DNA of 64,000 nucleotides. Source: an uncultured Mesonia sp. GTDB taxonomy: Bacteria; Bacteroidota; Bacteroidia; Flavobacteriales; Flavobacteriaceae. Under the pieces are notes generated by a model. It had not been told where the DNA came from and ran no database searches. It worked only from the letters and a program-made list of their open reading frames with translations. Position 1 is the first letter of the stretch. Every line of letters begins with the position of its first letter. The stretch covers positions 124,001 to 188,000 of the forward strand of contig CANMOY010000001.1 of NCBI GenBank assembly GCA_947499595.1. Direction: 5' to 3'. Positions 1 through 64,000 of this stretch are shown in pieces. The position numbers and the translations under genes were made by a program.

Positions 1-117
1 GTTACCATATATCAAGAAGAGATGTATGAAGAAAACACACGAAAAAAATCAATAGAAGGCCTGTTTACTTTAGTGGCCATAGATGAAAATAAAAAACCAA
101 CTCCTATACTGGATTAA
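1..117 (+). CDS. Acyl-CoA thioesterase, C-terminal fragment
   Basis: Only the last 38 codons and the TAA stop (115-117) lie in the window. The readable end, with FTLVAIDENKKPTPIL near the terminus, resembles the last strand and tail of YciA-like hotdog acyl-CoA thioesterases, which hydrolyse acyl-CoA to free acid and CoA. The stop directly abuts the ATG of the ribonucleotide reductase gene, so the two are probably cotranscribed. The family call rests on a short tail and is moderate. Confidence 0.55.
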   Translation, partial: VTIYQEEMYEENTRKKSIEGLFTLVAIDENKKPTPILD

Positions 118-1776
118 ATGATTAAAAACATGAACAATATATGGTGGCTTAACGAGGAAAGTGAGCAAATATTAAATAGAGGCTATTTACTAAAAGGAGA
201 AACGGTATCTGGTGCTATAGAACGTGTAGCTACAGCTGCGTCCAATCGATTACAAAAACCTGAATTAAAAGAAGAATTTATCAACATAATAGAGAAGGGC
301 TGGATGAGTCTGAGCTCCCCAATTTGGGCCAATATGGGTACTGAGCGTGGATTGCCAATTTCATGCTTTAATGTACATGTTCCAGATAATATTGAGGGTA
401 TTACCCATAAATTGGGAGAAGTGATTATGCAAACCAAAATAGGAGGTGGTACTTCTGGCTATTTTGGCGCTCTTCGAGGTAGAGGTAGTACTGTAACCGA
501 TAATGGAAGAAGTAGTGGTGCCGTTTCTTTTATGAAGCTTTTTGATACGGCTATGGATACCATTTCGCAAGGCGGTGTAAGAAGAGGAGCCTTTGCGGCG
601 TATCTAGACGTAGACCATCCCGATATTCTTGAATTTTTGCAAATTAAAGATATCGGTAATCCACTTCAAAATTTATTTTATGGCGTTTGTGTTCCCGATT
701 ATTGGATGCAAGAAATGATAGAAGGAGATATGCAAAAAAGAGAAATATGGGCCAAGGTCTTAGCATCTAGACAGCAAAAAGGTTTACCTTACCTCTTTTT
801 TACCGATAATGTAAATAGAAATAAACCTCAGGTATATAAAGATAAAAACTATCAAATTAACGCTAGTAATTTATGCTCAGAAATCATGCTGCCTAGCACG
901 CTAGAAGAATCTTTTATTTGTTGTCTTTCCTCTTTAAATTTAGAACGTTATGAAGAGTGGAAAAATACAAATACCATAGAATTAGCAGTGTTTTTTTTGG
1001 ATGCTGTTTTAGAGGAGTTTATAGTAAAAACTAAAGATAACCACTATCTTAAGGGCGCTCACAATTTCGCAAAAAGACACCGTGCGCTAGGTTTAGGAGC
1101 AATGGGTTGGCATTCTTATTTACAAAAAAACAATATCGCTTTTGAAAGCTTAGAGGCTAAGCAAATGAATTATAAAATATTTGAGCATATTAGCAAGCAA
1201 GCTAAAGCAGCTTCACAAAAGTTGGCTGCTTTTTATGGGGAACCAGAATTACTAGAAGGTTACGGATTGCGTAATACAACTTTATTGGCGGTTGCTCCAA
1301 CCACCTCTTCATCGGCTATTTTAGGCCAGGTTTCTCCAGGTATAGAACCTTATAGTAGTAATTACTATAAAGCTGGTTTATCAAAAGGAAATTTTATGCG
1401 AAAGAACCAGTATCTGAAGGCATTACTTCAGCAAAAAGGTATTGATAATGAAGACGTGTGGAGGAGCATAATGTTAAACCACGGCAGCGTGCAACATCTA
1501 AACAAATTAACTACACACGAGAAAGCTGTTTTTAAAACCTTTAAAGAAATTAGTCAGTTAGAAATTATACAGCAAGCCTCAATTCGGCAAAAGTTTATTG
1601 ATCAAGCCCAAAGTTTAAATATTAACATTCCAGCGAGCTTACCTATTAAAGAAGTAAATAAATTGATTATTGAGGCCTGGAAATTAGGTGTTAAAACCTT
1701 GTATTACCAAAGAAGCCAAAGTGTTTCTAAAGAATTTGTAGGTAATCTTGTGAATTGTGCTAGTTGTGAGGGGTAA
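118..1776 (+). CDS. nrdA: Ribonucleoside-diphosphate reductase large (alpha) subunit, compact form
   Basis: Class I ribonucleotide reductase catalytic chain, which reduces ribonucleoside diphosphates to deoxyribonucleotides with a radical delivered by NrdB. Active-site residues are in place: C83 (E. coli C225), N251-x-C253-x-E255 (N437, C439, E441), the cysteine pair C268/C269 near the C462 position, Y529-Y530 (Y730, Y731) and a C-terminal CxxC at 547-550 for re-reduction. At 552 residues it is far shorter than E. coli NrdA (761). There is no room for the N-terminal ATP-cone, so overall activity must be controlled elsewhere or not at all. NrdB is not in the window. The ATG at 118 abuts the previous stop; an ATG at 130 is an alternative start. 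Confidence 0.93.
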   Translation: MIKNMNNIWWLNEESEQILNRGYLLKGETVSGAIERVATAASNRLQKPELKEEFINIIEKGWMSLSSPIWANMGTERGLPISCFNVHVPDNIEGITHKLGEVIMQTKIGGGTSGYFGALRGRGSTVTDNGRSSGAVSFMKLFDTAMDTISQGGVRRGAFAAYLDVDHPDILEFLQIKDIGNPLQNLFYGVCVPDYWMQEMIEGDMQKREIWAKVLASRQQKGLPYLFFTDNVNRNKPQVYKDKNYQINASNLCSEIMLPSTLEESFICCLSSLNLERYEEWKNTNTIELAVFFLDAVLEEFIVKTKDNHYLKGAHNFAKRHRALGLGAMGWHSYLQKNNIAFESLEAKQMNYKIFEHISKQAKAASQKLAAFYGEPELLEGYGLRNTTLLAVAPTTSSSAILGQVSPGIEPYSSNYYKAGLSKGNFMRKNQYLKALLQQKGIDNEDVWRSIMLNHGSVQHLNKLTTHEKAVFKTFKEISQLEIIQQASIRQKFIDQAQSLNINIPASLPIKEVNKLIIEAWKLGVKTLYYQRSQSVSKEFVGNLVNCASCEG

Positions 1777-1783
1777 AACAAAG

Positions 1784-1840
1784 CGAACCTTAAACGGGAG
1801 ATTCTAAAGACCTTCACGTTTGGGGTTCGTTAATTTTTTC
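1784..1840. terminator. Bidirectional rho-independent terminator
   Basis: An inverted repeat with 13-bp arms (1784-1796 and 1817-1829, with two G-T pairs) is followed by a T-rich tract to 1840. It lies between convergent nrdA and the lipoprotein gene on the minus strand, so it can serve both. Confidence 0.7.
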
Positions 1841-1848
1841 AAATAAAA

Positions 1849-3270
1849 TTATAGGTTTAAAAATTCTAAAACATAATTTTCAAAATCCGGATCACTTATC
1901 TGAATGTCACCTCTTACAATTTCACCCTTTTTATTCACAAATAGTATTTTATTAAGGTAGTTATTGTATAAGCTTTTATCGCACTTTAGTTCTTTGATTT
2001 GGTATTCAAAATCTTGATTGTAATCAAAGTTACTCAAGGTTTTTTTCCAAATTTTTGGCTCAGTTGCGTCTATGTTAACTCCTATAAAATCAATTTCAGG
2101 ATACTTATTTCTTAGCTCATTTATTCTATGATGTAATTCCTTATGATGGTTTGAAGAATAAACGGACCAGTAAAATATAATACTATTTCTTTTTACAATT
2201 TCTTGGTAGCTTTTGTTTTGATTTTTAGGCGTAACAAGTTCTTTGTCTTTTATGTTTTCACCGATGAAAAAAGAGCGATGAACCTTACCTAGTGCCTTGA
2301 GCTGATTGATTAAATCATCAGAAAATCCTAAGGTTTCAACCAAGCTAAGCGTGCCACTTATTTGCTTGTCATTTTCAGAAAATATAATCTGGTTTTTCGC
2401 AAATTTTTTAATAAAGTGTTTCCTTAAATTGTCATTCTTAAAAAGCGAATCGGCAAGCTTAAGTCTTCTCTCTAAATTTTCTACATTACTTAAACTAAAA
2501 CAAGGTCTCCCTAAGTTGTGCGTAATACAATATTCTAAAGATCTGTTTTTTAAATAATTATCAAGAAATCGTTGGTAAATGTAATGACTCGTTAAATCTT
2601 CATCATTAAAGTTCACCTGTTTTCTGTAATCAAAGAAGTCTTGAGGTATTTTTTTTCTAAATTCTGTGAAGTATTTATTTATTAAAAATGCGTAGCGTTC
2701 ACGCAAATCATAATATTCATAATCAATTCCTTTTTTTGCAATATTGAGAAAAGCATCAGAGAACTCATGAACCTCATTTAGCGTATTCAATTTAGCTAAG
2801 CGTTCTTGGTGTATAGAATCTGTTTTTTTTAAAAATTCTTGCGGACTAATTTTATAGTAAGATAAAATAAGATCATTATTTTGTTCATTTTGCAAGAACA
2901 TTTCCATCAATAAATTATTCTTTTCAGCTCCTTTGCCCGAGTACATCAAAGACTCATCAAACTCAAGGGTATTTAATCTAAGTAAGATGCTATCATTTTC
3001 TTCAACAAATAAAATTTGACTTTCAGGCTGATGCCGAATGGTAAATAGGCCTAAATCATTATCCTTAAAAACATACTTAAAGCGATTTCTCTTATCTAGA
3101 AAGATTGTATCAATAAGCTCTCCTTCGCGCTCAAGGGTCAAAAAATCTTGATTCGGGTTTACAATTTCACCACCCAAAAAACTACCCGTAATCTCATTTG
3201 TTTTTGTATTGTCTTGACAACTAGCAACTAATATAGCCACTAACAAAATGCGATAAAAATAATGCCCCAT
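1849..3270 (-). CDS. Thioredoxin-fold lipoprotein lacking the CxxC motif
   Basis: The 473-residue protein has a lipoprotein signal ending at a Cys near residue 18 (LVASC), an N-terminal DUF4369-like beta region, a long charged helical middle and a C-terminal thioredoxin/TlpA-like fold (about 350-473). The position where TlpA has WCxxC reads W368-S-V-Y-S-S-N-H375, so both redox cysteines are absent. It is therefore unlikely to be a disulfide oxidoreductase and may have a binding or scaffold role in the envelope. A candidate TATATTTG -7 box lies 23 bases upstream of the start. It converges with nrdA. The fold call is by motif and architecture only. Confidence 0.75.
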   Translation of the reverse strand: MGHYFYRILLVAILVASCQDNTKTNEITGSFLGGEIVNPNQDFLTLEREGELIDTIFLDKRNRFKYVFKDNDLGLFTIRHQPESQILFVEENDSILLRLNTLEFDESLMYSGKGAEKNNLLMEMFLQNEQNNDLILSYYKISPQEFLKKTDSIHQERLAKLNTLNEVHEFSDAFLNIAKKGIDYEYYDLRERYAFLINKYFTEFRKKIPQDFFDYRKQVNFNDEDLTSHYIYQRFLDNYLKNRSLEYCITHNLGRPCFSLSNVENLERRLKLADSLFKNDNLRKHFIKKFAKNQIIFSENDKQISGTLSLVETLGFSDDLINQLKALGKVHRSFFIGENIKDKELVTPKNQNKSYQEIVKRNSIIFYWSVYSSNHHKELHHRINELRNKYPEIDFIGVNIDATEPKIWKKTLSNFDYNQDFEYQIKELKCDKSLYNNYLNKILFVNKKGEIVRGDIQISDPDFENYVLEFLNL

Positions 3271-3293
3271 AATTTACATACTAACTCAGCCTT

Positions 3294-3301
3294 CAAATAT
3301 A
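3294..3301 (-). promoter_or_regulatory. Candidate -7 box (TAnnTTTG) for the thioredoxin-fold lipoprotein
   Basis: TATATTTG on the minus strand, 23 bases before the start at 3270, matches the Bacteroidota -7 consensus. No clear -33 TTG was identified. Confidence 0.5.
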
Positions 3302-3352
3302 ATGTCTTCGTTAAAAGTGCTTTGTTAAGCTGACGTTAAATACAAAACTTAA

Positions 3353-5032
<1,680 letters not shown>

Positions 5033-5035
5033 ATA

Positions 5036-5136
5036 GGGTGCAACCCGCTGGTAATTAGCTACCAGCGGGTCGGGTCATCCGCTATATCTTTTTGGCAAGA
5101 AAGGCCAAAAAGGATGCCGCTGCTACCCCTTGCACA
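5036..5136 (+). ncRNA. Structured RNA element, Flavo-1-like
   Basis: A closing stem GTGCAA (5038-5043)/TTGCAC (5130-5135) encloses a perfect 10-bp hairpin (5044-5053/5060-5069). It also encloses a second arm with GGGT (5072-5075)/ACCC (5125-5128), ATCC (5077-5080)/GGAT (5112-5115) and CTTTTTGGC (5088-5096)/GCCAAAAAG (5104-5112). The linear motif CGGGTCGGGTCATCCGCTAT and the downstream GGATGCCGCT resemble, from memory, the Bacteroidota Flavo-1 candidate RNA. The function of that class is unknown. A terminator follows immediately. The structure is seen directly; the family name is recall. Confidence 0.6.
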
Positions 5137-5138
5137 AT

Positions 5139-5180
5139 AAAAATCCTTTCTTGTTAAATAAAGAAAGGATTTTTTTATTT
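5139..5180. terminator. Rho-independent terminator
   Basis: Arms AAAAATCCTTTCTT (5139-5152) and its complement (5161-5174) are followed by a T-rich run. It ends transcription from the ABC-F gene and the structured RNA before the transporter gene. Confidence 0.8.
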
Positions 5181-5201
5181 TAGGCAATTCAATTTAGCGC
5201 T

Positions 5202-6518
5202 ATGAAACACTTCCCTAAAGGACATAAAAAATTATTGCGAGCTTGGGCATTTTATGATTGGGCAAACTCTGTTTACAGCTTGGTAATCTCATCGGCCATT
5301 TTCCCTATATTTTATGGGGCCCTTACTTTGGTAAAAGACGAGCAAGGAAACATTCTAAATGATCAAATTGATTTTCTTGGTTTTACTTGGAATAATGATA
5401 CCCTTATAAGCTATGTAACTGCATTAGCTTTTTTAACCATATCCATTTTAAGTCCGTTGCTTAGCGGTATAGCCGATTATCTCGGCAATAAAAAACGTTT
5501 TATGCGTTTTTTTAATTATCTAGGCGCCTTCTCGTGTATTGGCTTGTTTTGGTTTAATCTAGAAATACTATGGTTTGGTTTATTTTGCTATTATTTAGCC
5601 CTAATCGGGTTTTGGGGTAGTATAGTTTTTTACAATTCCTATCTTCCAGATATTGCCTTTCCTGAACAACAAGATCAAGTAAGTGCTAAAGGATATGCCA
5701 TGGGATATATTGGTAGTGTTATTCTCTTAATTATTTGTTTAGTACTCATTATGTTTTATGAATTATGGGGTTTTGAAAGCAAGGATTTTCCTACACGCCT
5801 GTCTTTTATCTTAACTGGTGTCTGGTGGATCGGCTTTAGCCAGTATACCTATTTGTACTTGCCACAAGGCAATAAAAAAGCATACACCCGAAAGAAAGAT
5901 GTTTTTTTAAACGGATTTAGAGAGTTAAAATTAATTGCAATAAAAATTAAACAAAACCTTAGCTTGCGCCTTTATCTCTATGCGTTTTTCCTTTATAGCA
6001 TGGCGGTGCAAACCATTATGTTAATTGCTACTTATTTTGGAATAGAAGAATTAGACTGGGGTGGGCAAGATGCTACCGTAGGACTAATTATTAGCATTTT
6101 ACTTATTCAATTAGTCGCTGTTTTAGGAGCGCTCTTAACCAGTAGGCTTTCCCGCAAATACGGAAATATACAGGTTTTAATGGGTATAAACTTTATTTGG
6201 GTTGCAATATGCGTTTATGCTTATTTTATTAATACACCGCAGCAATTTTACGTTGCCGCTGCATGTGTGGGATTGGTAATGGGGGGTATTCAATCGCTTT
6301 CAAGAAGTACTTATTCTAAATTTATTCCAGAAAAAGCAAAAGATACTGCGTCTTACTTTAGTTTTTATGATGTTTCCGAAAAGATAGGAATTGTTATTGG
6401 TATGCTTTCTTACGGTTTTGTAGCTCAAGTAACCGGTAGCATACGCTCGGCGATATTATTTTTAATTCTATTCTTTATTTTAGGGATAATACTGCTAACA
6501 AGAGTTCCTAGAAAATAA
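5202..6518 (+). CDS. MFS transporter, UMF1/Atg22-like
   Basis: A 438-residue membrane protein with about 12 hydrophobic segments. The N-terminal AWAFYDWANSVYSLVISSAI and the GISDYLGN-type motif in loop 2-3 (here SGIADYLGNKKRFM) are typical of the UMF1/vacuole effluxer Atg22-like branch of the major facilitator superfamily. The C-terminal half has GGIQSLSRSTYSKFIPE, also a family hallmark. The substrate is unknown; in bacteria these are often assumed to be exporters. It is transcribed alone after a strong terminator, with the ATG at 5202. Confidence 0.88.
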   Translation: MKHFPKGHKKLLRAWAFYDWANSVYSLVISSAIFPIFYGALTLVKDEQGNILNDQIDFLGFTWNNDTLISYVTALAFLTISILSPLLSGIADYLGNKKRFMRFFNYLGAFSCIGLFWFNLEILWFGLFCYYLALIGFWGSIVFYNSYLPDIAFPEQQDQVSAKGYAMGYIGSVILLIICLVLIMFYELWGFESKDFPTRLSFILTGVWWIGFSQYTYLYLPQGNKKAYTRKKDVFLNGFRELKLIAIKIKQNLSLRLYLYAFFLYSMAVQTIMLIATYFGIEELDWGGQDATVGLIISILLIQLVAVLGALLTSRLSRKYGNIQVLMGINFIWVAICVYAYFINTPQQFYVAAACVGLVMGGIQSLSRSTYSKFIPEKAKDTASYFSFYDVSEKIGIVIGMLSYGFVAQVTGSIRSAILFLILFFILGIILLTRVPRK

Positions 6519-6540
6519 CAAAATATTAAGAAATTTTATT

Positions 6541-6548
6541 TATGTTTG
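6541..6548 (+). promoter_or_regulatory. Candidate -7 box for the DUF6252-like lipoprotein
   Basis: TATGTTTG lies 22 bases before the ATG at 6571. Confidence 0.5.
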
Positions 6549-6570
6549 TTTTACCATAAAACTCAACTTA

Positions 6571-7164
6571 ATGAAAAAAATAAACCTACTTTTAAAATCT
6601 TTATTTATTGTAACACTTTGTTTAGGTTTTTCTTCTTGTGAAACTGAACCTTTAGAGGGAGAATTCGGTAAATTAAACCCACCAAACAACACTAATTCTG
6701 GAAGCTTTTCAGCAGAGATAGATGGGGTTCCTTATACTGCTGCAGGTGCTAAAGCTTGGAGTATACCTACTCTAACTACGCCTCCGGGTGAAGTCGTAGA
6801 AATAATTGCAAATGATGGACGCATTTCTAATTCGATGACTTTTATGATAGTGGTAGAGGATGTAAATATGGTTCAGTTGAGCTCCTACCCATTAAGTATA
6901 ACTGGTTTAGATAATAATGATTTTTGGGCAACAGGAACAGTTACTTTTACAGAAGATATGCAGAGTTTAGAAACGCCTGTAAGTTGGGCGACAAATGAAA
7001 CTTATGGTGGTACTTTAACCATTACAGAAATTGATAGAACCAATGAGATAATTAAAGGAACTTTTGAATTTGATGCTGAATTAGTATTTGAAGACGATGA
7101 TAGCCCAAAACTAATTAGTGTTACCAAAGGTAAATTCAATATCCCATATGAACAGGGTCAATAA
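6571..7164 (+). CDS. DUF6252-like lipoprotein
   Basis: A 197-residue secreted protein with a lipoprotein signal (LGFSSC, Cys at about 23). The body starts with the FSAEIDGVPYTAAGAKAW segment and has a later GTFEFDAEL strand, a pattern I associate with the DUF6252 beta-sandwich family of flavobacteria. The function is unknown; these are small envelope proteins. A candidate -7 box and a downstream terminator make it a single-gene unit. Confidence 0.7.
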   Translation: MKKINLLLKSLFIVTLCLGFSSCETEPLEGEFGKLNPPNNTNSGSFSAEIDGVPYTAAGAKAWSIPTLTTPPGEVVEIIANDGRISNSMTFMIVVEDVNMVQLSSYPLSITGLDNNDFWATGTVTFTEDMQSLETPVSWATNETYGGTLTITEIDRTNEIIKGTFEFDAELVFEDDDSPKLISVTKGKFNIPYEQGQ

Positions 7165-7189
7165 ATTTTTAAAGCTATCTTAAAATTAT

Positions 7190-7235
7190 AAAAGCGCTTT
7201 TTTGGATGTCTCGCTATTCATCAAAAAGCGCTTTT
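7190..7235. terminator. Bidirectional rho-independent terminator
   Basis: Inverted repeat AAAAGCGCTTTTT (7190-7202)/AAAAAGCGCTTTT (7223-7235). It lies at the 3' ends of two convergent genes and overlaps the last codons of the DUF6095 gene. Confidence 0.75.
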
Positions 7236-7441
7236 ACCATGGTAAGAATTCCTCTAAACATTAAAAATACAGATCCGGCGCAAGCCAAAATACCTAGAAT
7301 GAGAATAGGTAAGTAAAGATCGTTTTCTTGATTATTAAAGGCAGAGTAAATAACCGAAGGTCCTATAAAGGCTAAGGGTAATGCAATGGCTAAATAGCGT
7401 ACGCCGCGCATTAAAGTGGTTTTATTGGTTCTTTTTGTCAT
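7214..7441 (-). CDS. DUF6095 family small membrane protein
   Basis: A 75-residue protein with a basic N-terminus (MTKRTNKTTLMRG) and two predicted transmembrane helices (about 15-32 and 43-68). The sequence resembles DUF6095 proteins of flavobacteria, which I recall next to murQ as here. It starts 3 bases after the murQ stop and is the last gene of the TonB receptor/DUF4249/murQ run. The function is unknown. Confidence 0.75.
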   Translation of the reverse strand: MTKRTNKTTLMRGVRYLAIALPLAFIGPSVIYSAFNNQENDLYLPILILGILACAGSVFLMFRGILTMVKALFDE

Positions 7442-7444
7442 AAA

Positions 7445-8263
7445 CTATTTTTTTTGAATTACTTCAATTGCTTGGCGCACATTTTTGAATTTTTCTAAAA
7501 CTTCAGCGGCTTTTGTTGGAGAAACATTGGTTGCATCACAGATCATTTTTATAGCACGCTGTTTTAACTTGGTATTGCTTAATTGCATATCTACCATCTT
7601 ATTTCCTTGAACTCTTCCCATTTGAATCATAACACTGGTGGTTAACATATTTAAAACCATTTTTTGGGCGGTTCCAGCTTTCATTCTTGAGCTTCCCGTT
7701 AAAAATTCGGGACCAACTTTAACGGTAATAGGAAAATTGGCTATTTTACTAATCGGGCTGTTGGGATTACAGCTTATCGCTCCCGTCTTAATTTTATTTT
7801 GATTACAAAATTCAAGTCCGCCAACTACATAAGGAGTTGTCCCTGAAGCCGCAATACCAACCACGATATCTTGTGTGGTAATATTAAATTTTTGAAGATC
7901 TATAGCCGCCTGTTGTGTGTCATCTTCGGCTCCCTCGGCAGCATTTCTTATAGCTTGATCACCACCGGCAATGATACCTATAACAAGTTGAGCAGATACA
8001 CCAAATGTGGGTGGACATTCACTAGCGTCTAAAATACCTAGCCTACCACTGGTGCCAGCACCTATATAAAACAAACGGCCACCCGCTTGTAATTGTTTAC
8101 TAATTTGAAGGGCAAGACGCTCGATAGATCCTAATTCTTGTTTAACTGCTAGAGCTACTTTTTGATCTTCCCGATTAATATTTTTTAAAATATCTGCTAG
8201 CGGCATTTGTTCTAAATTATCGTACAAGCTAGCCGATTCGGTTATTTTTTCAAATTCATTCAT
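7445..8263 (-). CDS. murQ: N-acetylmuramic acid 6-phosphate etherase
   Basis: MurQ cleaves the lactyl ether of MurNAc-6-phosphate to give GlcNAc-6-phosphate and lactate during peptidoglycan recycling in the cytoplasm. The SIS-domain hallmarks are present: GAGTSGRLGILDASECPPTF, IAASGTTPYVVGGLEF and GSSRMKAGTAQKMVLNML. The length (272) is normal for the family. The start overlaps the end of the DUF4249 gene by 8 bases, so it is translated from the same transcript. No MurNAc kinase or anhydro-MurNAc kinase is seen in the window. Confidence 0.93.
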   Translation of the reverse strand: MNEFEKITESASLYDNLEQMPLADILKNINREDQKVALAVKQELGSIERLALQISKQLQAGGRLFYIGAGTSGRLGILDASECPPTFGVSAQLVIGIIAGGDQAIRNAAEGAEDDTQQAAIDLQKFNITTQDIVVGIAASGTTPYVVGGLEFCNQNKIKTGAISCNPNSPISKIANFPITVKVGPEFLTGSSRMKAGTAQKMVLNMLTTSVMIQMGRVQGNKMVDMQLSNTKLKQRAIKMICDATNVSPTKAAEVLEKFKNVRQAIEVIQKK

Positions 8264-9065
8264 TTGGGATGATAAAATCTAATTCATATTCTTGTGAAAT
8301 AGAAAAAAAGCCTAAAGCTCTTTTCTCTGGATTATCTTGGTTAACAAAATTACCATTTATTTTTGAAGGAGGCGAAGAAAAGGGGTTGCCGCCCGCTCCT
8401 GAATTAGACTGTTGTAATAAAATATTTAAAAAACGTTTATAATCTTGACTTATTCCTTGAATTTTGAAGGTGACGGTGTCTTTAGGTTTCAATTCTTCGC
8501 TATAAAATACGGCAGTGGTATTACCATTAAAAAGCTCATCATCTGTAACGCTAACCTCATTGAGTTGGTTGGTAGCCGAAGTGAGAAATAAATAGCAATC
8601 TCCTGCAGTATCAGGATCTGTGAAAAAAGCATTGAGTGCACTATTATCGTCTGAAAAGCTTCTTTCGGTAAGTTGAATGGAATCAATCGGTACAGTTTTA
8701 AAGAGCTTTGTACGAGCCGAATAAGTTTGTTCCTTATAGTTTACAGTAAGCTCATACTCTGTATTTTCATAAAAGGAAATGGGTAGGGAGTAAAGGCCAT
8801 CATTTTTAAAAGGCACTTTTTGAGCAGAGTTGTTTACTTGCAGTATTATATCGGCATTATTTACAGGAATTGTTAACTCATCATAAAAATTATTTGTCAA
8901 GCTTAATTTAACACGTAAAGTACCGCTTGCTTTATTGGCGTATTGTATAGCATTAGCTTCTATAACTAGTTCTTGTTTTGCTTTAGGCAATTCTAAATCA
9001 ACTACATCTTCACAAGAGATAAATAATAAAGGTAATGCGATTAGTAATATGTTTTTTAGGCTCAT
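8256..9065 (-). CDS. DUF4249 family lipoprotein, partner of the TonB receptor
   Basis: A 269-residue lipoprotein (lipobox LLFISC, Cys at 18) that begins EDVVDLELPKAKQELVIEA, characteristic of DUF4249. Such proteins occur immediately downstream of TonB-dependent receptors, in a SusC/SusD-like pairing, and are likely extracellular lids or accessory binders at the outer membrane. The gene begins 2 bases after the receptor stop. The ligand cannot be told from sequence. Confidence 0.85.
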   Translation of the reverse strand: MSLKNILLIALPLLFISCEDVVDLELPKAKQELVIEANAIQYANKASGTLRVKLSLTNNFYDELTIPVNNADIILQVNNSAQKVPFKNDGLYSLPISFYENTEYELTVNYKEQTYSARTKLFKTVPIDSIQLTERSFSDDNSALNAFFTDPDTAGDCYLFLTSATNQLNEVSVTDDELFNGNTTAVFYSEELKPKDTVTFKIQGISQDYKRFLNILLQQSNSGAGGNPFSSPPSKINGNFVNQDNPEKRALGFFSISQEYELDFIIPNE

Positions 9066-9067
9066 AA

Positions 9068-11437
9068 TTAAAATTTAAATTGATAGGCTATAGCCGGAAC
9101 TATACCGAATATAGATAGTTGAACGGCCTCATTACGCCCAGAGTCTTCATTTTCTCTAAAGCTAATGTTAGCTGCATTTTTTCTTCCGTAAATGTTATAA
9201 ATGCTAAAGACCCAAGAACTTTTAAAAGCTCTATCTCTGTTTTTTTTAGGAGTTAAGGTAGCCGAAAAATCGAGATGATGAAAATCGGGTAACCTGTTAG
9301 CATTTCGGGTATCGTAATTAGGTACCAATAAACCTAAATATTCATATTTTCCTGTTGGGTAGGTAGTAGGTCGGCCAGTTTGGTATACAAAGCTTGCATT
9401 GAATTTCCAGCGCTCGTTGTGGTTGTAATTAGCAACTAATGACAGATCGTGTGTTTTATCCCAACCTGTGTTGTACCATTTACCATTATTTACGCCGGTC
9501 TCTGTAGGTGTTCTTCCTGGTGTTCTCTGCTCAGATTTTGATAAAGTGTAGGCTACCCAACCTTGCCATTTACCTTTGGTTTTTTTGAAAAGCAATTCCC
9601 AACCGTAGCTACGTGCTTCGCCAGGCAAAATTACGCGCTCAATCTGGTCGTTAATAATTAAATTTGCGCCGTCTATATAATCGACTCTATTTTTAACTTG
9701 TTTATAAAATAACTCAGTCTCTAAACTATAATTATCCCAAAGTTTTACATAACCTACCGCCCATTGATCACTTTTTTGTGGTTTAAGGTATCTACCACTA
9801 GGGGCCCATATATCGAGTGGAGTAGGAGCATCGTTATTACTTATAAGATGAAGATGCTGGTTGATGCGCTGGTAACTAACTTTAACCGATTTTGTTTCGC
9901 TTAAGCGATAGCTGGCCGAAAATCTTGGTTCTAAATGAAAAAAACTTTTTACAATTTCGTTTCTTTTCTGTTTTTGGTAAGCTTCTATTGGAGCCTCTTC
10001 ATATATTCCAAAGTCTTCATTAAATAGAAGCGGATTGCTATTAGCGTATAAAGCCACTTGATCTTGACCTAATCGGTGAAAAGTATTTAGTCTAGCTCCA
10101 TATTCTAAAGTAAGTTTTTTACCGATTTTTTGTTTGCTTGATAGATAAATGGCATTTTGCCAAGCGTATTTGTTGACTAAATCTGTGGTGTTAAAGCCAG
10201 CATCTGGCCTAGAGGCCTCCAAAAAACCTGGATTAAAACGATAATAATTACTTTGCAAACCATATTCTAAGCTAATGTTTTCATTAAGTCGATGGGTTAA
10301 ATCGTAACCCAAGCCAAATTCTGTAATACCATTTTTATAATTAAAGCCAATCACATCTAAATTTAAATCGTAAACATAATCAGAGAAAAAGGTTCTCAGA
10401 TTGCCTTTAAAAGCATCGCTCCACGTAGATAAAAGGTTTAAGCTTATAACAGAATTACCAAAAATATTTTTAAAAGAATTATTTATATTAAATACATCTC
10501 TGCCAAAGTAAGAGCTTATTGAAAGTTGATGTCGAGTATTAAAAATATGGGTTAATTGCGCATTGATATCATAAAAATAAGCACTATTTGGATTATCGGC
10601 AAGTTTTAAAAACAAGTGCGCATAAGAACTTCTACCTCCAATTAAAAAACTGGTTTTGTCTTTTTTTATGGGTCCATTAATAAGTATTTTGCTGCTAACC
10701 AATCCTAAACTCCCCTCGGTTTGTAATGTTTTGAAATTACCTTCTTTTTGTTCAATGTTTAAAATAGACGAAACACGATTCCCGAATTTTGATGGAATCC
10801 CACCTTTATATAATGTAAGGCTTTGGATGGCATCGGGTTGTAGTACAGAAAAAAATCCGAAAAGGTGAGAGTCATTGTAAAGTGTGGCACCATCAAGAAG
10901 TACTAAGTTCTGATCGGCAGCACCGCCGCGAACATTAAAACCGCCCGCGCCTTCTCCTGTATTACTAACCCCTGGAAGTAAAATTAAGGACTTTAAAAAA
11001 TCTTTTTCACCCAATACCACAGGAATAGACTCTAGGTCTTTTGCTTGTAAACTGTTTACGCTCATTTGAGCTTGTTCTAATTTTGATTGACGAACATCTT
11101 GGGTAATAACAATTTCTCCTAATTCTTGAGTGTTCTCTTTTAACTCTATATTTAGATTAATCGATTGATTTAAGTTTATATCTAGATATTTTGTTTCGAA
11201 CCCTAAGCAAGAAATTTCTAATTTATAATTTCCTTCGGGAAGGCTAAAGGAAAACTTTCCGTCAAAATCGGTTACATCACCTTTAGATGTATTTTCGGAC
11301 CTGATATTTACGCCCATAATTGGCTCTTGTGTGGAAGTGGCAATGATCTTACCTGAAATTTGATAATTCTTTTGGTTGTTCTGGGCAAAACTATTAAAAT
11401 GAAAAAAGAGTAGTAGTAGTGGTAGGAGGACTTTCAA
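9068..11437 (-). CDS. TonB-dependent receptor with N-terminal carboxypeptidase-like domain
   Basis: A 789-residue outer membrane receptor. A signal peptide (about 1-19) is followed by a CarboxypepD_reg-like beta domain (about 22-105, with ISGKIIATSTQEPIMGVNI), a plug (about 110-220, with GGFNVRGGAADQNLVLLDG) and a 22-strand barrel ending in F (YQFKF). It imports an unknown substrate with TonB/ExbBD energy. It is the first gene of a run with DUF4249, murQ and DUF6095. A near-consensus TATATTTA lies upstream of the start on the minus strand. Confidence 0.92.
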   Translation of the reverse strand: MKVLLPLLLLFFHFNSFAQNNQKNYQISGKIIATSTQEPIMGVNIRSENTSKGDVTDFDGKFSFSLPEGNYKLEISCLGFETKYLDINLNQSINLNIELKENTQELGEIVITQDVRQSKLEQAQMSVNSLQAKDLESIPVVLGEKDFLKSLILLPGVSNTGEGAGGFNVRGGAADQNLVLLDGATLYNDSHLFGFFSVLQPDAIQSLTLYKGGIPSKFGNRVSSILNIEQKEGNFKTLQTEGSLGLVSSKILINGPIKKDKTSFLIGGRSSYAHLFLKLADNPNSAYFYDINAQLTHIFNTRHQLSISSYFGRDVFNINNSFKNIFGNSVISLNLLSTWSDAFKGNLRTFFSDYVYDLNLDVIGFNYKNGITEFGLGYDLTHRLNENISLEYGLQSNYYRFNPGFLEASRPDAGFNTTDLVNKYAWQNAIYLSSKQKIGKKLTLEYGARLNTFHRLGQDQVALYANSNPLLFNEDFGIYEEAPIEAYQKQKRNEIVKSFFHLEPRFSASYRLSETKSVKVSYQRINQHLHLISNNDAPTPLDIWAPSGRYLKPQKSDQWAVGYVKLWDNYSLETELFYKQVKNRVDYIDGANLIINDQIERVILPGEARSYGWELLFKKTKGKWQGWVAYTLSKSEQRTPGRTPTETGVNNGKWYNTGWDKTHDLSLVANYNHNERWKFNASFVYQTGRPTTYPTGKYEYLGLLVPNYDTRNANRLPDFHHLDFSATLTPKKNRDRAFKSSWVFSIYNIYGRKNAANISFRENEDSGRNEAVQLSIFGIVPAIAYQFKF

Positions 11438-11710
11438 TTTTTTAGCGTAAATATACTTCGTTTTAAGCTAAAACAAGCGTTAATACTTAGATAAAGATAA
11501 GAAATTTTTAGTGAGAAATAGACTTGCAGCCAATTATAAAAAATGACAAAACACTGATAATCAATATGTTAAATTTGTATTAAATATTAAATTGATCTAT
11601 ACATCTTATCAGTAATTTTGTTGTATCTTTGCACGGCAAAAATAGAAGGCGGTTTATGGTTTTCATAGATAGTAAAAGTCCTTCTGAAACTTTAAGATTT
11701 GAAGAAAAAG
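11438..11710. other. Divergent intergenic region, TonB receptor / lysozyme-like gene
   Basis: This is one of the two longest gaps. It holds a perfect TATCTTTG -7 box at 11624-11631 for the rightward gene and a roughly 70-base leader. The leader contains a weak AGAAGG (11644-11649)/CCTTCT (11680-11685) inverted repeat. Nothing else recognisable is seen. Confidence 0.5.
11624..11631 (+). promoter_or_regulatory. Candidate -7 box for the lysozyme-like protein gene
   Basis: TATCTTTG fits TAnnTTTG; transcription would start near 11637, leaving a leader of about 70 bases. Confidence 0.5.
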
Positions 11711-12373
11711 ATGATAAAATTAACCACGGTAGCTGTTTTGGGTGCTGTGTTATTTTTAAGTTTTTCAACAAAAAAAGAGGCAATCCGTTTAACGGCCTCA
11801 ACCGATAATCTTCCAGATTATTACACGGTAAAATCTTCTCAAGAATTGTTAGCCCAAAGAAAAATAAATTATCCCATTTTAGGAAAGGGTTATTTAGGCT
11901 TTAAAGAAGCACTTGCATTTAAGGAATCGGGGGGCGACTATTCGGTAATTAATCAGTTTGGTTATTTAGGAAAATATCAGTTCGGGTCTGGTACCTTAGA
12001 ATTGGTAGGTGTTTATGATAGCCTTGGCTTCTTAAATTCGCCAGCTATGCAAGAGGCTGCATTTTATGCTAATGCCTCGCGCAACAAGTGGATTCTACGT
12101 AGAGAAATAAAAAATTATGTAGGAAAAAAGGTTAACCAAGTACTTGTAACCGAATCGGGTATTTTAGCTGCGGCTCATTTGGCTGGACCAGGGAATGTAA
12201 AAAAGTTTTTACGTTCTCAAGGTAAGAATAGTTTTTCAGATGCGTTTGGATCTAGTATTTCTTTTTATATGAAAAAGTTCGCTGGCTATGATACTAGTTT
12301 TATAGAACCCAACAGAAAAGCAAAGGTAGATTTAAAACAATTAGACGCAGACTTTACCGCTTACATTAATTAA
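11711..12373 (+). CDS. Secreted lysozyme/transglycosylase-like protein
   Basis: A protein of about 220 residues with an N-terminal signal or anchor (KLTTVAVLGAVLFLSF). The central segment ALAFKESGGDYSVINQFGYL and the following GKYQFG resemble the catalytic-glutamate region of lysozyme-like or SLT-type folds, with the Glu of KESGG as candidate catalytic residue. Related flavobacterial proteins are often labelled peptidoglycan-binding. The ATG at 11711 is preferred; an in-frame TTG at 11699 would add four residues. Its 3' end overlaps the convergent methyltransferase gene by 8 bases. Activity is inferred, not shown. Confidence 0.65.
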   Translation: MIKLTTVAVLGAVLFLSFSTKKEAIRLTASTDNLPDYYTVKSSQELLAQRKINYPILGKGYLGFKEALAFKESGGDYSVINQFGYLGKYQFGSGTLELVGVYDSLGFLNSPAMQEAAFYANASRNKWILRREIKNYVGKKVNQVLVTESGILAAAHLAGPGNVKKFLRSQGKNSFSDAFGSSISFYMKKFAGYDTSFIEPNRKAKVDLKQLDADFTAYIN

Positions 12374-13091
12374 AATGTTCTTTTTGAAATATAAAAATAG
12401 TGGGCTTTTTATGAAGGTCCACTTTTTGCTTTGACCATTCTTTTACGGGTAAGGTTTTTATAAACTCTTCGCTGGTGCTGATATTGCAAGCGATACAAAG
12501 TTGAGTGTTAGGGTTTAAACTACTTAATAATTGGTCTAAAAATTTGTTGTTTCTATAGGGAGTCTCAATAAAAACTTGAGCCTGCTGATGCTCAAAAGAA
12601 TGTTTTTCTAATCGTTTAATGGCCGCTTTTTTTTCACCTTTATCAATGGGTAAATATCCATTGAAAGCGAAATTTTGGCCGTTTAAACCACTAGCCATCA
12701 TAGCTAGTAGTATGGAAGAAGGACCAACTAACGGAATTACCTGAATGTTTTTTTGGTGCGCTAGTTTAACAATTTGGGCACCTGGATCTGCTACACCTGG
12801 GCATCCTGCTTCACTCATTAGCCCCATAGGTTCGCCGCTAAGACAAGCCTCTAAAAAATAAGGTATATCTAAGGGATCTGTAAATTTATTTAAAACTTTA
12901 AAATTTAGTTTTACTTGAGATTTATTAGGAGCAACTTGCTTAATGAATCTTCGTGCTGTTTTCTCGTTTTCGGCAATAAAATGAGTGATTTTGTTGACAT
13001 GCTCAATTACTTGTGGAGATAGCACATTGATTAAATCGTCATTACCTAAGCCAGTAGGAATCAAATATAAAGCTGCCGCTGATTTTGTCAT
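12366..13091 (-). CDS. SAM-dependent methyltransferase, RsmI-like (tetrapyrrole methylase fold)
   Basis: A 241-residue protein of the tetrapyrrole methylase superfamily, closest to RsmI (16S rRNA C1402 2'-O-methyltransferase). It has the shorter Bacteroidota paralog form beginning LYLIPTGLGND instead of the usual VATPIGNLGD. The GLMSEAGCPGVADPGAQIV and PLVGPSSILLAMMASGLNG segments are the cofactor-binding loops. The ATG at 13091 overlaps the phosphatase stop by one base (TGATG), suggesting translational coupling. The rRNA target is inferred from the family only. Confidence 0.85.
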   Translation of the reverse strand: MTKSAAALYLIPTGLGNDDLINVLSPQVIEHVNKITHFIAENEKTARRFIKQVAPNKSQVKLNFKVLNKFTDPLDIPYFLEACLSGEPMGLMSEAGCPGVADPGAQIVKLAHQKNIQVIPLVGPSSILLAMMASGLNGQNFAFNGYLPIDKGEKKAAIKRLEKHSFEHQQAQVFIETPYRNNKFLDQLLSSLNPNTQLCIACNISTSEEFIKTLPVKEWSKQKVDLHKKPTIFIFQKEHFN

Positions 13092-13552
13092 CAAGAATCC
13101 TTATTTATCTTCTTTATGATCTCATCTGTAGCCTCATCCAGTAAGGAATAAACATGCTGAAAGCCATGATCCCCGCCATAATAAGGGTCTGGTACATCAG
13201 CATTTTCATCCACAAACAATTCATTTAGAATTAAGTGTACTTTTTTCTTATCTTGATTTGTTCTTGCCAGCTTAACTATATCTTTATAGTTAGAATTATC
13301 CATAACATAGATAAGATCAAACCGGTCAAAATCCTTTACTTCAAATTGTCGTCCACGCTGTTGGCTAATATCTAAATTGTGTTTTCTGGCAATAGCTATA
13401 GATCGTTTATCTGGCGCATCATTAACGTGGTAATTTGAGGTACCCGCAGAGTCTACAAAAACTTTATTAGGGTCTACTTTGCTTTTAAGCAAGCCTTCGG
13501 CTAAAGGTGACCTACATATATTTCCTAAGCAAACCATTAAAACCCGCATCAT
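13091..13552 (-). CDS. Low-molecular-weight protein-tyrosine phosphatase
   Basis: A 153-residue cytoplasmic phosphatase. The N-terminal VCLGNICRSP carries the C-x5-R loop (C8, R14) and the C-terminal DPYYGG supplies the general-acid Asp. The length is normal. It lies one base downstream of the dnaA stop and is translationally coupled to the methyltransferase, so it shares the dnaA transcript. No tyrosine kinase neighbour is seen. Confidence 0.92.
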   Translation of the reverse strand: MMRVLMVCLGNICRSPLAEGLLKSKVDPNKVFVDSAGTSNYHVNDAPDKRSIAIARKHNLDISQQRGRQFEVKDFDRFDLIYVMDNSNYKDIVKLARTNQDKKKVHLILNELFVDENADVPDPYYGGDHGFQHVYSLLDEATDEIIKKINKDS

Positions 13553-13553
13553 C

Positions 13554-14981
13554 CTATATTGTTAATCGTTTATCAAGCTCTTCTACAAATTTCTTAAATT
13601 GTTTATCTGTAGTCGATAAATTATTTACCGTTTTACACGCGTGAAGTACGGTGGCGTGATCGCGCTTACCAATTTGCGAGCCTATACTGGCTAAACTCGC
13701 TTTGGTTAACTTTTTTGCAAAAAACATGGCCAATTGTCTAGCTTGTACAATATGTCTTTTTCTTGTCTTTGATTGTAAAGTCGCTACATCCATTTGAAAA
13801 TAATCACTTACCACCTTTTGTATGTAATCTATAGAAAGTTCTTTTTTGGTGTGTTTAACGTAATTTTCAACAATTTTACGTGCCAAATCTATGGTGATTT
13901 CTTTTTTGTTAAAAGAAGAATGAGCAATTAATGAAATGATAGCTCCTTCTAATTCACGAATATTGGTTTGTATATTGTTGGCTAAATATTCAATTATATC
14001 CTGAGGCATTTCTACACCATCACGATACAGTTTGTTTTCAATTATTTTTACGCGGGTTTCAAAATCTGGATTTTGTAATTCCGCCGAAAGGCCCCATTTA
14101 AAGCGCGATAATAAACGTTGTTCAATATCTTGCATATCAACCGGTGCTTTATCACTGGTTAGAATTACTTGCTTTCCATTTTGATGCAGGTGGTTGAATA
14201 TATGGAAAAATACATCCTGTGTTCCAGATTTACCCGATAGTAATTGAATATCATCTACAATAAGAACATCTATAATCTGATAAAAATGGATAAAATCATT
14301 TCTGTTGTTTTTACGAACAGATTCTATGTGTTGTTGGGTAAATTTTTCGGCAGAAATATATAATACCGTTTTTTCAGGATACTTTTCTTTTACCTCTACC
14401 CCTATAGCATGGGCTAAGTGTGTTTTTCCCAAACCTACACCACCAAATATTAAAAGAGGGTTGAAAGATGTTCCTCCAGGTTTGTTTGAAACCGCCATTC
14501 CAGCATTTCTAGCTAGGCGGTTAGAGTCTCCTTCTAAAAAATTCTCGAAACTATAATTAGCATTTAGCTGCGAGTCTATTTTAAGGTTACGAATACCCGG
14601 AATGATAAAAGGGTTTTTAAGCTCTGGCTTTTTGCTTTTTGAGGGTCGATCTATTTCTTGTGGAGAAACAGTTGAACGCTGAGTACTAGGAATCTTCTCG
14701 GTAAACGGACTTTTATTGCCGTAAGTATTCTCCATTTTGATAACATAGACCAGTTTAGCCTGCTTACCTAATTCTTTTGTTAGAGATACTTTTAAAATAT
14801 TTACATAGTGCTCTTCTAACCATTCATAAAAAAATTTAGAGGGTACCTGTATGCTCAAGGCATTATCTGTTAATTTGATTGCTTTTATCGGCTCAAACCA
14901 TGTTTTGTATGCTTGAGGTGTAATGTTGTCTTGTATAAAAGCCAAGCAATTATTCCAAACTGATTGCGCAGTTTTACCCAT
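13554..14981 (-). CDS. dnaA: Chromosomal replication initiator DnaA
   Basis: DnaA (475 aa) binds DnaA boxes and melts the origin. Domain I is at about 1-85 and a short linker follows. The AAA+ domain III has Walker A GGVGLGKTHLAHA and sensor segment DVLIVDDIQLLSGKSGTQ. C-terminal domain IV has the DnaA signature GKRDHATVLHACKTV. It heads a three-gene run with the phosphatase and methyltransferase. No convincing DnaA-box cluster was seen next to it, and dnaN lies about 45 kb away, so the origin is not assigned. Confidence 0.97.
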   Translation of the reverse strand: MGKTAQSVWNNCLAFIQDNITPQAYKTWFEPIKAIKLTDNALSIQVPSKFFYEWLEEHYVNILKVSLTKELGKQAKLVYVIKMENTYGNKSPFTEKIPSTQRSTVSPQEIDRPSKSKKPELKNPFIIPGIRNLKIDSQLNANYSFENFLEGDSNRLARNAGMAVSNKPGGTSFNPLLIFGGVGLGKTHLAHAIGVEVKEKYPEKTVLYISAEKFTQQHIESVRKNNRNDFIHFYQIIDVLIVDDIQLLSGKSGTQDVFFHIFNHLHQNGKQVILTSDKAPVDMQDIEQRLLSRFKWGLSAELQNPDFETRVKIIENKLYRDGVEMPQDIIEYLANNIQTNIRELEGAIISLIAHSSFNKKEITIDLARKIVENYVKHTKKELSIDYIQKVVSDYFQMDVATLQSKTRKRHIVQARQLAMFFAKKLTKASLASIGSQIGKRDHATVLHACKTVNNLSTTDKQFKKFVEELDKRLTI

Positions 14982-15091
14982 TCTTGTTATTTTTATTTTA
15001 GGTTAGTACTTAAATTAATGCTAATAAGTAAATTACAGGAAAACCCCTTTTACTTATTTGGGAAAACAAATATGTGAACAAAAAAGCTAAT

Positions 15092-15128
15092 AAAAAAACC
15101 ATAATGCTATTGAATATTTGGTTTTTTT
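15092..15128. other. Terminator-like hairpin between dnaA and a thioesterase gene
   Basis: Arms AAAAAAACCA (15092-15101) and TGGTTTTTTT (15119-15128) are separated by 17 bases. It is flanked by T-runs on both strands and lies upstream of two divergent genes, where no terminator is needed. It could be a leader structure or chance in AT-rich DNA. Confidence 0.35.
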
Positions 15129-15180
15129 TCGCCATACTTAAAAAGAGAAATGATAAACAAATTTATTACTATTGTATTTT

Positions 15181-15579
15181 ATGAAAAAATCATTAAGCAG
15201 CTTCAAAGTACGCTACGCCGAAACCGATCAGATGGGGGTGGTGCATCACGCTAATTACGCATTATACTTGGAGGCAGCGCGATTAGACTGGTTAAATCAA
15301 TTTGGTATTTCTTATAAGAAAATGGAAGAGGAGGGCATATTTTTGCCCGTTTATGAATTGTCTTCAAAGTATATAAAATCTGCCTTTTTTGATGATGAAA
15401 TTACGGTAGAAACAAGTTTACGCGAGAAGCCAGGGGTAAAGATTATTTTTGACTATGTTATATATAATAATCTTCAAGAAATTATTCATGAAGCAAATAT
15501 AACCTTGGTCTTTATGGATGCTAAAACAAAACGCCCCATAAAGTGTCCAGACGCTATTTTAAAAGCTATGGGATTTTAA
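15181..15579 (+). CDS. Acyl-CoA thioesterase, YbgC/FadM-like (4HBT)
   Basis: A 132-residue single hotdog-domain protein. The motif VRYAETDQMGVVHHANYALYL near residue 10 contains the catalytic Asp region (ETDQMGVVHH) of the YbgC/4-hydroxybenzoyl-CoA thioesterase family. It hydrolyses acyl-CoA; the substrate is unknown. The ATG at 15181 is chosen over an in-frame TTG at 15172 because family members begin just before the KVRYAETD strand. It is convergent with the YigZ gene 3 bases away. Confidence 0.9.
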   Translation: MKKSLSSFKVRYAETDQMGVVHHANYALYLEAARLDWLNQFGISYKKMEEEGIFLPVYELSSKYIKSAFFDDEITVETSLREKPGVKIIFDYVIYNNLQEIIHEANITLVFMDAKTKRPIKCPDAILKAMGF

Positions 15580-15582
15580 ATT

Positions 15583-16194
15583 TTATTCGTCTATTTTTTT
15601 GATTTCAACACCATAAACCTTGTTGAATTTTTCAAACACCTTTTCACTCTCCGTTTTTCTTACACTAAAAGTAATTTTACATGCAATAAGAAACTCTTGG
15701 GTAAGCGGTTCAATTTGCTCTTCTTTTAAAATGCGCATAACTTGGTTCATTAAAGGATAGTCAAAATTAATTTGAAAGCTAGTTTTTATAGTTTTCTTTA
15801 TAATTTTTGAAGCTTCCAAAGCCATTTGCGCACTTGTTTTATACGCACTAATCAATCCGCCTACCCCTAATTTGGTGCCTCCAAAATAACGTACAACAAC
15901 AACTAATACCTGGGTGACATTAAAAGCTTGTAATTGCCCGTAAATGGGCATACCTGCCGAGTTATTTGGTTCTCCATCGTCGTTAGCCCGGTAATTTTCG
16001 TAGCGGGCACCAAGTTGCCAAGCATAACACCAATGACGAGCCTTATGATGTCGGGTTTTTAAATCGGTTAAGATTTCTTGAATTTGCGCTTCGTTTTTTA
16101 CAGGGAAAGCATAACCGTAAAATTTACTTCCCTTTTCTTTATATAAGGTTTCTTTTCCAGGCTCTAGCAAAGTTAGGTAAGCGTCTTCTTTCAA
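15583..16194 (-). CDS. YigZ/IMPACT family protein
   Basis: A 203-residue two-domain protein. The UPF0029/IMPACT N-domain has GSKFYGYAFPV, HHKARHWCYAW, DDGEPNNSAGMPI and RYFGGTKLGVGGLISAYK. An EF-G domain V-like C-terminal domain (DUF1949) follows. The function is unsettled; homologs are linked to translation or proteolysis control. The start is TTG at 16194, since no ATG fits and residue 2 onward already matches the family N-terminus. It is last in the ribD operon, 2 bases after the transporter gene. Confidence 0.9.
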   Translation of the reverse strand: MKEDAYLTLLEPGKETLYKEKGSKFYGYAFPVKNEAQIQEILTDLKTRHHKARHWCYAWQLGARYENYRANDDGEPNNSAGMPIYGQLQAFNVTQVLVVVVRYFGGTKLGVGGLISAYKTSAQMALEASKIIKKTIKTSFQINFDYPLMNQVMRILKEEQIEPLTQEFLIACKITFSVRKTESEKVFEKFNKVYGVEIKKIDE

Positions 16195-16196
16195 AT

Positions 16197-17066
16197 CTAT
16201 TGGTTTGTAAGGGTGATTAAAATTAAACTAATTATGGCCAAGAGAATTCCCCACCAGTTTTTACGGATGAGTTTCTCTTTAAAAAAGATGATACCTATTA
16301 GTGTTGATAAAAGCACAATGCTAACGTTGTTCACAATAAATACCATTGAAGCGTCTTTAAAACTTCTTAAAGCGAGGACAAAAAAGTACACCGAAAAATA
16401 ATTGGGAATCCCCAGTGCAATGCCGCCTAACAAGTCTTTCTTTTTAAAAGGTATGGCTTTTCTTTTGTATTGTATAATTCCGGCAATACTACCTATTATT
16501 GCTGCAAAGAAAAATATACTCATCGAGAATAGGGCAACATCACTATTGGCTACTTGATGCTCTTCTACAAATTTTATAAGGGTTTCAATTATTCCACTTC
16601 CAAAGAAAACCCCTAGTGGAAATAGCAGGGTTTTTAACCTTATATTTTTTAATTTGTTTGATTTTAAAGCACTAAAATAAACCGCAATTAGAGCAGTGAT
16701 AATACCTATTACCTTTAGGAAGTTTAAGGATTCTTGATAGTAAATAATAACAAATACTACGGGAATCGCTAGACTCATCTTACTGGCTACAGAAACGGCA
16801 GATAAACCGCTTATACGTGTAGTTTCTGCCATAAGTTTAAAAACGCTTATGAATAAGACTCCAAGTAATAGTGCGCTTAAAAAGAAAGATTGTTGTAGCC
16901 AATCTGTTACCTTAAAATCTCTTTCTAATAAAAGATAACCCGCAAAAAATGCGGTATAATAATTAATCACAATAGCGTATAGCGTATTGATATTAAATTT
17001 ACCAAGAAGTTTAAATACGGTATAAATTAAACTTGAACTTATAATACTAAAAAGCAAATAGATCAA
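16197..17066 (-). CDS. EamA/DMT-type transporter
   Basis: A 289-residue protein with about ten transmembrane helices arranged as two EamA-like repeats, ending in the characteristic FKEKLIRKNWWGILLAIISL. The substrate is unknown. The start codon is TTG, overlapping the HAD stop as TTGA, and the next in-frame Met is about residue 80, too far in. Translational coupling with the HAD gene, and through it with ribD, raises the possibility of a flavin-related or metabolite export role, but that is context only. Confidence 0.85.
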   Translation of the reverse strand: MIYLLFSIISSSLIYTVFKLLGKFNINTLYAIVINYYTAFFAGYLLLERDFKVTDWLQQSFFLSALLLGVLFISVFKLMAETTRISGLSAVSVASKMSLAIPVVFVIIYYQESLNFLKVIGIITALIAVYFSALKSNKLKNIRLKTLLFPLGVFFGSGIIETLIKFVEEHQVANSDVALFSMSIFFFAAIIGSIAGIIQYKRKAIPFKKKDLLGGIALGIPNYFSVYFFVLALRSFKDASMVFIVNNVSIVLLSTLIGIIFFKEKLIRKNWWGILLAIISLILITLTNQ

Positions 17067-17671
17067 AATAGGTCGGCTTTTATATTGAATAACTCGGTAA
17101 CATCTTCTTTTGCTCTATCCAATAACCAGGTTTGGTAACCTAGTTGCTGTGCTGTAGCGATATTTTCTGGTAAATCGTCAATAAATAAAGCTTCGTTTGG
17201 ATTAATTTGATGCTTTTGCTGTATGTGTAAAAAAATATCTTTATTAGGTTTACGCATATTTATAAGATAGGAAAGGTAAAATCCGTGAAAACAGCATTTA
17301 AAATCAGTATAATTCGGTTCATTATTTTTAATGAAATCGATATGAAGTTCATTGGTGTTACTTAGCAAGATTAACTCAAATTGATTATCGTTATATAAGG
17401 CTTGAATAAATCGAAGACGATGATTGGGTATATCTTGTAAAATTTGGTTCCACGCGGTTTTAAAGAGAGAAGGCGTAAGGTCTTTAAAACTACGCAAATA
17501 GAAATCTGTGAACGCTTTGGTAGTTAATTTCCCAGTTTCGTATAACTGATTAAAGTGATTTATTTCGCTAAGACTAGCTTTGCAAGCATATTGGCTTAAT
17601 GCTTTATGGGTAGCCATTTTATTTAGATTGATGAAAACATCACCAAAGTCAAATACAATATGCTTAATCAT
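17063..17671 (-). CDS. HAD-superfamily phosphatase, YihX-like
   Basis: A 202-residue HAD subfamily IA hydrolase. Motif I is VFDFGDVFINL with nucleophile D8 and the D-x-G-D pattern of the YihX/epoxide-hydrolase branch. Motif II is LLSNTNELH and the C-terminal motif IV is EALFIDDLPENI. It overlaps ribD by 8 bases and the transporter by 4. The riboflavin pathway needs a HAD phosphatase for 5-amino-6-(5-phosphoribitylamino)uracil, and this gene is a candidate by position. Substrate specificity cannot be read from the sequence. Confidence 0.85.
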   Translation of the reverse strand: MIKHIVFDFGDVFINLNKMATHKALSQYACKASLSEINHFNQLYETGKLTTKAFTDFYLRSFKDLTPSLFKTAWNQILQDIPNHRLRFIQALYNDNQFELILLSNTNELHIDFIKNNEPNYTDFKCCFHGFYLSYLINMRKPNKDIFLHIQQKHQINPNEALFIDDLPENIATAQQLGYQTWLLDRAKEDVTELFNIKADLF

Positions 17672-18707
17672 TCACATATAATTTTATAAGGTTATCTGCC
17701 AATTCAAATTCTTTCTTTAGATTACCTTTCACTTTTGGCGCAACAATACCAGATTCAAATTTTTTGGCTCCAATAATTTCATAAGCTTCATCCCAAAGAT
17801 TACTAGCTATAAACGAATTGATAGTTCTTGTGCCTCCTTCGACAATTAAAGATTGTATGTTATTAGCGTATAGTACTTTGGTAATTTGCTTGGGAACATT
17901 TTTTTTAAAGTCAATTTGAAAATATTCAATATGTTTTTGTGTATTAGCTTTTTTAGGTTCTTCGGTAAAAACCAAGACTTTTTGATTGTCTTTAAAAATA
18001 GCCGAATTCAAATCTACTTTAAGTTTGGCATCAATTAAAACTTTAATTGGGTGTTCGCCATACCACAACCGTGTAGATAAGCTAGGGTTGTCTTTTAAAG
18101 CGGTATTTGTTCCCACCAAGATAGCCTGTTCTCTTGCTCTTAAACGGTGCGCCCATTGTTTGCTAAAAGCATTGCTAATCCATACAGGTTCTTTTTGATA
18201 CTGATTTTCAGGCGCTATAAAATTATCTTTTGTTCGTGCAAATTTAATAATTATGTAGGGGCGCTGCTTTTGGTGAAAGGTAAAAAACCTTTTATTAAGC
18301 TCTTGACAATCTTTTTCTAAAAGGCCAACGGTAACATTACAACCCGCTTCCATAAGTTTTTTTATGCCATTACCAGCTACTTTAGCAAATGGATCAACAG
18401 TACCTATTACTACATTTTTGATACCTTTGGCGATAATTAAATCGCTGCAAGGGGGTGTCTTACCAAAGTGACTACAAGGCTCAAGACTAACGTAAATTGT
18501 CGATTTGGAGAGTAATTCTTCATTCTTAACTTGATGTATTGCCCGCACTTCTGCGTGAGCATCACCAGCTTTTTGATGCCAACCTTCTCCAATTATTTTT
18601 CCTTCGTGTACCACTACACTTCCTACCATTGGGTTTGGATAGGTTTTACCTATGCCATTTTTTGCCAGTTGTATGCAGCGTTTTATATATTTTTCGTGTA
18701 CTTTCAC
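17664..18707 (-). CDS. ribD: Bifunctional riboflavin deaminase/reductase RibD
   Basis: RibD (347 aa) catalyses deamination and then side-chain reduction of the pyrimidine intermediate in riboflavin synthesis. The deaminase domain (about 1-145) has zinc motif H51-A-E53 and P77-C78...P86-C87. The reductase domain (about 150-347) has RAREQAILVGTNTALKDNPSLS and LIVEGGTRTINSFI. The start codon is GTG at 18707, required because the family N-terminus (HEKYIKRCIQLAKNG) follows at once. It heads the overlapping operon with the HAD gene, the DMT transporter and yigZ. No FMN riboswitch was seen upstream. Confidence 0.94.
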   Translation of the reverse strand: MKVHEKYIKRCIQLAKNGIGKTYPNPMVGSVVVHEGKIIGEGWHQKAGDAHAEVRAIHQVKNEELLSKSTIYVSLEPCSHFGKTPPCSDLIIAKGIKNVVIGTVDPFAKVAGNGIKKLMEAGCNVTVGLLEKDCQELNKRFFTFHQKQRPYIIIKFARTKDNFIAPENQYQKEPVWISNAFSKQWAHRLRAREQAILVGTNTALKDNPSLSTRLWYGEHPIKVLIDAKLKVDLNSAIFKDNQKVLVFTEEPKKANTQKHIEYFQIDFKKNVPKQITKVLYANNIQSLIVEGGTRTINSFIASNLWDEAYEIIGAKKFESGIVAPKVKGNLKKEFELADNLIKLYVND

Positions 18708-18734
18708 GGTCTAAAATTACTAAGTTTTTTTGGA

Positions 18735-19217
18735 ATGAGCTCAATAAAAATAAGAAGGATACAGGAATGTGATAATGAGGTTATGGCTCGAATTATTCGA
18801 AATTGTTTAAAAGAAAATAAAGCTGATTTGCCGGGTACTGCTTTCGCGGATAAAAGCCTAGATGCTTTATATGATTTTTACCAAGATTCAAATTCTCGCT
18901 ATTTTGTAGCCACCAAGGGTAAAAATGTTGTGGGAGGTGCCGGAATCGCTCCTTTACCCAATACAATTGACGTGTGTGAACTTCAAAAAATGTACATTAG
19001 TAAAACTATGCGAAGGCAAGGTGCTGCAAAAATGTTAATTGAGACCTGTTTATCATTTGCTAAAAATGCTCCTTTTAAACAATGTTATATAGAAACCATG
19101 CCGCAAATGCTACCTGCCCAAAACTTGTACAGGCAATACGGCTTTGACTTTATAGACCAAGCGATGGGTGCAACCGGGCATCACGCATGTACGGTTTATA
19201 TGCTTAAAGAATTATAA
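18735..19217 (+). CDS. GNAT family N-acetyltransferase
   Basis: A 160-residue acetyltransferase. The acetyl-CoA loop is the RRQGAAKMLIETCL segment (R/Q-x-x-G-x-A), and the KNVVGGAGIAPL strand precedes it. The substrate is unknown. The ATG at 18735 is chosen because the long upstream in-frame extension runs antisense through ribD. It is divergent from ribD and followed 3 bases later by prmC, so probably in one operon with it. Confidence 0.88.
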   Translation: MSSIKIRRIQECDNEVMARIIRNCLKENKADLPGTAFADKSLDALYDFYQDSNSRYFVATKGKNVVGGAGIAPLPNTIDVCELQKMYISKTMRRQGAAKMLIETCLSFAKNAPFKQCYIETMPQMLPAQNLYRQYGFDFIDQAMGATGHHACTVYMLKEL

Positions 19218-19220
19218 AAT

Positions 19221-20060
19221 ATGCAATTGAATAAGTACAAAAATTATTTTTTTAATCAGCTAAAAACTATTTATCCTGAAACTGAAATTTCGAGTTTTTG
19301 GAGCTGGTTAACCGAATTCTATTTGAACAAAACAAGAATAGAACTTGCTTTAAATCCGCATCAGCTAACAGATGAAATGAAACAAAATTTTGATGATGCT
19401 TTAAACCGACTCAAAATTCAAGAACCTATACAGCACATTCTTGGTGAAACATATTTTATGGATTATCCTTTTTCTGTTTCGCAGGAAGTGCTCATACCAC
19501 GACCAGAAACCGAAGACCTAGTGCGATGGATTATAGAAGATTATAGAGAAGTTGACAGACATATATTAGACATTGGTACGGGTAGTGGCTGCATTGCTAT
19601 TGCACTAGATCTTGGTATGTTTAATGCTCGAGTAACGGCTTTAGACGTCTCTGAGAAAGCTTTAAAGATTGCTGCAGAAAATGCAAAAAGGAATCGTGCT
19701 AAGGTAAATTTTATAAAACAAGATATATTGTCGACTCAAGCGTTAAATCAAAATTACCAGGTCATTGTATCCAATCCGCCCTATGTTCGGGAACTAGAAA
19801 AGTCACAAATGCAGAAAAATGTATTGAATTATGAACCTGATTTAGCCCTATTTGTAACCGACGATTCTCCGCTTTTATTTTATGATAAAATAGGTCGATT
19901 AGCCTTTAGGCATCTTGAGAAAAACGGTAGCTTATATTTTGAGATTAATCAATATCTAGCAAAAGAGACGCTAGATTTACTCCGTAAAATCGGATTTAAA
20001 GACGTGGAATTACGAAAAGACCTTTATGGAAATGACCGAATGATAAAAGCAAGTTTATGA
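19221..20060 (+). CDS. prmC: Release factor glutamine methyltransferase
   Basis: PrmC (279 aa) methylates the GGQ glutamine of peptide release factors using SAM. A helical N-terminal domain is followed by LIPRPETEDLV, SAM motif I LDIGTGSGCIAIALDL and the catalytic N185-P-P-Y188. The length is normal. Its stop overlaps the next gene's start as ATGA. Confidence 0.94.
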   Translation: MQLNKYKNYFFNQLKTIYPETEISSFWSWLTEFYLNKTRIELALNPHQLTDEMKQNFDDALNRLKIQEPIQHILGETYFMDYPFSVSQEVLIPRPETEDLVRWIIEDYREVDRHILDIGTGSGCIAIALDLGMFNARVTALDVSEKALKIAAENAKRNRAKVNFIKQDILSTQALNQNYQVIVSNPPYVRELEKSQMQKNVLNYEPDLALFVTDDSPLLFYDKIGRLAFRHLEKNGSLYFEINQYLAKETLDLLRKIGFKDVELRKDLYGNDRMIKASL

Positions 20061-20665
20061 TTAAAAATTATAGTTCAAATAAGCTTAAAAGTATTGCTGT
20101 ATTTTGTGGTAGCAATACAGGAAGTAATGAAAAAATAATAAAACAAAGCTATGCGCTCGGGGTTCATCTCGCACAAAACGATATTAAGTTGGTATTTGGG
20201 GGCAGCAAACTAGGATTAATGGGACAAGTAGCAAATGGAGCACTTGATCATGGCGGTTTAGTGTATGGGGTAATTCCCCAATTTCTTAAAAGCAAAGAGA
20301 TAGTTCATACCCAACTTACCAATCTTGTTACCACAAAAGATATGCATGAAAGAAAGTTGAAAATGCAAGAAATGAGTGATGGTTTTATTATGCTTCCTGG
20401 CGGGTTTGGTACCTTAGAAGAGTTTTTCGAAATTTTAACTTGGGCACAATTGGGTTTACATCAAAAACCAATAGGTATCTTGAATTCCGAAGGATATTTT
20501 GATGATCTCTTGAAAATGATAAAAGCTATGGTTGAATCTGGGTTTTTGAAACAAGAGAACTTAAATTTAATAGTTGTCTCAAAAAATGAATCATCATTAT
20601 TAGAAAAGATGCACCTTTTTGTACCACCCAATAAACCCAAATGGATCACTAAGAACCAAACTTAA
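20057..20665 (+). CDS. TIGR00730/LOG family Rossmann-fold protein
   Basis: A 202-residue protein with AVFCGSNTGSN at the N-terminus and the LOG signature PGGFGTLEEFFEILTWAQ. Characterised members hydrolyse nucleoside 5'-monophosphates, including cytokinin ribotides, to base and ribose 5-phosphate; old lysine decarboxylase labels are wrong. It overlaps prmC by 4 bases and precedes mazG by 10. A MazG product (NMP) is a LOG substrate, so a shared nucleotide-cleaning role is plausible. A second family member lies at 39074-39769. Confidence 0.88.
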   Translation: MIKNYSSNKLKSIAVFCGSNTGSNEKIIKQSYALGVHLAQNDIKLVFGGSKLGLMGQVANGALDHGGLVYGVIPQFLKSKEIVHTQLTNLVTTKDMHERKLKMQEMSDGFIMLPGGFGTLEEFFEILTWAQLGLHQKPIGILNSEGYFDDLLKMIKAMVESGFLKQENLNLIVVSKNESSLLEKMHLFVPPNKPKWITKNQT

Positions 20666-20675
20666 ACCTATATAA

Positions 20676-21455
20676 ATGAATAATACAAAAGAACAAAAAT
20701 TAGAGGCTTTTGGCCGTTTATTAGATATTATGGATGACTTGCGAGAGCAATGTCCTTGGGATAAAAAGCAAACTTTAGAGAGTCTAAGACATTTAACTAT
20801 TGAGGAGGTTTATGAGCTAGGAGATGCAATTTTAGATAATAATTTAGACGAGCTAAAAAAAGAATTAGGAGATGTTTTACTACACATTGTTTTTTATGCT
20901 AAAATAGGAAGTGAAAAAAACAGCTTTGATATTGCCGATGTAGCTCATGCTATATCAGATAAACTGGTAGCGCGTCATCCTCATATTTATGGAGATGTAA
21001 AGGTTAAAAACGAAGAAGAGGTCAAACAAAATTGGGAGAAACTTAAGTTAAAAGAGGGAAATAAAAGTGTTCTTTCTGGGGTTCCTAAAACATTGCCCGC
21101 ATTGGTCAAAGCAAATCGTATTCAAGATAAAGTAGCTGGAGTGGGATTTGATTGGGAAACGCCAGACCAAGTTTTTGAAAAAGTAAAAGAAGAATTACAA
21201 GAATTAGAAGATGCAAAAAATAACAAATTGCAGAAAGAGATAGAAAATGAACTTGGAGATGTTTTTTTCTCTTTGGTGAATTATGCTCGTTTTTTGAACG
21301 TAAATCCAGAAAATGCACTAGAGAGAACCAATAAAAAGTTTATCAAACGCTTTGGTTATATAGAAGATAAAGCAAAAGAAAATAAAAAAAGTTTACATCA
21401 AATGAGCTTAGACGAAATGGATGTATTTTGGGAAGAAGCTAAACAAAATGACTAA
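20676..21455 (+). CDS. mazG: Nucleoside triphosphate pyrophosphohydrolase
   Basis: MazG (259 aa) hydrolyses (d)NTPs to NMP and pyrophosphate. Two MazG domains are visible. The first has CPWDKKQTLESLRHLTIEE and the EELGD-type metal motif (KKELGDVLLHIVFYA). The second has EELQELEDA and ENELGDVFFSLVNYAR. The length is typical. It follows the LOG gene in the same operon. Confidence 0.94.
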   Translation: MNNTKEQKLEAFGRLLDIMDDLREQCPWDKKQTLESLRHLTIEEVYELGDAILDNNLDELKKELGDVLLHIVFYAKIGSEKNSFDIADVAHAISDKLVARHPHIYGDVKVKNEEEVKQNWEKLKLKEGNKSVLSGVPKTLPALVKANRIQDKVAGVGFDWETPDQVFEKVKEELQELEDAKNNKLQKEIENELGDVFFSLVNYARFLNVNPENALERTNKKFIKRFGYIEDKAKENKKSLHQMSLDEMDVFWEEAKQND

Positions 21456-21527
21456 AAGCTGCTCAAAATAGGAATTAAACGATTGTTTGTTTATTTTCAT
21501 CTATCTTTAAGAATAATTTTACTACAA

Positions 21528-23450
21528 ATGAGAGAGAATTTTGTTTTATTAATAATGTTTTTAGGTTGCTTTAGCCTTTTAGCGCAACACGATCAAGATT
21601 TAGAAATTTGCAAGGCAGAAAGGTTAGCTGCAAAAAAGCATATAAATTTTAAAGCTAGTGGAAATACAGGCAACTACGATATTAATTACCATATGCTAGA
21701 TTTAGATCTAGATCCCAATGTTTCTTATATCTCGGGCGAAATTACCACCCAGTTAACCGCTACTTCAAATACAATGCAAATTATATTTGATTTAGCCGCA
21801 AATATGCAGGTAAACGCGGTAAACCTTACTAACGGAGCTTCTTTGAGTTTTTCTAGAGTGGGAGATGAATTAATTGTTCAACTTCCTAATTTACTTATGG
21901 CGGGTCAAAGTATAAGTTTGACTGTCGATTATGAAGGAAACCCTATAAGTTCGGGTTTTGGTTCTTTTGCCCAAACCACCCATAATAATCGAGGTATAAT
22001 ATGGACGCTATCAGAACCATATGGTGCTAAAGCTTGGTGGCCTTGTAAACAAGATTTAAACGATAAAATAGATAGTATAGATGTTTACCTTAATGTACCG
22101 AAATTTAATACCTTTAATGAAGAAAATATAGCTGTAACCAATGGGGTGGAGCAAAGTAGTGTAGTTAATAACGGTATAAAAACAACACATTTTAAACATA
22201 AATACCCTATTCCAGCCTATCTAATTGCGGTAGCGGTAACTAATTACAGCACTATTTCAAATAACTATAGCCATAACGGAATTACTTTTCCGTTAATAGA
22301 CTATGTATATCCAGAAAATTTGGCTTCTGCCACTGTAGAGTTACAGCAGACGCCTCTTATTATGGATTTGTTTTCGAATAAGTTTGGAAGCTATCCTTTT
22401 TCAAACGAAAATTATGGCCACGCTCAATTTGGGTGGGGAGGTGGCATGGAGCATACCACCATATCTTTTATGGGGAATTTTAGCCGAAGATTAATAGCCC
22501 ATGAACTGGCTCACCAATGGTTTGGAAACCAAATAACTTGTGGCAGTTGGCAAGATATATGGCTAAATGAAGGCTTCGCGACTTACTTGTCAGGTATGGT
22601 TATAGAAGATTTTGATGGAAGTGCAGATTTTAATAATTGGAAATTTTCAAAAGTCAATCAAATTACAAGTGCCCCCGATGGTAGCGTTTATATACCGGCA
22701 CAAGACACCCTAAGTGTTAATCGGGTTTTTAGCAGTAGGTTAAGTTATGGTAAAGGCGCAATGGTATTGCATATGCTAAGAAAGAAATTAGGTGACACCG
22801 ATTTTTTTGGTGCCTTAAATGCTTATTTGAATGATCCTAACTTACAATATAACTACGCAAAAACCGATGATTTTAAACAAGTTGTAGAGCAATTCACGGG
22901 TCAAAATTTAACCGAGTTTTTTAATGATTGGGTTTATGGAGGGGGGTATCCTAGCTTTAGCATAAATGCCACTCAAAGTGCTAATCAAGTACAACTTAGC
23001 CTAAGTCAGTCACAAAGCCATAGCAGTGTTAGTTTTTTCGAAGCACAAGTTCCTATACGTTTTAAAGGGAGTAATAATCAGGCACTAGATGTGGTAGCAG
23101 ATCATCAACAAAATAATCAAATGTTTACGTTTAATGTTCCGTTTACAGTTACTCAAATTGAAATAAATCCAGAGTTTGATTTAATTGCAAATAATAATAC
23201 CGCAAATCTATCAGTCAGCAAAGTAGAGAAAGAAGAAATAAAGGTTTTTCCCAATCCGGTAAAAGAAATTTTATATGTTACAAATCCGCAAAAGCTTAAA
23301 AAATTAAAGCTGTATGATTTGTCGGGTAGAGTATTGGTGAAAACTTCATCAGCTTCTGTAGATGTAAAACATTTACCAGTTGGAGTATATATTCTTCAAG
23401 TTCATTTAAAAACAGGTGAGGTTATACAGAAGCAAATTCGTAAAGAATAA
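21528..23450 (+). CDS. Secreted M1 family aminopeptidase with type IX sorting domain
   Basis: A protein of about 640 residues. A signal peptide (ENFVLLIMFLGCFSLLAQ) precedes an M1 N-terminal beta domain. The catalytic domain has GGGMEHTTI and H325-E-L-A-H329 with the third zinc ligand E348 exactly 18 residues later, so it looks active. The C-terminal 70 residues (FPNPVKEILYV, LYDLSGRVL, LPVGVYILQV) form a type A sorting domain, so it is exported by the type IX system and is surface-bound or released. The ATG at 21528 is preferred over TTG at 21483, since the signal peptide then starts properly. Confidence 0.92.
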   Translation: MRENFVLLIMFLGCFSLLAQHDQDLEICKAERLAAKKHINFKASGNTGNYDINYHMLDLDLDPNVSYISGEITTQLTATSNTMQIIFDLAANMQVNAVNLTNGASLSFSRVGDELIVQLPNLLMAGQSISLTVDYEGNPISSGFGSFAQTTHNNRGIIWTLSEPYGAKAWWPCKQDLNDKIDSIDVYLNVPKFNTFNEENIAVTNGVEQSSVVNNGIKTTHFKHKYPIPAYLIAVAVTNYSTISNNYSHNGITFPLIDYVYPENLASATVELQQTPLIMDLFSNKFGSYPFSNENYGHAQFGWGGGMEHTTISFMGNFSRRLIAHELAHQWFGNQITCGSWQDIWLNEGFATYLSGMVIEDFDGSADFNNWKFSKVNQITSAPDGSVYIPAQDTLSVNRVFSSRLSYGKGAMVLHMLRKKLGDTDFFGALNAYLNDPNLQYNYAKTDDFKQVVEQFTGQNLTEFFNDWVYGGGYPSFSINATQSANQVQLSLSQSQSHSSVSFFEAQVPIRFKGSNNQALDVVADHQQNNQMFTFNVPFTVTQIEINPEFDLIANNNTANLSVSKVEKEEIKVFPNPVKEILYVTNPQKLKKLKLYDLSGRVLVKTSSASVDVKHLPVGVYILQVHLKTGEVIQKQIRKE

Positions 23451-23455
23451 TGCTG

Positions 23456-24103
23456 TTATTTACCGTGGAGTTCCTTTAGTAATTCAGGATTCATAACATG
23501 TTTACCATCAAAAGCGTGAATACTTAATTTTTTACCGAATAGCGCTCTCGCTTTTTGTAATTGTAAATTAAGTTTTTCTTTGGTAAGGTATTGGTCTTGT
23601 CTGCCATAAATCAAGAAAACTTTTGTTTCTGAACTCAGGTGTGAAAACGCTTTGACGTCAAGTTCCGCTGGTATGCTCCCTGAATGAATAAAAATTTGCT
23701 TCGGATTTAATTTTCGTTTAGCTATCCAACGCAGCGCTATAGAAACCCCTTGAGAATATCCTAAAATATTTAAAGGCAACTCACTTTGTTTATTTTCAAC
23801 TCTATGAACGGCATCTAAATACTGAAATAAGTTTTCTAATTCTAGCCAGGTATTTTCTTTGGTGAGCCAACTGGCACCAACATGTTTAAAGTCTGATTTT
23901 TGATAATATTTTGAAGGAGCCTGCGGAACAATAAAGTAATTCTTTTGCTGGTCAAACGATTTGAAGTAACGAGCAAAGTATTTGCTGAGGTAGCCCATGC
24001 CGTGGAAGCAATACCAAAACTGCTCAGTCTGAGGTCCTAAAAGATTGAGGGTAGAATAGGTGTTGGTGTGTTGGTAAGAAACTTCTTTTTCGAGACTACT
24101 CAT
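23456..24103 (-). CDS. Alpha/beta hydrolase (carboxylesterase/phospholipase-like)
   Basis: A 215-residue serine hydrolase with the nucleophile elbow GYSQGVSIAL, a later IYGRQDQYL (Asp region) and a C-terminal FDGKHVMNP (His). This resembles small carboxylesterase/phospholipase-type enzymes. The N-terminal FHGMGYLSKYFARYF forms the oxyanion strand. The substrate is unknown. It is divergent from the hotdog thioesterase and convergent with the M1 peptidase. Confidence 0.82.
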   Translation of the reverse strand: MSSLEKEVSYQHTNTYSTLNLLGPQTEQFWYCFHGMGYLSKYFARYFKSFDQQKNYFIVPQAPSKYYQKSDFKHVGASWLTKENTWLELENLFQYLDAVHRVENKQSELPLNILGYSQGVSIALRWIAKRKLNPKQIFIHSGSIPAELDVKAFSHLSSETKVFLIYGRQDQYLTKEKLNLQLQKARALFGKKLSIHAFDGKHVMNPELLKELHGK

Positions 24104-24170
24104 ATCTTATGCATTTTGTATTTTTACCCTTTCAAAATGCGAATTAAACGTATTTTAATTACATAAAAAA

Positions 24171-24593
24171 ATGAAAAAAGATACAACAAAGTTATTGGCA
24201 GAATTAAATGCTCGATGCGAAAACACTTTGATGGAAACACTAAACATTGTTTACACGGCAATTGGAGATGATTTTTTAGAAGCCGAAATGCCAGTAAATT
24301 CAAAAGTTTATCAACCCGACGGTGTCTTGCACGGTGGGGCAATGGTGGCTTTAGCCGAAAGTGTAGGAAGTGCGGCCAGTATGATTTTCCTAGATAAGGA
24401 AAATTATTATATACGCGGGATAGAAATATCGGCCAATCATGTTAAAAGTATTAGCGAAGGGCTAGTCAAAGCTAAAGCTAAGTTCTTACATAAGGGACGC
24501 ACCACTCAAGTTTGGGATATAAAATTAACCAATGAGCACGGTCAATTAATTTCTGCAGTTAAATTGACAACTCTAGCTATTCCTAAAAAATAA
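24171..24593 (+). CDS. PaaI/YbdB-like hotdog thioesterase, candidate DHNA-CoA thioesterase
   Basis: A 140-residue hotdog protein with the PaaI/YdiI signature HGGAMVALAESVGSAAS, in which Glu is the catalytic residue of this subclass. It stands 3 bases before the isochorismate synthase gene and upstream of menD. The known MenI/YdiI activity, hydrolysis of 1,4-dihydroxy-2-naphthoyl-CoA, would fit that context. The fold is clear; the substrate is inferred from position. Confidence 0.85.
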   Translation: MKKDTTKLLAELNARCENTLMETLNIVYTAIGDDFLEAEMPVNSKVYQPDGVLHGGAMVALAESVGSAASMIFLDKENYYIRGIEISANHVKSISEGLVKAKAKFLHKGRTTQVWDIKLTNEHGQLISAVKLTTLAIPKK

Positions 24594-24596
24594 CTT

Positions 24597-25727
24597 ATGG
24601 AAAGTGACCTTTTCTTTAATTCTATAACCAATCATTTAAAGGCTCAAAAACCTTTGGTTGTATATCGAAAACCAGGCCAGTCCCTGGTGACCGCTCAATT
24701 ACAACAGAAGTTAACAAAGCAAACTTTTAAGCAGCATCAACAAGAAGGTTTTATTTTTGCACCATTTTATAAAGATGAAGCCAGCTATTTTTTTTCAATT
24801 AGAGATGCCGAAATTTTGAAGTTAACTAGTTTTGATAAATCTTCAATAGATTATTCAGAGCCAACAGTCTTGCCAGTAGAACGGGAAATTTTGTTTCAAA
24901 AACAGCAACATGTAAGGCTTATTTCTGCAGCGATTGATGAAATTAAGCAGGGCGGTTGCCAAAAAATCGTAGTTTCACGAATCGCAAAATATGCGGCAAA
25001 AGATGATGCACTGAGCTATTTTAAACGTTTGCTTTATAAGTACGACTCTGCCTTTGTGTATATGTGGTATCACCCCGACGAAGGGCTATGGTTAGGAGCT
25101 ACTCCTGAAGTTTTAGTTAGAACGCATAGAAATAAATTAAAAACAATGGCATTGGCTGGAACTCAGAGTGCCAATGAAAATCAAACAAATTTTGTATGGG
25201 GAGAAAAGGAGAAAAAAGAGCAAGCCTTTGTTACTGCTTTTATAAAAGATAACTTAAATGCTATCAATGGAGTTGAGCAAATTGAAATTTCAAGTCTAAA
25301 AACGCAGGTTGCGGGAAAAGTTGCGCATTTAAAAACTGATATCAGTGCTAAGTTTAATCCAGAAAAATTTAAAGAAATTATCAAGCAATTGCATCCTACA
25401 CCTGCGGTTTGTGGAACACCAAAAGATGAAGCTAGTTGTTTCTTAGCCGAAAACGAAAATTATAAACGTAGTTATTATTCAGGATATTTAGGAGAAATAA
25501 ATAAATCGGTCACTCAAGACCGCAATCCGCGAAAGCGTAACGTAGAAAATTCAGCTTTTAGAAGCTTGAGTAAAGAAACTGATTTATATGTGAATTTACG
25601 TTGTATGAAATTAAATGAAGGTTGTGTTCATCTGTTTTTAGGAGGAGGAATCACTGAAGAATCGGATCCAGAAATGGAGTGGGAAGAGACTTTGAAAAAA
25701 GCCAGTACTTTAGCTTCTATTTTATAG
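24597..25727 (+). CDS. menF: Isochorismate synthase
   Basis: A chorismate-binding enzyme (376 aa) converting chorismate to isochorismate, the first step of menaquinone synthesis. Motifs include KIVVSRIAKY, WLGATPEVLV, LAGTQSANE, LHPTPAVCGTPKDEA and the C-terminal LFLGGGITEESDPEMEWEET. It is followed by menD, 66 bases downstream. An entC-type siderophore role is less likely in this neighbourhood. Confidence 0.92.
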   Translation: MESDLFFNSITNHLKAQKPLVVYRKPGQSLVTAQLQQKLTKQTFKQHQQEGFIFAPFYKDEASYFFSIRDAEILKLTSFDKSSIDYSEPTVLPVEREILFQKQQHVRLISAAIDEIKQGGCQKIVVSRIAKYAAKDDALSYFKRLLYKYDSAFVYMWYHPDEGLWLGATPEVLVRTHRNKLKTMALAGTQSANENQTNFVWGEKEKKEQAFVTAFIKDNLNAINGVEQIEISSLKTQVAGKVAHLKTDISAKFNPEKFKEIIKQLHPTPAVCGTPKDEASCFLAENENYKRSYYSGYLGEINKSVTQDRNPRKRNVENSAFRSLSKETDLYVNLRCMKLNEGCVHLFLGGGITEESDPEMEWEETLKKASTLASIL

Positions 25728-25768
25728 TAAGCTTTACAATTATTAATCTTTATATACGGGGTATTTTA

Positions 25769-25776
25769 CTAATTTT
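25769..25776 (+). promoter_or_regulatory. Candidate -7 box for menD
   Basis: TAATTTTG lies 17 bases before the ATG at 25794, so menD may have its own promoter besides read-through from menF. Confidence 0.4.
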
Positions 25777-25793
25777 GAAATAAAATTTAATTT

Positions 25794-27530
25794 ATGCAAA
25801 TTTCGAGCATTCCATTAGCTCAATCGGTTGTCTTGTTATGCTTGTCAAAGGGTATAAATCATATTGTGATATCTCCCGGTTCAAGAAATGCCCCGCTTAC
25901 TATAAGTTTTTCAAATCATCCTGAAATTAAAGCTTTTAGTGTTGTAGATGAAAGATCTGCTGCTTTTGTGGCCTTAGGGATGGCGCAGCAATTAAATAAG
26001 CCTGTTGGGTTATTGTGCACCTCTGGTAGTGCTTTACTAAATTACTATCCTGCTATAGCAGAAGCTTTTTACAGCGATGTACCTTTAGTGGTAATTTCTG
26101 CAGACAGACCCGTAGAGCGTATAGATATTGGTGATGGGCAAACCATTCGACAAAAAAATGTCTTTAGCAATCACATTTTATACGAAGCCAATTTACATTC
26201 TGAGGTGGTTACAGATGTATACCCTAACGATGAGAAAATTCAGCAAAAATTTGGAGAGGCCAAGTTGCATAATCAGCGTGAAATTAATTTAGCTTTAAAT
26301 ACAGCTATTGAGAAGAATGGTCCGGTTCATATCAATGTACCTTTTTATGAGCCGTTATATGGTTTGGTAGATAAACCCACAGTCGCTCCTTTGTTAATTG
26401 AACCCAACTTAGCTAGTAAAAAGTTAGAGATGCAGGAGGTGAAACCTTTTGCAGATAAATGGAGCAAAGCCAAGCGTAAACTAATTATTGTTGGTGTTTT
26501 GGCGCCTAATAGTATCGAGCAGCAATATTTAGAAATTTTGGTAAAAGATCCGTCGGTGCTGATTTTTACTGAAACTACATCAAACTTGCACCACCCAAAT
26601 TTAATCTCTCGTATAGATAAGCTAATTGCACCACTTGAAAATATACCTAATCCAGCTGAGGCTTTTGAAAAATTACAACCAGATATTTTAATTAGTTTAG
26701 GCGGTCTTATTATTTCAAAGAAAGTAAAAGCATTTTTAAGAAACTATCAACCTAAGGAACATTGGCATGTAGGTACCAACCAAGCCTTGAATACCTACTT
26801 TTGTTTGAATAAACATTTTGATGTGACCATAAATCATTTTTTTAGTGTTTTTTTTCCAATGATTAAAGAAGTAGAAAGTGATTATCAAGCGTTTTGGATA
26901 AATAAAAAGAATCAAAGAGATACTCACCATCAGGCGTATATGGAAAATTTACCTTTTTCAGATTTAAAAGCTTTTGAGTATTTGGTGCAAAATTTACCCC
27001 AAAAACAGTTGGTTCATTTTTCTAATAGCAGTATCATTCGATACGCCCAACTTTTTAAATTTAAACCTCATCAATATATTTATTGTAATCGGGGAACAAG
27101 CGGTATTGATGGAAGCAGTTCTACTGCAATTGGCGCCGCCATTGTTAGTGATTTCCCTACGACCCTAGTCACAGGTGATCTAAGCTTCTTTTATGATTCT
27201 AATGCTTTGTGGAATAATTATATCCCGCATAATTTTAAAATTATTTTAATCAATAACGGGGGAGGCGGAATTTTTAAAATTTTACCTGGAGCACAAGAGA
27301 ATCCTACGTTTGAAACATATTTTGAAACCAAACATCAATTAAATGCATCTCACCTCTGTAAAATGTATGGTTTTGAGTACCATTGCGTACACCAAGAAAC
27401 CACATTGGCAGACTGCTTGTCTCATGTTTTTCAACAAAATGATAAACCCCAATTGGTGGAAATTTTTACAGGAAATGAGCCCAATGATGTTTGGTTAAAA
27501 AATTATTTTAAATACAAAACGAAAAATTAG
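25794..27530 (+). CDS. menD: 2-succinyl-5-enolpyruvyl-6-hydroxy-3-cyclohexene-1-carboxylate synthase
   Basis: A thiamine diphosphate enzyme (578 aa) that joins isochorismate and 2-oxoglutarate in menaquinone synthesis. The N-terminal ISPGSRNAPLTISF and DERSAAFVALGMA (with the catalytic Glu) are MenD hallmarks. The ThDP-binding half has NRGTSGIDGSSSTAIGAA and LVTGDLSFFYDSNALWNN. The length is normal. Confidence 0.95.
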   Translation: MQISSIPLAQSVVLLCLSKGINHIVISPGSRNAPLTISFSNHPEIKAFSVVDERSAAFVALGMAQQLNKPVGLLCTSGSALLNYYPAIAEAFYSDVPLVVISADRPVERIDIGDGQTIRQKNVFSNHILYEANLHSEVVTDVYPNDEKIQQKFGEAKLHNQREINLALNTAIEKNGPVHINVPFYEPLYGLVDKPTVAPLLIEPNLASKKLEMQEVKPFADKWSKAKRKLIIVGVLAPNSIEQQYLEILVKDPSVLIFTETTSNLHHPNLISRIDKLIAPLENIPNPAEAFEKLQPDILISLGGLIISKKVKAFLRNYQPKEHWHVGTNQALNTYFCLNKHFDVTINHFFSVFFPMIKEVESDYQAFWINKKNQRDTHHQAYMENLPFSDLKAFEYLVQNLPQKQLVHFSNSSIIRYAQLFKFKPHQYIYCNRGTSGIDGSSSTAIGAAIVSDFPTTLVTGDLSFFYDSNALWNNYIPHNFKIILINNGGGGIFKILPGAQENPTFETYFETKHQLNASHLCKMYGFEYHCVHQETTLADCLSHVFQQNDKPQLVEIFTGNEPNDVWLKNYFKYKTKN

Positions 27531-27600
27531 AATAAAACTTGATTAAAAAGAAAATTAAATTTATCTTGAGCATTATATTAATATATTAACAAATAAAATT

Positions 27601-27939
27601 ATGAGTAAATTTGATGAAAAAATGGGTGATTACATCAAGCACCTAGACGAAATAGAAGGTAATCACGACATCGATCTATTACGCAAAGTGGCAAAGGGTT
27701 TAGGACCATCTATTTATAATAGAGATGCCTCGACAGTTTCAGGATCAGACGATAAAGAATTACAAACCGTTAAAAATAACTTTTTAATCAAAAAGTTAGG
27801 TTTGCCTGAATCTGATGATTTGATGGATGCTATACACAAGGTTATTGATATCTACGGACGTTCAAAACCAAATAAATATAGAGCTGTTGTATACTACTTG
27901 TTAACGAAACATTTTAACAAAGAATCTATTTACAATTAA
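27601..27939 (+). CDS. DUF2853 family protein
   Basis: A 112-residue soluble helical protein. The N-terminal DYIKHLDEIEGNHDIDLLRK and the GLGPSIYNRDASTVSGSD segment match DUF2853. The function is unknown. It sits between menD and the CvfB-like gene with its own terminator. Confidence 0.88.
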   Translation: MSKFDEKMGDYIKHLDEIEGNHDIDLLRKVAKGLGPSIYNRDASTVSGSDDKELQTVKNNFLIKKLGLPESDDLMDAIHKVIDIYGRSKPNKYRAVVYYLLTKHFNKESIYN

Positions 27940-27963
27940 TTTTGTTTAAATTATAGAAGAACG

Positions 27964-27992
27964 AAAAGAACCTTTTTTAGGTTCTTTTTTTG
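27964..27992 (+). terminator. Rho-independent terminator after DUF2853
   Basis: Arms AAAAGAACC (27964-27972) and GGTTCTTTT (27980-27988), followed by a T-rich run. Confidence 0.75.
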
Positions 27993-28022
27993 TTTAATGA
28001 AATTTACCATAATCATTATGCG

Positions 28023-28030
28023 TACATTTG
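28023..28030 (+). promoter_or_regulatory. Candidate -7 box for the CvfB-like gene
   Basis: TACATTTG lies 16 bases before the ATG at 28047. This supports that start over the upstream in-frame ATG at 27990, which lies before the box. Confidence 0.55.
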
Positions 28031-28046
28031 CACAAAATTTATAGCT

Positions 28047-28892
28047 ATGCTTGCAATTGGGCAAACTCACAAACTTATTATAGATCGCGATACCCCTCCT
28101 GGGCTTTTTTTAAGAGATGATTCTGGATTAAAAGAAAACGAAATATTACTTCCTAACAAATATAAGCCAGAAGATTTTGAAATTGGTGATGAAATAGAGG
28201 TTTTTGTTTATTTAGATCACGAAGAGAGACCAGTAGCAACTACTTTGAAACCTTATGTCGCCTTGGACGAATTCGCTTATTTAAAATGTGTAGAGGTGAA
28301 TAAACTAGGAGCTTTTCTTGACTGGGGATTAGAAAAACATTTATTTGTCCCTTTTAAAGAGCAAGCCTATCCTATGAAGGAAGGAGATTGGTACCTTATT
28401 TTTTGTTACTTAGATGAAACTTCAGAGAGGTTGGTTGCTTCAAGTAAAGTATTACATTTTTTAGATAATTCATCTTTAAGTGTGGCTCCTTTTGAGCGGG
28501 TAGAATTGTGGGTAGCCAATAAAACGGAATTAGGGTTTAATGTAATTGTAAACGACTTACACCAAGGTTTGGTTTATCATGATGATGTTTTCCAAGATTT
28601 AAAAACTGGAGATAAGCTTAAAGGTTGGGTTAAAAAAACAAGGAAAGACAATAAAATTGATATTGTACTCAAACGACCAGGCTATAGAAGCATAGAGCCT
28701 AATGCCGATAAGATTATACACGAATTACAGCTTCAAAACGGTTTCTTGCCTTTGCACGATAAATCAGAACCTGAGCAAATAAAAAAGCTTTTGGCTATGA
28801 GTAAGAAAAGCTTCAAACGCGCAATAGGTACGTTATATAAAAAACGAATGATAGAAATAAAGCCAGAAGGGATTTATCTTATAGAGAATTAA
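28047..28892 (+). CDS. CvfB-like S1-domain RNA-binding protein
   Basis: A 281-residue protein with repeated S1-type OB folds (GLFLRDDSG; LKCVEVNKLGAFLDWGLEKHLFVPFKEQ; GYRSIEPNA end of domain 3) and a C-terminal winged-helix segment (KSFKRAIGTLYKKRMIEIKPEGI). This is the CvfB/YitL architecture, sometimes mislabelled GntR-like. Family members bind RNA, and in Staphylococcus one affects virulence gene expression. The start at 28047 is supported by the promoter position. The last 14 bases overlap the convergent gene. Confidence 0.88.
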   Translation: MLAIGQTHKLIIDRDTPPGLFLRDDSGLKENEILLPNKYKPEDFEIGDEIEVFVYLDHEERPVATTLKPYVALDEFAYLKCVEVNKLGAFLDWGLEKHLFVPFKEQAYPMKEGDWYLIFCYLDETSERLVASSKVLHFLDNSSLSVAPFERVELWVANKTELGFNVIVNDLHQGLVYHDDVFQDLKTGDKLKGWVKKTRKDNKIDIVLKRPGYRSIEPNADKIIHELQLQNGFLPLHDKSEPEQIKKLLAMSKKSFKRAIGTLYKKRMIEIKPEGIYLIEN

Positions 28893-29844
28893 GCCATCGG
28901 CGTAAATCTTCATTGGTTTTTTTAAGAAATTTAGGAGCATCAAATCGGTAACCAATAACTACAGAAAAGTAGCGTACCGCATCGTCAACTTTTGCGTGTG
29001 AATTACTGGATTGATTTTGAACTTGGGTATAAGCCCGAATGCCCGAATAAAAGGAATCTGTAGTATAACCCAAACTTAGATCTAAGGTACTGGTGGTTAG
29101 TAGATGCGTAGAGCTATTTTTATTTTCACTAGTGTGGAAGGCTCCAAGGCCAATCGATAAACCACCGGCAACTAAAAAGTGTTCGTTGATTACCCAATTA
29201 TAGTAATAAGCTGGGTTAATAGCTAGGGTATAAAAATTGGCATTTTCTACTTGATCTAAAACCCGAATTTTACGTAGTGCTGTAAACGAGTAAGAAATGG
29301 CTGGTATAAAACTTCCAGCACTAATCATTTGTCTTTGATTTTCAAAATCTTTAGCCCGGAAAGAAAAATTTGGATTAAAATTAAATCCGGTTTTACCTGT
29401 TATTTTAAGCGAATTGGCGCTTGGTAAATGTGTAGTGGAATAGTCTACAGCCCGTACTTTAAAACCATTTTGCTTATAGAAATCAATCTCTTGAATCCAC
29501 GGTCCTGGGTATAAATTTAAAGAAAAGGCAAAGATTTGTCCATCTTCCTTATCTCGGTTACTATTAAATATTTCTGGTGCGAAGCCAAAACTAAATGCTA
29601 ATAAATCATAATTAAAAGACAGACCTAAAGTTGTTTTTCTATTCGGTATAACCTCAATATTGGTTTTTAAATTTTCATTATATAAAGAAAATTCATTACT
29701 CGTATTAATCAGATTGGTTCTAATTAAAACCTTATTTGGGTATTGCCTAAAGTATTGATTTTGGGCTAGACTGTCCTGCGCACGAAGACAGAATATAGTT
29801 GAGTATGCTAGAACTAGAATACAAATTAAATCTCGTTGAAACAT
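28879..29844 (-). CDS. DUF4421-like outer membrane protein
   Basis: A 321-residue protein with a signal peptide (about 1-22) and alternating beta-strand segments suggesting a small barrel. Matching features include TNLINTSNEF at the mature start, YDLLAFSFGFAPE and a late IGYRFDAPKFL. I associate these with DUF4421, but the match is from memory. The function is unknown. The gene lies 2 bases downstream of the 182-residue secreted protein gene and is probably cotranscribed with it. Confidence 0.65.
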   Translation of the reverse strand: MFQRDLICILVLAYSTIFCLRAQDSLAQNQYFRQYPNKVLIRTNLINTSNEFSLYNENLKTNIEVIPNRKTTLGLSFNYDLLAFSFGFAPEIFNSNRDKEDGQIFAFSLNLYPGPWIQEIDFYKQNGFKVRAVDYSTTHLPSANSLKITGKTGFNFNPNFSFRAKDFENQRQMISAGSFIPAISYSFTALRKIRVLDQVENANFYTLAINPAYYYNWVINEHFLVAGGLSIGLGAFHTSENKNSSTHLLTTSTLDLSLGYTTDSFYSGIRAYTQVQNQSSNSHAKVDDAVRYFSVVIGYRFDAPKFLKKTNEDLRRWLNSL

Positions 29845-29846
29845 AA

Positions 29847-30395
29847 TTAATTAAGATAAAAATTGAAATTTCTACCTCTTGCATTTTTGTTGCCCATGTA
29901 ATTTCCTCTATAAAAATACCCATACGGATTTCGAATAAAGGGCCTACTCATATCTTCGTAAGCTTCATTTTTAATACCTCCGTCTCTGGTTTTTCTAGGA
30001 TCTGTGTCTACTCTAAATTCCGTTTGACGATTAAAATTGCTTCGTGAGTCATAATAGACTTCAACCCTTTGTTTAATTTGTTGTAGTTGTCTAGTAGGTA
30101 GTTGCATAGAGTAGTTTGCCTTATTTTTGTTGTAGTGTTTTTCTTCAACTAAAGCAAGCATATCAATCTTTTTAAAAGTAGAAAATTGATGCATCTTTAT
30201 TGGCGGTATGCTAAAGTTACGTTCTTTTGATTCTATAGCGCCTAAAAAAGTGCCTAACGCAAGGCTATGGTTATTTAAGCGCAAGGGCAATTCTAAGTTG
30301 TAATTTGTCTGTGGAATCTTTTGTGCTTGTTTTAGCTCTTGCCCATTTACAAACATAGCTATTGACATAAAAAGAAGTAATAAAAATTTTTTCAT
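29847..30395 (-). CDS. Secreted protein of unknown function
   Basis: A 182-residue protein with a clean signal peptide (KKFLLLLFMSIAMFVNG) and a basic, Asn/Arg-rich mature part with no recognised domain. The C-terminal half (RNPYGYFYRGNYMGNKNARG) is aromatic and low in complexity. It is the first gene of a two-gene unit with the DUF4421-like protein, which suggests a shared envelope role. I do not recognise the family. Confidence 0.7.
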   Translation of the reverse strand: MKKFLLLLFMSIAMFVNGQELKQAQKIPQTNYNLELPLRLNNHSLALGTFLGAIESKERNFSIPPIKMHQFSTFKKIDMLALVEEKHYNKNKANYSMQLPTRQLQQIKQRVEVYYDSRSNFNRQTEFRVDTDPRKTRDGGIKNEAYEDMSRPFIRNPYGYFYRGNYMGNKNARGRNFNFYLN

Positions 30396-30477
30396 AATCA
30401 GCTTTTCGCGGAATAATTTTAAAGCAAAAACTATGCTAAAGATATTAATAATAGAGTAACTGTACTTAATTATTAGC

Positions 30478-30485
30478 TATTTTTG
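30478..30485 (+). promoter_or_regulatory. Candidate -7 box for menB
   Basis: TATTTTTG lies 95 bases before the menB ATG. If used, it gives an unusually long leader for this genome. Confidence 0.3.
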
Positions 30486-30580
30486 CTGTATTATCTAGTC
30501 TATATGAAATTGTTATTACTTTTAAGACATTTGTAAATTGCAATTAGAATTAATAAAATTAATCTTATAAAAATTTAAGT

Positions 30581-31420
30581 ATGAGTAAAATAAATTGGCA
30601 GACCGCAAAAACATATGAAGATATAACTTACAAGAAAAGTAACGGGGTAGCTCGAATTGCATTTAACCGACCCGAGGTTAGAAATGCGTTTAGACCCAAA
30701 ACTACATCAGAGCTTTTAGACGCATTTCACGATGCACAAGAAGATACAAGTATTGGTGTAGTTTTACTGTCGGCAGAAGGACCTTCGCCTAAAGATGGTG
30801 TGTATAGCTTTTGTAGTGGGGGAGATCAAAAAGCACGGGGGCATCAAGGTTATGTTGGAGAAGATGGTTATCATAGATTAAATATTCTTGAAGTACAACG
30901 CCTCATTCGGTTTATGCCAAAAGCAGTGATTTGTGTAGTACCCGGTTGGGCAGTAGGAGGCGGACATAGTTTACATGTGGTATGTGATATGACTTTAGCG
31001 AGTAAAGAACACGCAATTTTTAAACAAACAGATGCAGATGTAACCAGTTTTGACGCAGGTTATGGTTCAGCTTACTTAGCCAAAATGGTAGGACAAAAAA
31101 AAGCACGCGAAATATTTTTTCTAGGCCGTAATTATTCGGCTCAAGAAGCCTTTGAAATGGGAATGGTAAATGCTGTGGTACCCCACGATGAATTAGAAGA
31201 TACCGCCTATGAGTGGGCCCAAGAAATACTAGCCAAAAGTCCAACCTCTATTAAAATGTTGAAATTTGCAATGAATTTAACCGATGATGGAATGGTAGGC
31301 CAACAGGTTTTCGCTGGTGAAGCGACACGATTAGCTTATATGACAGATGAAGCCAAAGAAGGAAGAGATGCTTTTCTAGAAAAAAGAAAACCAAACTTTG
31401 ATAAAAAGTGGTTGCCATAA
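30581..31420 (+). CDS. menB: 1,4-dihydroxy-2-naphthoyl-CoA synthase
   Basis: MenB (279 aa), a crotonase-fold enzyme that cyclises o-succinylbenzoyl-CoA in menaquinone synthesis. Motifs are ARIAFNRPEVRNAFRP, FCSGGDQKARG, CVVPGWAVGGGHSLHVVCD (oxyanion and active-site Asp region) and DVTSFDAGYGSAYLAKMVG. The C-terminal EGRDAFLEKRKPNF is typical. It is followed 3 bases later by PH-domain protein genes. Confidence 0.96.
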   Translation: MSKINWQTAKTYEDITYKKSNGVARIAFNRPEVRNAFRPKTTSELLDAFHDAQEDTSIGVVLLSAEGPSPKDGVYSFCSGGDQKARGHQGYVGEDGYHRLNILEVQRLIRFMPKAVICVVPGWAVGGGHSLHVVCDMTLASKEHAIFKQTDADVTSFDAGYGSAYLAKMVGQKKAREIFFLGRNYSAQEAFEMGMVNAVVPHDELEDTAYEWAQEILAKSPTSIKMLKFAMNLTDDGMVGQQVFAGEATRLAYMTDEAKEGRDAFLEKRKPNFDKKWLP

Positions 31421-31423
31421 AAA

Positions 31424-31951
31424 ATGAAAGATTTCGTAAATAATTCAATTGACCTAAATGATTTACCAGATTTTGAATCGGTTCATCTAGAAATTAGTGA
31501 AAAAAATTATTTTATAAAGATGGTCATGCAATGGGCCATCTTTTGCCTCGTTTACAGCTTAATTTTATTAGCGCTTATGAATGCTAAATGGGGTATTCCT
31601 ATATGGATTTTCAAGCTAAGCAGTTTTTTTGCTTTTAGCTTTGTTTTAATAGGCGTCTTTTTAAGTTTTAAACGCTATAAGAGTATAGGTTATGCTTTAA
31701 GACAGAAAGATGTGATTTTTCAACGGGGTTGGTTAATAAAAAAAACAACTGTCATTCCCTTTAACCGTATACAACACGTGGCTTCAAAGCAAAGTTTTTT
31801 AGATAAAAAATTGGGGCTGGCTGTACTAAGAATATATACCGCTGGTGGTTCAGGTAGTGATATTAGTATTGTAGGTCTTTTGCCTAAAGAGGCCTTAAAA
31901 ATTAAAGAATTTATAATTCAGTTAATCGATGCCGAAGAAAGAACAGAATAA
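31424..31951 (+). CDS. PH-domain membrane protein, YdbS-like
   Basis: A 175-residue protein with two transmembrane helices (about 35-52 and 62-82) and a bacterial PH (bPH2) domain. The PH domain is marked by YALRQKDVIFQRGWLIKKTT, IPFNRIQHVASKQS and the GSGSDISIVGL strand. YdbS-like proteins pair with YdbT-like proteins, as here; in Bacillus the pair is linked to bacteriocin resistance. It overlaps the next gene by 23 bases. Confidence 0.87.
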   Translation: MKDFVNNSIDLNDLPDFESVHLEISEKNYFIKMVMQWAIFCLVYSLILLALMNAKWGIPIWIFKLSSFFAFSFVLIGVFLSFKRYKSIGYALRQKDVIFQRGWLIKKTTVIPFNRIQHVASKQSFLDKKLGLAVLRIYTAGGSGSDISIVGLLPKEALKIKEFIIQLIDAEERTE

Positions 31952-33503
31952 GCTCTTTGCTATACCACAGAATCAAAATAAACTGGGTATTTTGTTTATT
32001 TTTCTTTATTCTTTATACAAAATTACTCGGGGACTTATAGCCATTTTTCTCTATAGTGCGCTCACCCAAAAGCTTAGTAATTACTGGTTTTATATCGTAT
32101 TGGGCTTAAGTGTATTATTCTTAATTGTATTGGTATTTAGTTATTTATCTTATAAGAATTTTAAATTTCATATTGATTATAAAAATTATAGGTTTGTTCT
32201 CAAACAAGGTGTTTTTACCTCAAATACTCTAGATATTTCCTTACAAAGAATACAACAAGTTTATGTTAAAAGAACAATTATTCATCGAATTATAGGGGTT
32301 TGTAGTTTGGTGGTAGAGTCTGCCGGAAGTTCCGATAAAGAAATTGAAATCAAGGCATTATCAGAAGATAAGGCATTGGCCCTACAACAAGAATTATTAG
32401 CGCTTAAAGCGGAAGAATATTCGGTAAATAAAGAGTTAAGTAATGACTTGGAGAATGAAGTTTCAAATGCAGATAAGTTTGAACAAGCCGAGGATTCTTT
32501 ATCAAAGAATAATGTCGAGTGGACTTATAAATTAGGTCTTAAGAAGTTATTATTATTGGGATTAACCAGCAACTACTTCAGAGGTCTAGGATTAATCATA
32601 GTGTTTATAAGTACCGTATATGGTCAATTTTCTCAATTTGTTGATGATAATCCATATTGGAAAGGGGCAGAAGAGTATTTGGAACAAGAGTATACTAGTG
32701 TATTTGAAATAACTTTGGTATTGGTTCTCAGTTTTTTCATCTTATTTGCCTTAAGTATCCTAGTAAGTATTATAGAAACCATTTTAAAATATTTTGAGCT
32801 TAAGATCACGAAGAAAAAAGAATCTTTAGAAGTTGAAATGGGCTTAAAAACCAACACTAAATGGAGTTTAAATCCGAATCGGGTTCAAATAGTAACCCAT
32901 AGCTCAAATCCATTACAAAGTCGGTTGGATTTACATCAGCTTCAATTAGCACTAATTGGCAGCGATGACCAGATTAAAAAAAATAGTCTTAGTATTCCTG
33001 CTTTGACTTTAAATAAGTTGCTGCAAATTCAAAACTTTTTGTTTTCAGTAAAATTAGAAAAAGGAGAATTCGTTAGAATGTATCCTGTTTGGCTGTTTAA
33101 GCGATTAGTTATAACTACACTGCTACTTGGGGGTGCATTCTTTTTAAATTATTTTGTAGGTTGGTTTAGAATAGAATTGCTGGCCTCAATTCTAATTCCT
33201 GTTGGATTAATTTTGTTTACATTACAATTTTTTATCTTTCGGAGTTCTAAATTGGCTATTACTCCAAATTTTGTAATTAAAAGTGAAGGTGTTTGGTTTA
33301 AAAAAAGAAAATATATCGAGCTTTACAAGATACAAGCCTTTAGTGTTCAAGAACCAATTTTCTTAAGGAAAAGGAAGTTGGTGCATATTACTTTTCATAC
33401 CGCTGCGGGAGATTTACGTTTTAATTATCTTCCTAAGAGCTATTGTGCTCAATTGAATTATTTGCTTTATCGTGTAGAATCATCGCGACAGGCTTGGATG
33501 TAA
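31929..33503 (+). CDS. PH-domain membrane protein, YdbT-like
   Basis: A 524-residue protein with about six transmembrane segments in pairs and three bPH2 domains. The first has FVLKQGVFTSNTLDISLQRIQQV. A degenerate second one follows with VEMGLKTNTKWSLNPNRVQIV. The third has KSEGVWFKKRKYIELYKIQAF. It forms a translationally coupled pair with the YdbS-like gene. The function is unknown beyond the membrane location. It ends in a strong terminator. Confidence 0.85.
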   Translation: MPKKEQNKLFAIPQNQNKLGILFIFLYSLYKITRGLIAIFLYSALTQKLSNYWFYIVLGLSVLFLIVLVFSYLSYKNFKFHIDYKNYRFVLKQGVFTSNTLDISLQRIQQVYVKRTIIHRIIGVCSLVVESAGSSDKEIEIKALSEDKALALQQELLALKAEEYSVNKELSNDLENEVSNADKFEQAEDSLSKNNVEWTYKLGLKKLLLLGLTSNYFRGLGLIIVFISTVYGQFSQFVDDNPYWKGAEEYLEQEYTSVFEITLVLVLSFFILFALSILVSIIETILKYFELKITKKKESLEVEMGLKTNTKWSLNPNRVQIVTHSSNPLQSRLDLHQLQLALIGSDDQIKKNSLSIPALTLNKLLQIQNFLFSVKLEKGEFVRMYPVWLFKRLVITTLLLGGAFFLNYFVGWFRIELLASILIPVGLILFTLQFFIFRSSKLAITPNFVIKSEGVWFKKRKYIELYKIQAFSVQEPIFLRKRKLVHITFHTAAGDLRFNYLPKSYCAQLNYLLYRVESSRQAWM

Positions 33504-33534
33504 AAAAAGCCTTCATTTTATATGAAGGCTTTTT
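33504..33534. terminator. Bidirectional rho-independent terminator
   Basis: Arms AAAAAGCCTTCAT (33504-33516) and ATGAAGGCTTTTT (33522-33534). It is placed between convergent PH-domain and E1 dehydrogenase genes. Confidence 0.8.
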
Positions 33535-33556
33535 AAATCATAAAATACGTTTTTTA

Positions 33557-35968
33557 CTAAAGCATCGTTGGAAATTGTTTTGGATTTACTTCATTAAAAA
33601 TTGAATAAACTTTGTCAAACACATCATCAACAGAAGGCTTAGAAAAGTAGTCCCCATCTGTACCGTAAGCAGGTCTATGTGCTTTGGCGGTCAAGGTTTG
33701 CGGTTTACTATCTAAGTGAACATAAGCATTTTGTTTTTCTACAATTTGCTGAAGTATATAAGAAGAAGCTCCACCTGGAACATCTTCATCGATAACCAAT
33801 AACCTGTTTGTTTTAGCCACACTTTTCACAATATCGTGATTTAAATCAAAAGGTAGTAGCGATTGTACATCTATAATTTCACAATCTATACCTATTTCAC
33901 TTAATAACTCCGCAGCGTCTTCAATTATCCTCAACGTTGACCCGTATGAAACAAGGGTAATATCTTTTCCTTCTCTAATGGTTTCAACTACACCAATAGG
34001 TGTTTTAAACTCTCCAAGATTATTAGGTAACTTTTCTTTTAAGCGGTAACCGTTAAGACATTCGACAATTAGGGCCGGTTCATCACTGGCTAGCATTGTA
34101 TTGTAAAATCCTGCAGCTTTGGTCATGTTTCGGGGTACCAATATGTGAATTCCTCTTAAAAGGTGAATAATACCTCCCATAGGTGATCCGCTATGCCATA
34201 TACCTTCTAATCGGTGGCCTCTTGTTCGTACAATTAGCGGTGCTTTTTGTTTTCCTTTTGTTCTATATTGTAAGGTTGCCAAATCATCGCTCATTATCTG
34301 TAGAGCATACAATAAGTAATCTAAGTATTGAATTTCTGCAATAGGTCTTAATCCGCGCATAGCCATACCAATTCCTTGTCCAAGAATTGTTGCTTCGCGA
34401 ATACCCGCATCGGCCACTCGTAGTTCGCCATACTTTTCTTGCAAACCTTCTAAGCCTTGGTTAACGTCACCAATGTTTCCGCTATCTTCACCAAAAATTA
34501 GGGTTTCTGGTTTACTACCAAAAATAGCATCAAAATTATCTCGAATCACTATTCTAGCATCAACAAGCTCTGCCTCCTCATCATAAGTTGGTTCTACACT
34601 TTCAATATTTATTGCTGTTGAAGCGCTCTCACTATACAAATGACTACTATAGTCTAATTGGGTTTTAGAACTAAACTCTTTTGTCCAATTTAATAAAGTC
34701 GATTTTTGTGAAGGATTTTCTTTTATTATCAAACGCAACACATTTCTGGCTGCCTGTAAAACCTGGTGTTTTTCAGGGTTTTTATGAGCGGCTAATTTTT
34801 TTATTACCGCCTCTATTTTTTGCGTTGCTTGTGATTCTGGAGCTAATTGATTTAAAATATCAATCAATTGCTTTTGAGCAGTTTTAGCGGGCTCAGTAAC
34901 TTTCTCCCAAGCAGCTTTTTTGCCTTCACGCACAGTTTTTTTCGCCTCTTTTTCTATGGCTTCTAACTCTTCTTCATTCGCAAAGTTGTTAGCAATAATC
35001 CATTGACGCATTTGTGCGTTGCAATCAAACTCCTTTTCCCATTCTAAACGCTCTTTTGATTTGTAACGCTCGTGAGACCCTGAAGTAGAATGACCCTGAG
35101 GTTGCGTGAGTTCGCGTACGTGAATTAAAACAGGAACGTGCTCTTCTCTTGCAATTTTATCGGCTTTTTGATAAGCTTCAATTAATTCTGGGTAGTTCCA
35201 ACCGTTAACACAAATTATCTCATATCCCTCGTTTTTTTCATCACGTTGAAAGCCTTTTAATATTTCAGAGATGTTTTGTTTTGTAGTTTGATGTTTTGCA
35301 TGTACAGAAATACCATATTCGTCATCCCAGACACTTATTACCATAGGAACTTGTAAAACGCCGGCGGCATTTATTGTTTCCCAAAAAAGACCTTCACTTG
35401 TACTAGCATTACCTATGGTTCCCCAAGCGATTTCATTGCCTTTATTAGAAAATAATTCTTGATCTATACCTTCAACATTTCTGTAAATTTTAGAAGCTTG
35501 AGCTAATCCTAGTAAGCGAGGCATTTGGCCTGCAGTAGGTGAAATATCTGCACTTGAATTGGCTTGATTAACTATAGGTTTCCATTGGCCATCCTCTTGC
35601 AAACTATGGGTTCCGAAATGTCCACCCATTTGACGTCCTCCCGACATTGGTTCTTGTTCAATATCTGTATTTCCGTAAAGTCCTGCAAAAAACTCTTCTA
35701 CAGATAATAGGTTTAACGCCATCATAAAGGTTTGATCACGGTAATAACCCGATCTAAAGTCACCATTTTTAAATGCCTTAGCCATGGCTAGTTGAGGCAC
35801 TTCTTTACCATCACCAAATATCCCAAACTTGGCTTTTCCTGTTAAAACTTCTCTACGACCTAGTAAACTGCATTCGCGGCTAATCACGGCTGTTTTATAG
35901 TCTTTTAAAACTTCTGACTTGAAGTCTTCAAAGGAAAGGTCTATATTTTCTTTTACTTCTTTCTGCAT
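33557..35968 (-). CDS. 2-oxoacid dehydrogenase E1, alpha-beta fusion (2-oxoisovalerate type)
   Basis: An 803-residue thiamine diphosphate E1 component with both subunits in one chain. The alpha half (about 1-330) has GTIGNASTSEGLFWETIN and WDDEYGISVHAK. The beta half (about 470-803) has FGEDSGNIGDVNQGLEGL, RVADAGIREATILGQGIG and TRGHRLEGIWHSGSPMGG. Family members act in branched-chain or related 2-oxoacid oxidation. E2 and E3 are not in the window. A near-consensus TATCTTCG lies upstream on the minus strand. Confidence 0.92.
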   Translation of the reverse strand: MQKEVKENIDLSFEDFKSEVLKDYKTAVISRECSLLGRREVLTGKAKFGIFGDGKEVPQLAMAKAFKNGDFRSGYYRDQTFMMALNLLSVEEFFAGLYGNTDIEQEPMSGGRQMGGHFGTHSLQEDGQWKPIVNQANSSADISPTAGQMPRLLGLAQASKIYRNVEGIDQELFSNKGNEIAWGTIGNASTSEGLFWETINAAGVLQVPMVISVWDDEYGISVHAKHQTTKQNISEILKGFQRDEKNEGYEIICVNGWNYPELIEAYQKADKIAREEHVPVLIHVRELTQPQGHSTSGSHERYKSKERLEWEKEFDCNAQMRQWIIANNFANEEELEAIEKEAKKTVREGKKAAWEKVTEPAKTAQKQLIDILNQLAPESQATQKIEAVIKKLAAHKNPEKHQVLQAARNVLRLIIKENPSQKSTLLNWTKEFSSKTQLDYSSHLYSESASTAINIESVEPTYDEEAELVDARIVIRDNFDAIFGSKPETLIFGEDSGNIGDVNQGLEGLQEKYGELRVADAGIREATILGQGIGMAMRGLRPIAEIQYLDYLLYALQIMSDDLATLQYRTKGKQKAPLIVRTRGHRLEGIWHSGSPMGGIIHLLRGIHILVPRNMTKAAGFYNTMLASDEPALIVECLNGYRLKEKLPNNLGEFKTPIGVVETIREGKDITLVSYGSTLRIIEDAAELLSEIGIDCEIIDVQSLLPFDLNHDIVKSVAKTNRLLVIDEDVPGGASSYILQQIVEKQNAYVHLDSKPQTLTAKAHRPAYGTDGDYFSKPSVDDVFDKVYSIFNEVNPKQFPTML

Positions 35969-36213
35969 GCTTAAATCTTTTTGAGAACGGCACGAAGATA
36001 AGAAATTAGAATCAGATTTTCAACAGAAAATGAATTGAGGCATTAATAATAATTTCTGTTTAAGGCTTTATGATTAAAATTATCATAAAAAAACAATTTA
36101 AAAAGCCTTGTTTGTTGCGTAATTCTAAAAATCGCCAATTTTTATTAGCATTTTTACACTGTTGGTTCTTCTAATAATATTCATCTGTATTGTGTAACTT
36201 GGACGTGTAAAAC
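35969..36213. other. Intergenic region upstream of the E1 gene
   Basis: This 245-base gap holds the E1 promoter region and a nested inverted repeat at 36062-36109 downstream of the pseudo-peptidase gene. Nothing coding is seen. Confidence 0.45.
36062..36109 (-). terminator. Weak nested hairpin, possible terminator
   Basis: AAGGCTTT (36062-36069) pairs with AAAGCCTT (36102-36109), and TATGAT (36069-36074) with ATCATA (36082-36087) inside it. It lies about 105 bases after the end of the pseudo-peptidase gene. There is no strong U tract. Confidence 0.3.
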
Positions 36214-39021
36214 TTAATACCAACGTCTTTTAAAAAGGCTTACAAGTGTTTTTAAATCTAAGGCTACAATAAACCGTATTTTTTGATCGTAATTGTATTG
36301 ACTGGGTTCCCAACCTAAGCTCGATTGTAATGGGAAAAATACCTCAAAATAATCTTGTACTAAGCTAAGCCTTATTCCAGAATCATATAGAAACTTAGCG
36401 TCCTTATTTTTATTCTTTACTACACCGGCATCCGCGTAAGCGTGAATCCAATTCCAAATACTAAAACTTCCATTAATTGTGCTTATCCATTGGTTGGCAA
36501 AACCTGGTTGAATTTTTGACTTGAAGCCGCCTTCGGCCGCAATAAACTGCTGACTAAATAGACCGCTGGTTTCACTTCTACCGTAATAATTGTAGTCAAA
36601 CATATAATCTGACGGGCGGTCAAGGGCAAAGCTAAAATAATCTTCATTACGGGTATCATTAAACAAGAACGCCCCTGCAAACACACGTAGTTCTAACTGC
36701 CTATTGTTTAAAAATAATTTACGCCACTTTGTTGTTACCGAGATTTTACTGAATTTCTTAGCCACTTGGTAATCAAAATTTGCAGTAAAATAATCGGCAA
36801 AGTTTCTGTCGCTATAGTTGTACTGCAAATTCATTACGCTATAATCAGGATTTTGATTGGTGGCGAATAAGCTCTGGTCTTTACGAACATTTACGCTTCG
36901 AATGCTTAACGATTGTCTTTGGTTACTGCGTAAATAAGGATTTCTAAAATTTAAACTAAAATAAGGTACAACACGGTAATAAAAAGCATCTGGTGCATAA
37001 GACATTCTGGTACCACTTATCCCCAGCCGAATGGCATGTAATTCTTGGTTTTGAAAAAATGTATTGCTAGAGACACCAATAGAACCAATTAATGCATTAC
37101 TATTTAAACCGATTTTTGGAGAAATATTAAAATTAAAATTTTGAGGTAAAACAGCACGATTATGCAATTTAGGACCTATAATGAAGCCATCGTATAAATT
37201 ATAATCAAATTCAGGAATTAAAAAGAGCTGCTTGTAATAGGGGTCTTCAATATCCATAAGCAACCCCACTTGGGGTGGTTTATTAAAAACTCCTTTAAGA
37301 CTTTTATAGTTATTTCTCTGATTATATTCAGGTATGATTTGTTCATGATTTAAGGCTATGCGGTCTATAGCGTCTTTAGAAATATGAATCTTACCTTCTC
37401 CGTTTTTAATTCTTAACCAATGTTTACTTACTATATTCTTACCATTTAATCCGTACACGGCAACGGGTAAATTTTTATGATTTTTACTGGTTACGATTAC
37501 TTGTAAAGAATCGTTTTTAGTAGTTACCTTTTTTATTTTAAAATCAATTGGTAGATTGGTTTGAATATACTCATTAAAAAACCAATCGATTGGCTTTTTT
37601 GTATATGTTTTGAATGCACTCTTTAGCTTCGTAAGGGCTAAAGTGTCTTTTTGTTTATTTTGATAAAATGCCGATAATGACTTTTTAAACGCTTCATCAT
37701 TAGCTAAATAATCTTTTAAATAATTTAATCCTAAACCAGCTTTGTAAGGCGTTGCAATATTTTTATTAAATTTTAATAATGAATCTTGAGTGGTGGTTAT
37801 AGCTTGGTCAAGATTAATACGCGCCATATTTTGGTACAACAATGCATAACGCTTATTAAAATCTAATTCGGAGGCATGGAACCAACGGATGCCTATAAGT
37901 TCGCTAAAAGCGCCTAAAAGCTTGGTGTCTTCATAATAGGTTGCTACATAATTCATCATTAAATGCACCAATAAAGCTTCTTTAATCCAATTTTCTTTTC
38001 TGGGCTCTAAATTTAATTGTCCTTTTAATAATTTATTGGTAATGGTTTTAAACATTTTAATATCATATTGAAAACCATCGGGGAAGGGGCGAATGAATTT
38101 TGGGAGTTGATTTAAACCATATACAGGGTTATCGGCATAATCGGTTTTCGTAACCAGTAATTTTTCTTGATTTAAATGGCCCAGATTTTTATTTAGGTAA
38201 TGTAAAATGCGGTGTACAATAATATTCCGGAAAGGCTGGGGCACCTCGTCATCTTCAATATTAGAAAACACTTGCATTAAATCGGTGTTAAACTGCTCAT
38301 AATCTGGGTTGGTGGTTAGATGAAAATCTAATTGTCTGAGGTTTTTTCCGCTAAGGCGGATATTTTTAGTTTGTGCTATGTGGTTAACGTGCACTTTTTT
38401 AAAATTAGAAAAAATATAATAATTTTCTGGCACTATAAAATCAACGATTAAATCTATAGGAGCCATATAAAAATCATCTACATTTTTATGGCTATATACC
38501 TTCCAGCTTTGAGCATATACCGCAGGGGTAAGCAACCAATAGCGTAAAATAAAATCTGAATCTTTATAGCCATAGCGTGTGAATTTACTATGGGGTATTT
38601 TTAAATTATATTCGAGATTAATTGAAATATGCTTTTGCGGAGGCAATTTTTTTTCTAATTGAATCACCAAGAGGTCAGGTTGATTTTTGGGTCGAAACCA
38701 ATTCAAGTTAGAATCAACATTACGTATACTTAAAATTTGTGTTTTACCTCTTTCTGAAGCTTTAGCATAGTGAAAATTACGCTGATAGTCTTCTCTAAAT
38801 CTATAGGCTAGAGGTGTTTGTTTGTTACTAAAAGCATTTATCCAATCATTAAGATAAATGACCTCGAGACTATCTTTTGAATTGTTTTTAAAAGTTAAGT
38901 TTTGCGAAACTCTCATTTTCTTTTCTGCAGCCTGAAGCGTAACTTGAGCAGTTACTTCATGCTGTGCGAAAACAGAAGCGCATTTAAGTAGAATTAGAAA
39001 AAAAAAGAGGTGCTTGTGCAT
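36214..39021 (-). CDS. Pseudo-M1 peptidase fused to an outer membrane beta-barrel
   Basis: A protein of about 935 residues. After a signal peptide, residues up to about 530 follow the M1 aminopeptidase layout: an N-terminal beta domain, a W345-I-K-E348 helix like the WLNEG helix of M1 enzymes, and an end resembling TKKPIDWFFNEYIQ. The spot where HEXXH should be, 19 residues before E348, reads K325-T-I-T-N329, so both zinc histidines and the catalytic Glu are gone. The remaining 400 residues are barrel-like strands ending in a C-terminal aromatic (RRWY). The ATG at 39021 is preferred to 39057, as it begins the signal peptide. The function is unknown. Confidence 0.75.
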   Translation of the reverse strand: MHKHLFFFLILLKCASVFAQHEVTAQVTLQAAEKKMRVSQNLTFKNNSKDSLEVIYLNDWINAFSNKQTPLAYRFREDYQRNFHYAKASERGKTQILSIRNVDSNLNWFRPKNQPDLLVIQLEKKLPPQKHISINLEYNLKIPHSKFTRYGYKDSDFILRYWLLTPAVYAQSWKVYSHKNVDDFYMAPIDLIVDFIVPENYYIFSNFKKVHVNHIAQTKNIRLSGKNLRQLDFHLTTNPDYEQFNTDLMQVFSNIEDDEVPQPFRNIIVHRILHYLNKNLGHLNQEKLLVTKTDYADNPVYGLNQLPKFIRPFPDGFQYDIKMFKTITNKLLKGQLNLEPRKENWIKEALLVHLMMNYVATYYEDTKLLGAFSELIGIRWFHASELDFNKRYALLYQNMARINLDQAITTTQDSLLKFNKNIATPYKAGLGLNYLKDYLANDEAFKKSLSAFYQNKQKDTLALTKLKSAFKTYTKKPIDWFFNEYIQTNLPIDFKIKKVTTKNDSLQVIVTSKNHKNLPVAVYGLNGKNIVSKHWLRIKNGEGKIHISKDAIDRIALNHEQIIPEYNQRNNYKSLKGVFNKPPQVGLLMDIEDPYYKQLFLIPEFDYNLYDGFIIGPKLHNRAVLPQNFNFNISPKIGLNSNALIGSIGVSSNTFFQNQELHAIRLGISGTRMSYAPDAFYYRVVPYFSLNFRNPYLRSNQRQSLSIRSVNVRKDQSLFATNQNPDYSVMNLQYNYSDRNFADYFTANFDYQVAKKFSKISVTTKWRKLFLNNRQLELRVFAGAFLFNDTRNEDYFSFALDRPSDYMFDYNYYGRSETSGLFSQQFIAAEGGFKSKIQPGFANQWISTINGSFSIWNWIHAYADAGVVKNKNKDAKFLYDSGIRLSLVQDYFEVFFPLQSSLGWEPSQYNYDQKIRFIVALDLKTLVSLFKRRWY

Positions 39022-39073
39022 AAAAGAAAACAATGGGTACTTATTTATAACAAGCAAGTACCCAAAAATTTTA

Positions 39074-39769
39074 TTAGAAATTCGGACTTAAATTAAATTC
39101 ATCGTAGAACTTATTGAGTATCTCAATAACCTCTTCTTCGGTGTCAACCAATTGTATTAAATCCATGTCGCTTGCGCTGATATTTTTGAAAGAGTCTAAT
39201 AATGTCGTTTTGACCCAGTCAAATAATCCTCCCCAAAATTCGCGCCCCACTAAGATTATAGGAAATTTATCTATTTTATGAGTTTGTATTAGCGTGATGG
39301 CTTCGAATAATTCATCTAATGTGCCAAAACCACCAGGCATTACTACAAAACCTTGAGAATATTTTACAAACATTACTTTACGCACAAAGAAGTAGTCAAA
39401 ATTTAAGTTTTTGTCTTTATCGATATAAGGATTGTCATGTTGCTCAAAAGGTAAATCTATATTTAAACCAACCGAAACACCACCTGCTTGGTGTGCACCC
39501 TTATTTCCAGCTTCCATAATACCAGGGCCACCTCCTGTAATGACACCGTAGCCGTGTTCTACAATTTTGGCAGCAATGCTTTGTGCCAATTGGTAATATT
39601 TGTGATCTTCCTTAGTACGTGCCGATCCAAATATTGAAACACAAGGACCAATTCGGCTCATTTTTTCATAGCCTTCAACAAATTCACCCATTATTTTGAA
39701 AATGGCCCAACTGTCATTGGTTTTAATCTCATTCCATCCCTTGTGTCTTTTTTCGTTTCTCATTTTCAT
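39074..39769 (-). CDS. TIGR00730/LOG family Rossmann-fold protein (second copy)
   Basis: A 231-residue LOG-family protein with SIFGSARTKEDHKYY, GVITGGGPGIMEAGNKGA and the signature PGGFGTLDELFEAITLIQ. It belongs to a longer subgroup than the copy at 20057-20665. It is a likely nucleotide phosphoribohydrolase. It starts 18 bases after the uvrA stop and is followed 53 bases later by the pseudo-peptidase gene, so all three may be cotranscribed. Confidence 0.87.
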   Translation of the reverse strand: MKMRNEKRHKGWNEIKTNDSWAIFKIMGEFVEGYEKMSRIGPCVSIFGSARTKEDHKYYQLAQSIAAKIVEHGYGVITGGGPGIMEAGNKGAHQAGGVSVGLNIDLPFEQHDNPYIDKDKNLNFDYFFVRKVMFVKYSQGFVVMPGGFGTLDELFEAITLIQTHKIDKFPIILVGREFWGGLFDWVKTTLLDSFKNISASDMDLIQLVDTEEEVIEILNKFYDEFNLSPNF

Positions 39770-39786
39770 TTACTTAATAATGTTAT

Positions 39787-42633
39787 TTATATTAAATTTT
39801 TAGTACCAATCTCTTTTGCCAAGAATTGGGCAGTATAGCCTTTACTTTGTTTTACTATCTCTTCTGGGGTACCGGTCGCTACAATTTCCCCACCGTTTTT
39901 ACCTCCCTCAAAACCAATGTCAATAATATGATCTGCCAATTTAATTACATCCATATTATGCTCTATAATCAAAACAGTATTCCCTTTAATCACCAATTTA
40001 TTCAGCACCTTCATCAATACATTTACATCTTCAAAATGCAATCCAGTGGTGGGTTCATCTAGAATATAAAAAGTATTACCAGTATCTCTTTTTGATAATT
40101 CTGTAGCCAATTTTATTCGTTGCGCTTCGCCACCCGATAGGGTAGTACTTTGTTGTCCCAAACTGATATATCCTAGACCTACATCTTGAATGGTTTTGAG
40201 TTTCCTGTAAATCTTTGGAACCGGTTCAAAAAAATCTGTAGCTTCATCGATGGTCATCTCTAAAACATCGTTAATAGATTTTCCTTTATAACGAATTTCA
40301 AGTGTTTCCCTATTAAAGCGTTTACCTTGGCATGTTTCGCATTCCACGAAAACATCAGGTAAAAAATTCATCTCAATAACTCGTAAACCTGCACCACGAC
40401 AAGTTTCGCACCTCCCGCCTTTTACATTAAAACTAAACCTCCCTGGCTTATAACCTCTTATTTGAGCTTCGGGTGTTTTAGCAAATAAACTTCTAATTTC
40501 AGAAAAAACTCCTGTATAAGTGGCGGGATTTGACCGTGGTGTTCTGCCTATTGGAGACTGATTAATGTCTATAACTTTATCTATATGTTCAAGTCCCTTT
40601 ATGTTTTTATAAGGTTTGGGTTCTTTAACCCCATTAAAATAATGCGCATTCATGATTGGATATAGCGTTTCATTAATAAGGGTTGATTTACCACTTCCTG
40701 AAACACCGGTAACTACAATCATTTTTCCTAAGGGGAAAGTAGCTGTAATATTTTTTAAATTGTTACCCGTTGCCCCTTTAAGTACTATTTTTTTACCGTT
40801 ACCATCTCTTCTTTTTTCTGGAATTTCAATCGCAACCTTTCCATTTAAATAAGATGCCGTTAGGGTTTTCTGTTTTAATAATTGATTGGGACTACCCTCG
40901 CTTATAATTTCACCACCATTTCTACCTGCCTTAGGACCTATGTCAATAACATAGTCTGCACGTTCAATCATATCCTTATCGTGCTCAACTACAATTACAG
41001 AGTTACCTACGTCTCGTAAATTGAGTAAAGAATTGATTAATTTTTCATTATCACGTTGATGCAAGCCTATACTAGGTTCATCTAATATATAAAGTACCCC
41101 GACCAATTGCGAGCCTATTTGCGTTGCCAGTCGTATACGTTGAGCTTCACCACCAGATAGACTTTTCGCACTCCGGTTAAGATTAAGATAATCTAGCCCT
41201 ACATCAAGTAAAAACTGTAGGCGGGTTTGAATTTCTTTAATAATTTCTTCGGCAATTTGAATTTGTTTTTTACTAAGCTGTTGTCTTATTTCAGCAAACC
41301 ATAGGCTTAGGCTAGCAATATCCATTTGGGCTAGCTGAGCGATGTTTAAATGATTGACTTTAAAATATAAACTCTCCTTACGCAACCTAGTTCCTGCGCA
41401 AGTGGTACAATCAATTCTATCCATAAAAGCCTTGGCCCATCTTTTTAATTTCCTAGAATCATTGTCGTTAAAAGTTTTATCTATAAAAGGTATTACGCCT
41501 TCAAAATCTATTTTATGTGAACGTTTAACACCTAAATCCTTAGAATTTGAAGTGAATTTTTCTTTACCCCCATGCAATATCAAATTGAGTGCTTCTTGGG
41601 GTATTTTTTTTATGGGATCGCTAAGTTTAAAATCATAGCGTTGCGCTATAAGTTCTAACTGTTTAAAAGCCCAGTTTTTTTTGTAAGCACCATAAGGTAT
41701 TAAACCGCCTGCTTGAATAGACTTCTTATTGTCTGGAATAATTTTTTCTATATTTACTTGATACAACTCGCCAATACCATTGCAAACAGGACAGGCTCCC
41801 TTTGGTGAATTAAAAGAAAAGTTATTAGGCTCTGGATTAGGGTAAGAAATACCCGTAGTAGGACACATCAGGGTCCGACTAAAATACCGCTCTTTTTTAT
41901 CTCCATGGTTAATAATCATGAGTACATCATCTCCATGGTCTAAGGCGGTTAGTATACTATTGTATAATCTTTTTTGCGTATTTTCTGTTTCGTCAATAGC
42001 TAATCGGTCTATGACAATCTCAATATCATGGGTTTTATACCGATCTAGTTTCATGCCTTTTTCTATATCGATAATCTCACCATCGACACGTACCTTTACA
42101 AAACCCTGTTTAGCAATTTGTTCAAATAATTCACGATAATGTCCTTTACGTGAACGAATAACTGGTGCAAGAATGTTAATGCGTTGTCCTAAATAATCTT
42201 TAGTAATTAGTTCTTGAATCTGCTCATCACTATAGCTTACCATTTTCTCTCCCGTTTCATAACTATAGGCATCAGAGGCTCTTGCATATAAAAGTCGTAG
42301 GAAATCGTAAATTTCGGTAATAGTGCCAACAGTACTTCGGGGACTTTTACTAGTGGTCTTTTGTTCTATAGCAATGACAGGAGAAAGTCCTTCAATTTTA
42401 TCTACATCAGGCCTTTCAAGACCACCTAAAAATTGTCTGGCATAAGCCGAAAACGTTTCTATATACCTACGTTGGCCTTCTGCATATAGGGTGTCAAATG
42501 CCAACGACGACTTACCCGAACCGCTAAGACCGGTTATTACCACCAGTTGATCTCGCGGAATCTTGACATCAATATTTTTTAAATTATGCACGCGAGCGCC
42601 CAGTACTTCTATAAAATCTTCAGAGTTTTTCAT
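39787..42633 (-). CDS. uvrA: UvrABC excinuclease subunit A
   Basis: UvrA (948 aa), the damage-recognition ATPase of nucleotide excision repair. It has two ABC modules: GLSGSGKSSLAFDTLYAEG with LSGGEAQRIRLATQIGSQL, and GVSGSGKSTLINETLYP with LSGGEAQRIKLATELSK. The C-terminal zinc module is intact (CETCRGAG and CETCQG). The first zinc module has C257-P-T-T260 followed by C281-P-V-C284, so one of four Cys ligands is Thr. I recall this as common in Bacteroidota UvrA. Confidence 0.97.
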   Translation of the reverse strand: MKNSEDFIEVLGARVHNLKNIDVKIPRDQLVVITGLSGSGKSSLAFDTLYAEGQRRYIETFSAYARQFLGGLERPDVDKIEGLSPVIAIEQKTTSKSPRSTVGTITEIYDFLRLLYARASDAYSYETGEKMVSYSDEQIQELITKDYLGQRINILAPVIRSRKGHYRELFEQIAKQGFVKVRVDGEIIDIEKGMKLDRYKTHDIEIVIDRLAIDETENTQKRLYNSILTALDHGDDVLMIINHGDKKERYFSRTLMCPTTGISYPNPEPNNFSFNSPKGACPVCNGIGELYQVNIEKIIPDNKKSIQAGGLIPYGAYKKNWAFKQLELIAQRYDFKLSDPIKKIPQEALNLILHGGKEKFTSNSKDLGVKRSHKIDFEGVIPFIDKTFNDNDSRKLKRWAKAFMDRIDCTTCAGTRLRKESLYFKVNHLNIAQLAQMDIASLSLWFAEIRQQLSKKQIQIAEEIIKEIQTRLQFLLDVGLDYLNLNRSAKSLSGGEAQRIRLATQIGSQLVGVLYILDEPSIGLHQRDNEKLINSLLNLRDVGNSVIVVEHDKDMIERADYVIDIGPKAGRNGGEIISEGSPNQLLKQKTLTASYLNGKVAIEIPEKRRDGNGKKIVLKGATGNNLKNITATFPLGKMIVVTGVSGSGKSTLINETLYPIMNAHYFNGVKEPKPYKNIKGLEHIDKVIDINQSPIGRTPRSNPATYTGVFSEIRSLFAKTPEAQIRGYKPGRFSFNVKGGRCETCRGAGLRVIEMNFLPDVFVECETCQGKRFNRETLEIRYKGKSINDVLEMTIDEATDFFEPVPKIYRKLKTIQDVGLGYISLGQQSTTLSGGEAQRIKLATELSKRDTGNTFYILDEPTTGLHFEDVNVLMKVLNKLVIKGNTVLIIEHNMDVIKLADHIIDIGFEGGKNGGEIVATGTPEEIVKQSKGYTAQFLAKEIGTKNLI

Positions 42634-42699
42634 AACAAATTTTGCAGACTGCTAATTTAGCCAATATTAGCTTATAGTGAAAATACCAATCTTAAACCT

Positions 42700-43323
42700 T
42701 TAATAAAATTTTTTATTTGTTTCCTCAGGATACTCTTGATCTAAAAGTGCCAGCTTTTCTTGAGCGTGTTGTATTAAATCCGTAAAGAAAATTTCAAACT
42801 CATTTTGCATAGATAAATAATGATTTTGCATAATGGGAACGGCTTCTGATAATGGTGCCTTGGTAGGAATTCGACGTGACATTTGATCTAGTATTTGAGT
42901 TATTCCCGATATACTTTGGTAACTTTTTAGCCAATTTTGCTTAATCATAATAGGGTAAAACTGATTCACTTTTTGCGGTAAAACCGATTTATGTTGGTCA
43001 AGTAAAATATAAAAATTCTCAATAAAATCATCTAGGTTTACAAAGCTATACTCGGCCCAATTAACAGCTAAGAAGTGATCGTACAGCACATCATTAATCA
43101 CCTTATTATAGTGTCTAAATTTGTTAAAAAACCGATGAGCACTTTGATACACTATAGGATGACTATCGGTATAGCTATCTATAGAACGATGAAGTAATAT
43201 TCCCTTTTTAATAGCTGTGCTATAATTTTGATAATCGTTACCTTTTACGGCATCAGCCATAAAATTGCCCAAAGTGACCATTGGCCTTTCTTGAGATAAA
43301 TAAATATGTGCCAAATAATTCAT
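42700..43323 (-). CDS. acpH: Acyl carrier protein phosphodiesterase
   Basis: A 207-residue AcpH-like (DUF479) protein that removes 4'-phosphopantetheine from ACP in characterised homologs. The N-terminal MNYLAHIYLS, GNFMADAVKGNDYQNY, LHRSIDSYTDSHPIV and DHFLAVNWAEYS segments hold the HD-like metal residues. The ATG at 43323 is preferred to a GTG two codons upstream. Confidence 0.87.
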   Translation of the reverse strand: MNYLAHIYLSQERPMVTLGNFMADAVKGNDYQNYSTAIKKGILLHRSIDSYTDSHPIVYQSAHRFFNKFRHYNKVINDVLYDHFLAVNWAEYSFVNLDDFIENFYILLDQHKSVLPQKVNQFYPIMIKQNWLKSYQSISGITQILDQMSRRIPTKAPLSEAVPIMQNHYLSMQNEFEIFFTDLIQHAQEKLALLDQEYPEETNKKFY

Positions 43324-43385
43324 AGGCACAAGATAGGAGAAAGGCTTTGTTTAAACAAGTATTTTGCAAGCTTACAATACAACAG

Positions 43386-43393
43386 TATATTTG
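43386..43393 (+). promoter_or_regulatory. Candidate -7 box for glmM
   Basis: TATATTTG lies 23 bases before the ATG at 43417. Confidence 0.55.
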
Positions 43394-43416
43394 TTTTTTT
43401 AATTAATACAAAATAG

Positions 43417-44799
43417 ATGACACTTATAAAATCAATTTCAGGAATTAGAGGTACAATTGGTGGTAGGGTAGGAGATAATCTTACCCCTATAGATGCCGTA
43501 AAATACGCCGCTGCTTACGGTACCTGGCTAAAAGAAGATAGGAATAAAGCAACCTACAGAGTTGTAATTGGACGAGATGCCAGAATATCTGGAGCTATGA
43601 TTCAGCAATTGGTCATGAATACTTTGGTAGGAATGGGGATACAAGTAATAGATCTAGATTTATCAACTACTCCAACCGTAGAAATGGCTGTAAAATTAGA
43701 GCATGCAGACGGCGGCATAATTCTAACAGCAAGCCATAACCCAAAACAATGGAATGCGCTAAAATTACTAAATTATAAAGGTGAATTTTTAAATGCAGCT
43801 GATGGAAAACGAATTTTAGAGATTGCCGAAGACGAATCATTTTCTTTTGCATTAGTAGATGAATTAGGGAAAATTACCAAAAATCAGGCTTATATAGATT
43901 TGCATATCGATGAAATTTTAGCGTTAGATTGGGTAGATGTAGAAGCTATCAAAGCTGCCGATTTTAGAGTAGTAGTAGATGGCGTAAACTCTACGGGAGG
44001 CATAGCGGTACCGCACTTACTTGATCGTTTGGGGGTTGAAACGGTTAAATTGTTTTGCGATCCTACTGGGGAGTTTCCGCATAACCCAGAGCCATTAAAA
44101 GAGCACTTGACAGATCTTAGCGAAAGGGTGGTTCAAGAAAATGCAGATATGGGGATTGTTGTTGATCCAGATGTCGACCGGTTAGCCTTTATTGATGAAA
44201 ATGGAGCTATGTTTGGAGAAGAGTATACTTTGGTAGCTGTAGCGGATTATGTTTTAGGTAAACAAAAAGGCAATACTGTAAGTAATTTATCTTCTTCTAG
44301 AGCATTGCGCGATGTTACTCAAAAACACGGCGGATCGTATTTTGCTAGTGCAGTTGGTGAGGTAAATGTGGTTGCTTTGATGAAAGAAAAACAAGCTGTT
44401 ATAGGCGGAGAAGGCAACGGAGGGATAATTTTACCTAATTTGCATTATGGTAGAGATAGCCTCGTAGGTATTGCACTTTTCTTATCTCATTTAGCACATA
44501 AAAAACTTAGTCTTTCTGAGCTTAGAAAAACCTATCCGAGCTATTATATGAGCAAAAATAAAGCCCAGCTTACTCCTGGTTTAAATGTTGATGCTTTACT
44601 TGATACGATGGCGAAGCAATACAGCAATGAAGAGGTGAGTACTGTGGACGGAGTAAAAATTGATTTTGAAGAAAGTTGGGTGCACCTTAGAAAATCAAAT
44701 ACAGAACCAATTATTCGTATTTACACCGAAGCCAAAACTCAAAAAGAAGCCGATCAATTGGCAGTGCGTTTTATAAAAGAGTTGGAAAGCTTAAATTAG
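43417..44799 (+). CDS. glmM: Phosphoglucosamine mutase
   Basis: An alpha-D-phosphohexomutase (460 aa), most likely GlmM, making glucosamine-1-phosphate for UDP-GlcNAc and the cell wall. The N-terminal SISGIRGTIGG, active-site ILTASHNPKQWNALK with phospho-accepting S106, metal loop DPDVDRLAFID and sugar loop GGEGNGGIILP are present. The C-terminal SNTEPIIRIYTEA binds the phosphate. A phosphomannomutase role cannot be ruled out. It is single, with its own promoter and terminator. Confidence 0.88.
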   Translation: MTLIKSISGIRGTIGGRVGDNLTPIDAVKYAAAYGTWLKEDRNKATYRVVIGRDARISGAMIQQLVMNTLVGMGIQVIDLDLSTTPTVEMAVKLEHADGGIILTASHNPKQWNALKLLNYKGEFLNAADGKRILEIAEDESFSFALVDELGKITKNQAYIDLHIDEILALDWVDVEAIKAADFRVVVDGVNSTGGIAVPHLLDRLGVETVKLFCDPTGEFPHNPEPLKEHLTDLSERVVQENADMGIVVDPDVDRLAFIDENGAMFGEEYTLVAVADYVLGKQKGNTVSNLSSSRALRDVTQKHGGSYFASAVGEVNVVALMKEKQAVIGGEGNGGIILPNLHYGRDSLVGIALFLSHLAHKKLSLSELRKTYPSYYMSKNKAQLTPGLNVDALLDTMAKQYSNEEVSTVDGVKIDFEESWVHLRKSNTEPIIRIYTEAKTQKEADQLAVRFIKELESLN

Positions 44800-44816
44800 T
44801 AATACTATTTAAGATA

Positions 44817-44855
44817 AAAAAAAGCCTTTCGTTATTGAAGCGAAAGGCTTTTTTT
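44817..44855. terminator. Bidirectional rho-independent terminator
   Basis: Arms AAAAAAAGCCTTTCG (44817-44831) and its complement (44841-44855), between convergent glmM and the PNGase F gene. Confidence 0.8.
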
Positions 44856-44869
44856 GTACAATAAATTAG

Positions 44870-46234
44870 TTAATTGATTACCGCTGGATTAATTGGCGTG
44901 TTACTTTGTACTATCACAAAAGTATTGGTAGCATAAAAAGCATCACCATTTGCACCATTGTTGGTCCAGTTTTCATAATCATATTCAAAATTAAAGGCCT
45001 GACCAGCCCAGGTACTTTCCATTTTATCAATTCTTATGGGTACCTCCATACCCGGGCACCAACCGGCGCGATCAGGTTTCCAGTTTCCTGGCTCTTGGTT
45101 GCTTACTGGGTTTTGTGCACATCCAATAGGCCCCATATCGTGTGTATATTTTTGACTACCATTGATTTTTATATAATGCGTTCTGTAGCACCACTCTGCA
45201 CAACCTCTTCCGCCACTATCATAGGGTGTTGCATGTCCCCAACCTGAAATAGTAGAGCGCAAATGTATTTTTTCGGCTTCATTAGGTATGCTTACCGATT
45301 TATCGAGATCAAAATTATGCGCTTTTCCGTAAGGAACTCCCGAAGATGACCAATCATCATAGGCAATAATTGGTACTATAGCGGAATATTTATATTCAGG
45401 TGCACCATAAATAAAATCAAATTCTACAGAAACAAGGTAACCTTTGCTATTCCAACATTCTGTGCGAATACGCAATTCATTATTTCCAGTAAGTAAAGAT
45501 TTAAAATCGGTAACATCATATTCAAATCCACGTGGTAGTTGGCTGTTGTCATTCCAGTAAGGCGTTATAAATCTGCCCATTTCATAAAATTCACCACTGG
45601 CAGGGTCTTTAACCTTTACATTAGCAAAAACATCCCATTCATCACAGCCACCAGCTGGACATCTTAGTTTGACAAACATCTTTATTTGCGAAACTTTATC
45701 AACATCGGTAGGAAAATCAAAACTCTGAACCGCTGATTGGTTGTGTCCATTACCAAAAGCTACCCGCTTATCTGAGAAGGTGCTCACCGTTATGGTTTTC
45801 TCTTTCCCTTTTGCTTGCAAAGTGATAATTTTTTTGAATTCATCACCATTTACAATTTTTAACTCACTGTTTTGTAAACCAGTTTGGGTAGGTGTAAATT
45901 TTACGTAAATAGTTTTGATTGCTTCCTCATCTCCATTTGAAATATCAATACTTTGAGATAAATTTTCAAGATTAAATCCAATTTGAAAATCTCCCGTTGT
46001 TGTAATTTTAATGGGAGCATTGAGGTTTTTATATTGCAATGAAAAATTTCGATTACTGCTGCTTCCTAATTCTGTGTCTTCAAAAGTTAAACTGTTAGTA
46101 TTAGTTGAAATTACTAAATTTTTATCTTCCTCAGTAACAGTGGAAGAATCATCATCACTGCAAGAAAACAATACAGTTGTAAAGCCCAGAATACACAAAA
46201 ATAGCGTTTTGCAAATGTGGTTTTTTAAAATCAT
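44870..46234 (-). CDS. Lipoprotein peptide-N-glycosidase F (PNGase F)
   Basis: A 454-residue amidase that releases N-glycans from glycoproteins. The C-terminal 310 residues align without gaps, at the sites I can check, to the flavobacterial PNGase F: WD at D201, TEC with E259 and CAEWC with E347. These match D60, E118 and E206 of the known enzyme with identical spacing (58 and 146). Other shared stretches are YSAIVPIIAYDDWSSSGVPY and WTNNGANGDAFYA. An extra N-terminal domain of about 110 residues (Ig-like, with FEDTELGSSS and IYVKFTPTQTG) follows a lipobox (LFSC25) and SDDDSS, an acidic surface-export-like tail. It should be anchored on the cell surface. Confidence 0.93.
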   Translation of the reverse strand: MILKNHICKTLFLCILGFTTVLFSCSDDDSSTVTEEDKNLVISTNTNSLTFEDTELGSSSNRNFSLQYKNLNAPIKITTTGDFQIGFNLENLSQSIDISNGDEEAIKTIYVKFTPTQTGLQNSELKIVNGDEFKKIITLQAKGKEKTITVSTFSDKRVAFGNGHNQSAVQSFDFPTDVDKVSQIKMFVKLRCPAGGCDEWDVFANVKVKDPASGEFYEMGRFITPYWNDNSQLPRGFEYDVTDFKSLLTGNNELRIRTECWNSKGYLVSVEFDFIYGAPEYKYSAIVPIIAYDDWSSSGVPYGKAHNFDLDKSVSIPNEAEKIHLRSTISGWGHATPYDSGGRGCAEWCYRTHYIKINGSQKYTHDMGPIGCAQNPVSNQEPGNWKPDRAGWCPGMEVPIRIDKMESTWAGQAFNFEYDYENWTNNGANGDAFYATNTFVIVQSNTPINPAVIN

Positions 46235-46257
46235 TTTAGTTAAAGTTTAGTTGTTAT

Positions 46258-46265
46258 CAAATTTA
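46258..46265 (-). promoter_or_regulatory. Candidate -7 box for the PNGase F gene
   Basis: TAAATTTG on the minus strand, 23 bases before the start at 46234. Confidence 0.5.
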
Positions 46266-46292
46266 AAAACTTTTAACTAAATTGTAATGATT

Positions 46293-47192
46293 TTAAGAAG
46301 TCTTTTCAGCATCAAATCCACTCAATTTGTGTTTCCATCTTTTGTGTGTCCATAAATAATAAGCAGGATTTTCGTTTATTTGTTTTTCGAGTAAATCGTA
46401 ATACAAGTCGGTTAATTTAAAATCCTCGTAACGCTTAGGGGTATAGGTTATAGGTAGTAATTCAGCTTCGTATCTTCCTCTTTTTATCTTAATAACCTTA
46501 AGGTAAACAACGCTAAGATTCAGTTTTTTAGCAAGATATTCAGGTCCGACGAATGAGGGGACTTTATGATTAAAAAAGTTTACATAATGTTTTGCGTTTT
46601 TGGGTCTTGGAGATTGATCGGCAACCAAGCCATAACTGCTTAATGTATTATTTTTTTTATTTTTCAACATTATTTTAGGCACTGTTTTGTTGGGCAGCAT
46701 ATGGGTATTGTACTTTCCTCTAATTTTACGAATGAGCTTGTCAAAATGGTTATTTTTAATAGGCTTATAAACACCGTAGGCTTTAAATGTAATAGAATGA
46801 AAATGCAAAGCGTGAACCCATTCATAACTGGCATAATGACCCATTAATAAAATATAACTTTTTTTCTGGCCTTCTATCTCTTTGAGCATTTCTGGATTTA
46901 AAATCTTAAATCGGGTTTTTAATTGTTTGTCGCTCATTTTTAAGGTTTTAATCATTTCTAAAAATGAATCACAAAAATGATGATAAAATTCTTTACGGAT
47001 TTTATTTCTTTTACTGGCCGATAATTTTGGAAAAGCCAAAGCAAGATTTTGATCTACCACTTTTCTTCTATAACCAACTACATGATAAACCCACAAGTAG
47101 ACAAAATCAGAAATCATATAAAGTAATGGAAATGGTAAAATGGCAAGAAGCCATAAAAAAGGATAACTAATAACAAATATCAATCGTTGCAT
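46293..47192 (-). CDS. Lysophospholipid/lipid A-type acyltransferase (LpxL/HtrB-like)
   Basis: A 299-residue inner-membrane-associated acyltransferase. An N-terminal hydrophobic segment (LIFVISYPFLWLLAILPFPL) is followed by HX4E motif GHYASYEW and later VADQSPRPKNAKHYVNFF, the pattern of the LpxL family that adds secondary acyl chains to lipid A. The acceptor is inferred from the family. It is divergent from the rhomboid gene through overlapping promoters. Confidence 0.88.
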   Translation of the reverse strand: MQRLIFVISYPFLWLLAILPFPLLYMISDFVYLWVYHVVGYRRKVVDQNLALAFPKLSASKRNKIRKEFYHHFCDSFLEMIKTLKMSDKQLKTRFKILNPEMLKEIEGQKKSYILLMGHYASYEWVHALHFHSITFKAYGVYKPIKNNHFDKLIRKIRGKYNTHMLPNKTVPKIMLKNKKNNTLSSYGLVADQSPRPKNAKHYVNFFNHKVPSFVGPEYLAKKLNLSVVYLKVIKIKRGRYEAELLPITYTPKRYEDFKLTDLYYDLLEKQINENPAYYLWTHKRWKHKLSGFDAEKTS

Positions 47193-47209
47193 TGAGGTTC
47201 ATTTTGTTG

Positions 47210-47217
47210 CAAAGATA
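47210..47217 (-). promoter_or_regulatory. Candidate -7 box for the lipid A acyltransferase gene
   Basis: TATCTTTG on the minus strand, 17 bases before the start at 47192. A TTG lies about 20 bases upstream, at the -33 position. It is only 3 bases from the opposing box for the rhomboid gene. Confidence 0.55.
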
Positions 47218-47220
47218 TAC

Positions 47221-47228
47221 TATCTTTG
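47221..47228 (+). promoter_or_regulatory. Candidate -7 box for the rhomboid gene
   Basis: TATCTTTG lies 18 bases before the ATG at 47247. With the minus-strand box it forms an 8-bp inverted repeat with a 3-base spacer. Confidence 0.55.
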
Positions 47229-47246
47229 AACACAAACCAATGTTAC

Positions 47247-47894
47247 ATGAATAGTATAGAATTAGTCACATTATTGCTTATAGCCATCAACGTAATTGTA
47301 TCATTTAAAGGCTTTCAAGACACCAATTTTTTTAATCGTTATAAATTTATGGTAGGGCCAATCAAAAATGGAGAGCGTGTTCGTTTTTTAAGTTCTGGCT
47401 TTTTACATGTTGACCCTACGCACCTCTTGGTTAATATGCTTACGCTGTACTTTTTTGCCAATGTGGTAATTTATGATCTTGGTGTATTTGCTTTTATTAT
47501 CATTTATTTAGGTAGTTTAATTGCGGGTAATTTATTCTCGTTTATGATGCATAAAAAAAATAGCTATTATAGTGCTGTAGGTGCAAGTGGAGCAGTTATG
47601 GGAGTGCTTTACTCGGCTATTTTATTGCGGCCAGATATGATGTTGGGCTTATTTTTTATTATTCCCATTCCTGCATATGTTTTTGGAATAGGGTACTTAC
47701 TCTACACCCTTTACGGAATGAAAGCACAAAATGATTTAATAGGGCATGATGCGCATTTTGGTGGAGCCATGGCAGGTTACTTTATTAGTCTTGTTTTAGC
47801 ACCAAGCCTATTACAAACCAATTTGCTTATGGCCATATTGTTATTAATTCCTTTAATTCTGTTATTTTTTCTTAAAAGAATAGGTAAACTATAA
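47247..47894 (+). CDS. Rhomboid family intramembrane serine protease
   Basis: A 215-residue six-helix membrane protease. The catalytic dyad is present: S114 in GASGAVMG and H170 in GHDAHFGGAMAGY. The HLLVNMLTLYFF (HxxxN) segment on helix 2 forms the oxyanion site. Substrates are unknown. The ATG at 47247 lies after the -7 box; an in-frame TTG at 47226 lies inside it and is rejected. Confidence 0.92.
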   Translation: MNSIELVTLLLIAINVIVSFKGFQDTNFFNRYKFMVGPIKNGERVRFLSSGFLHVDPTHLLVNMLTLYFFANVVIYDLGVFAFIIIYLGSLIAGNLFSFMMHKKNSYYSAVGASGAVMGVLYSAILLRPDMMLGLFFIIPIPAYVFGIGYLLYTLYGMKAQNDLIGHDAHFGGAMAGYFISLVLAPSLLQTNLLMAILLLIPLILLFFLKRIGKL

Positions 47895-47935
47895 GCTTCT
47901 GTTTATTTTAGATAAGTAACTAAATGTTTTGAATT

Positions 47936-48403
47936 ATGAAATCTAACAGTTTATTATTATTTATTTTAATTGCTCTTTTGTTTTCTTGCAAAACAGATCA
48001 AAAAAATTCTCGTGTTGAAGATGCGCGTATTGAGGGGGTTGAACCTGAAGAGCAGGAACCTGAAGTGACTATCGATGAGCATACCAGTCGTAATTCATTA
48101 GATTGGGCTGCCACCTACGAAGGGGTTTTACCATGTGCAGATTGTGGAGGAATAGAAACTGCAATTGTGCTAAATGAAGATATGACCTATCAAAAGCAAG
48201 AAATTTATTTAGATGAAAATGAAGAGCCATTTATTTCTTCAGGTAAGTTTGTTTGGAATGAAAGTGGAAATGAAATTGAACTTAAGGAAGAGAACGGCCC
48301 CACTTATTATAGGGTTTTAGAAAATAAGCTTATTCAGTTAAACCAAGCTAGAGAGGAAATTGAAGGAGATCTTGCTGCTTTCTATTATTTGATGAAAAAG
48401 TAA
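47936..48403 (+). CDS. NlpE-like lipoprotein
   Basis: A 155-residue lipoprotein (lipobox LLFSC, Cys at about 18). An acidic linker is followed by the NlpE N-terminal domain: WAATYEGVLPCADCGGIETA with CxxC, then KFVWNESGNEIEL and a YRVLENKLIQLN strand. In E. coli NlpE relates to copper resistance and surface-stress signalling to Cpx; no Cpx genes are seen here. The start is the ATG shortly after the rhomboid gene. Confidence 0.87.
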   Translation: MKSNSLLLFILIALLFSCKTDQKNSRVEDARIEGVEPEEQEPEVTIDEHTSRNSLDWAATYEGVLPCADCGGIETAIVLNEDMTYQKQEIYLDENEEPFISSGKFVWNESGNEIELKEENGPTYYRVLENKLIQLNQAREEIEGDLAAFYYLMKK

Positions 48404-48427
48404 GATTCTTCAATACCGTAACAAAGA

Positions 48428-49441
48428 ATGTTTAAACCTACTGTTTCTAGCCTCCTAATTTTAGCTCTCTTTTGTGCAGCCTGCACAAAAGAAGATGAAA
48501 ATATTACAGAATTTGATGGTTTATTCAATAGAACCGCAGAGCCTGTATTTGAAAGTTCTTTTGGCTTAGCAGCCGATCCTTCTGTACTTATGCTGAGAGA
48601 TACACTTTTTATGTATTTCACCGCAGAAGGCGGAATTGCAGTAGTCTATTCATTAGATAATGGTAAATCATGGATGAATCCCAGTAACAATATTACTGAT
48701 GATTACCTGGCGCTTAAAAAAAGATCCTCAGCATGGGATAATACCTTAGAAACTCCCGAAGTGGTAAAAGTGGATAACTTGTTTTATATGTACTATACAG
48801 GTTATAGAGAAGGAGAGTCTGATAATGAACACGTTCAAAATTATGAAATAGGATTGGCAACTTCTCAAAACGGATTCGACTTTGATAGAATTTCATCGTC
48901 TGAGGATGGTCCCATAATTAATAGAAATATTACAGACCCTTCAGCTTTTGATCATCATGCCATAACCAGTCCAGGTGTTATTTTTGAAGAAGGATTATTT
49001 TATATGGTTTATGCCGGTTGGAATGTTTCACAAAACTGGACGGCTACAAATGCTGGTATAAGAATTTTAGGAGCAACATCAAGTGATGGTAAAATTTGGA
49101 CTAAGATAAAAAAGCCACTTTTAACTAGTGAAGATATTACTTATAGCCCAGATGTTAATGAAGCAAGCTTACTAAAATCAAAAGAAGATGGATATTGGCT
49201 AATTCCTTTCTCTACAGATAGGAGTATAGGCATAGCTCGCTCTAAATCCTTTTTTGGGAAATTTGAAGTATACCCTCAGGCTATTATTAAGCCTCAATTT
49301 TATTGGGATAGTGAAGTTACAGCACCAGATGGAATTTTTCAAAATGGCCAATTGCGTTTATGGTTTCACGGAGTAAAAGAGCCTAATTACTGGCCTTGGG
49401 TGATTGGTTATGCAGAGCAGAGTTACCCTTTTTCGTGGTAA
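48428..49441 (+). CDS. Five-bladed-propeller glycosidase-like lipoprotein (GH43/32-like)
   Basis: A 337-residue lipoprotein (lipobox FCAAC) with repeated beta-propeller blades: ADPSVLMLRDTLFMYFTAE, TPEVVKVDNLFYMYYTGY, SPGVIFEEGLFYMVYAGW and APDGIFQNGQLRLWFHG. The ADPS Asp and a TPE Glu are candidate catalytic residues of the GH43/62/32 clan. The substrate, and whether it is active, cannot be told. It sits near the surface PNGase F, suggesting glycan use. It is followed by a strong terminator. Confidence 0.75.
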   Translation: MFKPTVSSLLILALFCAACTKEDENITEFDGLFNRTAEPVFESSFGLAADPSVLMLRDTLFMYFTAEGGIAVVYSLDNGKSWMNPSNNITDDYLALKKRSSAWDNTLETPEVVKVDNLFYMYYTGYREGESDNEHVQNYEIGLATSQNGFDFDRISSSEDGPIINRNITDPSAFDHHAITSPGVIFEEGLFYMVYAGWNVSQNWTATNAGIRILGATSSDGKIWTKIKKPLLTSEDITYSPDVNEASLLKSKEDGYWLIPFSTDRSIGIARSKSFFGKFEVYPQAIIKPQFYWDSEVTAPDGIFQNGQLRLWFHGVKEPNYWPWVIGYAEQSYPFSW

Positions 49442-49452
49442 CTTAAAGAATT

Positions 49453-49488
49453 AAAAAAAGGCGCTTGAAAATTCAAGCGCCTTTTTTT
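49453..49488. terminator. Bidirectional rho-independent terminator
   Basis: Long arms, A-run plus GGCGCTTGAA (49453-49469), with complement 49472-49488. It lies between convergent genes. Confidence 0.85.
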
Positions 49489-49507
49489 TGTAAAATATTT
49501 TATCAAA

Positions 49508-50620
49508 TTATTCTCCCAATAATTCTGCAACTTTATTTTCTAAAGCTTGACCTCTTAAATTTTTGGCAACAATTTTCCCATTCTTATCTAAAAGAAAAGT
49601 AGAAGGTATAGATCGTACTTGGTACATTTTAGCAATGGGGTCATTCCAATATTTTAAATTAGATACGTGATACCAGTCCAATTGGTCATCCTCAATAGCT
49701 TTCACCCAAGCATCTTTGGTCTTATCTAATGAAACTCCAATGATATTTAGCCCTTTTTCATGGTATTTCTTATACATTTTAACCACATTAGGGTTTTCCA
49801 TTCTACAAGGCTTACACCAAGCAGCCCAAAAATCAATTAAGGTAACTTCGCCCATGGCATCTTTTAAACTAAGTTCTTCGCCATCTGGTGTTTTAGCTGT
49901 GAAATCGGGTGCCATGCTACCCTCAGAAGTAGCCTCATTGCTTTTTATATAGGTGGCAATACGTTTACCAGCTGCAGTATTTTGTGCCTTGTCAGACAAA
50001 CTTTCGTATAAGTTTTTAATTTCTGGTAGGCTAGAACTATTCATATTAAGCATATCAGATAAAATCATTACAGCAACCAATGAATTTGGATTATTTTGTA
50101 TTAGCTCTTTTCTAAAATCATTTTCCTTTTTAATAAAAGCTTCTCGTTCTTGGTTTAACTGGCTAGCTAATTCAGGATTTTCTTGTAATTCAGGGTTTCT
50201 AAACTTTTCAGATAGAGCTTTACCAGCTTTTTGTTGCTTATTAAGAAAATGCATGTACTCTTGTAGCAAATCTTGGTTATCACCTCCTTTTAAGTCAGTT
50301 TTACTTAAACTATCGGCATGTATTTCACCCTCAATTTTCTCATTTTCATAGACAAATAACACGTTTCCATTGGCATTATTTTCTAGTTTTAAAATCCCTA
50401 GGCCTTGATAATCTGTTTTAGGGAGTGGTAAATAAATTTCTCCATCTTTAACCAGAACAGTGTCCTTAGGTTCCGGTGAACCATTTTCGTTTAAAGTAGA
50501 AAAATAAACGGCTGTACCTTCTTTGGCATCAATGCTCGCCATTAAGGCATTATCGTTATTATTTTGAGAACCACAAGCGATAAGGCTTAAACTTGTGAAA
50601 AGTAGAAATAATTTTTTCAT
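49508..50620 (-). CDS. TlpA-like thioredoxin lipoprotein with DUF4369 domain
   Basis: A 370-residue envelope protein with lipobox SLIAC (Cys at 16), an N-terminal DUF4369-like beta domain (about 25-120), a helical middle and a C-terminal TlpA/AhpC-TSA thioredoxin domain with WAAWC269-K-P-C272. It should reduce or shuffle disulfides on the periplasmic side of the envelope. It keeps the CxxC that the similar-layout protein at 1849-3270 lacks. A candidate -7 box lies 22 bases upstream. Confidence 0.9.
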   Translation of the reverse strand: MKKLFLLFTSLSLIACGSQNNNDNALMASIDAKEGTAVYFSTLNENGSPEPKDTVLVKDGEIYLPLPKTDYQGLGILKLENNANGNVLFVYENEKIEGEIHADSLSKTDLKGGDNQDLLQEYMHFLNKQQKAGKALSEKFRNPELQENPELASQLNQEREAFIKKENDFRKELIQNNPNSLVAVMILSDMLNMNSSSLPEIKNLYESLSDKAQNTAAGKRIATYIKSNEATSEGSMAPDFTAKTPDGEELSLKDAMGEVTLIDFWAAWCKPCRMENPNVVKMYKKYHEKGLNIIGVSLDKTKDAWVKAIEDDQLDWYHVSNLKYWNDPIAKMYQVRSIPSTFLLDKNGKIVAKNLRGQALENKVAELLGE

Positions 50621-50642
50621 TGTTTTAAAATTTTTATTCTTG

Positions 50643-50650
50643 CAAATATA
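50643..50650 (-). promoter_or_regulatory. Candidate -7 box for the TlpA-like gene
   Basis: TATATTTG on the minus strand, 22 bases before the start at 50620. Confidence 0.5.
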
Positions 50651-50708
50651 TTTACTTTAAAGTATAATATAAATCTGAGGATATAAATTCTTGTTAATTT
50701 TAAACTCT

Positions 50709-50716
50709 TATTTTTG
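50709..50716 (+). promoter_or_regulatory. Candidate -7 box for the GAF-domain gene
   Basis: TATTTTTG lies 30 bases before the ATG at 50747. Confidence 0.45.
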
Positions 50717-50746
50717 TAGTTTCTTATAAGAGCTTTAATTTTAATT

Positions 50747-53140
50747 ATGGTAGGTAATTTAAGACAAAAAACAAAAGAGGATTTTCCTTTTTCTATTCAA
50801 GTTGGTTTTAAAAAGGTTATTGATGCGTATAAAAACCGTCTAAAAACTGAGAAAAAGCCTTTGGCTAAAAAGTATTTGAAAGAATTACTTGAATACATTG
50901 AAGATTTCCCTGAGCTTGAGACTGGTATTGACGATCTAGAACGCTTGTCGAAATTCGAGCAGCCTATTATTACCTTGTTAGATGACTTATTTCCAGACCT
51001 TTTAACCGAAAATGAAATTAAAGCCGCTGCGGTGCCTAAAACCGATATCTTTTTAGCTATTTCTTCTCGGTTTGAACGAATATTAAAGGAAGCCGGTAAA
51101 AATTTTGAACTAACCCCCAGAAATTTTGATAAGCAGTTAGATTATGTAAGTGGTTGTGTGCTTATTTTGAACAGTTTCTATAACTATAAAATAGATTTTA
51201 GCCGCCCCATTTATTATGATATTCCGAATAAAGAGGGGATTATAAAAACCTACCGCTTATCTGTAAATGCAGACTTTATTCAGTTTCATAAAACCGATAG
51301 CGCTCCAAAAATTACCGATGCCGATGTAGATGAGTTGTTATTGAACCCAGATGATCTCAAGATTTGGAAAGAAAAATTCCCGCCAAATAGTTATATTTTT
51401 AAGGGTTTTACCTTATTGAATCTTACAGATATAACCATTGATGACGGTATTTCAGATTTGAAATCTGAATTGCTGAATAAGAAATTGCCAGAATCTACAA
51501 TGGCGAGCCTAATAGAGATTTTTAGATCTATTTTTAAAATACCAGATTTACAAATAGGCTTTACTTTATATGACCAAGCAAACAATAAGTTTGTAAAAAT
51601 GAGCCAAGATAAAAGCTCTTATATCAATAGTTTTATTTTAGATCAGGATGATTGTGTCAATTGTCCAAAAGCTTTATGTCAGCAAGGAATAGACCAGTTG
51701 ATAGAAAAAAAAGAAAATTTTGTCATCGCAAATGTTGAGCAATACGCTACCAAAACCCAACATAATTTACTTGCCGAAAATTTACTGGCTAAAGGTATAA
51801 AAAGTAGCATTTTTGCACCTGTAGCACGAGGTAATGACTTAATGGGAGTGCTTGAACTAGGCTCGTTGCGTAAAAATGAGCTAAACCGTATTAATGCCTC
51901 AAAACTAGACGATATACTACCTTATATTGTAATGGCTGTTGAACGGAATAAAGCAGAATTTGAAAATAGGATTAAAGCAGTAATACAATCGGAGTGTACT
52001 AGTATCCACCCAAGTGTTCTTTGGGTATTTGAGCAAGAAGCTGAGCGCTATATTAATGATTTAGAACAAGATGGTATAGCTTCATTCAGAGACATCGGAT
52101 TCAAAGATATTTATCCGTTATACGGACAAATCGATATTGTAGGATCATCTGATGAACGAAATAGAGCTATCCAAAAAGACCTATTGAGTCAATTGCAAAT
52201 CATTACTAAATTGGTAGAAAAAGCTTTTGAAATAGAATCAATACCTATTTATGAGCAAATTATTTTTAGGATTAATGAATTTAAAAAAGAATTAAAAGAA
52301 AACTTAAATGCATCAAGTGAGCAGCGCATTATGAATTTTATTTATGATGAGTTAGATCCTTTGATAGAACACATCTATAACAATGAAAAAAGTTTAAGAT
52401 CAGAAATAGATGTTTATAAAGAAGATTTAAACTCTCAATCTGGGGTTATATATAACCATAGAAAGAATTATGATGATACTGTACAGCGCATTAATCGTAG
52501 CTTATCGCGCTATTTAGACAGGCAACAGCAAGAAGCCCAAAAAATGTATCCTCACTATTTTGAACGTTATAAAACTGATGGTGTAGAGCATAATATGTAC
52601 ATTGGAGCCGCTATGGTAAATAATAGGCCTTTTCATAAAGTTTATCTTTACAATTTGAGGCTTTGGCAGTTACAAACCATGTGCGAGATGGAGAATAAAT
52701 TTTATTCTATTCAAGAAGATTTGCCATTAAAATTAGACGCCGCATCACTCATTCTGGTTTTTAGTTCAACCTTATCGATCAAATACAGAATGGATGAGAA
52801 AAAATTTGATGTTGACGGTACCTACAACGCCAGGTATGAAATAATCAAAAAGCGAATAGATAAAGCATTTATCAAAAACACCGAAGAGCGAATAACACAG
52901 AAGGGTAAAATCGCTATTATTTACTCGCAAAAAACTGATGAGTTAGAGTACCTACGCTATATCAATTATTTACAAAAAAAGGATTATCTAGGCGAAGAAA
53001 TAGAAAAACTAGAGCTTGAAGACGTGCAAGGAGTAATAGGTTTAAAAGCTTTACGCGTTAGAGTTTTGTATCATTTACCAGATGAACCCAACCAAATTAA
53101 GTTCACCTATGAAGATTTGATGAACGAAATAAATCCGTAA
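50747..53140 (+). CDS. Large GAF-domain protein, cytoplasmic
   Basis: A 797-residue protein without signal or transmembrane segments. A GAF-like domain lies at about 255-400 (GFTLYDQANNKFVKM, DDCVNCPKALCQQG, SSIFAPVARGNDLMGVLELG), flanked by long helical regions. The C-DDCVNCPKALC cysteine cluster within it could bind a metal or cofactor, but that is speculation. Proteins of this size and layout are widespread in flavobacteria, with unknown function. It is convergent with the HD-PycTM gene. Confidence 0.8.
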   Translation: MVGNLRQKTKEDFPFSIQVGFKKVIDAYKNRLKTEKKPLAKKYLKELLEYIEDFPELETGIDDLERLSKFEQPIITLLDDLFPDLLTENEIKAAAVPKTDIFLAISSRFERILKEAGKNFELTPRNFDKQLDYVSGCVLILNSFYNYKIDFSRPIYYDIPNKEGIIKTYRLSVNADFIQFHKTDSAPKITDADVDELLLNPDDLKIWKEKFPPNSYIFKGFTLLNLTDITIDDGISDLKSELLNKKLPESTMASLIEIFRSIFKIPDLQIGFTLYDQANNKFVKMSQDKSSYINSFILDQDDCVNCPKALCQQGIDQLIEKKENFVIANVEQYATKTQHNLLAENLLAKGIKSSIFAPVARGNDLMGVLELGSLRKNELNRINASKLDDILPYIVMAVERNKAEFENRIKAVIQSECTSIHPSVLWVFEQEAERYINDLEQDGIASFRDIGFKDIYPLYGQIDIVGSSDERNRAIQKDLLSQLQIITKLVEKAFEIESIPIYEQIIFRINEFKKELKENLNASSEQRIMNFIYDELDPLIEHIYNNEKSLRSEIDVYKEDLNSQSGVIYNHRKNYDDTVQRINRSLSRYLDRQQQEAQKMYPHYFERYKTDGVEHNMYIGAAMVNNRPFHKVYLYNLRLWQLQTMCEMENKFYSIQEDLPLKLDAASLILVFSSTLSIKYRMDEKKFDVDGTYNARYEIIKKRIDKAFIKNTEERITQKGKIAIIYSQKTDELEYLRYINYLQKKDYLGEEIEKLELEDVQGVIGLKALRVRVLYHLPDEPNQIKFTYEDLMNEINP

Positions 53141-53148
53141 AGTAAACT

Positions 53149-53182
53149 AAATAACCAATTTAAACATAAAGCTTGGTTATTT
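53149..53182. terminator. Hairpin between convergent genes, possible terminator
   Basis: Arms AAATAACCAA (53149-53158) and TTGGTTATTT (53173-53182). There is only a short T tract. Confidence 0.5.
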
Positions 53183-53230
53183 AAAAATTAAGTAATCTTA
53201 TTTTTCTATTTGCTAGATTAAAGTTAATTT

Positions 53231-54415
53231 TTAAATTGTACTAAAAGCTAAGATAAAGGCTATAACCGATATGATTATACCAGTCATAAATATGGTATAA
53301 GTCCATCGTAATAGTTTATATTTTCTATTTAAAACTATTCCTAAAAGATAGAGATCCTTGGTTAGGGCCTCGTAGATATAATCATTATCTTTTAGAATTT
53401 CGTCAATCGCCCATTTATATTGGTCAAATTGCATTTTATGAAAATTACCGAAAAACAGAATATTTACCTCCCTATTTTTTACTTGCTCTTTAGTGAATTC
53501 TCCTGTACCAACATTGGGCCGAGTAGACATTATTGATAAAATCATGGAAGCGACACTAAAACAAACCAAAACCAAAGTAGGCATCATTAAGTGGCGGTTT
53601 GAAGCTGCATCTAATTTGGGTATAATATTGGCAAGTGCTAATGAAATTATAATAGCATTTACAGAAAGCAAAATGTTAGCTTTGGTGTCTGCAATATCAC
53701 TTAATTTTATATGATTGCGCAAGGCTGTGCGGTATAGGGTTTGAATTCCGCGGTCTGGATTGTTACTTTTGTATTTGGCTTTTAATTTTGCTTTAACTCT
53801 TTCTTTGTCTAATTTCTTTTTAAGCTTTTGCTGACTTTGAAGCAGATCTAATAGATTTTCTTCTTTTTGTGCTTTCCAGTTTTTAACGGCATATGGGGTA
53901 TAAAACTGGTGTTTCATCGTAAAAAGCTCGATGTTTTCTGCAATCCATTCTGTTGGCGAACAGTTCTTGATATTTAATAATTTGAGCTCTTGCCTTAATA
54001 ACTCACTTATATCTTCAAAATAGTCTTTTGCTAGATGAGAATAATCGGCATCTTTTATAATTTTATCTCCTAGTTTTTTAGGTTCAAGATGACTTTTTGT
54101 TTGTTCTATATAATGACAAACGCTTTCTATTAAGTCTGGATCTGCCTTTACCTTACTTAAAAACTCCCGAGCAATTATGATACTTTCATCCTCGTGTTGT
54201 TTGTAAGTCTTGATGTAACCAGTGTCATGTAGCAAAGCAGCTAAGATAAGAGGCTGATGCTCTTTAACATGAATTTCAGAATTTTCAATTAATTCTTTGG
54301 TACTTTTAACAACGCGCTTTGTATGATTGAAATTGTGATAAACAAATGTATTAGGTAATTTTGTAGCGAATAATTCAAAAACAAAAGTTTCTGTTTGTGC
54401 TATTAAATCTTTCAT
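53231..54415 (-). CDS. HD-domain protein fused to a Pycsar-effector-type membrane domain
   Basis: A 394-residue protein. The N-terminal HD phosphohydrolase domain (about 20-190) has all metal positions: H31, H63-D64 in ALLHDTGYIK, and D122 in IIKDADYSHLA. A charged coiled-coil linker follows (about 190-225, KKLKKKLDKERVKAKLKAK). The C-terminal 170 residues match the PycTM/DUF5706 module: KLSDIADTKANILLSVNAII, then membrane segments near 250-270, 280-300 and 370-392. In Pycsar defence such modules are cNMP-activated membrane disruptors, but no cyclase is nearby. It is divergent from the phosphoesterase-barrel gene, 55 bases away. The family call is strong; the biological role is open. Confidence 0.88.
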   Translation of the reverse strand: MKDLIAQTETFVFELFATKLPNTFVYHNFNHTKRVVKSTKELIENSEIHVKEHQPLILAALLHDTGYIKTYKQHEDESIIIAREFLSKVKADPDLIESVCHYIEQTKSHLEPKKLGDKIIKDADYSHLAKDYFEDISELLRQELKLLNIKNCSPTEWIAENIELFTMKHQFYTPYAVKNWKAQKEENLLDLLQSQQKLKKKLDKERVKAKLKAKYKSNNPDRGIQTLYRTALRNHIKLSDIADTKANILLSVNAIIISLALANIIPKLDAASNRHLMMPTLVLVCFSVASMILSIMSTRPNVGTGEFTKEQVKNREVNILFFGNFHKMQFDQYKWAIDEILKDNDYIYEALTKDLYLLGIVLNRKYKLLRWTYTIFMTGIIISVIAFILAFSTI

Positions 54416-54470
54416 AAGGTGCCTCGTTTATGTAAGCAAAGTACAAAAAAAGTAAACTGTATTTATATTT

Positions 54471-57400
54471 ATGAATAAAAATAACATACTTCTAACAATT
54501 TCCGTATTATTTTTTTTGGGTTGTGCCTCCTATGAACCAAAATATAGAAACCAACAAGAATTTTTAGATACCAGCTATCCGGCTCATAAAGAACTGGCGC
54601 ATCGCTTTTTACTTGTAGGCGATGCCGGCTATGCCAAAGAAAATGGGAAATCTGATGGTATGAAAGTTTTTGACCAAGCCTTAGAAGCATTTAATGTGAA
54701 AAATTCACATACTTTATTTTTAGGGGATAACATATACCCAGACGGAATGCCAGAAGTAGGAGATCCAGGTAGAGCTGAGGCTGAATATCGTATGGGAGTT
54801 CAAATTGAGGCGAGTACACCAAGTCTTGGTGAGGTAGTATTCATACCAGGAAATCACGATTGGTATCATAACAGAATTCATAGCCTAAAAGAACAGCGTG
54901 ATTTTATTGCCAAACATATGCCCAATAAAAAAGATACTTGGGCACCCAAAACAGGTTGTGGTTTTGAGGTGCGTGATATTTCAGATGATGTGGCCTTAAT
55001 TATTTTAGATACGCAATGGTATCTAGAAAACTGGGATAAAAGCCCTACTATTAATGATAATTGCCCAGAAATTAAAACACGAGAGGCCTTCTTGCAAGAA
55101 TTTGAATCAGAATTAAAGAAAAATCAAAATAAGAATATTGTTGTGGCTACACACCACCCGCTTTATACTAATGGTGTACATGGTGGTACCTATCCAATAG
55201 AAAGACACCTTTATCCTTCACAAAAGACCATTCCATTACCCATTCTAGGTTCTTTAGCTGCATTGATACGCACAACTGGCGGAGTAAGTATTCAGGACGC
55301 TCAAAACGAGCGTTATAAATCTATGGTTGATCGTTTGTCTACTATTGCTCACGAATACGAGAATGTAATTTTTGTTTCGGGGCATGAACACAATTTGCAG
55401 TACAATATTTTTGAGGGAGTACATCAAATAGTTTCTGGATCTGGTTCTAAATTATCTTATGCCAACTTAAGAAATACAGGGCAATTTGCTTATCCTGGTC
55501 AAGGTATGGCGGTATACGATATTTTTAAAGACGGCTCTACCTTTGTTCGATTTTATAATTTAAAGGATGGAGAGTTAAATGAAATTTATCGCAAAGAAGT
55601 TTTTCCAGCTAGAAAAAGTCCAGATCGGTTTATAAAGGATTTTTCAAAATATGAACAAAAATTCACCAAAGCTTCAATCTATAAAAACGCAGACCAAGAA
55701 AAAGAAAAAAACAAATTATTCACCAGTATTTGGGGGAATCATTACAGAGATCTCTATTACCAGCAGATTCAAGTGCCAGTTGCTTTTCTAGATACACTCT
55801 ACGGCGGATTAAAAGTTGTTCGTGCAGGAGGTGGTCATCAGACTAAATCTTTGCGATTGGAGGATAAACAAGGAAGGGATTATAATTTACGAGCATTAAA
55901 AAAGAATGCACTTCAATTTTTACAAACGGTCGCCTTTAAGGATAAAAAAATTAAAGATGATTTCAAAAATACTTTAGCTCAGGAAGCTATTGAAGATTTT
56001 TATACGGCTGCACATCCTTATGGATTTCTTGTTGTGCCTACACTGGCTAAAGCTATTGGTGTAGCTCATACCAATCCTAAATTGTTTTACATTCCAAAAC
56101 AAGCCACTTTAGGGAACTATAATGACGAGTATGGCGATGAAATATATATGCTTGTTGAAAGACCTGAAGATGATTGGGTAGGTTCTGGTAAATTCAACAA
56201 TCCGAATAAAGATATTCAAAGCAGTTCAGGTTTATTTGAGCACCTTAGAAGGGATGAAGAGTATAAATTAGACGAGTCTGCTTATATACGCGCCAGATTG
56301 TTTGATATGCTTTTGGGCGATTGGGATAGGCACCAAGATCAATGGAGATGGGGTGAAAATAAAATGCCAAATGGTGATAAAGTTTTTTATCCTATACCAC
56401 GAGATCGCGATCAAGTATTTTCTAATTACGATGGTGCTTTTTTTGCCACGGTTAGAGGAATAGCGGGTTTTGCAAATCAATTTGGGACTTATGAGCCCAT
56501 GATTAAAGATTTAGCTTGGTTTAATTCGGCTGCAGCCGGATTAGACCGTACTTTAATTCAAAATCAAGGAAAAGGAGCTTGGATTCAACAAGCTAAATTT
56601 ATTCAACAAAATTTGAAAGATGAAGACATCGAAATAGCTTTTAAAAGACTTCCTAAAGAAATATATCAACACGAATCAACTAAGTATATACTAGAAACCT
56701 TAAAGAAAAGAAGAGATAATATAGCCGAAATTGCCATTAATTATTATGCTTTTATAGCCAAACTGGCAATCGTGACCGCCACAGATAAAGATGATTTTAT
56801 TGATATTACTAGGCTAAAGAATGGAGATACGCGTATTGTTGTTTACAGAAACATAAAGGGAAAAAGAAAGTATTTGGTTAGCGATAAGGTTTATAGAAAA
56901 AGCGAGACAAAAGAAATATGGGTTTATGGTTTAGATGATGATGACGAGTTTTTAGTTGAAGGGGAAGACAAAAAACCAATCCGTCTAAAAATCATAGGTG
57001 GCCAAAATAACGATATTTATAAAGTATATAATAAACACAATTTAAAGATTTATGATCATAAGTCTTTACCTAATACTTTTGAGCAAGGTGAAAAAGCCAA
57101 AATTAGATTAACCGATAGTTATGAAATAAATACTTTTGATAAGGATAAACGTATATTTAATGCGTCTACAGTATTACCTGCCTTGGGCTATAATCCAGAT
57201 GACGGGGTAATTGTTGGCCTACAAGGTACTTATACAACAAATAAGTTTAAACGCAACCCTTATTCTTCTCAATATAAATTAAAAGCTGGATATTATTTTG
57301 CTACTCAAGGGTTTGATTTGGAAGCAAGAGGTGAGTGGGCAAATATTTTTGGTAACTATAACTTGTGGACTAAAGGCCGAATTACCAGTCATAATTTTGC

Positions 57401-58211
57401 CGTAAATTATTTTGGTTTAGGAAATAATACGCAAAACCAAGAGTACACACAAGATAAAAGTTTTGACTTTAATAGAGTTAAGTTAAGTCGGGGAGAAGTA
57501 GAGGTCGGTGCTATAAATAGAACTCCTTTCGGCAGTATCTTTGAAGGTAGTTTAGGATTTGAAACCGTGGAATTAGATGATTCACCTAATCGTTATATTT
57601 CTGAAATAGCTTCACTAAGCGATCCTAATTTATTTGAACGGAAATACTTTGCAAAATTTGATGCCAGTTATACCTATGAGAGTTATGATAATTATTTAAA
57701 CCCATCGCGAGGAATGAAGTTTAAATTAAATCTAGGTGCTACCCTAAATACCAAAAATACAGAAAGGTATTTTGGGAGAATAGAACCCTCCATTTTATTT
57801 TATAATGCTATTTCTACCAATAGAAAACTGGTATTAAAAACTCATTTAAATTCAAAAGTCCTTCTTGGTGATGATTTTGAATTTTATCAAGGAGCGCAAT
57901 TAGGTGGCGACAATGGATTAAGAGGGTATAGAAATGAACGGTTTACAGGAGAATCTTTTTTAGTTACCGGTGCAGATTTGCGGTATAGTTTTAATCAATT
58001 TACAACACGATTTTTGCCATTTCAAATTGGAGTGTTCGGTGGTGCCGATTTAGGTAGAGTATGGTTAGATGGAGAAGATAGTAATAAGTGGCATCCAGAT
58101 TACGGTGGTGGTGTTTTTATAACCTCAGCCAACGCTGTAAATGGAACTTTAAATCTATTTCACGGAGATGAAGGTTGGCGCTTTAGTTTTGGTTTTGGAG
58201 TTAGTTTCTAA
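54471..58211 (+). CDS. Metallophosphoesterase / kinase-like / Omp85-type barrel fusion lipoprotein
   Basis: A 1246-residue protein with lipobox FFLGC18. Domain 1 (about 40-330) is a calcineurin-like phosphoesterase: GD51AG, LGD86N, GNH129D, ATHHP and SGHEHN. The middle (about 440-760) is unassigned but carries kinase-like motifs. One is a glycine-rich AGGGHQTKSLRL at 452-463 followed by an LRALKK strand (473-478). Another is a catalytic-loop-like GD617WD619RHQDQW (616-625), and the last is PIPRD645RD647 in a metal-loop position, as in CotH/FAM20-type atypical kinases. The C-terminus (about 860-1246) is an Omp85/BamA-like barrel with GLRGY at 1149-1153. It is probably outer-membrane bound. Domains 1 and 3 are confident; the kinase resemblance is my inference. 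Confidence 0.8.
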   Translation: MNKNNILLTISVLFFLGCASYEPKYRNQQEFLDTSYPAHKELAHRFLLVGDAGYAKENGKSDGMKVFDQALEAFNVKNSHTLFLGDNIYPDGMPEVGDPGRAEAEYRMGVQIEASTPSLGEVVFIPGNHDWYHNRIHSLKEQRDFIAKHMPNKKDTWAPKTGCGFEVRDISDDVALIILDTQWYLENWDKSPTINDNCPEIKTREAFLQEFESELKKNQNKNIVVATHHPLYTNGVHGGTYPIERHLYPSQKTIPLPILGSLAALIRTTGGVSIQDAQNERYKSMVDRLSTIAHEYENVIFVSGHEHNLQYNIFEGVHQIVSGSGSKLSYANLRNTGQFAYPGQGMAVYDIFKDGSTFVRFYNLKDGELNEIYRKEVFPARKSPDRFIKDFSKYEQKFTKASIYKNADQEKEKNKLFTSIWGNHYRDLYYQQIQVPVAFLDTLYGGLKVVRAGGGHQTKSLRLEDKQGRDYNLRALKKNALQFLQTVAFKDKKIKDDFKNTLAQEAIEDFYTAAHPYGFLVVPTLAKAIGVAHTNPKLFYIPKQATLGNYNDEYGDEIYMLVERPEDDWVGSGKFNNPNKDIQSSSGLFEHLRRDEEYKLDESAYIRARLFDMLLGDWDRHQDQWRWGENKMPNGDKVFYPIPRDRDQVFSNYDGAFFATVRGIAGFANQFGTYEPMIKDLAWFNSAAAGLDRTLIQNQGKGAWIQQAKFIQQNLKDEDIEIAFKRLPKEIYQHESTKYILETLKKRRDNIAEIAINYYAFIAKLAIVTATDKDDFIDITRLKNGDTRIVVYRNIKGKRKYLVSDKVYRKSETKEIWVYGLDDDDEFLVEGEDKKPIRLKIIGGQNNDIYKVYNKHNLKIYDHKSLPNTFEQGEKAKIRLTDSYEINTFDKDKRIFNASTVLPALGYNPDDGVIVGLQGTYTTNKFKRNPYSSQYKLKAGYYFATQGFDLEARGEWANIFGNYNLWTKGRITSHNFAVNYFGLGNNTQNQEYTQDKSFDFNRVKLSRGEVEVGAINRTPFGSIFEGSLGFETVELDDSPNRYISEIASLSDPNLFERKYFAKFDASYTYESYDNYLNPSRGMKFKLNLGATLNTKNTERYFGRIEPSILFYNAISTNRKLVLKTHLNSKVLLGDDFEFYQGAQLGGDNGLRGYRNERFTGESFLVTGADLRYSFNQFTTRFLPFQIGVFGGADLGRVWLDGEDSNKWHPDYGGGVFITSANAVNGTLNLFHGDEGWRFSFGFGVSF

Positions 58212-58249
58212 ATAAAAAGAGTCTGGTAAAACACCAGACTCTTTTTATT
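58211..58249. terminator. Bidirectional rho-independent terminator
   Basis: 17-bp arms (58211-58227 and 58233-58249) built on AGAGTCTGGT. It lies between convergent genes. Confidence 0.85.
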
Positions 58250-58266
58250 TAATAATGAATTGTATT

Positions 58267-59172
58267 CTATGAATTTTGTTTAAAGGATATAGTTTCAGAT
58301 CTGAATTTGTTTTTGCCAAAATCTAATGTTCTTATTGGGAAAGGTATATTGATGTCATTTTCATCAAAAGCTTTCTTAAGAGCTACAATAGCCTTGTGCT
58401 TAGCAAAAAGAACATCCCGTTGTTTAGAAACATCGGTCCAAAATCGAATTGTGAAATTAATAGAACTATCACCAAATTCTGTAAAAGCCAATTCAACTTC
58501 TTCTAAGTTTTCCTGACTAAATAATTCAGCGATTGTCGATTTAGCAATTTTCTCAACACTTTCTAAATCGGATTCATAACCTACTCCACAAGCCAGTGAA
58601 ACACGTGATCTTTGAGTATTAGAGAAATTTTTAAAAGGATTTTCAACAATTTTCACATTGGGTATAACCACCAAATTGTTATCGGATTGCTTAATGACAA
58701 CATTACGTAAATTTACTTCTATAACCTCACCTGCAAAACCATTCGACTCAATCCAATCTCCAACTTCTAATTCTGGTCTAAAACTGAGTATAACTCCAGA
58801 GAATGTATTATGTAGAGTGCCTTGAAGGGCCAAACCTATGGCTAGACCAACTACCCCAGCACCAGCTAGCACAGAGGTTAAAACTTTGTTTAAATCTAAA
58901 ACGCCTAAGGCCACGAAAAAACCAATGGCAATTACAATGACTTTAACAACACTTGTTGAAATATTAATGATAGAGCGTGCTACGTTTTTATGCTCTAACA
59001 GTCGTCTAATTAGTTTAACGATGTATTTTGCCAGTAAGTAAAATACGATTAATACTAAAATTGCCAAAATTATATTTGGCAATTTTAGTATTAAGGCATC
59101 CAACCATCCACCTAATTTATTCCATAAATCGGCTACGGCATCTGTAATGTTAAAAACCGAGTCTTCTTTCAT
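58267..59172 (-). CDS. MscS family mechanosensitive channel
   Basis: A protein of about 300 residues with three N-terminal transmembrane segments. The pore-lining third helix is VLTSVLAGAGVVGLAIGLAL, followed by the MscS beta domain (GVILSFRPELEVGDWIESNG). It releases solutes under hypo-osmotic shock. The ATG at 59172, 11 bases after the dps stop, is chosen; upstream ATGs at 59190 and 59193 would overlap dps. It is cotranscribed with dps. Confidence 0.92.
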   Translation of the reverse strand: MKEDSVFNITDAVADLWNKLGGWLDALILKLPNIILAILVLIVFYLLAKYIVKLIRRLLEHKNVARSIINISTSVVKVIVIAIGFFVALGVLDLNKVLTSVLAGAGVVGLAIGLALQGTLHNTFSGVILSFRPELEVGDWIESNGFAGEVIEVNLRNVVIKQSDNNLVVIPNVKIVENPFKNFSNTQRSRVSLACGVGYESDLESVEKIAKSTIAELFSQENLEEVELAFTEFGDSSINFTIRFWTDVSKQRDVLFAKHKAIVALKKAFDENDINIPFPIRTLDFGKNKFRSETISFKQNS

Positions 59173-59182
59173 ATAAGAGGTT

Positions 59183-59680
59183 TTATGCATCAATAGCTTT
59201 ATGAGTATCTTCGGTTTTCATTGACCAAGCATCTAGCATCCAACTAGTTTTTTCTAATTCACCTATATATGCTCCAATCATATCAATTGTACCTTCATCC
59301 TCGGCGTCATCTGCTTTTTCAACCACCAAACGCATTTGCTTTAAAATTTTGCTATGATCCTCTAAAAGTTCTTTTACCATGGCTTTATCAGTCTTTTTAG
59401 AAGTTGATTCTTTAATGTTTGACAAGTCTAAGTATTCTGAATAGTTACTTGAGGGTTGATATCTTAGGGTTAAAATACGTTCTGCAATTTCATCAATTTT
59501 TTCTTTTGCATCGTTATACATTTCTTCAAATTGCTCGTGCAAATAGAAAAAACTAGTACCTACAATATTCCAATGAAAGTTTCTTAGTTTCTGGTAATAC
59601 ATATGGTAATCGGCCAGCAAAACATCCAATTGTTTAACTGTTTTACTTGTTTTTTCGTTGTTTAGATTTAAATAACTCAT
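59183..59680 (-). CDS. dps: Dps family ferritin-like protein
   Basis: A 165-residue ferritin-like protein that stores iron and protects DNA during starvation and oxidative stress. The Dps ferroxidase pattern YQKLRNFHWNIVGTSFFYLH...EEMYNDAKEKIDEIAERI is present. The ATG at 59680 begins a normal Dps N-terminus and lies after the -7 box, so the in-frame extension to 59731 is rejected. Confidence 0.93.
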   Translation of the reverse strand: MSYLNLNNEKTSKTVKQLDVLLADYHMYYQKLRNFHWNIVGTSFFYLHEQFEEMYNDAKEKIDEIAERILTLRYQPSSNYSEYLDLSNIKESTSKKTDKAMVKELLEDHSKILKQMRLVVEKADDAEDEGTIDMIGAYIGELEKTSWMLDAWSMKTEDTHKAIDA

Positions 59681-59701
59681 ATTTTCTTTTTTAATTTTAA
59701 A

Positions 59702-59709
59702 CAAAAATA
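59702..59709 (-). promoter_or_regulatory. Candidate -7 box for dps-mscS
   Basis: TATTTTTG on the minus strand, 21 bases before the dps ATG at 59680. Confidence 0.55.
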
Positions 59710-59761
59710 CTATAAATAAAAATGATTGCAAACAAGTTTAATATAAGATTAACTTATTTCT

Positions 59762-60055
59762 TTAACGTTTTAATTTATTCAGGAGTTCTTCAGAGATTTG
59801 CCCGCTATAGGTGCCATAGGCATCTGTCAATAATTCCTTTTTGCCATTTTTGGTTGTAATAGCGTAAAGAATAGAATTATCTGAAGGATTAGACATCCCT
59901 TCAAATCTATATACCTTGTCTATTTCAAACTCATTTGGTTTATAACTTTCTTTGTCTTTTTTGTTTTCTATGTGCTCATCCAATAAATTAAAATCATAAG
60001 TATACCCTTTTTCTTTTAATTGATTCATCGCCTGTGATAAAGTTTTATATTCCAT
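59762..60055 (-). CDS. Small soluble protein of unknown function
   Basis: A 97-residue protein starting MEYKTLSQAMNQLKEKGYTYDFNL, a small family frequent in flavobacteria and sometimes mislabelled phosphoribosylpyrophosphate synthetase. It has no PRPP-binding motif and is far too short for that enzyme. A C-terminal strand region (YRFEGMSNPSDNSILYAITT) follows. The ATG at 60055 fits the family start and lies downstream of a -7 box. The function is unknown. Confidence 0.75.
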   Translation of the reverse strand: MEYKTLSQAMNQLKEKGYTYDFNLLDEHIENKKDKESYKPNEFEIDKVYRFEGMSNPSDNSILYAITTKNGKKELLTDAYGTYSGQISEELLNKLKR

Positions 60056-60094
60056 AATTTTTTTGTTTGAATTTAGTATAAAGCTTAAAGAATT

Positions 60095-60102
60095 CAAATT
60101 TA
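60095..60102 (-). promoter_or_regulatory. Candidate -7 box for the 97-residue protein gene
   Basis: TAAATTTG on the minus strand, 39 bases before the ATG at 60055. Confidence 0.4.
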
Positions 60103-60130
60103 AACGACTTGTTTAGTATAAATTTAACGC

Positions 60131-60160
60131 AAAAAAAAGGCAATGAATTTCATTGCCTTT
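60131..60160 (-). terminator. Rho-independent terminator after dnaN
   Basis: Arms AAAGGCAATGA (60136-60146) and TCATTGCCTTT (60150-60160), with a run of eight T on the minus strand, just downstream of dnaN. Confidence 0.8.
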
Positions 60161-60185
60161 ACTAATTTTTATGAGATAATATTGC

Positions 60186-61301
60186 TTAGCTGTTGAGCAT
60201 TACTGGCATTACAAGCATGGTTACATGCTCACCCTCATCAAGACCATCTTTTGGGGTAAGAATTCCTGCTCTATTAGGAAGACTCATTTCTAACATCACT
60301 TCTTTAGCATTTAAATTATTCAACATTTCTGTTAAAAATCTTGAGTTAAATCCAATTTGCATATCATCTCCCTGATAATCACAAGTAAGTCTTTCTTCTG
60401 CTTTATTGCTGTAATCAACATCTTCTGCAGATATATTTAATTCTGCACCAGCAATTTTAAGCTTTACTTGATGCGTTGTTTTATTTGAGAATATTGAAAC
60501 CCGTTTGACCGAATTTAGAAATTGAACACGATCTATTATTAGTTTGTTTGGGTTTTCTTTGGGTATTACCGCTTCATAATTAGGATATTTACCATCGATT
60601 AAGCGGCAAACTAATTCAGTTTCATCTATAATAAATCTGGCGTTTGATTCGTCATATGATAATAACACATTGCTGTCACTGTTACCTAATATACTTTTAA
60701 GTAGATTTAATGGTTTTTTAGGCATAATGTAAGATGATTCTGTTTGTGCAGATACATCTTCTCTCTTATATTTAACTAATTTATGCGCATCTGTAGCCAC
60801 AAAAGTTAAGCCATCTGGTGAAAACTGAAAATAAACTCCACTCATTACAGGTCTTAAATCATCGTTGCCCGATGCGAATAAAGTTTTACTTATAGCTGTT
60901 GCTAACACCTCTGCCGGAACCTTGGTACTATTGGGTTGATCTAGCTCAACAGCTTTTGGAAATTCATCTCCATCGGCATAGGCCAAGGCGTATTTTCCAT
61001 GACTAGAGCTAAGCTCTAATGTATTGTTTTCTGCAACAAAGGTAAGTGGTTGTTCTGGGAATGTTTTTAGGGTATCCAATAAAAGTTTAGCCGGTATGGC
61101 TATTTTACCTTCAGCATTAGAATCCACTTCAAGTTTGGCAGACATTGTGGTTTCTAAATCAGAAGCCGACACAATAAGTTCAGATTGATTAAGCTCAAAT
61201 AAAAAATTATCTAAAATCGGTAAGGTATTATTGTTGTTTATTACACCACCTAAAACTTGTAATTGTTTTAGGAGGTAAGAACTAGAGACTATAAATTTCA
61301 T
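60186..61301 (-). CDS. dnaN: DNA polymerase III beta subunit (sliding clamp)
   Basis: The DnaN clamp (371 aa), made of three structural repeats. Recognisable segments are KFIVSSSYLLKQLQVLGGVI at the N-terminus, LPILDNFLFEL, FVATDAHKLVKYKRE, CRLIDGKYPNYEAVIPKENP and the terminal MLVMPVMLN. The ATG at 61301 gives the usual MKFIVSS start; the in-frame codon at 61313 adds four residues. A TATATTTG box lies 31 bases upstream. It has its own terminator. Confidence 0.96.
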   Translation of the reverse strand: MKFIVSSSYLLKQLQVLGGVINNNNTLPILDNFLFELNQSELIVSASDLETTMSAKLEVDSNAEGKIAIPAKLLLDTLKTFPEQPLTFVAENNTLELSSSHGKYALAYADGDEFPKAVELDQPNSTKVPAEVLATAISKTLFASGNDDLRPVMSGVYFQFSPDGLTFVATDAHKLVKYKREDVSAQTESSYIMPKKPLNLLKSILGNSDSNVLLSYDESNARFIIDETELVCRLIDGKYPNYEAVIPKENPNKLIIDRVQFLNSVKRVSIFSNKTTHQVKLKIAGAELNISAEDVDYSNKAEERLTCDYQGDDMQIGFNSRFLTEMLNNLNAKEVMLEMSLPNRAGILTPKDGLDEGEHVTMLVMPVMLNS

Positions 61302-61332
61302 ATTTTCAAACATTCAAAAGATTTATCTATTA

Positions 61333-61340
61333 CAAATATA
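61333..61340 (-). promoter_or_regulatory. Candidate -7 box for dnaN
   Basis: TATATTTG on the minus strand, 31 bases before the ATG at 61301. Confidence 0.5.
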
Positions 61341-61464
61341 TCTTATTCTATTAATTAAACTCGAGATAGAACAAGTATTTATTAACAGAGATTTTCACAA
61401 TAAAACAAGACGAGTTAGGTTAATTTTGTGATTGATAAGAGTTAATCTAGAAAATAATTTTAAC

Positions 61465-61472
61465 TACATTTG
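61465..61472 (+). promoter_or_regulatory. Candidate -7 box for the pyrR operon
   Basis: TACATTTG lies 26 bases before the ATG at 61499. No PyrR-type anti-terminator leader is evident in the short leader. Confidence 0.5.
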
Positions 61473-61498
61473 CTTTTATTATAAGAATAACTAAACCC

Positions 61499-62044
61499 AT
61501 GAGTCAAAGAATTCTTTTAAATGCTAAAGAAATTGAAATTATCCTACAGCGTTTAGCTTGTCAGTTACTCGAAAAACATGCGAAATTTGATGACTGTGTG
61601 CTTATCGGGATTCAACCCAGAGGGATTTATTTAGCCGAGCGTATTGCAGCAATTTTAAAAGAAAATTATAAAGTTGAAGCTTTAAAATTGGGACAATTAG
61701 ATATTACTTTTTACCGGGATGATTTTAGGAGAGGGGTAAAAACCCTAGAAGCGAATAAAACGCATATAGATTTTTTGGTCGAAGATAAAAATGTCATTTT
61801 TATTGATGATGTTTTATATACAGGAAGAAGTATTCGTGCAGCTCTTACGGCCATTCAATCATTTGGTAGACCAAAAGAAATTGAGCTTCTTACCCTTATT
61901 GATAGAAGATTTAGTAGGCACTTACCTATACAACCAGATTATAACGGGGTTCAAGTAGATGCCATAAATCAAGAGCGTGTTGAGGTAAACTGGAAAGAGA
62001 ATAGTGGAGAGGATAGTGTATATATAGTAAAAAATAAAATATGA
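61499..62044 (+). CDS. pyrR: PyrR family phosphoribosyltransferase
   Basis: A 181-residue PRTase-fold protein. The PRPP loop NVIFIDDVLYTGRSIRAAL and the early IGIQPRGIYLAERIA match PyrR, which acts as a pyr operon attenuation regulator and a weak uracil PRTase. No attenuator is visible upstream, so regulatory use is uncertain. It overlaps pyrB by 4 bases (ATGA). Confidence 0.93.
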   Translation: MSQRILLNAKEIEIILQRLACQLLEKHAKFDDCVLIGIQPRGIYLAERIAAILKENYKVEALKLGQLDITFYRDDFRRGVKTLEANKTHIDFLVEDKNVIFIDDVLYTGRSIRAALTAIQSFGRPKEIELLTLIDRRFSRHLPIQPDYNGVQVDAINQERVEVNWKENSGEDSVYIVKNKI

Positions 62045-62973
62045 GTGAGCTTAGTGTAAATCACTTATTGGGTATTAAATACCTAAAGAAGGAAGATATA
62101 GCGTTAATATTTAAAACGGCTAAGCATTTTAAAGAGGTAATTAATAGGCCGATTAAAAAAGTCCCTTCTCTAAGAGATGTTACAATTGCTAATTTGTTTT
62201 TTGAAAACAGTACGAGAACAAGACTTTCGTTTGAATTAGCAGAGAAAAGATTAAGTGCAGATGTAGTAAACTTTTCGGCAGCCTCTTCATCAGTTAAAAA
62301 AGGAGAAACCCTAGTAGATACTGTAAATAATATTTTAGCTATGAAGGTTGATATGGTGGTTATGCGACACCCTAACCCAGGTGCTGGGATCTTTCTCTCA
62401 AAGCAGGTAGATGCCAGTATTATAAATGCTGGTGATGGCGCTCATGAGCATCCTACTCAAGCCTTATTAGATGCTTTTTCAATACAAGAAGAATTGGGTG
62501 ATATTGCCGGTAAAAAAGTATTGATTGTTGGTGATATTCTTCATAGCCGAGTTGCTTTAAGTAATATTTATGCACTCCAAAAAATGGAGGCAGAGGTTAT
62601 GGTTTGCGGACCAAATACGTTAATCCCAAAGCACCTATATAAGCTAGGTGTAAAAATTGAGACAAATTTAGATCAGGCTTTAGCTTGGTGTGATGTGGCC
62701 AATATGTTGAGAGTCCAAAATGAACGTATGGACGTTAATTATTTTCCGAGTACCAAGGAGTATGTAAAACAATACGGTCTTACAAAAAAGCGACTGGAAA
62801 AGCTAAATAAAGAACTGGTGATTATGCATCCAGGACCCATAAATAGAGGGGTAGAATTATCTAGTGAATTGGCTGATTCTGATCAGGCTATTATCCTTGA
62901 TCAAGTTGAAAATGGGGTGGCCGTTAGAATGGCAGTAATTTATTTATTGGCAGCTAAAATAAAACAATTATGA
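62041..62973 (+). CDS. pyrB: Aspartate carbamoyltransferase catalytic subunit
   Basis: PyrB (310 aa) condenses carbamoyl phosphate and aspartate in pyrimidine synthesis. The carbamoyl-phosphate loop NSTRTRLSFELAEKRL, GDGAHEHPTQALLDAFS and MHPGPINRGVELSSELAD are present. The length is normal. It overlaps the next gene by 4 bases. No pyrI is seen. Confidence 0.96.
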   Translation: MSELSVNHLLGIKYLKKEDIALIFKTAKHFKEVINRPIKKVPSLRDVTIANLFFENSTRTRLSFELAEKRLSADVVNFSAASSSVKKGETLVDTVNNILAMKVDMVVMRHPNPGAGIFLSKQVDASIINAGDGAHEHPTQALLDAFSIQEELGDIAGKKVLIVGDILHSRVALSNIYALQKMEAEVMVCGPNTLIPKHLYKLGVKIETNLDQALAWCDVANMLRVQNERMDVNYFPSTKEYVKQYGLTKKRLEKLNKELVIMHPGPINRGVELSSELADSDQAIILDQVENGVAVRMAVIYLLAAKIKQL

Positions 62974-63308
62974 TTATAGAAAATAAAGAGAACTATTCCT
63001 TGTTGCGAGATGAAAAAAATGATATCAAGTCTTTTGTAAATTATCTGAAGAATTGCATACCCAAAGATTTTACCAATAAGAACTTGGTTGTTGATATTCT
63101 AAAGTACGGAACCTTAGAGCTTGAAGAATTACTTTTATTCTTAAGTATATCCAATCAACACAGAAAACAAAAATGCTCTTTTGTTATAGTAAATGATACG
63201 ATAATGATTGATCGGGTGCCAGAGGAATTAATAGTTGTTCCAACCTTAAAAGAAGCCGAGGATGTAATTCAAATGGAAGAAATAGAACGTGATCTAGACG
63301 CATTTTAA
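62970..63308 (+). CDS. Small protein upstream of rnz, STAS-like
   Basis: A 112-residue acidic soluble protein, translationally coupled to pyrB (ATGA) and ending 11 bases before rnz. The middle segment LVVDILKYGTLELEELLLFLSI and CSFVIVNDTIMIDRVPEELIVVPTLKEAEDVI have the alternating strand/helix pattern of STAS-like folds. Homologs are sometimes mislabelled ribonuclease Z because of the neighbour, but there is no metallo-hydrolase motif. The function is unknown. Confidence 0.7.
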   Translation: MIIENKENYSLLRDEKNDIKSFVNYLKNCIPKDFTNKNLVVDILKYGTLELEELLLFLSISNQHRKQKCSFVIVNDTIMIDRVPEELIVVPTLKEAEDVIQMEEIERDLDAF

Positions 63309-63319
63309 TCCACTATTAT

Positions 63320-64000
63320 ATGCAGCTTACTGTGCTGGGTTGTTATTCGGCAACCCCAAGAACTTTTAATCATACCACATCACAGGTTTTGCAAATCAAA
63401 AATCACTTGTTTTTGATCGATTGTGGTGAGGGTACTCAAGTGCAGCTAAGAAGAAACAAAGTAAAATTTTCACGCATAAAACATATATTTATATCTCACC
63501 TTCACGGAGACCATTTTTTTGGTTTGGTAGGACTTATTTCTACCTTTAACTTATTAGGGCGAAAAACAGATTTACATATATATGGACCTAAAGGAATTAA
63601 AGAAATAATTGTTCTTCAATTAAAATATTCAAAATCTTGGACTTGTTATAATTTGTATTTTCATGAGCTTGAATCCAATAAGCCTCAGGTACTTTTAGAA
63701 GATGATAAAGTAATAGTTGAGACTATACCTCTAAATCATCGTGTTTATACTAACGGTTTCTTATTTAAAGAAAAGCCGGGCGATCGAAAGCTTCTGATGA
63801 ATGAGGTTTTAAATTATGAAATAGATAAAGCCTATTATAAAAGTATCGTAAAAGGCAAAGATATACTTCTTGAAAATGGCGATTTAATTCCCAATGAAAA
63901 ATTAACCGCACCACCTAAACCTACAAAAAGTTATGCATTTTGCAGTGATACGGCATACTACCCTATAATAGTTGAACAAATAAAAAATGCAACAGCTTTA
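63320..64000 (+). CDS. rnz: Ribonuclease Z (partial, cut by window end)
   Basis: The first 227 codons of RNase Z, the metallo-beta-lactamase-fold endonuclease that trims tRNA 3' ends. The N-terminus QLTVLGCYSATPRTFNHTTS and metal motif H60-L-H-G-D-H65 in ISHLHGDHFFGL are diagnostic, and SYAFCSDTAYY carries a later Asp ligand. The ATG at 63320 follows the small upstream gene by 11 bases. The rest lies beyond 64000. Confidence 0.95.
   Translation, partial: MQLTVLGCYSATPRTFNHTTSQVLQIKNHLFLIDCGEGTQVQLRRNKVKFSRIKHIFISHLHGDHFFGLVGLISTFNLLGRKTDLHIYGPKGIKEIIVLQLKYSKSWTCYNLYFHELESNKPQVLLEDDKVIVETIPLNHRVYTNGFLFKEKPGDRKLLMNEVLNYEIDKAYYKSIVKGKDILLENGDLIPNEKLTAPPKPTKSYAFCSDTAYYPIIVEQIKNATAL

Follow-up and report, generated by a model that had tools for sequence, protein, structure and literature searches.

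A predicted kinase-like domain between a purple-acid-phosphatase-type domain and an Omp85 barrel in a Bacteroidota lipoprotein

The purple acid phosphatase (PAP) family is defined by the metal-site motifs GDxG, GDxxY, GNH, H and GHxH. Among kinases, PI4KII is a membrane lipid kinase, and CotH, CtkA and HipA are protein kinases. Omp85 subfamilies with non-POTRA architectures have been described, including a "Metallo" subfamily in which a PF00149 domain precedes the Omp85 barrel (Heinz and Lithgow 2014, available text of PMC4104836). That text names PF00149 a metalloprotease, and the word "kinase" is absent from its main text. In PlpD, a patatin-Omp85 protein, the enzyme domain is reported to be exclusively periplasmic (available text of PMC11116518). 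The protein described here resembles PlpD in having an enzyme domain N-terminal of the barrel, but as far as that text goes the PlpD domain is of the patatin type, with neither kinase nor phosphatase.

The gene lies in a 64,000-nucleotide stretch of DNA (the window) from an uncultured marine Mesonia sp., starts with ATG and encodes 1246 amino acids.

54471..58211, + strand: whole gene; lipoprotein signal, PAP-like phosphatase, kinase-like domain, beta domain, Omp85 barrel

A Pfam scan of the whole protein identified Metallophos at residues 45-244 (E 7e-10) and Omp85 at 974-1244 (E 1e-8); between these, the middle domain of the window protein matched no Pfam or NCBIfam family. The AlphaFold (AF2) model of residues 47-1246 has a pLDDT of 88.5 and a pTM of 0.85. 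The phosphatase-barrel layout is that of the "Metallo" Omp85 proteins as given in the available text of PMC4104836, which are very likely the same proteins; the "noNterm" barrels of that text may or may not cover the phosphatase-free relatives found here. The preliminary description knew of no account of an outer-membrane-tethered phosphatase and kinase pair in one chain. The phosphatase-Omp85 pair was published in 2014; no report of an Omp85 protein carrying a kinase-like part was recognised in the available texts of the literature searched, a scope that excludes subscription papers and preprints.

The phosphatase domain and its metal-site motifs are as follows.

54603..55613, + strand: PAP-type metallophosphoesterase, residues ~45-381 (Pfam PF00149, phmmer, VIA-align)
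54618..54629, + strand: GDAG, metal ligand D51 (Asp in 129/133 rows)
54723..54737, + strand: GDNIY (GDxxY), metal ligands D86 (129/133) and Y89 (128/133)
54849..54860, + strand: GNHD, N128 (126/133) and H129 (125/133)
55152..55157, + strand: HH, H228 (133/133)
55380..55391, + strand: GHEH, H305 (132/133) and H307 (127/133)

An N-terminal calcineurin-like phosphoesterase had been proposed from the motifs GDAG (50-53), LGDN (84-87), GNHD (127-130) and HEHN (305-308), all of which are present in the reading frame, and the proposal is borne out by PF00149 and by the PAP-type fold. With phmmer the domain matches human PAP (E 4e-6), and with VIA-align it superposes on pig PAP (1ute) with Z 27.4 over 261 residues. 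The likeness to mammalian PAP (TRAP/ACP5) thus comprises the fold, 20% identity and the GDxG, GDxxY, GNHD and GHxH motifs, the difference being that the window phosphatase is joined to a kinase-like domain and a barrel. The PAP metal-site motifs, Tyr included, are all present (we take the ligand role of D51 from the PAP family), and in 125 of the 133 phosphatase sites six ligands are intact. The metalloprotease reading of the PF00149 domain is ruled out by the PAP fold (Z 27).

The export signal and the C-terminal part were delimited from the sequence, the models and PF01103.

54471..54524, + strand: signal peptide with lipobox FLGC (residues 15-18), without an acidic run after the Cys
56766..57155, + strand: small all-beta domain, residues ~766-895, linking kinase-like domain and barrel (DSSP strands in models)
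57156..58208, + strand: 16-strand Omp85 barrel, residues 896-1246 (PF01103, model strands, VIA-align)

The FLGC lipobox agrees with the earlier view of the protein as a lipoprotein, and a simple lipobox pattern is present in 68 of the 79 family rows. In surface lipoproteins of Bacteroidota, the LES is an acidic signal directly after the lipidated Cys. The LES of such proteins is mentioned in the available text of PMC12045153. No acidic signal of this type was found in the lipobox rows, all 68 of which have at most one acidic residue at positions +2 to +6 after the Cys (none in 56, one in 12). The beta domain was found in 89 of the 94 family members beyond the first alignment. The Omp85-type barrel, which had been proposed from GLRGY (1149-1153, present as quoted), is confirmed by the PF01103 match, by 16 strands in the model (counting strands of at least 10 residues and excluding three 3-residue strands) and by the TamA/BamA-like fold that characterises the superfamily (VIA-align Z 25.7 for TamA and 25.5 for BamA); the Pfam scan of the window protein gave no POTRA domain. 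Since the strand number is even, the soluble domains are N-terminal to the barrel and the lipid lacks an acidic signal, the phosphatase and kinase-like domains would both lie on the periplasmic side of the outer membrane.

The limits of the middle domain were set from stand-alone homologs of ~425 residues.

55692..56741, + strand: predicted kinase-like (PKL-fold) domain, residues ~408-757 (AF2 model, VIA-align/Foldseek, hhalign to CotH)
55824..55850, + strand: glycine-rich loop GGGHQTKS, joining the first two N-lobe strands (conservation, model strands)
55902..55904, + strand: K478, VAIK-type Lys closing the strand of residues 470-478 (167/171 rows)
55995..55997, + strand: D509, in the candidate alpha-C helix of residues 502-513 (165/171 rows)
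56316..56345, + strand: putative catalytic-loop segment GDWDRHQDQW; D619 pairs with the CotH Asp assigned D228 (profile alignment)
56391..56411, + strand: PIPRDRD, putative DFG equivalent; D645 pairs with the CotH Asp assigned D251 (profile alignment)

The AF2 model of this domain (pLDDT 87.8, pTM 0.90) was compared with the PDB using VIA-align, and the 50 matches listed are kinases throughout: PI4KII, CotH, CtkA, PIKK/PI3K and HipA. The top match is PI4KII-alpha/beta (e.g. 4wtv; Z 15.2, 263 residues), which shares membrane association, with an identity of 7-10% in the matches listed. CotH, the spore-coat kinase (PF08757; PDB 5jd9/5jda), follows with Z 14.8 (253 residues), and the HipA_C-type kinases CtkA and HipA with 13.6 and 11.3. 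Foldseek gave four matches with E <0.001, three HipA chains and amicoumacin kinase, with low TM-scores by query length (0.14-0.31 in the first rows); its match to DrFam20C1 has E 2.7e-3 and prob 0.97, and FAM20 is absent among the 50 VIA-align matches listed. The preliminary description had named a match to a non-kinase fold as evidence against a kinase; both programs instead returned kinases, and a non-kinase fold was rejected, kinases alone appearing among the 50 VIA-align matches listed.

Profile comparisons point in the same direction. With hhalign, the family profile aligns to CotH with a score of 44.7 (P 5e-5, probability 67%), compared with at most 22.2 in 30 column shuffles and at most 22.7 when the profile of the phosphatase, the barrel or the beta domain is used; the reference pair CotH and HipA reaches 36.8, and an earlier, smaller profile scored 38.6 (probability 28%). 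This distant homology to CotH includes both catalytic Asp, which we take to be CotH D228 and D251 and which pair with D619 and D645, and the subsequent helical part is aligned as well. The window protein differs from CotH in Gln at D+5, in the extra beta domain, barrel and phosphatase, in its compartment and in the lack of a Pfam CotH match (PF08757, no match at E <=1). The profile score against HipA is weak (25.6, P 0.018; shuffles reach 22.0), and the window protein has no Pfam match to HipA_C (PF07804). A search of 177,635 PDB sequences with profile A3, which omits five rows with decayed kinase residues, gave the kinase CtkA as its top match, with an E of 0.036 that is by itself not significant. 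In this ungapped HMMER alignment, LLGNFDRHNGNW of CtkA pairs with LLGDWDRHQDQW of the kinase-like domain, and D645 falls one residue off what we presume to be the DFG-type Asp of CtkA. When a Bacteroidota CotH and B. cereus CotH are aligned by HMMER, the W-D Asp align directly and the N-x-D Asp, equated by motif, lie three residues apart because the loop differs in length. Unlike the window protein, which is probably exported to the envelope, CtkA and HipA are cytosolic.

Pfam matches elsewhere in the family were sparse: among 68 relatives, CotH in two (best E 0.021), HipA_C in two (best 0.19) and DUF1598 in three (best 0.0014); among 79 A1 members, no common family but 43 scattered ones, the commonest being EnY2 in 12. 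An NCBIfam scan of 68 members gave no match. None of the 61 Bacteroidota genomes searched contained PF00454, so there was no PI4K profile to compare. Two other matches, an adenine phosphoribosyltransferase-like one from the single sequence (E 0.089) and one of profile A1 to 40S eS7 (E 0.13), are insignificant and conflict with the model.

The kinase-like interpretation had been drawn from the glycine-rich stretch AGGGHQTKSLRL (452-463), LRALKK (473-478), GDWDRHQDQW (616-625) and PIPRDRD (641-647), all found as quoted. The fold matches, the CotH alignment and the kept Lys and Asp residues support it: the domain appears to have the PKL order of glycine-rich loop, beta-3 Lys, catalytic-loop Asp and DFG-type Asp within a two-lobed fold. 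G453, G454 and G455, between model strands 448-453 and 458-464, are kept in 165, 166 and 160 of 173 rows. In the first family alignment (the window gene and 78 of the 79 genome loci, L034 being left out for an ambiguous residue), K478, D617, W618, D619, R620, D623, W625 and D647 are kept in 79/79 rows and D645 in 77/79. In the wider family of 171 rows, D617 is kept in 169, D619 in 162, D645 in 163 and D647 in 164; the conservation of these four Asp, on which the proposal had been made to depend, is thus found, and a chance motif match is ruled out. Of these four, the CotH alignment points to D619 and D645 as the putative catalytic pair, not to D617 and D647. K478, D619 and D645 are jointly kept in 157/171 rows and, after clustering at 60% identity, in 60 of 72 clusters; one or more is lost in 14/171 rows.

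Stand-alone copies (L111-L115) match the profile from positions 12-31 to 373-378, and other proteins carry the module but lack the phosphatase or the barrel. Of 296 Bacteroidota genomes sampled, 112 have the module. The 79 loci, kept from 265 relatives, are titled Bacteroidota with one exception, a Rickettsiaceae MAG that is perhaps mis-binned; relatives on plasmids (5 of 72,556 records) are all from Bacteroidota. An architecture tree, built by a quick method after the 173 rows had been thinned to 86, contains eight changes of the phosphatase label, four of them forced by starred branches, in a direction that cannot be inferred from it. The existence of stand-alone, phosphatase-free and phosphatase-damaged relatives suggests that selection acts on the kinase-like module by itself. 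A recurrent context of the family is a divergent neighbour that is not part of the protein.

53231..54415, - strand: gene with HD domain and PycTM (Pycsar-type) membrane domain

PADLOC gave a match to PDC-M03A (E 1e-4), of which no single stretch passes alone.

The middle domain might be a pseudokinase that has retained the fold, may still bind a nucleotide or other ligand, and senses or regulates the phosphatase or barrel without transfer. To our knowledge, the periplasm is generally held to be without ATP; in addition, the D+5 position, Asn in CotH, HipT and CtkA, is Gln (Q624) in 163/171 rows, the candidate alpha-C residue is Asp and not Glu, and D619 is replaced in 9/171 rows, including Ser in two proteins with kinase-like and beta domains and Gly in two of full architecture. 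We nevertheless consider this reading unlikely, given the joint retention of K478, D619 and D645 across sampled pairs down to 23% identity and in 5/5 paralogs with a lost or damaged phosphatase site; both Asp are not obviously needed by a mere binder. It is possible, if doubtful, that the domain is an active phosphotransferase whose substrate is not a protein but a small molecule or a lipid, for example a headgroup at the inner leaflet of the outer membrane. The domain is tethered to the membrane and its best fold match, PI4KII, is a lipid kinase, but this match is tied with CotH, the protein kinases lie within a few Z units, and fold does not decide substrate.

For uncharacterised Omp85 subfamilies, the conservative reading is an assembly factor (Heinz and Lithgow, available text of PMC4104836); here the soluble domains would be periplasmic docking modules in place of POTRA, with catalysis secondary or absent. 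Although the barrel matches TamA/BamA with Z about 25 and the GLRGY stretch is conserved, we judge this quite improbable: the Pfam scan gave no POTRA, the kinase-like module is barrel-free in 13/94 members, most phosphatase sites are intact, and PlpD, another Omp85 enzyme fusion, has a periplasmic enzyme domain (available text of PMC11116518).

By computation, the chain joins a PAP-type phosphatase to a PKL fold that belongs to the PI4KII/CotH/CtkA/HipA branch and retains the Lys and both Asp; a beta domain and a 16-strand barrel follow. We favour, with moderate confidence, an outer-membrane enzyme whose two catalytic domains face the periplasm. In this enzyme, the glycine loop and K478 would hold a nucleotide from which the kinase-like domain moves phosphate (or AMP), D619 acting as base while D645 and Q624 hold the metal. 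The substrate might be a protein or lipid of the outer membrane or periplasm, the phosphatase might undo the kinase mark or consume a related phospho-compound, and the barrel might serve as anchor, not insertase. Points counted against this reading include a periplasm generally held to be free of ATP, Gln at D+5, the 14/171 rows with lost residues, the absence of a Pfam kinase match in the window protein, the weak hhalign score to HipA and the low Foldseek TM-scores. A bolder and somewhat unlikely extension is that Bacteroidota have, phylum-wide, periplasmic, outer-membrane-anchored kinases that form a writer-eraser pair with the same-chain phosphatase; they would mark proteins or lipids of the outer membrane and draw on a non-cytoplasmic phosphate donor.

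With these results, the part of the "Metallo" Omp85 subfamily that had lacked annotation gains an identity that can be tested, and a new kinase-like family is added, present in many of the Bacteroidota genomes sampled. They pose the question of the role and donor of a kinase at the periplasmic side of the outer membrane, for which paralogs with one surviving site of two are natural partial controls, and they hint that, at the inner face of their outer membrane, such bacteria could both attach phosphate groups and take them off again.

The gene under study and the features around it are as follows.

50747-53140, plus strand: 797-aa protein with a weak GAF_2 match (E 0.0013, under the cut-off)
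53231-54415, minus strand: HD-domain protein whose C-terminal part is a membrane domain of the PycTM type (Pycsar effector; E 3e-36)
54471-58211, plus strand: phosphatase/kinase-like/barrel gene, an ORF of 1246 aa
56766-57155, plus strand: small beta domain, after the kinase-like domain and ahead of the barrel, with the stretches GLDDDDEF and GGQNNDIY

All motifs quoted in the preliminary description are present in the translated ORF at the residues assigned to them. Metallophos (45-244) and Omp85 (974-1244) are the sole Pfam matches of this protein, and its sole NCBIfam match, Omp85, is below threshold (76 bits against a cut-off of 200). The closest genome found is that of Mesonia sp. HuA40, whose protein is 97% identical. 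The HD/PycTM gene is divergent and 55 bp away; a relative of it adjoins the phosphatase/kinase-like/barrel gene in 66 of 79 loci, and the 797-aa protein is upstream in 58 of 79. The two stretches of the beta domain presumably resemble the GGxGxDxx turns of RTX type.

An AlphaFold2 model of aa 385-905, built with 79 sequences, has pLDDT 87.8 and pTM 0.90. When VIA-align was run on a Foldseek shortlist, the highest scores were those of PI4KII-beta (Z 15.2; 263 residues, rmsd 5.2) and CotH (Z 14.8; 253 residues, rmsd 4.2), followed by CtkA (13.6), mTOR (12.6), ATM (12.4) and HipA (11.3); the top matches span model residues 49-378 or so, that is, aa 433-762. The kinase-like fold proposed for this segment is upheld here, since the 50 matches listed by VIA-align are all kinases. 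Foldseek alone places HipA first (E 1.4e-5), then amicoumacin kinase, PI4KII, Rio2, ADCK3 and FAM20C; the TM-scores, taken by query length, are low (0.14-0.31). In the full-length model, a glycine loop lies between strands 448-453 and 458-464, and strand 470-478 ends at K478; then come a helix bearing D509 (502-513), a strand as hinge (557-563), helix 602-615, loop 616-624, two strands, and D645 and D647. This predicted order of elements fits a kinase.

Profile comparison points the same way. Using hhalign, a profile of 173 kinase-like domains scored 44.7 against 25 CotH proteins (P 5e-5, probability 67%), where none of 30 column-shuffled profiles exceeded 22.2 and none of the family's own phosphatase, barrel and beta profiles exceeded 22.7. 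The accepted relatives CotH and HipA score 36.8 against each other. An earlier, smaller profile gave 38.6 with CotH (probability 28%). Against HipA, the kinase-like profile scores just 25.6 (shuffles up to 22.0), the aligned stretch being the same catalytic loop. When a HMMER profile built from 68 diverse domains is run against 177,635 PDB sequences, the top match is CtkA, a kinase from Helicobacter, at LLGNFDRHNGNW (E 0.036), which is not significant if taken alone. Single sequences are indecisive, because Pfam scans of these 68 members yield DUF1598 in three (best E 0.0014) beside CotH in two (best E 0.021) and HipA_C in two (best E 0.19).

In the profile alignment with CotH, D619 falls on the Asp of the CotH motif N-x-D, and D645 on that of W-D-x-D/N. 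In Bacillus cereus CotH (5jd9), the Asp of NFDG and that of PWDYD are 23 residues apart; CotH proteins differ by three residues in loop length. Substitutions of D228 and D251 in B. subtilis CotH are reported as inactivating (PMC7821199). By motif and the equal 23-residue spacing, we assign these two B. cereus Asp to D228 and D251, which would make D619 and D645 their counterparts. D617 and D647, previously included among the catalytic candidates, do not form the catalytic pair in this alignment and are conserved neighbours.

A genome scan found 265 relatives, of which the best 80 (79 loci) were retained, chiefly full length and from Flavobacteriaceae. K478, D617, W618, D619, R620, D623, W625, W627, R646 and D647 are invariant in the window gene and 78 of the 79 loci, and D645 is kept in 77 of these 79. 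A close homolog (45% identity) comes from a MAG assigned to Rickettsiaceae; its contig is perhaps Bacteroidota DNA binned in error. In a sample spread evenly over the phylum Bacteroidota, 112 of 296 genomes carry the middle domain, and they belong to 62 of the 140 genera. Conservation was also counted in 171 rows (the 173 minus two duplicates), taken as fetched and partly picked for diversity rather than drawn at random: K478 167, D509 165, D617 169, D619 162, Q624 163, D645 163 and D647 164. The expected conservation of D617, D619, D645 and D647 among homologs thus holds. K478, D619 and D645 occur jointly in 157 of the 171 rows; when the rows are clustered at 60% identity, the trio is kept in 60 of 72 clusters.

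The domain is also modular. The 94 members outside the first alignment, among which the window gene is counted and one gene appears twice, comprise 56 with phosphatase, kinase-like domain, beta domain and barrel, 25 without phosphatase, eight with kinase-like and beta domains, and five with the kinase-like domain alone. These five (423-425 aa, hydrophobic segment N-terminal) have profile matches that stop at 373-378, which bounds the domain to aa 408-757 or thereabouts. In an 86-row tree a branch with support 100 separates the stand-alone group from all other rows. Eight changes of the phosphatase label occur on this tree, and starred branches force four of them. Genes with kinase-like and beta domains are adjacent in two loci (three in L117, 2129-7148; two in L116, 2436-5775), and one gene in each, a candidate pseudokinase, has Ser in place of D619. 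The A1 family profile matches a 598-aa relative (L126, 1517-3310, minus strand) only at positions 369-459, in the beta domain; it apparently has no kinase-like domain.

A second copy in the window's own genome (G000:C1:279230-280729; L129, 3208-6789, minus strand) is 41% identical to the window protein in the kinase-like domain versus 29% in the phosphatase domain, where five metal-site residues and H129 are gone (N51, N86, K128, N129, N305, T307). Two further paralogs (L221, L222) have lost the same positions; another two (L223, L224) have lost D51, H129 and H307 and retain D86, N128 and H305. In all five, K478, D509, D617, D619, Q624, D645 and D647 are intact, which suggests that selection maintains the kinase-like site independently of the phosphatase. 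L225, fetched alongside and the sole copy seen in its genome, retains both sites. Among the 173 rows, two have an intact phosphatase with an altered kinase trio and two have both altered; the trio is altered in 10 of 38 phosphatase-free rows.

A model of aa 47-1246 (pLDDT 88.5, pTM 0.85) has 16 strands of at least ten residues each within aa 896-1244. VIA-align matches its N-terminal part to pig purple acid phosphatase (Z 27.4, 20% identity) and the barrel to TamA (Z 25.7) and BamA (Z 25.5); the PAP-type Tyr Y89 is conserved in 128 of 133. With an even strand number, the soluble part and the C-terminus lie on the same side, which by analogy with Omp85 proteins is probably the periplasm. The enzyme domain of PlpD is reported to be located there (PMC11116518). 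A simple lipobox occurs in 68 of 79 rows, none of the 68 having more than one acidic residue at +2 to +6, which counts against a surface-export signal.

The preliminary description knew of no account of an outer-membrane-tethered phosphatase and kinase pair in one chain. The phosphatase-Omp85 combination was in fact published in 2014: Heinz and Lithgow (PMC4104836) define an Omp85 'Metallo' subfamily with PF00149, call it a metalloprotease and do not use the word 'kinase' in their main text. That word is likewise absent from the main text of the 2025 Flavobacterium johnsoniae TamL and BAM papers, and no description of a kinase-like part of an Omp85 protein was found in the open literature searched. 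Four of five plasmid records with a relative annotate a 'hypothetical protein', and the fifth has no gene at that place. We therefore rate the finding as a new kinase-like family within an already known Omp85 architecture.

The chief rival to an active enzyme is a pseudokinase, because Gln replaces Asn at D+5 and Asp replaces Glu in the candidate alpha-C helix, unlike in known kinases. The main difficulty for catalysis is the donor, since the periplasm would not be expected to contain ATP. We consider phosphotransfer most likely. As predicted from fold and residues, a nucleotide or other phosphodonor would be held between the lobes by the glycine loop and K478, with D619 as base and D645 and Q624 binding metal. 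The phosphate would pass to an acceptor, at a guess periplasmic or in the outer membrane, from which the PAP-type domain, by an equally conjectural pairing, may take it off.
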